From positions 1 to 36,471 of the IMG/VR virus record IMGVR_UViG_3300031566_000182: 36,471 nt of DNA; one strand, given 5' to 3'. Under the pieces are notes generated by a model. That model was not told the origin of the DNA. It ran no database searches and saw only the letters and a program-made list of their open reading frames with translations. This document shows, piece by piece, positions 1 to 36,471 of this stretch (positions are counted from its first letter, which is position 1; each line of letters starts with the position of its first letter). The position numbers were made by a program, and so were the translations under genes. The DNA is from a virus.

Positions 1-1272
1 CTCACGGCAACCGAAACAGCCGCAGCGACCATCGACGCGGTCAAGTTGGTGACTCAGGTAGATGCGTCCACGCTCGACAGCATCATCCTCGAACAGGGGG
101 TCGCGTCCTTCACGGCGGACGCCGAGATCATCCCGGGGACTCAAGAGGCCTCCTTCTCAGTCAGCGCTGTCGTCCAGCGGACCAGCGTAGGCGCCCTGAA
201 TGTCTACTCCTACATCGAGGGTCTCGGTGTGGCGGCGTTCAGCGCCGACGCGGTAGTTCATCAGCAGGCGGAAGCCTCCCTGATCCTTGATGCAACGCTG
301 CTCGCGCTCACTGAGGCTCAGTTCCAACTCGACGCTACCGTTGTCGCGACGCAGCAGGCGAGCCTGACCGCAGGGGCCGTCACCCGGCGCGAACAGCAGC
401 AGGCACTCACCCTCGACGCCGTTCTCGTCGTAACCAACGGCGATGTATTCGTCGTCAGCGCGATCAGAGGGGCGCAGCAGCAGCAGGCCTTCCAGACGGA
501 TGCTGTCGTCTCTGCCGTCGTCACCGGGCAGTTCGATGTCGATGCCGTCGTACTCCGTGCTCATCAGGCTTCGTTCACCTCGGATGCCTTGGTTCAGGCG
601 TCCATCTTCGCATCCGCGACTATCGACGCCTACGTCGAGTCCGCTGGGGCTGGTGTGTTCGCTGTCGATGCAGCGATCAGGAGGACGGCGTCGGCTGCCC
701 TCACTGTCGACGCCTTCCTCGCCGAGACCGTAACAGGTTCGTTCACGTCAGACGCGTGGGTCGAGGTCTTGGTGACTGGCGCGGTCAGCGCGGATGCCGT
801 CTTGACAGGCACATCGTCTGGTACGCTGTCCGTTGATGCCGTCCTGTCGGGGACAGTGTCCGCCACGTTCTTGGCGGATGGCATCGTTAGCCGAATAGCA
901 GTCGAGTCGCTGACCGCCGACGCGTGGTTCAGTGGAGCCCAGACGGCTGGGTTCGTCGTCAACGCGATACTGCTATCGGTCAAGGCGGGAGACTTCACCG
1001 CCGATGCTATCAAGCATCCGGCGTTCTGGACCTTCACGGTCGATGCGTCGATCGCACGGTGGGTCTACCAGCCGATAGAGGCGACGTTCGATGCAGCGGT
1101 CATCTCGGCATCTGCCGAGGCTGCGACCATCGAGGCGACCTTCTCAGTGGGCACCATCTCTTGGACAGAGACCACGACACTCATCGAGATGACGCCCACG
1201 GTATCCACGATCTCGTGGACCCCGATCAAGTCGTTCTACGGAGAGTTCAAGGTCGACGCTGTCCTGACGTAG
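1..1272 (+). CDS. Repeat-built fibre-like structural protein, 5' partial
   Basis: The reading frame is open from base 1, so the gene begins outside the window; the TTG at 46 is only the first possible start inside it, and the residues before it (TIDAVKL) already belong to the repeat. About 423 residues are visible and nearly all are a short repeat of the form SFTADAVI followed by about six variable residues. From 106 to 1053 there are 23 units with a mean period of exactly 14 residues (42 bases). The last 70 residues are more degenerate and end with EFKVDAVL. Alternating hydrophobic positions suggest one beta strand and a turn per unit, as in fibre shafts or beta-solenoids. There is no catalytic motif or membrane segment. 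It lies upstream of a BppU-like protein, a glycosyltransferase and the capsid genes, so a head or tail fibre role is inferred. The repeat recurs in the 3066-residue protein at 19587. Confidence 0.8.
   Translation, partial: LTATETAAATIDAVKLVTQVDASTLDSIILEQGVASFTADAEIIPGTQEASFSVSAVVQRTSVGALNVYSYIEGLGVAAFSADAVVHQQAEASLILDATLLALTEAQFQLDATVVATQQASLTAGAVTRREQQQALTLDAVLVVTNGDVFVVSAIRGAQQQQAFQTDAVVSAVVTGQFDVDAVVLRAHQASFTSDALVQASIFASATIDAYVESAGAGVFAVDAAIRRTASAALTVDAFLAETVTGSFTSDAWVEVLVTGAVSADAVLTGTSSGTLSVDAVLSGTVSATFLADGIVSRIAVESLTADAWFSGAQTAGFVVNAILLSVKAGDFTADAIKHPAFWTFTVDASIARWVYQPIEATFDAAVISASAEAATIEATFSVGTISWTETTTLIEMTPTVSTISWTPIKSFYGEFKVDAVLT
106..1053 (+). repeat. 23-unit tandem 14-residue (42-base) coding repeat
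   Basis: Unit starts include SFTADAEI, AFSADAVV, ALTLDAVL, QFDVDAVV, SFTSDAWV, TLSVDAVL, SLTADAWF, DFTADAIK and TFTVDASI. First and last unit starts (106 and 1030) are 924 bases apart, which is 22 periods of 42. Conservation is at protein level (x-F-T-x-D-A-x-[VIL]); the DNA copies have diverged, which indicates an old array under selection rather than recent slippage. Confidence 0.85.
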
Positions 1273-1281
1273 GGAGGCGCC

Positions 1282-1599
1282 ATGAGCCTGAACTTCACTC
1301 AGGGCGACACGGCTCCTGACATCACGGCGGTCATCCACGCCGAGGACGATGTCAACGCGCCCGTGGACCTTACCGACGCCACCGTTCGCTTCCAGATGCG
1401 CCTGCCCGAGGGCAACAAGTACAAGGTCAACGCGCAGGCGACCGTCGATGACGCCGTCACCGGACAGGTCTCGTACGCGTGGGGTGCGAACGACCTTTCG
1501 CAGCCGGGTGAGTTCGACGCCCAGTTCGAGGTGACATACCCCGGGGGCAAGGTCCAGACCACCTATCCACCCGTCACGTTGACGGTCAGGCGGCAGTAG
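1282..1599 (+). CDS. BppU N-terminal-like (Ig-type) baseplate or decoration protein
   Basis: This 105-residue protein begins SLNFTQGDTAPDITAVIH and continues with PVDLTDATVRFQMR, GQVSYAW and GEFDAQFEVTYPGG. That series is typical of the small beta-sandwich domain at the N terminus of the BppU/DUF2479 baseplate upper proteins, which anchors receptor-binding proteins. Here the domain stands alone with no C-terminal receptor-binding part. The ATG follows a GGGAGG ribosome site. The gene sits 9 bases after the repeat-fibre gene and 8 bases before the glycosyltransferase, so the three probably form one unit. Its place upstream of the capsid genes also allows a head-decoration role. Family assignment rests on the N-terminal pattern. 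Confidence 0.6.
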   Translation: MSLNFTQGDTAPDITAVIHAEDDVNAPVDLTDATVRFQMRLPEGNKYKVNAQATVDDAVTGQVSYAWGANDLSQPGEFDAQFEVTYPGGKVQTTYPPVTLTVRRQ

Positions 1600-1607
1600 G
1601 AGATCCC

Positions 1608-2909
1608 GTGGCAAAGGTCCTGTGGTTGAGCGACGCCGGGTGTACGACGGGCTTCGGTCGCGTCACGCACGCCATCGGCGAGCGACTAGTCGAAGACTTC
1701 GGGCACGAGATCCACGTGCTCGCGGTGAACTATCGAGGTGACTCGTGGGGCTGTGAACGCCCCGGTCACGAGCACGTCACGCCCTTGCGGCTGTACCGGC
1801 CTACCACTGTGCGGGGCGATGACATCTACGGCAAGACCCGCATCATCGAGATGCTGGCCAAGGTCGAGCCCGACGTGGTGGTCACGCTTAATGACCCCCA
1901 GATCCTGCTCAGTCTGCTGATCGAGAACCAGTACGACGAAGAGCAGATCCTCCTGCGCTGGCGGCCACTCCTCTCCTACATCCCCGACGACGGCACGAAC
2001 CTCCCGCCTACGTGGACGACGATGCTGCCGAAGATGACCAACGTCGTGGCCATGTCGAAGCACGGCCAGTCCCACTACCAGCCGTCGAGCCTCGTCTACC
2101 ACGGTGTCGACACCGAGATGTTCTGGCCCATCTCCGAGAAGCCCAAGGAGACCTCCTCGGGGCGCATCGTCCGCAGCAAGGGCGACGCCAAGGAAGCCAT
2201 CGGCATCCCCCGGGATACCTTCCTCGTGGGGCGCATCGATACCAACTCCGGGCGCAAGGACTACCCGGCGCTCGTGAAGGCCCTGTGGCCAGTGATGGAG
2301 CGCCACAGCAACGTAGCGGCGTGGTTCCACTGCGCCGACAAGGCCCCGGGCGTGGGCCTGCGCTTCCAGTCGATGTTGCTCCGCAACGACAAGGTCAAGC
2401 CCGATCGCTTCTACTTCCCAGACCTCCACAACACGTTCGAGGGCTGGGATATCCGAGACATCAATGTTCTGCTCTCGGCCTTCGACGTCTTCGTCTCCAC
2501 TTCTCGTGGCGAAGGCTTCGGGCTCGGGCTCGCTGAAGCCCTAGCCTGTGGGACCCCAGTGATCGCACAGAACGTATCGGCGATCCCTGAGGTCGTGGGC
2601 CCCGGGGGCATCCTCCTTGAACCGGACCGACTATTCACGGTCCCCTCCGGTGAGGACAACTGGCTGCCGGACATCGACGCCTTCACTGACGCCATCGAGC
2701 GCGTCTACCAGTCCTCGGGCCTCCGTCGAGACCTCGGGGCGAAGGGTGTCGAACACGTCCGCAAGTCCTTCTCATGGGACGTCGCAGCCAGCAAGTTCGA
2801 TGAGTACATCACGCAACTGGAGGCGTATCAGCCGCCTCCCGCTGACGTGACCAGTACTGAAGCATCGGAGGGCGAAGGTGTCGCACCAGCAGCACTCGCT
2901 ACTCCATAA
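1608..2909 (+). CDS. GT-B fold glycosyltransferase (GT4-like)
   Basis: This 433-residue protein starts at GTG behind AGGAG. The N-terminal Rossmann half begins KVLWLSDAGCTTGFGRVTHA, with the Gly-rich loop that binds the acceptor in GT-B enzymes. The C-terminal half holds GEGFGLGLAEALACGTPVI near residues 302-320, the EX7E element that contacts the nucleotide-sugar donor in GT4 retaining enzymes, followed by IPEVVGPGGILLEP. There is no signal peptide or membrane segment, so it should act in the cytoplasm on a phage or host product. The last 20 residues are low-complexity. It lies between the fibre/Ig genes and the head genes, so glycosylation of a virion protein is a reasonable inference; neither donor nor acceptor can be read from sequence. 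Confidence 0.88.
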   Translation: MAKVLWLSDAGCTTGFGRVTHAIGERLVEDFGHEIHVLAVNYRGDSWGCERPGHEHVTPLRLYRPTTVRGDDIYGKTRIIEMLAKVEPDVVVTLNDPQILLSLLIENQYDEEQILLRWRPLLSYIPDDGTNLPPTWTTMLPKMTNVVAMSKHGQSHYQPSSLVYHGVDTEMFWPISEKPKETSSGRIVRSKGDAKEAIGIPRDTFLVGRIDTNSGRKDYPALVKALWPVMERHSNVAAWFHCADKAPGVGLRFQSMLLRNDKVKPDRFYFPDLHNTFEGWDIRDINVLLSAFDVFVSTSRGEGFGLGLAEALACGTPVIAQNVSAIPEVVGPGGILLEPDRLFTVPSGEDNWLPDIDAFTDAIERVYQSSGLRRDLGAKGVEHVRKSFSWDVAASKFDEYITQLEAYQPPPADVTSTEASEGEGVAPAALATP

Positions 2910-2923
2910 GCGAGGGCGAACCA

Positions 2924-4075
2924 ATGGATAACGACTTCAATGTCTTTGTACCCATGCTCAAGAGCGGCATCGGGGAGTCAGACGGCAAGCGCCGCCTGCA
3001 TGGCACCGCGTCATCGACGGTCAAGGACCGCCACGGGGATGTCATCACGCTGGGGGCGCTTCGAAAGATGGAGGCTGGTGCCAACCGCCTGACCATCTTC
3101 CTTAACCATGACTACCGCGTCCCCGAGGACGTCGCGGGCACTGTCGAGAAGGCAGAGATCCGTTCGCATCCGTCCGACCCGGACATCCACGACCTCGTCT
3201 TCGACATCGTCGTCAACGAGACCAACCCCCGCGCCATCAACGCATGGGAGTCGATCCAAGAGGGGACCCAACTGGGCCTCTCCATCGGCGCCCGTATCCC
3301 CAATGGTGGCGCTACCAAGAGCGCTGATGGCGCCTACGTCATCAACGACATCGAACTCCTTGAGACGTCCCTCGTGGGCGTCCCGGCCTCACCACGTTCG
3401 TGGGTCGACTACGCGGTCAAGTCCCTACGCAGGGTCGAGATCCTGAAGTCGACCAACCCCAACGCCATCGGTGTTGACGTGGAGGAGCCCGAGGATGAGA
3501 CCGAACCAGACGGCGTGGAGAAGGCCACCGCTATGGAACTGGCTGTTGCGGACGAGCCAGCCGTCGAAGTCGTCAATGAAACTCCCACCCCCGAGGGGGA
3601 AGACCAGTCCCCCACCGATGAAGAGGCAGAACCGGAGACCGAGCCCGCCTATTCGGACCCAGAGTCCGTAGACGTCCTCGACTCCGACGAGCCATCCACC
3701 CCGCAGGACGCTCCAGATCCCACGAGCCACCCTGAGAACGGGGACCTCTTCCAGAGCGATGAGGCAGAGATCACCCTTACGGCTCTCTTGTCTTCCGCCG
3801 ACAGCCTGCAGGCCGCGCACTCCATCATCGAAGTCCAGAACCGCGAGATGGTCGAGATGAAGGCGTCGCTGACCGCTGCAGAGGAAGAGCGTGACCGGGT
3901 CGTCACCTTGAGTCAGAAGACCATGGATCAGACGACCTCCCTGTTGGAACGCCTCCAGAAGGCACCCATGGGCCGCAAGACTCACCCGGTGGTCATCGAG
4001 ACCGCCAAGGAGTTCGAGGGTCTCAAGGGCGTCTACACGGAAGGCGTTATGGCGTTGCTCACAAAGGAGCGATAA
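2924..4075 (+). CDS. HK97-type prohead protease with scaffold-like C-terminal region
   Basis: Residues 1-170 match the S78/U35 prohead protease family: GTASSTVKDRHGDVI at 27-41, NHD with the probable catalytic His62, QLGLSIGAR with the probable Ser120, and ELLETSLVGVPASPRSW. The enzyme processes the capsid and scaffold during head maturation. Residues 190-280 are very acidic and Pro/Thr-rich, and 280-383 form a predicted coiled coil ending GVMALLTKER. No separate scaffold gene lies between it and the capsid gene, so this tail probably serves as the scaffolding domain. At 383 residues it is roughly twice the length of a bare protease. The capsid gene starts 3 bases later, and its AAAGGAG ribosome site lies inside this gene's end. 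Confidence 0.92.
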   Translation: MDNDFNVFVPMLKSGIGESDGKRRLHGTASSTVKDRHGDVITLGALRKMEAGANRLTIFLNHDYRVPEDVAGTVEKAEIRSHPSDPDIHDLVFDIVVNETNPRAINAWESIQEGTQLGLSIGARIPNGGATKSADGAYVINDIELLETSLVGVPASPRSWVDYAVKSLRRVEILKSTNPNAIGVDVEEPEDETEPDGVEKATAMELAVADEPAVEVVNETPTPEGEDQSPTDEEAEPETEPAYSDPESVDVLDSDEPSTPQDAPDPTSHPENGDLFQSDEAEITLTALLSSADSLQAAHSIIEVQNREMVEMKASLTAAEEERDRVVTLSQKTMDQTTSLLERLQKAPMGRKTHPVVIETAKEFEGLKGVYTEGVMALLTKER

Positions 4076-4078
4076 ACC

Positions 4079-5425
4079 GTGGATCCCCAGATCGCTGCGG
4101 CTCTGACCAAGTTGGCAGAGTCACAGGAGAAGATCGCCGGGTCCCTCGAAAAGATGAACTCCGCACCCCTGATGGAGAACCCCGTCATGGGCGGCGTGCA
4201 GACAGTCGAGGAGCAGGCGACCCCAGCCCAGCCCCAGACGCGCAAGTACATCACCCCCGATGAGCGTGTGCTGCTGGGCGAAACCGTCAAGAACATGAGC
4301 GACTCCGAGATCGGCATGATGGTGTCGTCTCAGGTTCGCAAGCAGGGCAGCGGTATCCCGCTCGAAACGTGGCTCAACAGCGCTGGCTTCAGCGCTCAGG
4401 TCGCCTTCGACGGCATCACCCAGCAACTCAGCCCTGACATCCAGAAGGCCATCGACACGACCTCGGCGTCGGCCCTGATCCGGCAGGATCTTGAGCCGCT
4501 CTTGTACGAGGTCTTCGTCAGGATCTTCCCGGCGTTCGACCGGTTCACCAAGGAACCGGCGAACGGCCTGACGCACGCGTGGAACCAGATCACCCAGTAC
4601 GGTGACGCGGTCTTCATGCCTGAGTTGGGCACCGTCACGGATGACAAGAGCACGTACGTTCGTAAGACCACGAACGTGGCGATCCTTGCCACCCGGCGCG
4701 GCCTGTCCCTCAAGTCGAAGTTCGCTGTCATCGCTGGCGGCATGAACTACAACCCCGAGATGATCGAACTGCAGGGAGGCCTTCGCTCGATCGCCTACCG
4801 CATGCAGAAGACCATCTTCGAAGGTCAGGCCACCGACTCCGGTGGAACCGCTGACAACGAGTTGGGCCTCTACGATGCTGATGCCTTCACCGGCCTCCGC
4901 TCGCTGCTCAACGACGCCGACGTCCAGAACATCGACCCGGCGACGGACCCCACCACCACCGGCAACTTCCGCCGCGTGATGAACCAAGCGGTCCTGCCCA
5001 TCATTCAGGCGGGTGGACGTCCCACCCAGATCTGGTCGCATCCGAGCGAGAAGATCACGTTCGATGAGCAGCAGGACCCCAACGTCCGCATCCTTGCAAG
5101 CCAGCAGGCGAACATGGGTGTCGGCGTCATGGCCGAGCAAGTCAACACGATCGCTGGTCCCATCCCGTGGGCCATCGTTCCCGGCGACTCGATCTCGTCT
5201 TACACAGCGACTGGCACGTATTCGGGTAACACCGTGCGTGACATCTACGTGTTGGACGAGGGCAGCCTCTCGCTGCCGTTCCTCGGCACCCCCGGACCTA
5301 CCGTCCTTGAGATCCCGATCGGCATCAGTGGGCAGTTGACCCACTTGTACATCGTGTTCCTCATGAACGGTCTGGCCCTCAAGGTGCTCCCGTGGCACAA
5401 CAAGTTGCGGGTGAAGGTCGCTTAG
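4079..5425 (+). CDS. Major capsid protein, HK97 fold
   Basis: The GTG start at 4079 has AAAGGAG upstream. The 448-residue product begins with a helical N-terminal segment (PQIAAALTKLAESQEKIAGS) and a flexible region to about residue 70, which could be a delta-like domain removed by the protease. The rest is mixed alpha/beta: the segments DAVFMPELGTVTDDKS, KTTNVAILATRRGLSLKSKF, QKTIFEGQATDSGGTADN and PTQIWSHPSEKITFDEQ, ending with a hydrophobic strand region and KVLPWHNKLRVKVA. The assignment rests on this character, its place directly after the protease and before the adaptor, and its length. I do not see a clear crosslinking Lys/Asn pair. A strong hairpin follows the stop codon. Confidence 0.88.
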   Translation: MDPQIAAALTKLAESQEKIAGSLEKMNSAPLMENPVMGGVQTVEEQATPAQPQTRKYITPDERVLLGETVKNMSDSEIGMMVSSQVRKQGSGIPLETWLNSAGFSAQVAFDGITQQLSPDIQKAIDTTSASALIRQDLEPLLYEVFVRIFPAFDRFTKEPANGLTHAWNQITQYGDAVFMPELGTVTDDKSTYVRKTTNVAILATRRGLSLKSKFAVIAGGMNYNPEMIELQGGLRSIAYRMQKTIFEGQATDSGGTADNELGLYDADAFTGLRSLLNDADVQNIDPATDPTTTGNFRRVMNQAVLPIIQAGGRPTQIWSHPSEKITFDEQQDPNVRILASQQANMGVGVMAEQVNTIAGPIPWAIVPGDSISSYTATGTYSGNTVRDIYVLDEGSLSLPFLGTPGPTVLEIPIGISGQLTHLYIVFLMNGLALKVLPWHNKLRVKVA

Positions 5426-5440
5426 GCCTACCCAGAGGTC

Positions 5441-5465
5441 GGGGGGCGTCCCAGTGGCGCCCCCT
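5441..5465 (+). terminator. GC-rich hairpin after the capsid gene
   Basis: GGGGGCG at 5442-5448 pairs perfectly with CGCCCCC at 5458-5464, extended by a G-U pair (5441 with 5465), around a 9-base loop. It starts 16 bases after the capsid stop. There is no U-run, so it may be a weak terminator, a 3'-end stabiliser for capsid mRNA, or part of the leader of the next gene. Confidence 0.55.
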
Positions 5466-5482
5466 CCTCGAACTGCTAGGAG
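5464..5482 (+). promoter_or_regulatory. Possible Shine-Dalgarno sequestering hairpin before the adaptor gene
   Basis: CTCCT at 5464-5468 is complementary to the AGGAG ribosome site at 5478-5482 of the gene starting at 5489, with a 9-base loop. Its first bases overlap the 3' arm of the post-capsid hairpin, so the two structures compete. Only 5 pairs form, so the effect may be small. Confidence 0.35.
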
Positions 5483-5488
5483 CACCGG

Positions 5489-6412
5489 ATGAAGCCATAC
5501 CTGACCGCGCAGAAGTTCAGGACCATGGGCTTCGGCGTCGAGACCGAAGAGCACGAGGACCCGTTCATCTCGTCCCTGTGCCAGCGCGCTCATGCCATGG
5601 TCGAGTCGTATTGCCTCGTGCCTCGCCTGCCGGTCGTCCACGACTTCCGGGGTGGCTCCGTCACGGGAGAGCAGCACACGTGGCGCTATCCCGTGGGCCC
5701 GGTCGATGTAGGCCAGCGCAAGGTGTGGCCCTACCACTGGCCAATCACCGAGATGACCGACTTCAAGATCAAGGTCACCAACACCCAGTACGTCGAGATC
5801 GCGGCGTCGGAACTGTTCATCAACAACAGCGCCCGATACGTCGAGGTCGTCAGCCTCGCCATCACCAGCCATGGGCTCTTCCAAGCCCTCGTCGTGCCCA
5901 ACATCGGGTTGGCCACGCCGGTCTGCGAGATCGCCTACGACTACGGCTTCTCGTTCGACGAGACCGAAGAACGCCTGATGTTCAGCGACGGCTTCACGTG
6001 GCGGGCCCAGCACCAGTGGTGGAAGACCGATCCGGCGCCGGTCGTGAAGAAGAACGGCTCGACCCTTGTCGAGGGCCTCGCCAACGATTACACCATCGAC
6101 TACGACGAGGGCACGGTCGTCCTCAACGATGGCAAGGACGCCGCCGCCACCGACCTCGTGACGGCCACCTACACGCATACGCTGCCCGGCGAGATCCGCG
6201 ACGCCATGGGCTACATCGTGGCCTCGATGCATGCTGAGACCGAGCACCACCAGCGGGGCATGGGCCACCTCCGTCGGCTGTCCATCGAAGAGGTAGCGAT
6301 GGAGCGCCAGCGCGAAGACCCACGGCTGGCACACGCGAGCCTCGAAGAGGTCTCCCCCGAGGCGGCGGCGCTGCTGGCCTCCTATCGCTTCGACGGGGTG
6401 ACCGTCAGATGA
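5489..6412 (+). CDS. Head-tail adaptor (connector) protein
   Basis: This 307-residue protein has ATG behind AGGAG. It opens MKPYLTAQKFRTMGFGVE followed by helical DPFISSLCQRAHAMVESYC, the usual opening of head-tail connector proteins (HK97 gp6 / SPP1 gp15-like), where a helical bundle binds the portal. The central part is beta-rich (WRYPVGPVDVGQRKVWPYHWP, YTIDYDEGTVVLNDGKD), and the C-terminal part has long helices (DAMGYIVASMHAETEHHQRG, LRRLSIEEVAMERQ). It is longer than most adaptors, with an inserted beta domain. Position directly after the capsid and before the stopper supports the call. It overlaps the next gene by ATGA. Confidence 0.68.
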   Translation: MKPYLTAQKFRTMGFGVETEEHEDPFISSLCQRAHAMVESYCLVPRLPVVHDFRGGSVTGEQHTWRYPVGPVDVGQRKVWPYHWPITEMTDFKIKVTNTQYVEIAASELFINNSARYVEVVSLAITSHGLFQALVVPNIGLATPVCEIAYDYGFSFDETEERLMFSDGFTWRAQHQWWKTDPAPVVKKNGSTLVEGLANDYTIDYDEGTVVLNDGKDAAATDLVTATYTHTLPGEIRDAMGYIVASMHAETEHHQRGMGHLRRLSIEEVAMERQREDPRLAHASLEEVSPEAAALLASYRFDGVTVR

Positions 6413-6798
6413 CGCTGATCTCCGATCGCCAGATGGCCGCCATCAGGGACCTTGCCAAGAAGGGCATGGTCACGTCCGTCGACATCTATCGGCGGGACGC
6501 CACCGTGCCCACCGGGTCGGACGACTACGGCGACAACGTGGAGTACAACCAGACGTCCGAGAGCCGCCGCACGACCGTGCAGGGCTGGCTCTACACGGTT
6601 CCGGCGACGGAGCCGGGGGTGAACGTCGGAGCAGTGGTCACGACCCAGACATGGGCCCTGCGGGTGCCCGTGGGTACGGAGGTCGCCGTGGGCGACAGGG
6701 TCGTCGTGGGCTCGGATGACTTCTATGTCACCGGGCTCGACGACGTGAAGACGTTGGTGCCCTACATCACATGCAACCTGAGAAGGCGGCTCGGATGA
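6409..6798 (+). CDS. Head-tail stopper / head closure protein
   Basis: This 129-residue protein starts in an ATGA overlap with the adaptor. It is mainly beta: TSVDIYRRDATVPTGSDDYGD, TTVQGWLYTVPATEPG, VVTTQTWALRVPVGTEVAVGDRV and DDFYVTGLDDVKTLVPYITC. A small barrel with a strand-borne VAVGDRVVVGSDDFYV hairpin is typical of SPP1 gp16-like closure proteins that seal the portal channel after packaging. The order adaptor, stopper, gp10-like, terminator is the canonical siphovirus connector order and is the main support. Confidence 0.65.
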   Translation: MTLISDRQMAAIRDLAKKGMVTSVDIYRRDATVPTGSDDYGDNVEYNQTSESRRTTVQGWLYTVPATEPGVNVGAVVTTQTWALRVPVGTEVAVGDRVVVGSDDFYVTGLDDVKTLVPYITCNLRRRLG

Positions 6799-7550
6799 TC
6801 GACTTCAGCCTCCTTCAGAACGCGATCCATGAGGCCGTCTCACTCGGTCTTGGCGAAGGTGCCGAGATCGTGGCCAAGGCCGCGAGGGCGAAGGCTCCGG
6901 TCCGCCGGATCTTCTCCAACCGTGGCCCCGAGATCGGTCTCAAGACGGCTGGCGAGATGGAGGCTGACAAGGATGTCCGCGCCTCACTCGGGTTGTCGGT
7001 AGAGGGAAGCCGGAACAATCCGGCCCCCACCATCGTCCGGGGGCGCGTCCCGCCCCGGCGCTGGAGCGACCGGCGGTTGGCACAGGCAGACAAGTTGCTG
7101 GCCGATAGGGACGCTGTCATGGCTCGGTACTGGTCCGGCAAGGACCCCGCGTCAGCCTCGAACCCTTCGAGGTTGAAGGCGTTCCATGCCGCCCAGATCC
7201 CGTGGCGGACAGCACTGAGCGCACGAGGTGCCTACGAGGTCAGGACCCGGCGAGCCGTGGGAAGGTTCGGCGGGCACAGGACCATCGGGGGCACCCTACG
7301 TGACTCGATCAGGGCCGAACTGCCGACCCGTCGGGGAGGCAAGTCGACCGCGTGGGTGATCGCTACTGCTCCGTACGCGAAGTACATGGAATACGGCACG
7401 GTCCATGCCGCCGCCCATCCATTCCTTCGTCCGGCTGCAGCAGAGAGCCAGCAGAAAGTCGCCAACGTCGTTGGCGAATGGGTCAGGTACGCAGCGACCT
7501 CTCGTGCCAGCGCAGGCAAGTACGAGATCGAGGTCGTGGTGCCGATCTAA
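6795..7550 (+). CDS. HK97 gp10-like neck / tail completion protein
   Basis: I choose ATG 6795, in an ATGA overlap with the preceding stop, over the in-frame ATG at 6771, which would lie deep inside the stopper gene. The 251-residue product begins MIDFSLLQNAIHEAVSLGLGEGAEIVAKAARAKAPV and ends with the family signature: GTLRDSIRAE, WVIATAPYAKYMEYGTVHAAAHPFLRPAA. HK97 gp10-like proteins are normally about 110-150 residues. Here about 100 extra residues (about 45-150), Arg-rich, separate the N-terminal helix from the DSIRAE strand. The protein should sit at the head-tail neck. Confidence 0.8.
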   Translation: MIDFSLLQNAIHEAVSLGLGEGAEIVAKAARAKAPVRRIFSNRGPEIGLKTAGEMEADKDVRASLGLSVEGSRNNPAPTIVRGRVPPRRWSDRRLAQADKLLADRDAVMARYWSGKDPASASNPSRLKAFHAAQIPWRTALSARGAYEVRTRRAVGRFGGHRTIGGTLRDSIRAELPTRRGGKSTAWVIATAPYAKYMEYGTVHAAAHPFLRPAAAESQQKVANVVGEWVRYAATSRASAGKYEIEVVVPI

Positions 7551-7561
7551 GGGGTGCGTGA

Positions 7562-7969
7562 ATGAGTACCGTTGCCCCAGTCAAACGAGCCATCGTGCAG
7601 GCCATGAGAGCGTCTGCCCCCCTCGGGGCCGCCATCGCAGGCGGCATCAACGAAGGGATGGCTCCCCGCAGGGTGAGATACCCGTTCGTCGTGTACCAGT
7701 TGGTCTCGTCGGTGCGTGAGCACCAGTTCGATGGCCAGCAGATCCACTCGGCGTGGGACATCTCGGTCTACGCGGAGAACCCCGTCGACGCCAATACCGT
7801 CGACGCGCTCATCATCACGGCCTTGGATGACCAAGATATCGCCGTGGATGGGCAGACCACCATGCTGTGTCGTCGTGTCGCCGATCTGCCAACGGGGCCA
7901 GATGTCGACTCTGAGGGACGCCGCATCTGGCAAGCCGGTGGCACGTACTCCGTCTGGACGGACCTGTAG
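7562..7969 (+). CDS. Tail terminator (DUF3168 / SPP1 gp17-like)
   Basis: This 135-residue protein begins VAPVKRAIVQAMRASAPLGA and continues GMAPRRVRYPFVVYQLVSSVRE, HSAWDISVYAENP, DALIITALDDQDIAVDG and RIWQAGGTYSVWTDL. The early helix, the RYPFVVYQLV strand and the YPFV/W..SVY pattern are those of DUF3168 tail terminators, which form a hexameric ring capping the tail tube. It lies 11 bases after the gp10-like gene and 2 bases before the first tail tube gene, the expected position. Confidence 0.78.
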   Translation: MSTVAPVKRAIVQAMRASAPLGAAIAGGINEGMAPRRVRYPFVVYQLVSSVREHQFDGQQIHSAWDISVYAENPVDANTVDALIITALDDQDIAVDGQTTMLCRRVADLPTGPDVDSEGRRIWQAGGTYSVWTDL

Positions 7970-7971
7970 CG

Positions 7972-8352
7972 ATGGCTACCCCGAACGTCCTGCACGGCAA
8001 GAACGGTGCTATCTACGTCGACGGGCAGAAGATCGCCGACAAGGTCCAATGGTCGCTCAACATGTCCCGCGACTACGCCGATGTCACCACGTTCCGTGAT
8101 GGCAACAAGGTGTACGCCGCTGGGCTCAGGGACGTCCAAGGCTCGTTCTCTGGTCTCTACAACACAGCCGGTGACCTCTCCATCAGCAAGGCTGATGGAA
8201 CGGCTTACACGGTGCAGTTGTGGGCCGATGACGGCGTGACCAAGGTCGGTGAAGGCCCTGCCTATCTCGACGCATCTGTCACCGCTTCGGCTACCGACGC
8301 CGTCCGCGTACAAGGCAACTTCCGGGCTGCCGGGACGTGGACGATCACTTGA
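7972..8352 (+). CDS. Tail tube protein, copy A
   Basis: This 126-residue beta-rich protein reads NVLHGKNGAIYVDGQKIADK, WSLNMSRDYADVTTF, YAAGLRDVQGSFSGLYNT, VQLWADDG and ends GNFRAAGTWTIT. It fits the short tube-type domain of major tail proteins that stack as hexameric rings around the tape measure. The next gene is a clear paralogue with the same landmarks in the same order, so this locus is a tandem duplication. Which copy is the main tube subunit cannot be told; the other may be a cap, a terminal ring or an alternating subunit. Confidence 0.72.
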   Translation: MATPNVLHGKNGAIYVDGQKIADKVQWSLNMSRDYADVTTFRDGNKVYAAGLRDVQGSFSGLYNTAGDLSISKADGTAYTVQLWADDGVTKVGEGPAYLDASVTASATDAVRVQGNFRAAGTWTIT

Positions 8353-8376
8353 TGGGGCACCAAAGGGAACTGAGTT

Positions 8377-8796
8377 ATGGCTGGCAGTGGAACCAAACTG
8401 CATGGCAAGAACGGCGCGATCTATCTTGACGGCCCCAAGGGGACCGGCACGAAGGTCACGAACAAGACGGAGTGGACCCTCAACCTCTCCCGCGACTACG
8501 TCGACGCGACCGTCTTCGGCGATGTGAACAAGACCTACCTCGTGGGTCTCAAGGACATTCAGGGGACCTTCGCAGGCCTTCTCGATGTCAGCGGTGACTA
8601 TCAGGTCAACGCCGCGTCTTCCGACGCGATCAACATCTACCTGTACGCGGACGACGGTGCTTCGCCTGTCCTCGTGGCCTACGGCCCCGGGCTCATGGAC
8701 GCGAGCATCACCGCCAGCAACACCGACGCGATCAAGACGACCGGGAACTTCCGTGCGTCCGGCGCGTGGACCGTCTTCTCGGACGGCACCCTCTAG
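8377..8796 (+). CDS. Tail tube protein, copy B (tandem paralogue)
   Basis: This 139-residue protein aligns over its whole length with the preceding gene: LHGKNGAIYLDG against LHGKNGAIYVDG, WTLNLSRDYVDATVFGD against WSLNMSRDYADVTTFRD, LVGLKDIQGTFAGLLD against AAGLRDVQGSFSGLYN, and GNFRASGAWTV against GNFRAAGTWTI. Main differences are a short insertion (PKGTGTK) near residue 25 and an eight-residue C-terminal extension (FSDGTL end). The gene has its own ATG 24 bases after copy A. Its TAG stop at 8794 is followed within two bases by the first arm of a predicted RNA pseudoknot. Confidence 0.75.
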   Translation: MAGSGTKLHGKNGAIYLDGPKGTGTKVTNKTEWTLNLSRDYVDATVFGDVNKTYLVGLKDIQGTFAGLLDVSGDYQVNAASSDAINIYLYADDGASPVLVAYGPGLMDASITASNTDAIKTTGNFRASGAWTVFSDGTL

Positions 8797-8797
8797 C

Positions 8798-8876
8798 AGA
8801 GGCCTAACCCTCAATCCGTGACATCGACCGAGTGGAGGGGCTGATAGGCCTCTCCCGGCTGTGACCCTCCACTCGG
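8798..8876 (+). promoter_or_regulatory. Predicted RNA pseudoknot or switch between tail tube gene and next gene
   Basis: Two perfect inverted repeats interlock. AGAGGCCTA (8798-8806) pairs with TAGGCCTCT (8845-8853), and CCGAGTGGAGGG (8828-8839) pairs with CCCTCCACTCGG (8865-8876). The order A-B-A'-B' is an H-type pseudoknot with loops of 21, 5 and 11 bases. The AAGGAG ribosome site (8877-8882) of the gene at 8890 begins directly after the last arm. Without A-A' pairing, the 12-bp hairpin alone could act as a terminator or processing site. Pairing is exact; function is inferred. Confidence 0.65.
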
Positions 8877-8889
8877 AAGGAGATGGCGA

Positions 8890-9228
8890 ATGCCTTACTT
8901 GTTCAAGGCCATCAGATCGGGCGCCGATATGAAGCCCGCTGGTGTCGTGGACATCGCATTCCTCGGCGGCAAAGTCGGGGATATCGCGAGTTGGACGCTG
9001 ACTCGGCGCGGGGACGAAGGCCCCGACGCGGACCTTTACGACCTCCGCGCCGTGTTCGCATATGTGGCTGAAGCGCTCTGGGACGATCCCGACTATGAGA
9101 AGCGGGTGACCCTATCGCTCAACCCGAAGAAGCAGTACAGGCTGCAGCAGGCCGAAGGTTTCCGTACGGTGCGGAGCGGTCGCAGTCTACTGATGGAAGG
9201 AGTAACTATCCATGCCGTTGACGGCTGA
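8890..9228 (+). CDS. Unknown tail-region protein
   Basis: I do not recognise this 112-residue protein. It has a strong AAGGAG site six bases before ATG. The sequence is mixed: VVDIAFLGGKVGDIASWTLTRRG, then helical LYDLRAVFAYVAEALWDDPDYEKRV, then LSLNPKKQYRLQQAEGFRTV. It has no membrane segment or metal motif. It lies between the tail tube genes and the tail assembly chaperone and overlaps the latter by 17 bases, so a role in tail assembly is likely from position only. The predicted pseudoknot just upstream may control its translation. Confidence 0.75.
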   Translation: MPYLFKAIRSGADMKPAGVVDIAFLGGKVGDIASWTLTRRGDEGPDADLYDLRAVFAYVAEALWDDPDYEKRVTLSLNPKKQYRLQQAEGFRTVRSGRSLLMEGVTIHAVDG

Positions 9229-9604
9229 ACCAAAGACACGCACGGTCGAGATCCGAGGCTATCGGTTCAAGATCCGCGAACTCACGATCGGTGAGTACGA
9301 CGAACTCGAAGAGAAGGCCACCACCAAGCGCCCCAACCCGGTCAACGCCGATGGGCCGCAGATCGACGTCACCGACCGTTCGCAGTTGCTGCGGATGATG
9401 GTCATCAAGGCCGTGGTCGAGCCCCACCTGACACCCGGCAAACTTGCTGAACTCCCCCTGCGCGTGGCGCTCGGCCTCAACGACGTGGTCAACGGGATGC
9501 ACTTTCCAGATGAGGATGGCGCGAAGGCAGATCTTGTCGAGATCGACCCTGAGGACGCGGAGGATGAAGAGGACGAGAAGGAAGAGAGCCCGGGGGAAGG
9601 TTGA
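9212..9604 (+). CDS. Tail assembly chaperone, N-terminal (G-like) protein
   Basis: This 130-residue protein reads RTVEIRGYRFKIRELTIGEYDELEE, then LLRMMVIKAVVEPHLTPGKLAELPLRVALGLNDVVN, ending in a very acidic tail (DPEDAEDEEDEKEESPGEG). This is the usual make-up of the first of two chaperone products that coat the tape measure during tail assembly. The gene stops at 9602-9604, and the second reading frame continues in the -1 frame. A CCCGGGG heptamer lies nine bases before the stop. A small fraction of ribosomes should shift there to make a fusion of about 221 residues. Confidence 0.8.
   Translation: MPLTAEPKTRTVEIRGYRFKIRELTIGEYDELEEKATTKRPNPVNADGPQIDVTDRSQLLRMMVIKAVVEPHLTPGKLAELPLRVALGLNDVVNGMHFPDEDGAKADLVEIDPEDAEDEEDEKEESPGEG
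9589..9595 (+). promoter_or_regulatory. Predicted -1 ribosomal frameshift site C_CCG_GGG
   Basis: In the zero frame of the chaperone gene the bases read agC CCG GGG GAA GGT TGA. CCCGGGG fits X_XXY_YYZ exactly: the P-site tRNA re-pairs CCG to CCC and the A-site tRNA re-pairs GGG to GGG. A -1 shift moves from frame 2 to frame 1, the frame of 9601-9876, and gives ...SPG-GRLTTSEV.... Paired G/GT chaperone frames joined by -1 slippage are established in many siphoviruses (lambda G/GT). Confidence 0.75.
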
Positions 9605-9876
9605 CCACCAGTGAGGTCATCATGATGCTGGCTCGCCGGTACTCGCGATGGCCCCATGAGGTGGCGGCACTCCCGATGAGTTACTACATCTCCTTGCGAG
9701 ACGACTTCATCCGAGAGAAGATGGCAGAGCGACGTGCCCTCGCACGGGCGAAGGGCGACGACGATGATGTCATCGAGTTTGACGCTAAGGCAGCCGCATC
9801 GGGTCATCTGGCCAGCACGGTCAATGAGGCACTCGATCGGAAGGCCGGTGTGGAAGCAGACGCAAAGGTAGTCTGA
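9601..9876 (+). CDS. Tail assembly chaperone, C-terminal (T-like) part, made by frameshift
   Basis: This 91-codon frame reads TTSEVIMMLARRYSRWPHEVAALPMSYYISLRDDFIREKMAERRALARAKG. The W-P-x-E-V-x-x-L-P pattern and short helical, charged make-up are typical of the T segment of GT chaperones. The only early start is a weak TTG overlapping the previous stop, and no ribosome site stands before it. The frame is therefore probably expressed only as a fusion from the CCCGGGG site (last 93 residues, from 9595). The tape measure starts 3 bases after the stop. Confidence 0.78.
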   Translation: MTTSEVIMMLARRYSRWPHEVAALPMSYYISLRDDFIREKMAERRALARAKGDDDDVIEFDAKAAASGHLASTVNEALDRKAGVEADAKVV

Positions 9877-9879
9877 CCC

Positions 9880-12800
9880 ATGGCAGCCTCGAACTCTGTC
9901 GCCGACATCGGCGTCAAACTCACCGCTGACACCACGGCATTCGATACCGCTATCGAGCGGTCCAGCCGCAAACTGTCCGCTCTCAGAGGCACGACGAGTG
10001 CCTCTGGGAAGGGCAGGGGCGCGGCTCGCGGTACGACCGTGGCGGGCGCCTCCGACGGTGACAGTCGCTACGCCGTCAAGGGTGAGGTGACCTTCACCAA
10101 GGCGCAGGCCACGCGTGCGTTCAAGGTGGCCACCGAGGGGCTGGTCGCCAGCGTCCCGATGAAGATCACCCGGTCCTCCATCGCCGAGGCGAAGGCCGCC
10201 ATCCTCTCGGGCATCGGAACGGTGCCGGTCACCATCGCGCCGAAGTTCGCCGAGAAGGGCAGCGGCAGCATCACCCAGACCATGGGCGCGGTGCTGGCGA
10301 TGCAGTACGGCATCACCCAGACACAGGGCCGGGCGCTCTTCAAGGAGACAGCCTCCAAGGCCATGCCCGGCGGCCCCCCGAAGGGACTGGCCTCGGGCGG
10401 TCCCGTCTCGGCCATGACCCCGGTCGTCGTCGGCGAGCGACGGCCCGAGGTCTTCGTGCCCAAGGTCAATGGGCGCATCCTGCCCAACGCCGACAACTTC
10501 CGCCGCGAGATCCGCAACCTCGACTCCTTGGAGCGTGAGATCTCCCAGCGCCAGCACCGCATCAAGCAGTCGCTGCAGGATGTGCCACATGCGATGCGTG
10601 GTCGTGGTGTGCGTGGTTACGGCGGCAAACTGGGAGTCCAGCCGGGTCCATCTTCATCCGCTGTCGCGGAACCCGGCTGGCTCTATCACGCTACCGACAA
10701 CCTCGACGCGATCCGTGGGCGCGTCCCGGGGTCGAGCCCGGGGGTCAGGCCCCTGACAGAAAGCATCTTCAGCCCGCCTTCTTCTTTCTGGGCCACCTCT
10801 CCGGCTCCCAACTATGGCGGGTCCCTCGTCCGTGCCCCGTTCATCAGGCCCGCGCCCGGCAGGCCAGCCCTCGGCGGCTTCGAGTCCACCGGTGATATCC
10901 GCTACGGCGTGAGGGGTGCGCCGTATTCCGAGGTGTTCCAGTCGGAGGACGTGGTTCCGCGCTCTGCTCTCCAGTATTGGGGCGAGGATGAGCGGTGGCA
11001 CGGCTTCCGCAAGGGCAGGACGAGGACCCGGCCACCGCTGGTGAGGCGACAGGATGGCGGTCCCATCTACGCCATGGCTGGCACTCGCCCGATGAAGGAG
11101 GGCGATCTCCACAAGAAGTGGCCCTACCGTCGGCAGCGCAATACCATCGAGCAGTTCATCCAGAACCGGGCTCCGCAGAACAACCTCGACTTCCGAGACT
11201 GGTACGCCATCGCACAGGCGCAGGCCCGTGGCGACATGGCCGACTTCGGATATCAGGGCGATCCCGACATCGGCCTGTTGGCAGCCGCGAACCTCTCGCC
11301 GGGCATGGCGTGGCCGAACAACCGGGCGCTCTTCCGGCAGTTGCTACAGGGTGTGCCTCCGGGTCAGATGTCCGCCTCTGGGTTCGTGCCGGGCTTTGGT
11401 GATGTCGGTGGCGGTGTATCACGTGGCCGGGGTCCGTTCCGGCGGGCCGAGAAGGTGCTCCGCGCCCGCACGCTGCAGGAGGCGTTGCGCCTCTCGACGG
11501 GCCCCAAGGTCCATCCCTTCGGCCTGAACCTCACCGGCCTCGATCCGACGGCGGGCACGTACGACGCCCGCATGTTCCAGATCGCCACGAACGACCAGCA
11601 GATCGTTCGCATGAGCAAGGGCGTGCCGAAGATCGGTGTCATCGGGGGCGTCAGCGAGGGACCGTTCCGCCGCGACACCATCAAGGCCTACGAGTCGCTG
11701 TTCCGCAAGTACGGCGACCAGTTGGGCGCTCGCAACATCTCGGAGTTCCAAGCCATCCTCTGGTCCTCCAAGGGCCGGGGTGCTGATCTGGGGGATGACT
11801 GGGCCCGCTCCCCCTCGGGTATCGTCATCCCCCGCCACCCCGGTATCGCCGTCCCGGTCATGCGTATGGCCGGTGGCCCGGTGGACCTCGCCCGCGACTG
11901 GCGTAAGGAGGATTGGCGCAGGGCTTTCAGGCCCGAACAGGTCCCCACCCAGAACCTCATGCGGTTCATGCATGTCGACCGCGAGGTCACCCCTAAGCCC
12001 GGCGGCGGACGTTGGTATCTCGATGAACTGACCGAGAAGATCGGATCTGAGGGGTTCCTCGAAGACTTTCCCCTGAAGTTCTACTACGACCCTGACGCCC
12101 ACAAGGGCTTGCTCGGCGATGGCAACCACCGGTTCGCTGCTGCTGCCCGCCTGAGCCTTCCGACGGTGCCGGTCGACGTCTACAACATGCGTGGTTCGGC
12201 GGGGACGACGGGCAAGACCCCGTACAAGTCGCTCCTCGGCCCGAAGACCACTTTCCCCGACGAGTTCGGCTACATCCCTGAGAACCTCCCGGCTTCATGG
12301 ATCGGGCTCCAGCGCCCCGAGGACTCCGAATATCACATCCAGAGGTTCCTGAAGCGTCGCGAACAGTACCTCCGCGAACTCCCGCGCAAGGGCATGGGCG
12401 GCTTCGCTCATGCCCAGCACGGGGTGAAGTTCAGCCTTCGCGACATGCGTTCGGGCCTTGGCCGCCGCACCCGTGACACGTTGGAAGACCTCTTGGCCTC
12501 GTTCCCGATCATCGGCACGAAGGTCGACAACCCTGACCCGCAGTTCGGTATACCGGGCTTCCCGTCGTTGGGGAGGGTGGGTGTCGACTGGACACCGTCT
12601 AACGCCCTCGCTTACTACGGGCGTCCCGGGCAAGTCTCTTCACCGGGTTCTCAGGGGTACGGTCGGCACTTCGAGCCGGGCCACATCATGATGTCGGGCT
12701 ACTACAGCGGCAAGAAGTGGGCCAAGACGAACCCGCCGCGCCAGTGGGCGCCTTCGACGTACTCGGACAAGACCTACGATCGCAGCGGGCGCATGATCGT

Positions 12801-15800
12801 TCACGGGGAAGAGCAGACCAACTTCCACACCCTCCATGGCAGGAACATCGAGGGCGTCGCGGCACACGAGTTCGGGCATGCTGCCGAGCGGTTCATCATG
12901 GGCACTTTCCCACCGGCCACGTCGATCGGCATGTCCTACGAACGCCTGCGCGATGACCTGATGGGGTCGTCTCGGATGGTGTACGACACCAAGAACTTCC
13001 GCGACCGCGAGATCTTCCGGCAGGGAACCGCCAAGTCGGTCTCTGGATACGGCGGGAGCGATGCAGAGGAGGCCTTCGCGGAACTCTTCGCCGAGCGCTT
13101 CCTTGGTGGAACTGGTGCTGGTTGGGGCATGAAGCCCGGGCCGATGTCCCAGATGGACAACATCCAGAAGCAACTGGCCTCGTTCCGGTCGATCGATGAC
13201 CTCGACGGCTACATCAACAACGCCCGGGCTCGGCGCAGTGAGCACCTCACTTCTGGCGGCATCATCGATATGGACCGCTTGCGAGAGGCGATCGGCATCC
13301 GCCACGCAGGCGTGGGCTCGCGGGCCCTGAAGGACACGCTGGCGAAGTACTACCGTAATGAGCCAGCCGGTGGTACATACCCGGTCGCTGACCTCCCGGT
13401 CCCCACCAAGGGCTACGCCGTGGGCATCCCGCAGTTGCTCGGTGGGGCGTCCATCCCGGTCCAACTCGATCCCAACAACCTCACCACCAAGGGCGTGCGC
13501 GAGTTCATCACCGCCTTCCGCACCCAGCAGGGCATGGGTGCTCCCTACGTGGGCACGTGGCTGAACCCCGGCGGCATCATCGATGTCGACCCCTCGACGG
13601 TCGTCCACACCCGGCGTGCCGCAGAGATGATCCTGCGTGCCGGTGGCGAGCACGCGGCCTTCGACCTTGGGCGCTTCGACGAGGTGTGGAGCAGCCACAG
13701 CGATCGTGGTGTGGGTGGCAAGAACCCTGAACTCATCGCCAATCCGCGTCACTCACGGGCCACGCCCGAGCGCATCCTCGATGCCATCTATGAGGGCCGC
13801 GCCAAGGGCGGCAAGAGCCCCCACGGCCTCTACATCGTCGGCGAGATCGGCAAGGAACTCTTCGTCCCTGACGAGATGTCCGAGGCCATTCCCAAGAAGG
13901 TCATGGATCAGATCCCCAAGGCCGCAGGCGGCACTCGGGTCATCGGTCAGAAGCGCAACGAACTCTTCGCGCCGCCGTCCGACGGCTGGATCATCCCCAA
14001 CCGCCTGCTCGATCAGGTCCCGCACCTCATGCCACGTGTCGATGGTGGCCCGGTCGATGAGTGGGCTGGCACGCCGTGGGCGAGCCGCTCTGCGGGCGAT
14101 CCCCCCAACAACTTCGAGCGTCTGCTAGCGGAAGCACGAGACAAGCGCACAGGGCCGTTCGCTGATCCCAACGCTGGCCAGCGGGCTGGCGGGCCTCAGG
14201 GCCAAGGCCTCTTGGGCACGCCGAAGTACTACCGGGGGCAGTTGTTCGACCAGTCGCGTGCGAACTACTGGCGTGCTCCGACTGCGATCGATGCCATCCA
14301 CGAGGCCCCGCTGACGCGTGGTGTGGGGACCGACATCGTGGGCTTGGGCGAGGTCCCGACGACGTGGACGCCCGGCGAGTTCTACCGGGGCGGGACGCGC
14401 CCGTTCTCGTCGGACGATTGGTCTCCCGGCGCGAACCCGTTGATCGGCAGCCGTGGTGCGAGTGGTCCGCTCGGCTCGCGCATGGGCCTGACCAGTGGGA
14501 CCGGCGGCATGCTCCCCTACGCCACTGGGCTTGGCGCTGGCGTACCGGAGCCGCGAGACATGTTCCCCGTGGCCCCTCGTTCGTCGGTGGCCGGGGCCGA
14601 GGGCGCTTACGGGACGCCGTACCAGTCGCCTGTGACGATGCCGGGTGCCGCCAAGCCTGCCGACATGAAGGACTTCTCGTTCGACAACGTCCGAGTGGTC
14701 AACATCGAAGCCGGTCAGGCCAGCGTCGAGTCGCGACAGGCTGGGACGGGAGCCGGTTCGCAGCGGGCTGGTGATGGGTCCGGGCTGTCGCAGCCATTCG
14801 GCGACTCAGCCGCCATGGCCGAGGGCGCGCAGACGTACAGCAACATCCTCGATGACATGAAGCGTGGCGGCACCGAGTGGCAGCAGCGCCTGTCCTCCCG
14901 TACACCTCGTGGTGGTATCGCTTATCAGGTCTCCGAGACCGTCGGTGGTGGGGCGCGGCTGAAGAAGTTGCAGCGCCAGTTGCAACTCGAACTGCGAGCC
15001 CTCGACCAGATGGTCGAAGGTCCGAGGGGCGAATACACCACTGAGCAGAAGCAGGAGCGCCGGGCATTGGCCGGTGCGTATGTCGAGTATCCCGAACGGC
15101 TGGAAGCGGCCCAGCAGATCATCGACCCGAAGGACCGGCAGCGGGCGATCGACGACCTTGAGGCCACTCGCAAGCGAGCGAAGGATGTGCTCGGCGAAGG
15201 CACGCTGAAGCAGTGGGACAAGGCACAGGGCACGCTGAAGAAGTTGGACATCGGCTTCGGCTCGGTCGTGCGCCAGATGGGTTCGGTCATCGCCGGTATC
15301 GGCATCTACGGCGTAGCGATGTCGGCCTTCGGCTCGGTGATGCAGGCCGGGATGCCAGCGATCAAGACGTGGATCGACGGGATGCGGGGATGGCAGGCGA
15401 CGGCCTCCACCCTGACGACCCAACTGGGTGAGCAGACCAAGCAGCAGTGGGGCAACGTCGATGCCGTGATGGCCATGAAGTCCGCGCAGGCGGGCCTTTC
15501 TGGCGAGACATCGGCATACATGCAGGCCATCCTCGGACCTGTCGCTGCGGTGAAGGCCGGAGCCAAGGCCATGGGCGAGACCGAGGAGTTGTTCAAGGCG
15601 GCCTCGTATTCGTCCGAGCGACCGTCGGTCGAGGGCCTGTATGGCGGCTACGGCGGCCTCATGGGCGGCGGCATCCTCGCCGAGATGCTCGGCGGCGGCA
15701 AGGGCTTCAGCGAGACGATGAGGGGCACCTTCGCCAATATTCGCGGGTCCGCGAATGGCCCGATGCCCGGGCTCGACGTCTCTCCGATCGAGGGCGCCGC

Positions 15801-18030
15801 CAAGTACGTGGCCGGGAAGTTCGGCTTTGGCGACGACGAGTTCACGAGGCTCATCGACTCCCTGACCAAGGCCGGGACGGGCTATGAAGACCTCCTGACG
15901 TCCTCCATGGACGCGTGGATGGGTGTGGGCTCTATCGAGTCCTTGACGCGAGGGGCTGGCCTGAGCCTCGATGACATCGAGAGGGTCACCGGGACGCGGT
16001 ATGGGCTCGGCGACACGCCATCCTTCGAGGATCTCAAGGCCATCGACGCTGCGGTCGGTCAGCGTCCGGGCGCGGGCGAGGCCGTCGGGCCGGAGTGGGG
16101 TTTCTTCGGCAAGCAGTTGAACTCATTGGCCAACGCCTTCGACGACACCCTCGGGGATGCCGGGCTGTACGACCGCAGCAAGCCCCGGCGCGAGGCCGCG
16201 ATCGCCCGTGGTGAATACCTCCAGAAGCCATTCGAGGAGCGCATCGCTGAGTCCCTTGGCCTCGGCGAGAACCGCAGCGTCAATGCCGGGCTGAATGCCG
16301 GGCAGATCGAGCGTCGCAACTTGGCACTGGGCGACATCAAGGAAGCCGAGGATCGTGGCTACGAAGCGGTAGGCCTCATCGCTAACGCCACGTGGGAGGT
16401 GACCGGCAACCAAGAGAAACTGATGAAGGGCTTCATGACCGCGTGGGAGGCCGGGGACTGGGACGGAGTCCTACGGGTGGTCGAGGACGGCATCGTTCCC
16501 ATGGTCAATGGCACGGTCGCCACGATGGAGGAGTACGAGAAGATCCTCCAGCAGACCGCTGTCGGCAAGACCATCGTAGATCCCAATGTGTGGGCGGGCA
16601 TCAACAAGCGCCAACTGACGGCCCAGTACGAGCAGACCCGGCTCTCCTCCGAGCGCCAGTTCGGCCTGACCGAGTTTGCGGTCTCGCAGCAGCAAGTCAC
16701 GGCCCCGCTCATCAGGCCGGGTGCGGCGTTCTTCGGCGGGACGGATGTCGCGTCGGTGCAGGCGGCTGGCGGCGGTTCGGCGTCTGCCGAGATCTCCACC
16801 CTGCTCGGTGATGCTCAGAAGGCACAGCAACAGGTCCGAGACTTGGCCAAGGAAGGCTGGAAGGACATGCTGGCCGATGTCGAGGCGTACGCCCCCGACA
16901 TGGTCGGCGACTTCAACAAACTCAAGTCAGCGGCGATGGCGTCGCAGTCCGCCATCAAGCAGACCACCACGCGCATGGCGGTCCTGCAGCAGGAGGCCAA
17001 TCAGGCCAACTGGGACAACCAGATCCGCATCGCCCAGCGTTCGCTCGGTGATGCCATCGGCATGCTGGGACAGGTCGGCGGCACCCGCCTCGGCTACCTC
17101 CAGCGCGAGCAGTTCCTTGCCGGACGAGCCAGCCAGAGCCTCGGGCTTGCGGCCCAGAAGATCTCGCTCGTGTCGCAGGAACTGTCGTTGGCACTGCAGA
17201 AGCGGCAGATCGCCACGCAGTTGGCGGTGGCCCAGTTCCAAGCCCCCGGCGAGACGGGCGAGGAGCGCTACGCCCGCCAGCGCGAGGCCATCATCCGCGC
17301 TGGCATCCAGCGAAGACAGGTCGGCCTGCAGGAGCAGGGCCTCGGCATCAGCAAGCAGCAGTACGGGATCGCGGAGCGCCAGTTCGTGCTCGCCGGTCAG
17401 TTGTGGGCCGAGAACGCCAAGCGTGCTGCGGTGGACGCCCAACTGTCCATCGACGTGATGCGGAAGTCACGCAAGGCAGAGTCGTTCGCGATCGCGGCGC
17501 AGGCGCGTATCGCTGCCGAGTCTCAGGTCGCCGCCAACGTGATGCGGAAGATCAACATCATCACTGGGCGCGCCAACGCGAACTTCAGTCAGGCCTTGGG
17601 CACCGCAGCGTCCAACGTGGGCCAGTTCTCCGGCGATGTCGAGGCGGCCTCCGGCATCATCCTCAACATGCTGCAAGCAGCCGGGCAAACCGACTATGTC
17701 GACCGGCGGCGCCGACAGGAGGCCGAGGAGCACCGGCCCGGGCGCAAGCGCGCTGCGGGCTTCCTTGGCACCGTCGACGGCGAGACCACGATGACCATGG
17801 GCGAGGCTGGGGCTGAGACCGTGGCCATCCTCCGCAACCCGCGTCGGGCCCTGATGTCCGGTGGGGGCGGTGGGGGCGGCGGGCCGATCAACCTGACCAT
17901 CAACCTCAACAACCCCTCAGTCCGCTCGGACGGCGATGCGGCACGCCTTGCGAAGAACGTGGCGCACGAAGTCGAGCGCGTCCTCTCTCGCAAGGGCCAG
18001 TTGCTGGGTCTCCGAGCACCGGGGTACTAG
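9880..18030 (+). CDS. Tape measure protein with a large inserted enzyme-domain cassette
   Basis: At 2716 residues it would by the usual length rule specify a very long tail. The N terminus (SVADIGVKLTADTTAFDTAI) and the helical second half with a hydrophobic stretch near 1795-1831 (MGSVIAGIGIYGVAMSAFGS) and Gln/Ala-rich coiled coils at about 2220-2600 are typical tape measure. Residues about 266-1265 are not. In order they hold: an ART-like start (GWLYHATDNL, 266); a domain with LSPGMAW (about 473) and GPKVHPFGLNLTG; a ParB-like motif LLGDGNHRFAAAARL with H750; a zincin with HEFGH at 996-1000 and EEAFAE at 1063-1068; and a KGYAVG...GTWLNPGGIIDVD domain (1177-1260). Copies of a VGExxxELFVP motif flank this block (near 182, 1316, 1353). 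The C terminus is a poly-Gly linker and PINLTINLNNPSV. Domain names are motif-based inferences; the tape measure call is firm from position and ends. Confidence 0.9.
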   Translation: MAASNSVADIGVKLTADTTAFDTAIERSSRKLSALRGTTSASGKGRGAARGTTVAGASDGDSRYAVKGEVTFTKAQATRAFKVATEGLVASVPMKITRSSIAEAKAAILSGIGTVPVTIAPKFAEKGSGSITQTMGAVLAMQYGITQTQGRALFKETASKAMPGGPPKGLASGGPVSAMTPVVVGERRPEVFVPKVNGRILPNADNFRREIRNLDSLEREISQRQHRIKQSLQDVPHAMRGRGVRGYGGKLGVQPGPSSSAVAEPGWLYHATDNLDAIRGRVPGSSPGVRPLTESIFSPPSSFWATSPAPNYGGSLVRAPFIRPAPGRPALGGFESTGDIRYGVRGAPYSEVFQSEDVVPRSALQYWGEDERWHGFRKGRTRTRPPLVRRQDGGPIYAMAGTRPMKEGDLHKKWPYRRQRNTIEQFIQNRAPQNNLDFRDWYAIAQAQARGDMADFGYQGDPDIGLLAAANLSPGMAWPNNRALFRQLLQGVPPGQMSASGFVPGFGDVGGGVSRGRGPFRRAEKVLRARTLQEALRLSTGPKVHPFGLNLTGLDPTAGTYDARMFQIATNDQQIVRMSKGVPKIGVIGGVSEGPFRRDTIKAYESLFRKYGDQLGARNISEFQAILWSSKGRGADLGDDWARSPSGIVIPRHPGIAVPVMRMAGGPVDLARDWRKEDWRRAFRPEQVPTQNLMRFMHVDREVTPKPGGGRWYLDELTEKIGSEGFLEDFPLKFYYDPDAHKGLLGDGNHRFAAAARLSLPTVPVDVYNMRGSAGTTGKTPYKSLLGPKTTFPDEFGYIPENLPASWIGLQRPEDSEYHIQRFLKRREQYLRELPRKGMGGFAHAQHGVKFSLRDMRSGLGRRTRDTLEDLLASFPIIGTKVDNPDPQFGIPGFPSLGRVGVDWTPSNALAYYGRPGQVSSPGSQGYGRHFEPGHIMMSGYYSGKKWAKTNPPRQWAPSTYSDKTYDRSGRMIVHGEEQTNFHTLHGRNIEGVAAHEFGHAAERFIMGTFPPATSIGMSYERLRDDLMGSSRMVYDTKNFRDREIFRQGTAKSVSGYGGSDAEEAFAELFAERFLGGTGAGWGMKPGPMSQMDNIQKQLASFRSIDDLDGYINNARARRSEHLTSGGIIDMDRLREAIGIRHAGVGSRALKDTLAKYYRNEPAGGTYPVADLPVPTKGYAVGIPQLLGGASIPVQLDPNNLTTKGVREFITAFRTQQGMGAPYVGTWLNPGGIIDVDPSTVVHTRRAAEMILRAGGEHAAFDLGRFDEVWSSHSDRGVGGKNPELIANPRHSRATPERILDAIYEGRAKGGKSPHGLYIVGEIGKELFVPDEMSEAIPKKVMDQIPKAAGGTRVIGQKRNELFAPPSDGWIIPNRLLDQVPHLMPRVDGGPVDEWAGTPWASRSAGDPPNNFERLLAEARDKRTGPFADPNAGQRAGGPQGQGLLGTPKYYRGQLFDQSRANYWRAPTAIDAIHEAPLTRGVGTDIVGLGEVPTTWTPGEFYRGGTRPFSSDDWSPGANPLIGSRGASGPLGSRMGLTSGTGGMLPYATGLGAGVPEPRDMFPVAPRSSVAGAEGAYGTPYQSPVTMPGAAKPADMKDFSFDNVRVVNIEAGQASVESRQAGTGAGSQRAGDGSGLSQPFGDSAAMAEGAQTYSNILDDMKRGGTEWQQRLSSRTPRGGIAYQVSETVGGGARLKKLQRQLQLELRALDQMVEGPRGEYTTEQKQERRALAGAYVEYPERLEAAQQIIDPKDRQRAIDDLEATRKRAKDVLGEGTLKQWDKAQGTLKKLDIGFGSVVRQMGSVIAGIGIYGVAMSAFGSVMQAGMPAIKTWIDGMRGWQATASTLTTQLGEQTKQQWGNVDAVMAMKSAQAGLSGETSAYMQAILGPVAAVKAGAKAMGETEELFKAASYSSERPSVEGLYGGYGGLMGGGILAEMLGGGKGFSETMRGTFANIRGSANGPMPGLDVSPIEGAAKYVAGKFGFGDDEFTRLIDSLTKAGTGYEDLLTSSMDAWMGVGSIESLTRGAGLSLDDIERVTGTRYGLGDTPSFEDLKAIDAAVGQRPGAGEAVGPEWGFFGKQLNSLANAFDDTLGDAGLYDRSKPRREAAIARGEYLQKPFEERIAESLGLGENRSVNAGLNAGQIERRNLALGDIKEAEDRGYEAVGLIANATWEVTGNQEKLMKGFMTAWEAGDWDGVLRVVEDGIVPMVNGTVATMEEYEKILQQTAVGKTIVDPNVWAGINKRQLTAQYEQTRLSSERQFGLTEFAVSQQQVTAPLIRPGAAFFGGTDVASVQAAGGGSASAEISTLLGDAQKAQQQVRDLAKEGWKDMLADVEAYAPDMVGDFNKLKSAAMASQSAIKQTTTRMAVLQQEANQANWDNQIRIAQRSLGDAIGMLGQVGGTRLGYLQREQFLAGRASQSLGLAAQKISLVSQELSLALQKRQIATQLAVAQFQAPGETGEERYARQREAIIRAGIQRRQVGLQEQGLGISKQQYGIAERQFVLAGQLWAENAKRAAVDAQLSIDVMRKSRKAESFAIAAQARIAAESQVAANVMRKINIITGRANANFSQALGTAASNVGQFSGDVEAASGIILNMLQAAGQTDYVDRRRRQEAEEHRPGRKRAAGFLGTVDGETTMTMGEAGAETVAILRNPRRALMSGGGGGGGGPINLTINLNNPSVRSDGDAARLAKNVAHEVERVLSRKGQLLGLRAPGY

Positions 18031-18033
18031 CCT

Positions 18034-19587
18034 GTGGGAACCCCCACCCGCTCGACCATCACCATCCGGGTCGCAGGGGGAGACATCAGCAAGGACGTCA
18101 TCTACGCCGAGACATCGTTCACGTCTTCGGCGATGGCCCAGCCCGGGACGTGCAACATCGGCGTTCGCGATCCGAATGACGCGTACGACTTCACCGAGGG
18201 CGCCATCGTCCAGTTGCTCATCGACGGCACCATGCGGTGGCAGGGGTACGCCTTCGATGTCGAGATGGGCTACGTCATCGAGGACGACGAGGCATACCGG
18301 CGCTGGACCCTGTCGGGTGTGGACCTCAACATCCTCTTGGACAAGTTGATCCTCTACAACCGCTCGTACCCCACGCGCTACCCCGACGGCGGTGGGGCGT
18401 TCAAGCGCAAGCGCGTGACCGAGGACGGGCAGAAGTATGGCTGGCAAGTGGTCGTGCCCCGGTACACGAACGACGGCTACTACATCAAGCACATCCTCGA
18501 TGACACCGACCTTGACCGTGTGAGCCCGGCCATCACCTACAAGGGAGCCGGGGCGCGGATCGAGAACGTGGGCATGATCAGCGTCGATGGACCCATCACG
18601 CCGCCGTCCTCAGGCGCTCCGATCAGGAGCGTCCTCGCTGATGTCTCCAAGCGTGTCGATGCCAGCCTGCCGGGATCGACCATCTGGTACATCAGCCCGG
18701 ATGGATACCTCGTGTATGGGCCGCAGGACACGAACTACGCGCCCTTCTGGGTAGGCGACGGCGATCCGTCCTCCTACATCGGCGGCGTGCAGGGTGAGAA
18801 CGTGCGGTCGCTGCGACTATCCAAGGGCATCAGCAGCATCAAGAACGACGTCATCATCTGGGCCGGAGACCTCAATCCGCAGCCCAAGTCTCGGCAGCAG
18901 AAACTGCTCTACCGGCACAAGGTCAACCAGTCGTCGGTCGACACCTACGGTCGCTTCCAGTACAGCGAGATCGTCAACGGACGCTGGACGCAGGCAGCGC
19001 TCAATGCTCGTGCCAACCGCGTCGTCAACCAAGAGGGCGTGCCCTCCGGCACGGTGTCCTTCATCACCTACCGTCCCGGGCTCTACCCGGGCCAGATCAT
19101 CTGGGTCTGGTCATCGGCCCACGGCATCACCGAGAACTATCCGATCAGGACCATCTCTTACCGCTTCCCGCTGCCCGACATCGTGGAGTATCAGGTGTCC
19201 TGCTCCTACGACACGCAGGACCCGTGGGGTCTGCTGATGGCACTGAAGCAGCCAGCAGGACGCGGGCTCACGCGACCGACCTTCAACGTCATCGACCTCC
19301 GCAAGAACGACGGCGGGACCATCCCGTCGCCGGACCGGTACGACCTAATCAAGGAGTTCCCGCGCTCTCTCGGCGACCGCCGGTACGCCACGACGTACGC
19401 CTACATCCGTGACTCCATGACCGTGTACGTCGGCAGGCGGCGGCGGGTCTCGCTGGAGGACCCGCAGGCTGGCACCACGGGCTTCTACCAGTCCGACCCC
19501 AGCGAGGGCAAGTTCAGGATCGCCGAGGCTGCGGCTGGCAACGAGACGGTGTACGTGGAGTACCACTTCAACGCCGAGATCGACTGA
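18034..19587 (+). CDS. Tail hub / distal tail protein
   Basis: This 517-residue protein starts at GTG, 3 bases after the tape measure. Its opening (STITIRVAGGDISKDVIYAETSF, then GTCNIGVRDPNDAYDFTEGA, MRWQGYAFDVEMGYVIEDD) is the beta-barrel pattern of siphovirus hub proteins (gp27/Tal-like): a measured property, displacement FxGxVxxx, then WTLSGVDLNILLD. The middle includes SVLADVSKRVDASLPGSTIWYISPDGYLVYG, and the end is beta-rich with RIAEAAAGNETVYVEYHF. A paralogous module lies in the next gene at residues about 1885-2325. It probably forms the ring that closes the tail tube and carries the fibre protein. It overlaps the next gene by one base (TGATG). Confidence 0.78.
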   Translation: MGTPTRSTITIRVAGGDISKDVIYAETSFTSSAMAQPGTCNIGVRDPNDAYDFTEGAIVQLLIDGTMRWQGYAFDVEMGYVIEDDEAYRRWTLSGVDLNILLDKLILYNRSYPTRYPDGGGAFKRKRVTEDGQKYGWQVVVPRYTNDGYYIKHILDDTDLDRVSPAITYKGAGARIENVGMISVDGPITPPSSGAPIRSVLADVSKRVDASLPGSTIWYISPDGYLVYGPQDTNYAPFWVGDGDPSSYIGGVQGENVRSLRLSKGISSIKNDVIIWAGDLNPQPKSRQQKLLYRHKVNQSSVDTYGRFQYSEIVNGRWTQAALNARANRVVNQEGVPSGTVSFITYRPGLYPGQIIWVWSSAHGITENYPIRTISYRFPLPDIVEYQVSCSYDTQDPWGLLMALKQPAGRGLTRPTFNVIDLRKNDGGTIPSPDRYDLIKEFPRSLGDRRYATTYAYIRDSMTVYVGRRRRVSLEDPQAGTTGFYQSDPSEGKFRIAEAAAGNETVYVEYHFNAEID

Positions 19588-22500
19588 TGACGACAGTCGT
19601 CAAGACGTTCACGTGGGACTCCACGATCGAGTCCTTCGTCACGACCGCCACGACCGGGGCAGGCAACTACACTGCCGAGCGCGACAGCGGCAACGGAGAC
19701 CCCTCTGCCGGGTCGCTCCATGCGTGGTGCCTTGGCCGCAAGGACGAGGTCAATGGTGTCTTCGACCTGACCGGCATCAACTGGGAAGACCTCGGGGTCC
19801 CCGCCGGGCGCCCGGTGATCGCCGTTCAGGTCACCGATATCCGTACCCGCTACGGCTTGGTCTACGACAACGTCCCCGATACGTTCGGGCCGGTCACGGT
19901 CCATCTCTACGCTGGCGGCACCACGACCGAGGTCGGTGGTGCGGCACCATTCACCCGAGGCTCGTCCTCGTCGGCTGACGGCTCATGGCAGTCGGGCTCC
20001 GGCACCCAACTCCCGGTCAACGCCTCATACCAGTCGAGTACCCAGAGCCTTGAGATCCAGATCGACGCCCATGCGTTGGCTGGGAACAACGGCTCGGCTG
20101 CGGCTGGTGTCCATGTCGACACCCTCCAGTTCACCATCACTTATGTCGGCACCGAGACCGGCTCGTTCACTGCCGATGCGGTCATCGCGGCCCCGATGGC
20201 CGGGTCGTTCACGCTCGACGCGGTGCGGCGTGAGCCCGGTGGCTCGTTCACTGCTGATGCAGCCTTGTTCGAGGAGCGGGCGGGCTCGTTCACTGTAGAC
20301 GCGGCCTTCTCCCTGCACGTCGAGGACACCTTCACGGTCTATGCCGAGAAGGCCAACGGCGGCGACTTCTCGATCGACGCCACTATCTTCGCGACCGTCA
20401 CCGGACAGGTCTTCACGGGCGGTGCCCCGATCACCGTCGGCAGCGTGTCGGGGACCGGCGCATTCATCTCCAACCCGTCGTGGACACATAGCCCGACAGC
20501 CGACGACAAGGCTCTCGTCGTCCTGATCGGCTCATCCGATGGCGTCGCGACCTCGGTCACCTACGGCAACAAGCCGATGACCAAGCGTGTGGGCCTGCAT
20601 CCCGGTAGCGCCACTGGTTGGGACGATACCGAGATCTGGACGCTCGAAGACTTGAGCGGGCGAGACGACGACGTCATCCGGGTGACCGACACCAACACCG
20701 CGACCGTGTCGCTGATGCTCAGGACGACCGATGCTGTCGAGTTCGTGGACTGGCAGACCACGGACTACGTGTCCCGCCCCAACGGGACGGTGTTGCGACA
20801 GACGTACGTGGACGACGGCTACCCGTTCACGTCGTTCGTCACCATGATGTACGACCGGTACTACTACAACTACCTCGTCCCGGCTCGCTCGGCGATCTCG
20901 CCGCACGACTACCCCACCATCCATGCCAGCAAGGGCGACCTCAATCAGGGCTTCCGCTTCGGTTCCTTCCAAGGGTTGGACGTCGGCATCGTCGCGAACG
21001 ACTCATCATCGCGATCGGGGCTGGTCTCGATCCACCAGAAGGGCGCGGGCGTCCTCTCCGACGGGTTGCGGGTCGACGCCATCATCGCGCCGCGTCGCTT
21101 CTCGGCGGATGCGCTCATCTTGGGGTCGGGCGGTGACTACACCTTCACGGCTGCTGCGGTCATCCAGATCGCTCAGGACACGCTCTGGCTGCGGCAGTTG
21201 GCATCGTCCGATACCCCGTACACCTACGCGATGTGCGGTGCCGGGACTGGGGACCCATGGGTCTCGCTCGCCGACGGCAGCGATATCCCGTGGTACGAGG
21301 AACATTGCTACCCGACCCGTGACGACACCACCTCGTTCGTCACCAAGACGGCCAACACGGTGGCCGGTCCGACCAACGGCATCATGTTCGGATCGAACGA
21401 CGTCTTCTGCTCGCCGGGCTTCAACGGTGACAGAACGATCAGTGGGCAGATCACGATCAACATCTGGGCTGCAGAGAGCGCTGTCGGAGCGAACGCCGCT
21501 TTGAACGTCGCCTTCTACAAGCGCACGCCCACTGGCGCCGTCACGCTCCTCGGCAAGACGTCGCGCACGACAGAACTGACGACGTCGCCTGCGGCGGTGA
21601 ACTTCACCTACACCCCACCGTCGGCATGGGAGTTCGAGAGTGGCGATCGCCTGATGGTCGTGCCCTTCATCTCCGACGGCGGCGGCACGATGGCGGCTGG
21701 CAACACGGCCTCCATCTACTACAACACGAGCACACCATCGGGGCAGGGTGACTCGTGGATCCAGTCCAGCGACGTCGTCAACTTCTTCCTCGAAGAGGAC
21801 TACGGGGAGTACTGGTACGCCAACCACCGCCAACTCCTCGAATACCTCCATGGTCCGAACGAGTCGGTCCGCGCCTGCATGATGTACGCCGACTTCGACA
21901 CAGGTGTCGGCGTCTCCCGGGACACGGTCGATGGCTGGACAGAGCCGGTGGCGCTGGAGTGGCCGAGGACCGGCGAGGAGCCCATCTGGTATTCGCCAGC
22001 GATGACCGCCGAGGATGTCGTCGGCGACCTCGGCGGGATCACGATCACCGTCCACGCGGAAGACGACGGCGGCGGGATCGCGGGGAACAACGCCGCTCTC
22101 GGTGCCGAGATGGCACTCGTGGACAAGCACGGCAGCGTCATCGAGGTGCTGGGCTACGGCGTCAGCCGCTATGCCTTCAACACCGCCTACCGGGATACAT
22201 ACTGGGTCCATCTTCCCGTGCGTCAGACGGTAGTGCCGGTCGGCTCTCGGTTCAGGATGCGCCTGTTCCTCGATGATGCAGGCGGCGGTGGCGGCAGTGG
22301 AGCGATGATCTCTGGCGCCGAGGCGCGGCTCAACCTCTGCACCAATCAGGGTGACTTCTCGACGTCTGGGCTGTTCCCGTTGGTGTACCGCACGGCGATC
22401 CGGTTCATGCACTCGTATACGTTCTTCGGCGAGGCGACCATCACCACGATCTCCATCAACGGTGACGCGTTCACGGCTGATGCATGGATCAGGGACAGGA

Positions 22501-25500
22501 ACGGCGGCTTCACCGCGAACGCGGTCATCCAGAAGACCCAGACGACCGGCATCTTCCTGCGGAAGCGGATCGAAACCCTCGACTCGATGCTGTTCATGGC
22601 GATGTCTGCCGACACGACGCACATCGCCGTCGCCAAGGGCGGGGAGATCTGGGTCTACCACGGCGACGAGTGGGAGACCAAGACCGTCATCGATGTCGCT
22701 AGCCTGACGAGTTGGGCCACCGGGCTGTCAGACATCAAGATCAGCAGTGACGGCAGCAAGGTGCTGGCCGGGTACTCCTATGCCAACACTGGGGTCAACC
22801 TTCAGAATGGCGAGATCGCGGTCTTCGACGGCACCGACTGGGCCACGGTCGATGTCAGGACGGAGACCACGCCGACTGACTACCGGCGGTTCGGCGCCAA
22901 GATCGCCATCTCGCGTGATGATCAGGTCATCGCGGTCTCCGGGCCCGGGAACAACTACTGGCCCTACGGCTACGTGTGGGCCTTCGACACGGTCTCGACT
23001 GATTGGGACACGCAGTACGGACCATGGAGTGGTGCCGAGGGCGACAACCTCGGGAAGGTGCTGGTCCTCAATGACGACGGCTCGCAGTTGTTCATGGGGA
23101 GCGAGGACTGGGACTCTGCTCGCGGCTGGTTCGACGTCGGGCAGGGCAAGATCCGGTACGGCACGAACTGGGCATCGCAGAAGACCGGCGCCCCGTTCTG
23201 GCCCTACCACGAGTACTCGTACTTCGGGGCATCCGAGTCGTGGCGGGCGTGCATCGACAACGACTACCCGTACGGCACGGTCTGGATCGGTCGGCAGGAT
23301 GTTTCGTGGAATGAGAAGGGCTGGCAGAACAACAACGCGGTCTGGTACGAGCGCTGGGCGGGCGGCGCGGCGGTGTGGCCGACCACGTGGATCCAGTACA
23401 ACCCGAACTTCTACGAGCGGATGCTTTACGGCGTCATCTCCGACGACTCCCGGCGCGCCTACTTCGCCGGGCACATCGACGACTCATCTCACGCCCCTGA
23501 GGGCTGGCCGGACGACCAGTACCGCGTCGTCCTGCTCGACTCCAGCAACCGCCTCATCGCCGAGGGCCCGTGGCTGGACTCGACCTTCGCCCTCTACAAC
23601 CTCCAGATCGGATGGAGCGACTCCTCGGTCATCGCCGCCCACCTCTACAAGAGCGGCGGGACAGAGGTGCTCATCTACAAGTACGGCCAGTACTCGTTCA
23701 CCGCCGATGCGGTCCTCCAGCCCGGCGGCCAGATCACCGTCGACGCCGTCATCGCCCAGTTCGGTGGTGAGTTCAGCGCTGATGCCATCGCCAAGGCCAC
23801 CATCGAGGTCACTGCCCTCACGGCTGATGCGGTCATCACCGTCAGCGGGTTCACGGCATTCGGTGACTTCACCGCTGACGCCATCAGGACCGAGACCTTC
23901 GAGTTCGTCACCCTCACCGCTGATGCGGTCAAGGCCGGGGGCGAGACGACCGGCTCGTTCACCGCTGATGCGGTCAAGGCCGGGCTCCTGCCGATCGATG
24001 CCGTGGTCGAGGCATCCATCATGGCCTCCGCGACAGCGGACGCGTCCATCCAGCAGACCATCGAGGGGTCCTTCCTCGCCGACGCCACCATCACTACGTG
24101 GTACGTCAGGAAGGGGCTGGCGACCGTCGACGCGGTCATCAAGGTGCGGAAGGAGTCCTTCTACGTCGATGCGGTGACTGCGGAGGCGACCTTCCCGGGG
24201 CGCGGCTGGTTCGTCGCCAAGGCCACCGTACGCACCGAACGCACCGGCACGCTTGCGCTCGATGCGTTCAAGGCCCGTCCGGGCTTCAAGGTCGACGCCA
24301 TCATCGGCACGAAGGTCGTGCGGCTCGGCGCGTTCATCGCCAAGGCGTGGATCGATCTGGACGAGCAGACCCGCTCCGACTACACCTTCATCGACGCCTA
24401 CATCGACTCCTACTGGAGCGACTACACCTTCACCATCGACGCCGAGGTCGTGGGCACGCTGAAGGAGGCTTCCTTCTTTGCTGACGCGGACATCTCAGCC
24501 GTGGGAGAGATCCGTGGAATGTTCGCGGCCTCCGGTGTCCTCACCTCGACGCCCGAGCATGCGGTCGTGGTCTACGCCCAGATCGAGGAGCACCCGCCGA
24601 TCCTCCTCGACGCCGTCATCGCGGGTATCGTCCACCTCGACGCGATCATCTATGGGGCCCCGGCTGGCTCCTTCACCGTGGACGCCCGGCTGGCCCACGA
24701 GGTGGTGATCGACGCCACCATCCTTGCCCCGGTCGCAGCGAGTTTCGGGGCCTCCTCGGTCTTCGCCGATGCTGCCGGTGATATCCGCCAGTTCAACCTC
24801 GACGCGGTGCTACAGGCCGTTGTAGACGGCGGTGGGTTGGAAGTGAACGCGGTCATCAATGGCGCCACCTCCTCCTTCGTCGTGGACGCTGTATTGAATG
24901 CTGGTATCACAGCGGACGCCTTCATCCAGCCATATTTCACCGCAAACGCTTACATCGAAACAACGAGCGTGGTCGTTTACCCGCCGAGCCAGAGTGGGAC
25001 CGACGGCACGTCGACCGATGGCAGCACCTTCTCCAGCCCGACCGGGGACTTTGGGGCCGACGAGGTGGGCTCCACCATCACCATCAACGGTGTCGACTAC
25101 ACCATCGTCTCGGTCATCGATGAGCAGACCGTCACCGTCAGCGGTGGCAGCGTCGACTTCGGCGAGGGCGACCTCGACTGGTCGATCCCCTCGGGCGATG
25201 CGACGGACCCGGTAGGCGATGATCCGCCGGTCACGCGCACCTTCAAGGTCAAGATCGAATGGAAGCGACCCGGGCGCTTCGGGTCGTGGACCGACATGAC
25301 CGGGGACGTCATCTTCGAGGGTGCCGAGTTCACCCAGACGGCCCGCGTCAGCCCGGGCACCTTCACCCTGCCGCTGAAGGGTGCGTTCAGCCAGTTCGTG
25401 GGCGGCGAGGACATCCGCGTGAGCGTCGATGACTTCGTCGTCTTCGGCGGCTTCGTGCAGGAGGTGGAGCGCGGGTACGTCTTCGAGGACGACCTGACCG

Positions 25501-28500
25501 ATCCGACCACCACGCTCCACGGCACCGATTACAACATCGTCCTCGACTCCCGCCTCGTCTACAACGAGAACTGGGACATCAAGCAGGGCGGTTTGGGCAA
25601 GTACAAGAACATCAAACCCTTCGCCGAGGGCACCTCCGACCAAGAGATCATCCGCACGCTCGTCCAGAAGTACATGACTGCGCCGTGGCTGGACGACTTC
25701 AACTTCCAGACCTACGTGGACGCCATCGAGACCCCGGCCCCGTTCGGCAAGTGGACGATGCAGGCCGGGACGCAGATCCGACAGGTGCTCACCGAGATCA
25801 GCCGCATCACCGAGGGCGTGTGGACGGTCGACCCGTACAAGTTCCTCCAGTACCACGACCGAGGCATCGTCAACGCCCCCTATCCCATCACCGACGGTGA
25901 CGGAGGTATCGCCTGCCGTGGGCTGAAGATCCGTTCCCGGGTCGATGTGATGGCCAACGACGTCTTCGTGTGGGGGACCGAGGCCTACGTCGAGGCCAGC
26001 GACGCCGAGATCATCTACCGACGCGAGACCGCCGACCGTGACTGGGACGTCGACTACTGGTCCTACCGGGTCAGTCGTACGGAGGAGCAGATCGCCACCC
26101 TCAAGGCCATCCCGTACAGCGAGCGGTCGAAGAAGCAGAAGACTCGGCTGGCGGCGTTGCGGAAGCGGCTGCCCATCGAGAAGCGCAAGTTGGCGGCGGC
26201 GCAAGCCGAGACCGAGGATGGGTCGGTCGAGGTCCACGGTCGCTGGCAACACGCCGAGTTCCGGCAGGACTTGCTCAAGCAATGGGCGGTGGACCGGCGT
26301 GCGCTGGCGATCATGAACCGCTACAGCCATCCGGTGGTGACCGGCGAGGCTACGGTCTTCGACCCCGGCTTCCAAGCCGGTCAGGTGGTGGAGGTCGTCT
26401 CCACCAAGCACGACGTGTCCGAGGAACTGGTCATCCGCTCGATGACCCTCGACTTCGCCGTGATGAAGGAGCCGGTGGGCGACGAGTACTTCGCGGTGCC
26501 ACGCTACAAGTTGTCCTTCGGCCTCGACCCGGAGGACCCGTGGGATATCTACCAGTACCTCCCGTTCCCTGACGTCGACTCCAACCCCATCGGCCAGTAC
26601 AACCCACCCCAATGGGTCTTCCCGCCGCCCGGCGACGGCGAGCAGGGAGGCGGCACAGCGCGGTTGTTCCTCGACAGTTTCGAGCGCACCTACTTCAGCG
26701 AGACCGACTTCGGTGTGGCCACGAGCCAGCGTGCAGAGTCCCGCTCATGGGTCGGGCAGGGCGCGTCGGCGGCGGACTTCTATGTCGTCGGCGCGGCGTG
26801 GCTACTGGCGACCCTGTCTGACAACAGCGGGCTCGTGAATGCTTACGACCCGTATAGCGGCTACGCCGTGATGCCGGTGACGGACCTCCCGGTGTACTCG
26901 ATCGAGGCGGACCACACGGCTGCGGCCTATCAGGGTGAGGACATCTCCTACATCCCGCTGTCCGAGAACACCATCAGCCTGACCGAGCCCTCGGTGCTGG
27001 AGACCAAGGAACTAGAGTGGAAGATCCGCTTCCCGACCACGTTCGAGGGCCGAGCACCGGGACCCGTGATGCGCCACGATTACTCTGTCACTGGCTCTGG
27101 TCGCACCTACCTGACCCCGGGGCAGGCGGCGACCGGATGGTACGAGGGTGTAGAGGAGGCAGAGATCCATGCGAGATGCGACCAGTCGTGGTGGAAACTC
27201 ACCTGTGTCGGCTGGGGCCGGGCACTGTTCGAGAACGGCGAGCAGCAGGAACTGGTCGACCTTGAGGCTGGCCACTGGTACAACGTCGTGATGACCTTCG
27301 GCGATGTCGTGCGCTGCAGCCTGTTCGCCGGGGAGGTGCTGCTGGCCACCATCATCGCGACCGGTGCTGGCAGCCCTCTGAGTGTGACCATCGGCGGGGC
27401 CATGGCCGCCGAGACCGACTACTCCCTGATGGCGCTGGAGTGGGAGGAGATCCTCATCGAAGAGGAACTCATCACCGAGTTCCGCACCATCGATGAGTAC
27501 GACGTCGACACATCCGCCACGGCGTACGGCATCTACGAACTGAACTACGACTACATCCCCTACATCTACCCGTGGGCGTTGACCGGCGACTGGCCGGACA
27601 TGTCCTACGACGGCTACTGGCACAACACCCATGGTTGGGTCCGAGACAACTCCGAGCCCACGCCTGATGTCTATCACGACAGCAACCCGTACACCTACGG
27701 TGGGGAGATGGTCCTGCGGGGCTCGTGGGCGACAGCGAACGGCTGGCCCGCCTTCGCGTACAGCCATTCGCTCTACGGCGTGTACCCGGACAGCCCGCTG
27801 GCCGAGGGCCTGAACCCCTACGTCGTCGACCCGACGGCGCCGTGGAACGCTGACGGCGTCGTGCGCCTCGTGTTCAAGTACGACGCGTGGGACAAGCCAG
27901 CCTCGGAACGCACCAACGCGGTCGAGGAGGTCTCTCCCGGCAACACGGTGCTGACCGGCATCCGCACCTACTTCCGGCGTACCGCGACCGAGGAGTACCC
28001 GGACGGTCGGTACGGTGAGATCGCCCTCATCCTGCCCAACCCCCTGACCGAGACACAGGTCGCTGATGACTGGGGTGAGGGACCGTACCCGAATGACAAG
28101 CCGATCCTGTCCATCCGCGAGCCCGGAGTGATGACGTGGGATACCGGCTCTGACGCCACGCGCTATCAGATCTTTGAGCCTGACACGACAGCGGTCTACG
28201 TCGACCGGGAGTGGGACAACGACGCGCTCTACGTCTTCGAGGCGTACTTCATCGGCGACACGATGCGGGCCCGCATCTACGAGGTGAACGAGGACCCACC
28301 CGAGTGGATGGTCGAGCACGAGGGCATGGGCGCGTATCAGCAGGAGCCCGTGTTGCCTGCTGATGTCAATCACCTCGGCGTGCGCTTCACGGTCCACAAC
28401 TACGAGACCATGCGGGTGCAGGGCTTCTACTTCAGTCAGTCTCCCACCCCGGACGTCGACATCATCCCGGGCGAGGCTGACGTCGAGCCCGGCTGGAATA

Positions 28501-28787
28501 CCGAGGTCACGCCGGTCACCAACGGCCAGTTCGTCATCTCGGCGACGCCGTCCCCGGGCTCGGTGAACGTCTACAACCCCGATGGAGAGATGCTGGCCTA
28601 CGGCACCGAGTGGGACGAGGTCGGCGAGGACCCCACGACCTTCTGGGTCGACGGTGCGTACTCGTACGTGTCGGTGACGTACTTCATCGACACCCCGGAA
28701 CTGGGCCAGCATGCCCCTGTGGCACGGGCGACACAGCGAGAAGCCGAGGAGAACCAGCCCCGTGGTTCCCAGACCGGGATGTACTAG
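19587..28787 (+). CDS. Giant multidomain hub/fibre protein (3066 residues)
   Basis: Domains in order: a beta-sandwich (1-190); five or six SFTADAVI repeats (192-272); a jelly-roll-like region (276-490); single repeats (494-530, FSADALI, YTFTAAAVI); beta domains (530-955); more repeats (960-985); a beta-propeller-like region (about 989-1362; FGAKIAISRDDQVIAVSG resembles FG-GAP blades); a long repeat array (1368-1795); a hub module paralogous to the preceding gene (1885-2325) with a Lys-rich coiled coil at 2180-2210; and ConA/lectin-like segments (2350-3066, beginning RLFLDSFERTYFSETDFG). No catalytic or chaperone-type cleavage motif is obvious. It should form the tail tip and long fibres that recognise the host. 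The repeats act as linkers between globular units. Start ATG overlaps the previous stop. Confidence 0.82.
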   Translation: MTTVVKTFTWDSTIESFVTTATTGAGNYTAERDSGNGDPSAGSLHAWCLGRKDEVNGVFDLTGINWEDLGVPAGRPVIAVQVTDIRTRYGLVYDNVPDTFGPVTVHLYAGGTTTEVGGAAPFTRGSSSSADGSWQSGSGTQLPVNASYQSSTQSLEIQIDAHALAGNNGSAAAGVHVDTLQFTITYVGTETGSFTADAVIAAPMAGSFTLDAVRREPGGSFTADAALFEERAGSFTVDAAFSLHVEDTFTVYAEKANGGDFSIDATIFATVTGQVFTGGAPITVGSVSGTGAFISNPSWTHSPTADDKALVVLIGSSDGVATSVTYGNKPMTKRVGLHPGSATGWDDTEIWTLEDLSGRDDDVIRVTDTNTATVSLMLRTTDAVEFVDWQTTDYVSRPNGTVLRQTYVDDGYPFTSFVTMMYDRYYYNYLVPARSAISPHDYPTIHASKGDLNQGFRFGSFQGLDVGIVANDSSSRSGLVSIHQKGAGVLSDGLRVDAIIAPRRFSADALILGSGGDYTFTAAAVIQIAQDTLWLRQLASSDTPYTYAMCGAGTGDPWVSLADGSDIPWYEEHCYPTRDDTTSFVTKTANTVAGPTNGIMFGSNDVFCSPGFNGDRTISGQITINIWAAESAVGANAALNVAFYKRTPTGAVTLLGKTSRTTELTTSPAAVNFTYTPPSAWEFESGDRLMVVPFISDGGGTMAAGNTASIYYNTSTPSGQGDSWIQSSDVVNFFLEEDYGEYWYANHRQLLEYLHGPNESVRACMMYADFDTGVGVSRDTVDGWTEPVALEWPRTGEEPIWYSPAMTAEDVVGDLGGITITVHAEDDGGGIAGNNAALGAEMALVDKHGSVIEVLGYGVSRYAFNTAYRDTYWVHLPVRQTVVPVGSRFRMRLFLDDAGGGGGSGAMISGAEARLNLCTNQGDFSTSGLFPLVYRTAIRFMHSYTFFGEATITTISINGDAFTADAWIRDRNGGFTANAVIQKTQTTGIFLRKRIETLDSMLFMAMSADTTHIAVAKGGEIWVYHGDEWETKTVIDVASLTSWATGLSDIKISSDGSKVLAGYSYANTGVNLQNGEIAVFDGTDWATVDVRTETTPTDYRRFGAKIAISRDDQVIAVSGPGNNYWPYGYVWAFDTVSTDWDTQYGPWSGAEGDNLGKVLVLNDDGSQLFMGSEDWDSARGWFDVGQGKIRYGTNWASQKTGAPFWPYHEYSYFGASESWRACIDNDYPYGTVWIGRQDVSWNEKGWQNNNAVWYERWAGGAAVWPTTWIQYNPNFYERMLYGVISDDSRRAYFAGHIDDSSHAPEGWPDDQYRVVLLDSSNRLIAEGPWLDSTFALYNLQIGWSDSSVIAAHLYKSGGTEVLIYKYGQYSFTADAVLQPGGQITVDAVIAQFGGEFSADAIAKATIEVTALTADAVITVSGFTAFGDFTADAIRTETFEFVTLTADAVKAGGETTGSFTADAVKAGLLPIDAVVEASIMASATADASIQQTIEGSFLADATITTWYVRKGLATVDAVIKVRKESFYVDAVTAEATFPGRGWFVAKATVRTERTGTLALDAFKARPGFKVDAIIGTKVVRLGAFIAKAWIDLDEQTRSDYTFIDAYIDSYWSDYTFTIDAEVVGTLKEASFFADADISAVGEIRGMFAASGVLTSTPEHAVVVYAQIEEHPPILLDAVIAGIVHLDAIIYGAPAGSFTVDARLAHEVVIDATILAPVAASFGASSVFADAAGDIRQFNLDAVLQAVVDGGGLEVNAVINGATSSFVVDAVLNAGITADAFIQPYFTANAYIETTSVVVYPPSQSGTDGTSTDGSTFSSPTGDFGADEVGSTITINGVDYTIVSVIDEQTVTVSGGSVDFGEGDLDWSIPSGDATDPVGDDPPVTRTFKVKIEWKRPGRFGSWTDMTGDVIFEGAEFTQTARVSPGTFTLPLKGAFSQFVGGEDIRVSVDDFVVFGGFVQEVERGYVFEDDLTDPTTTLHGTDYNIVLDSRLVYNENWDIKQGGLGKYKNIKPFAEGTSDQEIIRTLVQKYMTAPWLDDFNFQTYVDAIETPAPFGKWTMQAGTQIRQVLTEISRITEGVWTVDPYKFLQYHDRGIVNAPYPITDGDGGIACRGLKIRSRVDVMANDVFVWGTEAYVEASDAEIIYRRETADRDWDVDYWSYRVSRTEEQIATLKAIPYSERSKKQKTRLAALRKRLPIEKRKLAAAQAETEDGSVEVHGRWQHAEFRQDLLKQWAVDRRALAIMNRYSHPVVTGEATVFDPGFQAGQVVEVVSTKHDVSEELVIRSMTLDFAVMKEPVGDEYFAVPRYKLSFGLDPEDPWDIYQYLPFPDVDSNPIGQYNPPQWVFPPPGDGEQGGGTARLFLDSFERTYFSETDFGVATSQRAESRSWVGQGASAADFYVVGAAWLLATLSDNSGLVNAYDPYSGYAVMPVTDLPVYSIEADHTAAAYQGEDISYIPLSENTISLTEPSVLETKELEWKIRFPTTFEGRAPGPVMRHDYSVTGSGRTYLTPGQAATGWYEGVEEAEIHARCDQSWWKLTCVGWGRALFENGEQQELVDLEAGHWYNVVMTFGDVVRCSLFAGEVLLATIIATGAGSPLSVTIGGAMAAETDYSLMALEWEEILIEEELITEFRTIDEYDVDTSATAYGIYELNYDYIPYIYPWALTGDWPDMSYDGYWHNTHGWVRDNSEPTPDVYHDSNPYTYGGEMVLRGSWATANGWPAFAYSHSLYGVYPDSPLAEGLNPYVVDPTAPWNADGVVRLVFKYDAWDKPASERTNAVEEVSPGNTVLTGIRTYFRRTATEEYPDGRYGEIALILPNPLTETQVADDWGEGPYPNDKPILSIREPGVMTWDTGSDATRYQIFEPDTTAVYVDREWDNDALYVFEAYFIGDTMRARIYEVNEDPPEWMVEHEGMGAYQQEPVLPADVNHLGVRFTVHNYETMRVQGFYFSQSPTPDVDIIPGEADVEPGWNTEVTPVTNGQFVISATPSPGSVNVYNPDGEMLAYGTEWDEVGEDPTTFWVDGAYSYVSVTYFIDTPELGQHAPVARATQREAEENQPRGSQTGMY
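20161..20400 (+). repeat. Short SFTADAVI repeat array in the giant fibre protein
   Basis: Units SFTADAVI, SFTLDAV, SFTADAAL, SFTVDAAF, TFTVYAEK and FSIDATI follow each other at 13-14 residues, the same period as the array at 106-1053. It links the N-terminal beta-sandwich to the next domain. Confidence 0.8.
23695..24960 (+). repeat. Long SFTADAVI repeat array in the giant fibre protein
   Basis: About 25 units over 420 residues, such as SFTADAVL, QITVDAVI, EFSADAIA, ALTADAVI, DFTADAIR, SFTADAVK, SFLADATI, TFTIDAEV, SFTVDARL and SFVVDAVL. Spacing is looser (about 12-18 residues) than in the array at the left end. It joins the propeller-like region to the hub module. Confidence 0.82.
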
Positions 28788-28833
28788 ACTGGCCTAGCAG
28801 CCGGGAGAGGCGCCCCTTCTATCGAGGTGCCAA

Positions 28834-29187
28834 GTGGATGCACTAACCAACCCGGCTTACCTTGTCTTCGCTGCGATCGCACCGATGCTGATCGCCCTCG
28901 TGAAGCAGAGCGGCCTCCCTATTCAGGCGAACGCCATCATCGCGGTCATCGGCTACATCGTGGTCGGTGTCGCGGGCGCGTTCATGTCAGGTGAGGAACT
29001 CACCCCCGAGAACCTCGTCTCCTTCATCACGGTGGCGACCGTCGTCGGAACCGCTGCCTACAACCTCCTGTGGTCGAACCTCGGCGTCAAGACCGAGTCC
29101 GACACCAGTGTGGAAGCGCGTCTCAACGACGCGACGTCTGTCATCAAGCCCAGCCCTGACGGAGGGCCGACCCCCGATGACGAGTGA
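28834..29187 (+). CDS. Small membrane protein, putative holin
   Basis: This 117-residue protein starts at GTG with GAGGTG upstream. Three hydrophobic helices can be read: about 8-27 (YLVFAAIAPMLIALVK), 33-53 (NAIIAVIGYIVVGVAGAF) and 62-82 (LVSFITVATVVGTAAYNLL), followed by a soluble polar tail rich in Asp, Pro and Ser. Size, three helices and position directly after the tail fibre gene fit a class I holin, which forms membrane lesions at lysis. No endolysin is next to it on this strand. The only lysin-like gene in the window is on the opposite strand at 31664. The stop overlaps the next gene as GTGA. Confidence 0.6.
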   Translation: MDALTNPAYLVFAAIAPMLIALVKQSGLPIQANAIIAVIGYIVVGVAGAFMSGEELTPENLVSFITVATVVGTAAYNLLWSNLGVKTESDTSVEARLNDATSVIKPSPDGGPTPDDE

Positions 29188-29372
29188 GCCGGGATGCGTG
29201 GGTGTCCCGCCCACGCATTAGCGCTCAGGACTACGGCCTACCCCTCGGGTGTCCCAAGTGTGACTACCGCTGGCTGAAACTCCCCGGGCTGAAGACCCGT
29301 CTGTGCCCCGTGCATAAGACGGATCTGGTCTCGATGCGGAAGTCGTCCAGTGGGCAAGCCGAAGGACCCTGA
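29184..29372 (+). CDS. Small zinc-ribbon protein
   Basis: This 62-residue protein starts at a GTG in a GTGA overlap with the holin-like gene. It has CPKCDYRW (C23, C26) and LCPVH (C41, H44), a compact CxxC...CxxH zinc-binding pair, followed by a short polar tail. This pattern is common in small nucleic-acid-binding phage proteins. A 9-bp hairpin lies inside its first 12 codons. It overlaps the next gene by 23 bases. Confidence 0.6.
   Translation: MSRDAWVSRPRISAQDYGLPLGCPKCDYRWLKLPGLKTRLCPVHKTDLVSMRKSSSGQAEGP
29194..29218 (+). terminator. Hairpin after the holin-like gene
   Basis: ATGCGTGGG (29194-29202) and CCCACGCAT (29210-29218) form a perfect 9-bp stem with a 7-base loop, starting 7 bases after the holin-like stop. 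There is no U-run. It lies inside the zinc-ribbon gene, so it may reduce its translation or mark the end of the main late transcript. Confidence 0.4.
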
Positions 29373-29772
29373 GTACTGGAAGAAGTGGCGTGCCCAGCAC
29401 CCGGAGTACCGGGAGCGAGAACGTCAGCGTATGAAGCGCAGGGAGCGGGGCGACCGGTCGGGTGAACACCGTCGGCGCGCCGCTCGTCTGCGTGCAAAGA
29501 GGGAGGCCGAGGTGCATCCTGCGCTCCAGACCCACCCGCTCCTCCGTTGCGCTCGCTGCATGGTGGCGTCAGTGATGAAGCAGGACGGGCGGCTGATGGT
29601 CTACGACGACGTCTTCGATGAGGCTGTGGCAGAGGCCCTTTACTCGTGGGCCCTCGGCGAGGATCCGATGGAAGGTGTCAGGCGCGTGCGGGCTGACAGG
29701 AAGAGATGGCGCGGCCTCCACCTGACCGGTCTACCAGTACTGTCGAGCAAACGTGACCCCAGAGAGCAGTAG
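29350..29772 (+). CDS. Basic protein of unknown function
   Basis: This 140-residue protein starts at GTG inside the end of the zinc-ribbon gene. The first 55 residues are highly charged and Arg-rich (PEYWKKWRAQHPEYRERERQ, RRRAARLRAKREAEVH), suggesting a nucleic-acid-binding helix. A CARC motif lies at about 67-70 and the rest is helical (DEAVAEALYSWALGEDPMEGVRRVRADR). I do not recognise a family. It is the last plus-strand gene; its end overlaps the convergent gene 29731-30156 by 42 bases. Confidence 0.6.
   Translation: MGKPKDPEYWKKWRAQHPEYRERERQRMKRRERGDRSGEHRRRAARLRAKREAEVHPALQTHPLLRCARCMVASVMKQDGRLMVYDDVFDEAVAEALYSWALGEDPMEGVRRVRADRKRWRGLHLTGLPVLSSKRDPREQ
29731..29772. other. Convergent overlap of the two transcription arms
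   Basis: The last plus-strand gene and the last minus-strand gene overlap tail to tail by 42 bases. I see no strong hairpin or U-run that would stop transcription from either side. The two arms may therefore give overlapping antisense transcripts. Confidence 0.7.
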
Positions 29773-30156
29773 CGCCAGCGTGTCCTTGCGGACGTAGTGT
29801 GGTCCTGCCGGGCGCTGGGCTGGGAAGGGGATCTCGTTCCTGAGGGCTCGCACGTTGAGCCATTCGGTCGTCTCATCCAGCGGCTCACCGAGCACGAGCA
29901 CGCGATAGCAGACCTCGTAGGCACGGACGTTGGTGCGTCGCAGTTTGCGGAAGACCTTGCGCGTGCGGACCTTGCGCTGGTCGTCGGACATGTACTTCGC
30001 GAAGTCCGGGTGCCACTCCCGCGAGCCGTCTTCGGCGATCTGGCTGGAGTGGACCTTGGTCGGTGTCTGGGCGTCTTCCTTGCGCCACTCGGATGAGAAC
30101 CATGTCACCCACTGGGCCAGTTCGTACATGGTGTCCTGATCGAAGTCAGCGGTCAT
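29731..30156 (-). CDS. Putative helix-turn-helix protein
   Basis: This 141-residue protein starts in an ATGA overlap with the SLOG gene. The N-terminal half is helical (DQDTMYELAQWVTWFSSEWRK). The C-terminal half reads RRTNVRAYEVCYRVLVLGE, ETTEWLNVRALRNEIPFP, HYVRKDTLALLLSGVTFARQYW. The spacing of helices around LGEPLDETTEWLNVRA resembles HTH segments of phage regulators. No enzymatic motif is visible. It is the most distal gene of the minus-strand arm in this window. The HTH call is weak; the gene itself is well supported by codon use and coupling. Confidence 0.6.
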   Translation of the reverse strand: MTADFDQDTMYELAQWVTWFSSEWRKEDAQTPTKVHSSQIAEDGSREWHPDFAKYMSDDQRKVRTRKVFRKLRRTNVRAYEVCYRVLVLGEPLDETTEWLNVRALRNEIPFPAQRPAGPHYVRKDTLALLLSGVTFARQYW

Positions 30157-30578
30157 AGGGACCCGATACGCTCGGCCTGCAGCCGCATGCCGTCGTAGCC
30201 CACGGAGAAGGCGTCGACCGCGATGTCGGAGTTGATGGACCGCTCCAACAGGTGGAAGGTGCCGCTGTTGCCCTCGGTCACGGCGTCGCGGCTGATGAAG
30301 AGGACCACCCGGTCGGCGGCGTCGAGCATGTCGTTGTCACGCACGTACACCGACGCTCGCCCCGGGGCATCTTCGGTGGGCTGGGGCTCGTAGAACTTGT
30401 AGCCCACGTTCCGGTAACGGCAGTAGGCCGCGATGATGGACTCGAAGTGGTTGGCTTCCGCGTGTTTGGGCTTGCGGAGCAGGACGACATCGTCCTCGCC
30501 TAGCGCGTCGAGGAGCGGGAAGGCGAAGGACGATGCTCCTGCTGGGAGGCTGCGGCTTCCGGCGACGACGACCTTCAT
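30153..30578 (-). CDS. SLOG-domain (YspA/DUF2493-like) nucleotide-binding protein
   Basis: This 141-residue protein begins MKVVVAGSRSLPAG, the beta strand and GSR turn of the SLOG superfamily (Rossmann-like; DprA/LOG/YspA relatives). A second signature, RDNDMLDAADRVVLFISRDAVTEGNSGTFHLLERSI, matches the R-N-x-x-M-x-x-x-A-D and SGT elements that line the ligand pocket. SLOG proteins bind nucleotide-derived ligands and are often found in conflict systems or DNA uptake and processing. Substrate cannot be inferred. It lies 19 bases after the zinc-ribbon gene and is coupled to the next gene by ATGA. Confidence 0.7.
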   Translation of the reverse strand: MKVVVAGSRSLPAGASSFAFPLLDALGEDDVVLLRKPKHAEANHFESIIAAYCRYRNVGYKFYEPQPTEDAPGRASVYVRDNDMLDAADRVVLFISRDAVTEGNSGTFHLLERSINSDIAVDAFSVGYDGMRLQAERIGSL

Positions 30579-30597
30579 GCCGCCATCCTACCGCTCG

Positions 30598-30948
30598 CTA
30601 GAAGGGCAGGCCGTCCAGATCGTCACCCGAGTCGTCGTTGGCGTACTCAGCCATGTACTCGTCGGGGTCGATGCCGTCGGTCCAGTCCCTGCTGGGCCGG
30701 TTCAGGCAGTCGCCATCGGTACAGGTCCAGAAGGCCTTGTATTCGCTGCCGTCCTTGCGCGTGCCTGCGGCGACGTAGTCCCAGTGGCCGTGCTGGGGAC
30801 ACTCGGCCTCGTTGAGCCAGTTGTACTTGCCCTTGCCGCCTCCGACGCCGCCGGAGCCCTTCTTCCATCCGAGTGAACCGTCAGCGTAGGCGACGATGTC
30901 GACACCCGGTACGGTCATGATGACCTTGAACTTCTTCTCGTCTGGCAT
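30598..30948 (-). CDS. Zinc-ribbon protein with SSB-like acidic C-terminal tip
   Basis: This 116-residue protein has AGGAGGG before ATG. After a short N-terminal strand region and a Gly-rich loop (KKGSGGVGGGKGK), Cys50, His53, Cys76 and Cys81 (ECPQHGHW, WTCTDGDC) form a likely zinc site. The C terminus, NDDSGDDLDGLPF, is an acidic tail ending in Leu-Pro-Phe, much like the DDDIPF tip by which bacterial SSB recruits repair and replication proteins. No OB-fold is clear. Its place in a replication operon fits a DNA-binding or partner-recruiting factor. Confidence 0.68.
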   Translation of the reverse strand: MPDEKKFKVIMTVPGVDIVAYADGSLGWKKGSGGVGGGKGKYNWLNEAECPQHGHWDYVAAGTRKDGSEYKAFWTCTDGDCLNRPSRDWTDGIDPDEYMAEYANDDSGDDLDGLPF

Positions 30949-31069
30949 GGTGCCCTCCTATTCGGCACGGACCAAGGCGGGGGACCTTGAGGAGGTGTGG
31001 TCGGTAGACCGCGTGCCAACGCAGCCAGACCGACGCTTGCCACATCCAGCGGGCCCGCCAGTAGTCCAT
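30881..31069 (-). CDS. Small Trp-rich protein
   Basis: This 62-residue frame starts with ATG overlapping the RusA stop (TGATG). It opens MDYWRARWMWQASVWLRWHA, with five Trp in the first 18 residues, then becomes basic. Over the part outside the next gene, third positions are about 87 percent G or C, as in neighbouring genes; the competing frame is near 68 percent. The last 68 bases overlap the zinc-ribbon gene. It has no recognisable family and could be a short chance frame in a 120-base gap. Confidence 0.45.
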   Translation of the reverse strand: MDYWRARWMWQASVWLRWHAVYRPHLLKVPRLGPCRIGGHHARREEVQGHHDRTGCRHRRLR

Positions 31070-31443
31070 CAGCGGATGGTGATCTCGACGCGGGCGTCGT
31101 TCTTGGGGACGCCCACTTGCTTGCTCATGGCCCTCGGCAGGGCCCTGCTGTCGTTAAAGCCGAGGGCAGGGCAGACCCCGTCCTCGATGACCTTGATGAG
31201 GTTGGTGCAGTCGGCCTCCCGGGCCAGCCAGAAGCGGTACTCCATCACCACCTGTGGCCCGGGCTCCCACTTCGACGGACGCGCACTCTTCGCGATGAGC
31301 GCTGCGCCCTGCTGGTACGCCTCGGCCTGAGGCGTCTTGACCAACTTGGGATAGGCGATGCCTCCTCTTCGGTAGCCCCTGCCGATCTTGTTGGCGTGGT
31401 TGCCGGAGGGTGGCTGGCCGGGGAGGACGATGGTGAAGGTCAT
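31069..31443 (-). CDS. rusA: RusA-like Holliday junction resolvase
   Basis: This 124-residue protein begins MTFTIVLPGQPPSGNHANKI, the usual RusA opening (PGxPPSxNH). The active-site block reads EADCTNLIKVIEDGVCPALGFNDSRAL: Asp78, Asn81, Lys84, Asp88 and Asp98 correspond to the DxDN..K...D....ND pattern that binds metal and cuts four-way junctions in RusA. The second Asp of DxDN is Thr80 here, an unusual change. The enzyme would resolve recombination intermediates from the ERF protein or branched DNA before packaging. It is coupled by ATGA to the preceding gene. Confidence 0.85.
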   Translation of the reverse strand: MTFTIVLPGQPPSGNHANKIGRGYRRGGIAYPKLVKTPQAEAYQQGAALIAKSARPSKWEPGPQVVMEYRFWLAREADCTNLIKVIEDGVCPALGFNDSRALPRAMSKQVGVPKNDARVEITIR

Positions 31444-31667
31444 GCCGTGAACAGGAACTCCACCTCTTCGTCCTCGGGGATGTTCCCGTTGGCGCGGAGG
31501 AGGTGCTCGATGGCTCGCAGTCCGCCTTTCGTCGTCCAGTCGTACTCGTCCACCTTGTAGTCAGGGCGGTGAGAGATGCCCGGTCTCGTCTCCACCTTCT
31601 CGGTGAGGTTGAGGCTGGGGTTCAACTCGGGCCGGACCAAGAGGAGCCGGTCTACGAAGATCTTCAC
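31440..31667 (-). CDS. Small protein of unknown function (75 residues)
   Basis: This frame merges upstream with a longer open frame that shadows the peptidase gene. The real start is most likely the GTG at 31667, in a GTGA overlap with the peptidase stop. The product reads VKIFVDRLLLVRPELNPSLNLTEKV, PGISHRPDYKVDEYDWTTKGG, LRAIEHLLRANGNIPEDEEVEFLF. It is a mixed alpha/beta protein without metal or membrane motifs. It is coupled to RusA by ATGA. I do not recognise a family. Confidence 0.65.
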   Translation of the reverse strand: MKIFVDRLLLVRPELNPSLNLTEKVETRPGISHRPDYKVDEYDWTTKGGLRAIEHLLRANGNIPEDEEVEFLFTA

Positions 31668-32401
31668 TTCACCCAAGCCACTGTCCAGTGGACGTAGCCC
31701 ACGGAGTCCTTGCCGGGGACCCACACCTTGCGCCAGCGGTTCACACCAGCCACGGCCTCGCCCTTGACGGTGCCTCCAGTGATGAGTCGTGTCCCTGTGG
31801 TCATGGTGCCGATCTTGGCACTGGCGTTGTCCGGCTCGGCCCTGATGACCGCCTTCTCCACCTCGGTCCTGAGGTAGGCGAAGTGCTGCACCATGACGAC
31901 GGCATGGATGCCGCCCTGTGTCTGAGCATCGAACTTCTTGACGTACTTGGCGGCCAGCCAGTTGGGCCACTTCACCCAGCCCTTGAGGAGGGGGTCGCCT
32001 GTTCGCTGGTTCTTGTCGAACCGCTGGTGGTACATGACCGCGTGGAAGCCGTCGTAGTCGGCCCCTCGGAACTCGTCGGGAATGACGTCGTAGTCGCCCG
32101 CCACGATGGCGAAGGCGCCACGACTGATCATCTGCCTGAGACGGGCCCACTTGAGGTTGTCGCGGTAGTCGTAGAGGTGGACGTCGATGCCCATCTCGTC
32201 GAGGACGGCGGCGACCTGATGCATCATCAGCCCACCCTTGTCGTCGCCGGTCTGCTTGCGGAACCACTGGACGGTCGGGTTCTTGATGCCGAGCGTGGCT
32301 TGGTTGGCCAGCATCGCACCTGAAGCGGCAGCGCAGTTCGTAGTGGACATCGGGCCCGTGCGGCGCTGTTCCTTGTGGGGCCCGAGATAGAACTTGGTCA
32401 T
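31664..32401 (-). CDS. C39-like cysteine peptidase with SH3 domain, candidate endolysin
   Basis: This 245-residue protein has the papain-like pattern of C39-type domains: STTNCAAASGAM with Cys23, DYDGFHAVMYHQ with His120, and GDPLLKGWVKWPNW with Asp136. After a linker, residues about 182-240 (KAVIRAEPDNASAKIGTM, TRWxKVW-type strand NRWRKVWVPG, GYVHWTVAWV) form a bacterial SH3 domain, commonly used for cell-wall binding. The pair suggests a peptidoglycan endopeptidase, that is, an endolysin. It has no signal peptide. It lies directly after a two-helix membrane protein, which supports a lysis pair, but both are inside the replication operon. A protease of another role is possible. Confidence 0.75.
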   Translation of the reverse strand: MTKFYLGPHKEQRRTGPMSTTNCAAASGAMLANQATLGIKNPTVQWFRKQTGDDKGGLMMHQVAAVLDEMGIDVHLYDYRDNLKWARLRQMISRGAFAIVAGDYDVIPDEFRGADYDGFHAVMYHQRFDKNQRTGDPLLKGWVKWPNWLAAKYVKKFDAQTQGGIHAVVMVQHFAYLRTEVEKAVIRAEPDNASAKIGTMTTGTRLITGGTVKGEAVAGVNRWRKVWVPGKDSVGYVHWTVAWVK

Positions 32402-32577
32402 TCCTCACTCCTTTCTGTGGCGTAGTCGATCACGCCTGCTGCGGCCCCGAGGCCGATGGACAAGGCCATGATGGCTAGGGCCCATTCTGGCCCCACCAGT
32501 TCACCCAGCAAAGCCCAGACCGTGAATGTGACGACGACGGTGATGGCTACGCTGAAGCCGACGACGAGATGCTTCAT
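32398..32577 (-). CDS. Small two-helix membrane protein, candidate holin (59 residues)
   Basis: This short gene fills an otherwise empty 170-base gap. It starts at ATG 32577 in an ATGA overlap with the HNH-like gene and ends in an ATGA overlap with the peptidase gene. The product is KHLVVGFSVAITVVVTFTVW (first helix, about 4-24), a short turn LGELVGPEW, then ALAIMALSIGLGAAAGVI (second helix) and a charged end, DYATERSEE. Two helices, small size and an adjacent lysin-like gene fit a holin or other lysis membrane protein. Codon use is like its neighbours. Confidence 0.65.
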   Translation of the reverse strand: MKHLVVGFSVAITVVVTFTVWALLGELVGPEWALAIMALSIGLGAAAGVIDYATERSEE

Positions 32578-32909
32578 GTGACTTCTGCCTCCAAGTAGTC
32601 CCGCTCCTCGCGGCGGTGTGATGTGGCCCAGACGTAGCCTGCGCTCGGCCCGGTGCCACGGTGGTGACCGGGGCAGAGCCAGACATGGTCTTCAGGCAGG
32701 GCATGGCGGGGTCCATGGGCTCCGAGGCGGACGTAGTCCATCTCGCCTTGGTCCCACTTCAGTTCGTTGTAGGCCAGTGGGAGCACCTTGCCCCAGCGGT
32801 CGTAGCAGGGCCCGGCGTCCGGGTCGACCTTGCGGGCGACGCACCCGACGTCCCTGCCACTGACGACGGCGCGGGTCCATTCGACGGTGCCCTCTTCGTA
32901 GTAGGTCAC
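32574..32909 (-). CDS. HNH-endonuclease-like protein with an altered motif
   Basis: This 111-residue protein starts at a GTG overlapping the AAA ATPase stop (GTGA). It carries CVARKVDPDAGPC (Cys23, Cys35), GEMDYVRLGAHGPRH and EDHVWLCPGHHRG (Cys79, His82, His83), the zinc and core landmarks of small phage HNH proteins. In that family the middle motif is usually xDHV; here it is Asp58-Tyr59-Val60, so the usual general-base His is missing. It may be an inactive, DNA-binding HNH relative, or may use a nearby His (65 or 69). Position in the replication operon fits DNA binding. Confidence 0.7.
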   Translation of the reverse strand: MTYYEEGTVEWTRAVVSGRDVGCVARKVDPDAGPCYDRWGKVLPLAYNELKWDQGEMDYVRLGAHGPRHALPEDHVWLCPGHHRGTGPSAGYVWATSHRREERDYLEAEVT

Positions 32910-34249
32910 CCGATCCCTCCCCGCTTGACGAGCCTGATGCGGCGTGGCTTCACACCGAAGACCGCTTCGAAGGTGTCGGGGTTCTCCCTGATGATGTTGT
33001 TCACGCGGCTGTGTCCGACCTTGAGGAGGTGTGCCAGTTCCGAGGTCTTCATACCTTCTGGTTTCCCACTGAGGGCGTCGATGAGGGCTACCTTCTGGCT
33101 GGGCTTGGTGCCCTTGCCCTCCTCCTCCGGCGGCGGTGTGAACTGGTACTCGGGGATGAACTCGTCGTCCTCGGTGAACATGATGATGCCGCTGTCTGAG
33201 TCCCAGACGATGGACATCGCCAGCGGATCACTGAGCCGGGAGTCGTTGGCCTTCGTGTTCACCAGCCTGATGTGGACGTCCTCGTCGGTCGGCGAGGTGC
33301 CGTTCTGCAGTTCCCATGTGGCCCGGGCAAGGTTGATCTTGTAGACCGACCCGTACGGGGTCGAGCCCACGACCTTGCCCTTGCGGTCCTTCATCTCGGA
33401 CTTGGAGACGTGGTCGACCAGCAGGGTGGTGCAGCCCAGCATGCGGATGGCGGTGAAGAGTTTCAGCGTGCCCTCGTTGGCGTCGCCGTACTCGCCTCCG
33501 GTGCCCATGGCGGGGCCGCAGGAGTCGATGACGATGAACTTGATGCCGTGCTCGCTGACGACCCGGGCCAGTTCCTCGGCGTCGTCGGCGATGGGCCGAA
33601 AGCAGCGCCGGTAGTAGAAGTCCTTGGTGGGTTTGAAGTCGTGGCCATGGCCGATGTACTCGATGCGCTCCCGCACCGTGTAGGCGTCGGTCTCGTAGTC
33701 GAGGTAGAGGGCTGGCCCCTTCACCTGAGGCGCCAGCCCGGGGACGATCTCCATGCCCTTGGCGACCGACAGGGCCAGCGCCGTGGCGACCACGCTCTTG
33801 CCGATGCCGCCGGGCCCATAGAGGATGGACGTCACGCCGTGGGGGCAGAGCGGCTTGATGTCGTACCGGGCTCGACGCTCCGTCGGCATCGGGCCGTTCA
33901 TGGACAGGAGCGGCTCCCCCTCCCGCTCGGCGGACAGGACGTACTGGCACAGGTGCTCCAGCGCGTCGGTCCAGTCCATCTTGTCGAAGGGCGTGTTCTC
34001 GGTACGCCCCTTCAGGATCTTGGCTAGCGTGCTCCGGGTGGTCGCCGACGAGACGTTGAACCGTGCTTGATGCAGCGCCCCGTCGACGGTCTTGATGCCA
34101 TCCCAGTTGACGACGACGCGGAGTTCACCCTGCAGTTCCTGTCCGCTGCGCTTGAGGCGCCCGAGGCTCAACTCGACGCCTGCGTCTTCGGACCAGAGCC
34201 GGTAGGAGAGACCGATGCGTTCGAACGACCATCTCGTCTTCGTCGTCAT
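32906..34249 (-). CDS. RepA/AAA_25-like replicative ATPase
   Basis: This 447-residue protein holds a Walker A motif GPGGIGKS at 145-152, a Walker B strand KFIVIDS at 237-243, and downstream elements LLVDHVSKSEM and GSTPYGSVYKINLARATWEL, typical of RecA-fold RepA-like helicases (AAA_25). The 130-residue N-terminal region is specific. The C-terminal end (LIDALSGKPEGMKTSELAHLLKVGHSRVNNII) is a winged helix. It likely unwinds or loads at the phage replication fork with the adjacent primase. No second helicase is in the window. It is coupled by ATGA to the primase and by GTGA to the HNH-like gene. Confidence 0.85.
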   Translation of the reverse strand: MTTKTRWSFERIGLSYRLWSEDAGVELSLGRLKRSGQELQGELRVVVNWDGIKTVDGALHQARFNVSSATTRSTLAKILKGRTENTPFDKMDWTDALEHLCQYVLSAEREGEPLLSMNGPMPTERRARYDIKPLCPHGVTSILYGPGGIGKSVVATALALSVAKGMEIVPGLAPQVKGPALYLDYETDAYTVRERIEYIGHGHDFKPTKDFYYRRCFRPIADDAEELARVVSEHGIKFIVIDSCGPAMGTGGEYGDANEGTLKLFTAIRMLGCTTLLVDHVSKSEMKDRKGKVVGSTPYGSVYKINLARATWELQNGTSPTDEDVHIRLVNTKANDSRLSDPLAMSIVWDSDSGIIMFTEDDEFIPEYQFTPPPEEEGKGTKPSQKVALIDALSGKPEGMKTSELAHLLKVGHSRVNNIIRENPDTFEAVFGVKPRRIRLVKRGGIG

Positions 34250-35166
34250 CCTTCTCCCCCGGGCGCCAGTTGCGTCAACTCATAGGTCCCCCGCCCATGG
34301 TCGTCGTTGTTCAGGATGCAGCCCGGGGTCTTGCAGATGGCGCGCTTGTCGTCGCGCAGGATCGAGAGGGAAGGATTGCGGTCGTCATGCGCTGGGCAGC
34401 GGACGGCCTTGCCGGGGCGTGCGTTCTGCACACCCCAGAGGGACAGGAGGATGTCACTGGCAGACGCGTCCTCGTAGGGGTCTTCAGTGTCGGGCTGGTA
34501 GGTCGTGCGGTACACCTTGGGCAGGCCCTTGATGGTGGGGCTCCACATGGTCGACCGCTTCTCGATCAGTGCGGCTGGGGTGGTGTTGGTCATCTCCAGC
34601 AGGATGGCCGCAAGGGTCGGCCCCAGCCGAGCCCTCGCAGCCGAGTACATGATGCCGGTCTTGCCGGTCTTCGGGTGAGGCATGCAGGGCATGCGTAGTG
34701 GATGGCCGAGTCCACCCTCGGCGATGGTGTCGGAGCCGGGGCGCACCTCGATGTGCGGGTCAGCGGCATCCTCTGGCAGGGCCGACTCCAGAAAGGATCG
34801 GGCTGCGCGGCGGATCATCTTGGCGGGCATGGGTCGCTGCAGCGGGCACCACACGTGGGCTCCCCGGCGCGACGACTCGACCCATGCTGCGCCACCGAGG
34901 TCTTGGATGACCGAGGCCAACACGAAGGCCTGATCCATCCCGTCGTCGGTGTCGAAGTCGTAGGCGAGGACGTGGCTCTCGCTCTCGGTGTCGATCATGT
35001 AGGCGCTCACAGCCGGGCCCTTCTTCGTCAGCCCAGCGAGCGCTACCTGTGGTGTCAACTCTTGCCTGACCGGCCTCCATCCCTTGGGTGTCCATGCGCT
35101 GTAGGCATCGACACGCGGCGCGAACAGGGCGACGTAGTAGGTCGCTACTGCGACGGGGTCGTACAC
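34246..35166 (-). CDS. Prim-pol (AEP) primase with C-terminal CHC2-like zinc finger
   Basis: This 306-residue protein starts at GTG behind AGGAGGG. The archaeo-eukaryotic primase core shows LAYDFDTDDG (acidic metal-binding Asp70 and Asp72), VESSRRGAHVWCPL (about 96-109, nucleotide-binding His104), and EGGLGHPLRMPCMPHPKTGK. The last 60 residues hold VRCPAHDDRNPSLSI and AICKTPGC, a CHC2-type zinc ribbon that in DnaG sits at the N terminus and reads the template. The enzyme should make primers for phage replication. Its start follows a 99-base leader containing a predicted pseudoknot whose last arm touches the ribosome site. Confidence 0.83.
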   Translation of the reverse strand: MYDPVAVATYYVALFAPRVDAYSAWTPKGWRPVRQELTPQVALAGLTKKGPAVSAYMIDTESESHVLAYDFDTDDGMDQAFVLASVIQDLGGAAWVESSRRGAHVWCPLQRPMPAKMIRRAARSFLESALPEDAADPHIEVRPGSDTIAEGGLGHPLRMPCMPHPKTGKTGIMYSAARARLGPTLAAILLEMTNTTPAALIEKRSTMWSPTIKGLPKVYRTTYQPDTEDPYEDASASDILLSLWGVQNARPGKAVRCPAHDDRNPSLSILRDDKRAICKTPGCILNNDDHGRGTYELTQLAPGGEG

Positions 35167-35174
35167 GCTCCCTC

Positions 35175-35223
35175 CTGACAGTAAGGGGAGGTGGTGGGAC
35201 GGTCGCTGTCAGACGACCGTCCC
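35175..35223 (-). promoter_or_regulatory. Predicted H-type pseudoknot in the primase leader
   Basis: On the minus-strand RNA, stem 1 is GGGACGGTCG (35223-35214) with CGACCGTCCC (35205-35196), 10 perfect pairs. Its loop holds CTGACAG (35212-35206), which pairs perfectly with CTGTCAG (35181-35175). Loops are 1, 0 and 14 bases, the last C/A-rich, which suits an H-type fold. The final AG of the second stem is the start of the AGGAGGG ribosome site before the primase GTG, so folding would hide part of it. Pairing is seen; control of translation is inferred. Confidence 0.7.
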
Positions 35224-35235
35224 CGCACCATGAAC

Positions 35236-35255
35236 CCCCGGCGGCAGGGCCGGGG
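35236..35255 (-). terminator. Upstream hairpin in the ERF-primase gap
   Basis: CCCCGGC (35236-35242) and GCCGGGG (35249-35255) give a 7-bp stem with a 6-base loop just downstream of the ERF stop. There is no U-run. It may end or stabilise the ERF transcript, or help fold the primase leader. Confidence 0.4.
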
Positions 35256-35265
35256 ACCCTCCATC

Positions 35266-36066
35266 CTAGACGATGGACATGGCCTCTTCGTCCCCATCTT
35301 GTCCACCCTCTTCTCCACCTTCATCGGACTTCGGTTCAGGCATGGAGCCGAGGAACTGGATGACCTTCCCGGCGTCGTCAGACGACAGCCCAGCCACGAT
35401 GGCGTTGAGGTCGGCGTCCTCCTCGATCTTGATGTCGAGGGCCTCGGTGAGGGCGATGCTGAAGGTGACCTTGTTGAACTGCTTCTGCCTCGCGAGGTCG
35501 GTGATGGCCTTCTTCTGGGCGTCGCTGATCTGGCCCGTCTTGCCACCTTTCTGGGCGGTCGTGGAGGCCTTGCCGGAGACCTTGGCGCCCTTCTTGGCAC
35601 CGGCTGCGGCGGCCTGCTTGTCCACGTTCTCGTCGGCTTCGGCGTCGTCCTTGCCGGTCGAGAGCATGAAGGTCTTGAGCAGGAAGTACTTGAGCGCCAT
35701 CGACTGGGCCTTGGGCAGGCCCTTGTCGCCGATGTCAGCCCCCTGCCCGGAGTAGGTCTGGGTCTCGCTGACCTCTCCGGTCTCGCCGTCCATGAAGCGG
35801 TACTGCATGGTCACCCGAGTCAGCCACATCTGGAGGCCACTGGAGGTCTCGTAGAGCGGGAAGGTCTCCCGCTCCACCTCGCTCGACCAGATCCAGATGC
35901 TGCGCTCGGAGAGCAGCGGCCTGACGGCGGCGCTGATGGCCGACTCGCTGACGAAGGCGTACTTCTGCTGTTTGTTGAACTCGCTCTTGGCGAGGGGCTT
36001 GTCGAGCGCCCCCATCACCTCGGCGAGTTTCTGGACGATGTTCTTGGGCTTGGCGGCGGTTGGCAT
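35266..36066 (-). CDS. erf: ERF-family single-strand annealing protein
   Basis: This 266-residue protein reads KSEFNKQQKYAFVSESAISAAVRPLLSERSI (27-57), then YRFMDGETGEVSETQTYSGQ, GADIGDKGLPKAQSMALKYFLLKTFML and STGKDDAEADENVD. These are the hallmark blocks of ERF recombinases, which anneal complementary single strands during phage recombination. After an Ala/Lys-rich linker (150-185), residues about 190-240 form a helical C-terminal domain (SDAQKKAITDLARQKQF, DAGKVIQFLGSM), and the tail is acidic. It lies 2 bases after the first minus-strand gene and about 100 bases before the primase. Confidence 0.87.
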   Translation of the reverse strand: MPTAAKPKNIVQKLAEVMGALDKPLAKSEFNKQQKYAFVSESAISAAVRPLLSERSIWIWSSEVERETFPLYETSSGLQMWLTRVTMQYRFMDGETGEVSETQTYSGQGADIGDKGLPKAQSMALKYFLLKTFMLSTGKDDAEADENVDKQAAAAGAKKGAKVSGKASTTAQKGGKTGQISDAQKKAITDLARQKQFNKVTFSIALTEALDIKIEEDADLNAIVAGLSSDDAGKVIQFLGSMPEPKSDEGGEEGGQDGDEEAMSIV

Positions 36067-36068
36067 GG

Positions 36069-36464
36069 CTATCCCTTCTTGTTGGCGCGGGACTTGGCTT
36101 CGTTAGCCCGGGCGAGGCGGCGGCGGAACTCCTTCTCGGTGTCCCCGATGTTCGGGACCAGCGAGCCTGCGTACATGTGGACCGGGAGTTCGTCCCCGGT
36201 GATGTTCGCGTTCAGGCAGCGCATGTAGATGGCCACGTCCTGCTGGGTGTGGCGCTTTCGGTCGCGGTGGTGGCGCTTCATCATCCGGGTGTACAGATAC
36301 CAAGCCGGTTCGTCCGGGGTGGCCTCTTCAGGGTTGGCGATGTGTTCGGCGAACGCGACGGCCTCGTCCTCGTAGCCCTCCCGGCAGGCAAGGGTCAGGA
36401 CCGCAAGGACGGCTGACGGGCTCAGGCCGGTGTTGTCGTAGTTCTGGGTCGCCAACTTCATCAT
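36069..36464 (-). CDS. Unknown protein, possibly 5' partial
   Basis: The 131 residues from ATG 36464 are mostly helical: SPSAVLAVLTLACREGYEDEA, DEPAWYLYTRMMKRHHRDRK, and TEKEFRRRLARANEAKSRANKKG. The frame stays open to the window edge, so the true start may lie outside; two ATGs (36464, 36461) give a possible start here. I see no metal or catalytic motif and recognise no family. It is the most upstream gene of the minus-strand arm in view and is followed after 2 bases by the ERF gene, so it is probably co-expressed with recombination functions. Confidence 0.65.
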   Translation of the reverse strand: MMKLATQNYDNTGLSPSAVLAVLTLACREGYEDEAVAFAEHIANPEEATPDEPAWYLYTRMMKRHHRDRKRHTQQDVAIYMRCLNANITGDELPVHMYAGSLVPNIGDTEKEFRRRLARANEAKSRANKKG

Positions 36465-36471
36465 CCGGTCG

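Follow-up and report, generated by a model that had tools for sequence, protein, structure and literature searches.

The stretch of DNA analysed here (the window) is a 36.5-kb virus record from IMG/VR. Its gene P0001 is an uninterrupted frame of 2716 codons, the second largest in the window after P0003 (3066 aa), and lies downstream of genes for head-tail adaptor, neck, tail terminator and major tail proteins and of two small genes in the chaperone position. The first of these two is XkdN-like (1.9e-5) and the second had no match. A hub- or baseplate-like tail gene follows (Table 1). The N-terminal, slot-border and C-terminal regions of the product are common to other tape measure proteins (TMPs), the proteins that determine how long a phage tail is. 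The left border element shares 61% identity with part of the annotated cyanophage KBS-S-2A TMP, close to the C-terminal end of that protein, the right one is 53–72% identical in relatives, and the conserved C-terminal part is present in a TMP that carries no cassette (L017) too. Gene position in the tail cluster and homology of both ends to other TMPs identify the gene as a TMP gene, as the initial annotation had it.

Elsewhere in the window, P0003 (19587-28787) contains 26 short FTVDAVI-like repeats compared with 0.4 expected on shuffling, a pattern common to the relatives L011-L013. The repeat proteins downstream of the TMP in L012 (13695-17666) and L013 (11680-15903) have at their end a stretch with a Cys, 'GDIDDCW(V/L)VATVWAA', that resembles a papain-type peptidase. 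A GT4-type glycosyltransferase gene (1608-2909; GT4-conflict family above cut-off) lies directly upstream of the prohead protease gene, and an AAA_25 ATPase gene (3.9e-24) is located on the opposite strand at 32906-34249 (-).

Table 1 Tail genes and TMP features of the window.
Feature	Residues	Position	Strand	Basis or remark
Two small genes, tail-assembly-chaperone position		9212..9876	+	directly upstream of P0001
TMP gene with cassette, P0001	2716 aa	9880..18030	+	TMP homology of N- and C-termini
TMP N-terminus, conserved	1-170	9880..10389	+	leave-one-out profile 1e-18
Left border element 'GGPV..VGERRPEVFVP'	168-205	10381..10494	+	common to other TMPs
ART-like module (plausible), Y-H-x-T motif	264-386	10669..11037	+	profiles
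DUF7178 module	417-654	11128..11841	+	PF23802 4.9e-7
DUF7178 Lys543 and Asp562	19 residues apart	11506..11565	+	invariant
Predicted ParB/Srx module, DGNHR motif	683-785	11926..12234	+	profile and fold
Predicted zincin metallopeptidase module, HEFGH and EEAFAE	860-1124	12457..13251	+	profiles
KGY module, KGYAVG/GTWLNPGG, uncharacterised	1138-1278	13291..13713	+	profiles (leave-one-out match 1139-1281)
Right border element 'YIVGEIGKELFVP...FAPPSDGWIIPN'	1309-1396	13804..14067	+	
TMP C-terminal part, conserved	1799-2716	15274..18027	+	leave-one-out profile 1e-193
Hub/baseplate-like tail gene, YQBQ-like		18034..19587	+	PF24032 3.4e-7

Between the two border elements the protein carries five extra modules within residues 264-1278, in the order ART, DUF7178, ParB, zincin and KGY; each of the four junctions is marked by a GG-type linker (residues 393, 665, 840 and 1126). 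The initial annotation had proposed such a series of enzyme-like domains from seven short motifs, and all seven were found in the one open frame of the TMP: LYHATD at residue 268, LSPGMAW at 472, GDGNHRF at 746, HEFGH at 996, EEAFAE at 1063, KGYAVG at 1177 and GTWLNPGG at 1225. Whole-protein searches of Pfam, PDB and phage sequences with the TMP were nearly empty and patterns derived from the full TMP matched nothing; the modules were recovered piecewise via relatives. Using profiles built from relatives with the window left out, we obtained matches for ART (264-385, 1.4e-21), DUF7178 (417-653, 2.8e-36), ParB (684-777, 1.7e-19) and KGY (3.5e-34), and a zincin profile made from MuF-protein zincins alone matched residues 950-1085 (1.1e-11). 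In the controls, shuffling the cassette 100 times or reversing the protein gave E-values of 0.5 or worse, which bears out the proposed series. A combined zincin and KGY alignment misplaced the domains and was discarded.

A structure model of residues 261-786 is mixed alpha/beta, with a pLDDT of 72.9 overall and of 80-97 across most of DUF7178 and ParB. This part of the block is therefore predicted to be something other than the solely helical tape measure fold against which the first reading was to be checked. Single-sequence AlphaFold modeling of residues 245-1390 was uninformative (pLDDT 32.5).

The ParB-like label given to the GDGNHRF region agrees with both profile and fold. Its profile matches ParB structures (4e-5), the modeled domain resembles ParB CTPases (Z 8.8) and sulfiredoxin (Z 8.7), and the DG[NH]HR motif is kept in 5/5 copies. 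By its modeled fold and active-site Arg motif, the module belongs to the ParB/Srx superfamily. The zincin identity likewise holds by sequence profile: HExxH and the downstream Glu are invariant in 8/8 sequences, and the profile, with MuF relatives included, matches M34/PPEP-type peptidases in the PDB. Motif and family similarity thus point to an M34/PPEP-like zincin metallopeptidase. The KGYAVG/GTWLNPGG domain, also named in the initial annotation, was recovered in relatives. Profiles of KGY and of the GNAT-like, JAB-like and ART modules gave no convincing PDB match, which does not in itself speak for a new fold.

The domain first noticed through its LSPGMAW motif is DUF7178, a Pfam family without assigned function, which scores 30.3 against a cut-off of 27 bits. 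Its model resembles endonuclease III, OGG1, Mag2 and other HhH-GPD proteins over about 150-160 residues with Z of 6.7-8.3, a range that can also reflect a common helical arrangement and not HhH-GPD kinship. A Lys/Asp pair is invariant in 9/9 TMP copies with a spacing of 18-19. HhH-GPD glycosylases have a catalytic Asp, which in bifunctional members is preceded by a Lys at a distance of 18-19 residues. The pairs of endonuclease III (Lys120/Asp138) and OGG1 (Lys249/Asp268) have the same spacing as that of DUF7178. A search for a sequence-profile link between DUF7178 and HhH-GPD found none. On the basis of the model and the residue pair, DUF7178 is probably HhH-GPD-like, a good but unproven assignment.

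The module at residues 264-386 takes its ART-like label from the LYHATD motif of the initial annotation. ADP-ribosyltransferases are recognised by the ART fold and an H-Y-[E/D/Q] triad. In the module, the Y-H-x-[TA] motif is conserved and is accompanied by a strong C-terminal block, YWG[EQ]D..WH.FR.GR, making the label plausible by motif; however, the profile has no match in the PDB and no confident fold was obtained, the ART-like blocks of the 261-786 model having a pLDDT of 31-73 and being hardly covered by the VIA-align structure-comparison rows. Further ART-like stretches occur in relatives. One TMP (L037 3389-5155) has two tandem ART-like modules and perhaps, at 'VPLYHGETG', the beginning of a third. 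In another (L034 5515-9249), a 'RFVHVTNRRNWRGIVENGL' stretch between ParB and DUF7178, outside the coverage of the module profiles, resembles another ART-like domain.

Relatives were collected with two sets of queries. The first set, blind to the presence of a cassette, consisted of the TMP C-terminus, the downstream tail gene and the major capsid protein, and led to the TMPs L003 (N-terminus only), L006, L011, L012, L013 and L017. The cassette is carried by L006, L011, L012 and L013, and L017 is without one, so that TMPs with and without the block are both found, as the initial annotation had asked, and the motifs are conserved in relatives. The L003 fragment stops within the ART-like module. 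KGY and ART-like queries added L020, L021/L024, L025, L026, L027-L030, L031, L034, L035 and L037, with all matches inside TMPs; because these relatives necessarily carry the queried modules, module frequencies are not estimable. Scans of prokaryote genomes with KGY and with the right border element returned no relatives, and the L027 cassette had no match in a search of plasmids.

About a dozen architectures were distinguished, in which the cassette keeps its site and, on contigs of sufficient length, is bracketed by the same two border elements; the length between these elements is about 670-1450 aa. From N- to C-terminus they read ART, ParB, KGY, DUF7178, JAB, zincin (L012); KGY, ParB, DUF7178, WLPS (L011); GNAT, KGY, ParB, DUF7178, HPr (L006/L013); HPr, KGY, JAB, DUF7178, HPr (L024); GNAT, HPr, KGY, DUF7178 (L025/L026); KGY, DUF7178, HPr (L027); and, where the contig ends, ART, WLPS, ParB, DUF7178 (L034) and ART, ART (L037); L017 has no cassette modules. 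The profile E-values behind these architectures include seed sequences, the leave-one-out profiles being the fair test, and the names GNAT, JAB, ART and WLPS were given by motif. The JAB-like motif HNHP..PS..D is kept in 2/2 copies. HPr, found in relatives and not in the window, scores above cut-off with PF00381 (66.8 against 23 bits, 1.8e-18) and with the NCBIfam model TIGR01003 (63.7 against 47.9 bits, 1.2e-17). As the active-site His is kept in all aligned copies (Gly-[LI]-His-x-Arg-Pro-Ser), family score and active site together indicate a PTS HPr. In the L006 TMP (8671-13779), a C2H2-like zinc-finger motif (CPTCG...H...H) at about residues 455-480 lies between GNAT-like and KGY; it is missing in L013.

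Comparison of close pairs locates recent exchange at module borders. In L025 and L026 the first 784 residues, comprising the N-terminus, GNAT, HPr and KGY, show 94-100% identity, which drops to about 30% where DUF7178 begins, a module swap. L006 and L013 have a common block of 961 residues from KGY to HPr (98.8% identity), preceded by N-terminal backbones that are 50-73% identical and followed by divergence after the right border; judged from these alignments, a cassette of about 960 aa has moved between TMP backbones. In L024 compared with L020, an inserted JAB-like module separates KGY from DUF7178, and these two neighbours are 97-98% identical in the pair; we read this as gain or loss of the JAB-like module. 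A large survey of phage protein mosaicism was unable to confirm recent mosaicism in TMPs (PMC10684548), unlike these pairs, in which recent module exchange is now clear. The dN/dS values of 0.06-0.24 in the modules of close pairs show that the modules are maintained by purifying selection.

The cassette-bearing relatives are all metagenomic contigs, as is the source of the window, and the motifs alone are short, so chimeric assembly or chance matches might be suspected. We consider such an artefact negligible: the architectures come from independent contigs spread over many metagenomes, identical TMPs recur in some of them (L027, L028, L030), L003 repeats the junction from N-terminus to ART of the window, G+C is even, and the leave-one-out profiles beat the decoys.

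To look for the modules outside TMPs, we ran the profiles against all frames of all fetched loci. Here they matched only solo phage genes (KGY 2e-14 to 2e-16, DUF7178 2e-20) and MuF head proteins (zincin 2e-5 to 1e-4, ParB 1e-5). HPr was also found as a solo phage gene. KGY solo genes of Arthrobacter and Microbacterium phages sit among non-structural genes, and the zincin relatives are located at the end of MuF head proteins. These matches indicate that the TMP cassette draws on a module pool common to MuF proteins and solo genes. Homology of the modules across relatives, their reshuffling and this kinship give good support to the polyvalent-type set suggested in the initial annotation. One MuF-type head protein (L033 9593-13936) contains five zincin-like copies.

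We think it rather probable that the TMP carries a polyvalent-type effector cassette in a payload slot, reshuffled among relatives and delivered with the DNA; its delivery, processing and activity are what we infer. The N-terminal half of the TMP would be the slot, holding GG-linked modules between the two border elements. Packed in the tail tube together with its modules, the protein would leave the tail ahead of the DNA. TMPs fill the tail tube and, in the current view, come out before the DNA and build a channel for it (PMC10721106). A cassette carried on such a chain would enter the host as infection begins. The modules could then act early in the cell, which would fit counter-defence or takeover. 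ParB/Srx and the HhH-GPD-like DUF7178 would be directed at nucleic acids, and the ART-like module and, in relatives, the GNAT-like, HPr and JAB-like ones would modify proteins or act in signalling.

The main difficulty for delivery is packing, with several folded domains per chain in the tail tube; moreover, the N-terminal half of the TMP may be head-proximal and leave last or stay behind. Confinement in the tube makes catalysis inside it unlikely, and this would suit captured enzyme domains that now serve as tail spacers, plugs or docking parts without a host role. The modules do sit in a structural protein, and the cassette varies widely in length, as spacers might. Against such structural use, the motifs of HPr, ParB, JAB, zincin and DUF7178 are retained in divergent copies and unrelated folds are freely exchanged in one slot; we regard it as unlikely.

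The zincin, where present, could cut the chain and free the modules, as proposed for polyvalent proteins. It occurs in only two architectures, those of the window and L012, so self-processing cannot be general. Its presence there, together with border elements that flank the cassette precisely, would also fit a polyprotein payload removed during assembly, the parts going to the capsid or the producing cell as with DdrB of phage P1, which undergoes processing before it is packaged into the head (PMC5512222). Most architectures, however, have no recognised peptidase module, and the border elements have no known site of cleavage, leaving this removal a little less credible still than structural use. 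A zincin might also cut an envelope protein. Since TMPs with lytic transglycosylases have been described, for example in enterococcal phages (PMC10194240), the modules could act outside the cytoplasm and aid envelope passage as lytic TMP domains do. This appears very improbable, as domains of the ParB/Srx, HPr, GNAT-like and HhH-GPD-like kinds would depend on nucleotides, phosphoryl donors, acetyl-CoA or DNA, and Pfam matched no peptidoglycan-hydrolase family in the TMPs.

Delivery of the cassette into the host thus remains the reading we prefer. A bolder form of it, which we put forward only tentatively and with more doubt than belief, is that the slot is a natural, programmable one for protein delivery and the TMP a self-unpacking effector polyprotein, in which exchange between phages at GG joints matches host defences and zincin-bearing versions release their modules in the host. 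If delivered, the cassettes would make TMPs a third route of enzyme injection from the virion, beside MuF and internal proteins of the head and podovirus ejection proteins, and a source of uncharacterised early effectors such as KGY, DUF7178 and HPr in phages. Their slot, fixed in position yet open to very different folds, would also be a possible protein-delivery chassis, and the tail possibly a syringe for interchangeable protein cargo besides DNA.

Polyvalent proteins of phages and conjugative elements, for which delivery with the DNA and processing by zincins were proposed, combine several unrelated enzyme domains per chain and are subject to domain shuffling (Iyer et al. 2017, PMC5512222), as is the case here. 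At least two unrelated enzyme-type domains occur per polypeptide, namely ParB/Srx, zincin and DUF7178, with HPr in relatives. Of the polyvalent hub set (MPTase, ART, DdrB-ParB, GNAT, RadC/JAB), zincin and ParB/Srx were recognised in the cassettes at superfamily level, and the ART-, GNAT- and JAB-like modules resemble members of the set by motif. The cassettes differ in their backbone, a TMP with a bracketed slot in place of the head MuF/portal, vRNAP and conjugative contexts of PMC5512222, and add HPr, KGY and DUF7178; the words 'tape' and 'HPr' are absent from that paper. MuF-type minor capsid proteins with effector domains are similar in that the nearest non-TMP zincin relatives (L032, L033) are found among them, as is gp13 of Gordonia phage Jabberwocky, which is weakly related to the ParB module, whereas the window protein belongs to the tail and not the head, with no MuF domain found by Pfam scans of P0001. 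Tme, a TMP-related effector of the contractile injection system of Streptomyces davawensis with an active nuclease domain (PMC11126660), is also a TMP-like chain with an enzyme domain as cargo. It has one C-terminal nuclease domain and is non-viral; here, a phage TMP has a multi-module cassette, and this lies in its N-terminal half. TMPs with lytic domains (PMC10194240) likewise contain enzyme domains, which act on the cell wall, whereas the cassette modules look intracellular and combinatorial. In the open-access papers searched, no TMP is described whose cassette is bracketed and exchanged in this way. Polyvalent proteins, lytic TMP domains and one TMP-related effector were thus already known, and, judged from those papers, the bracketed, exchanged cassette within a TMP is new.
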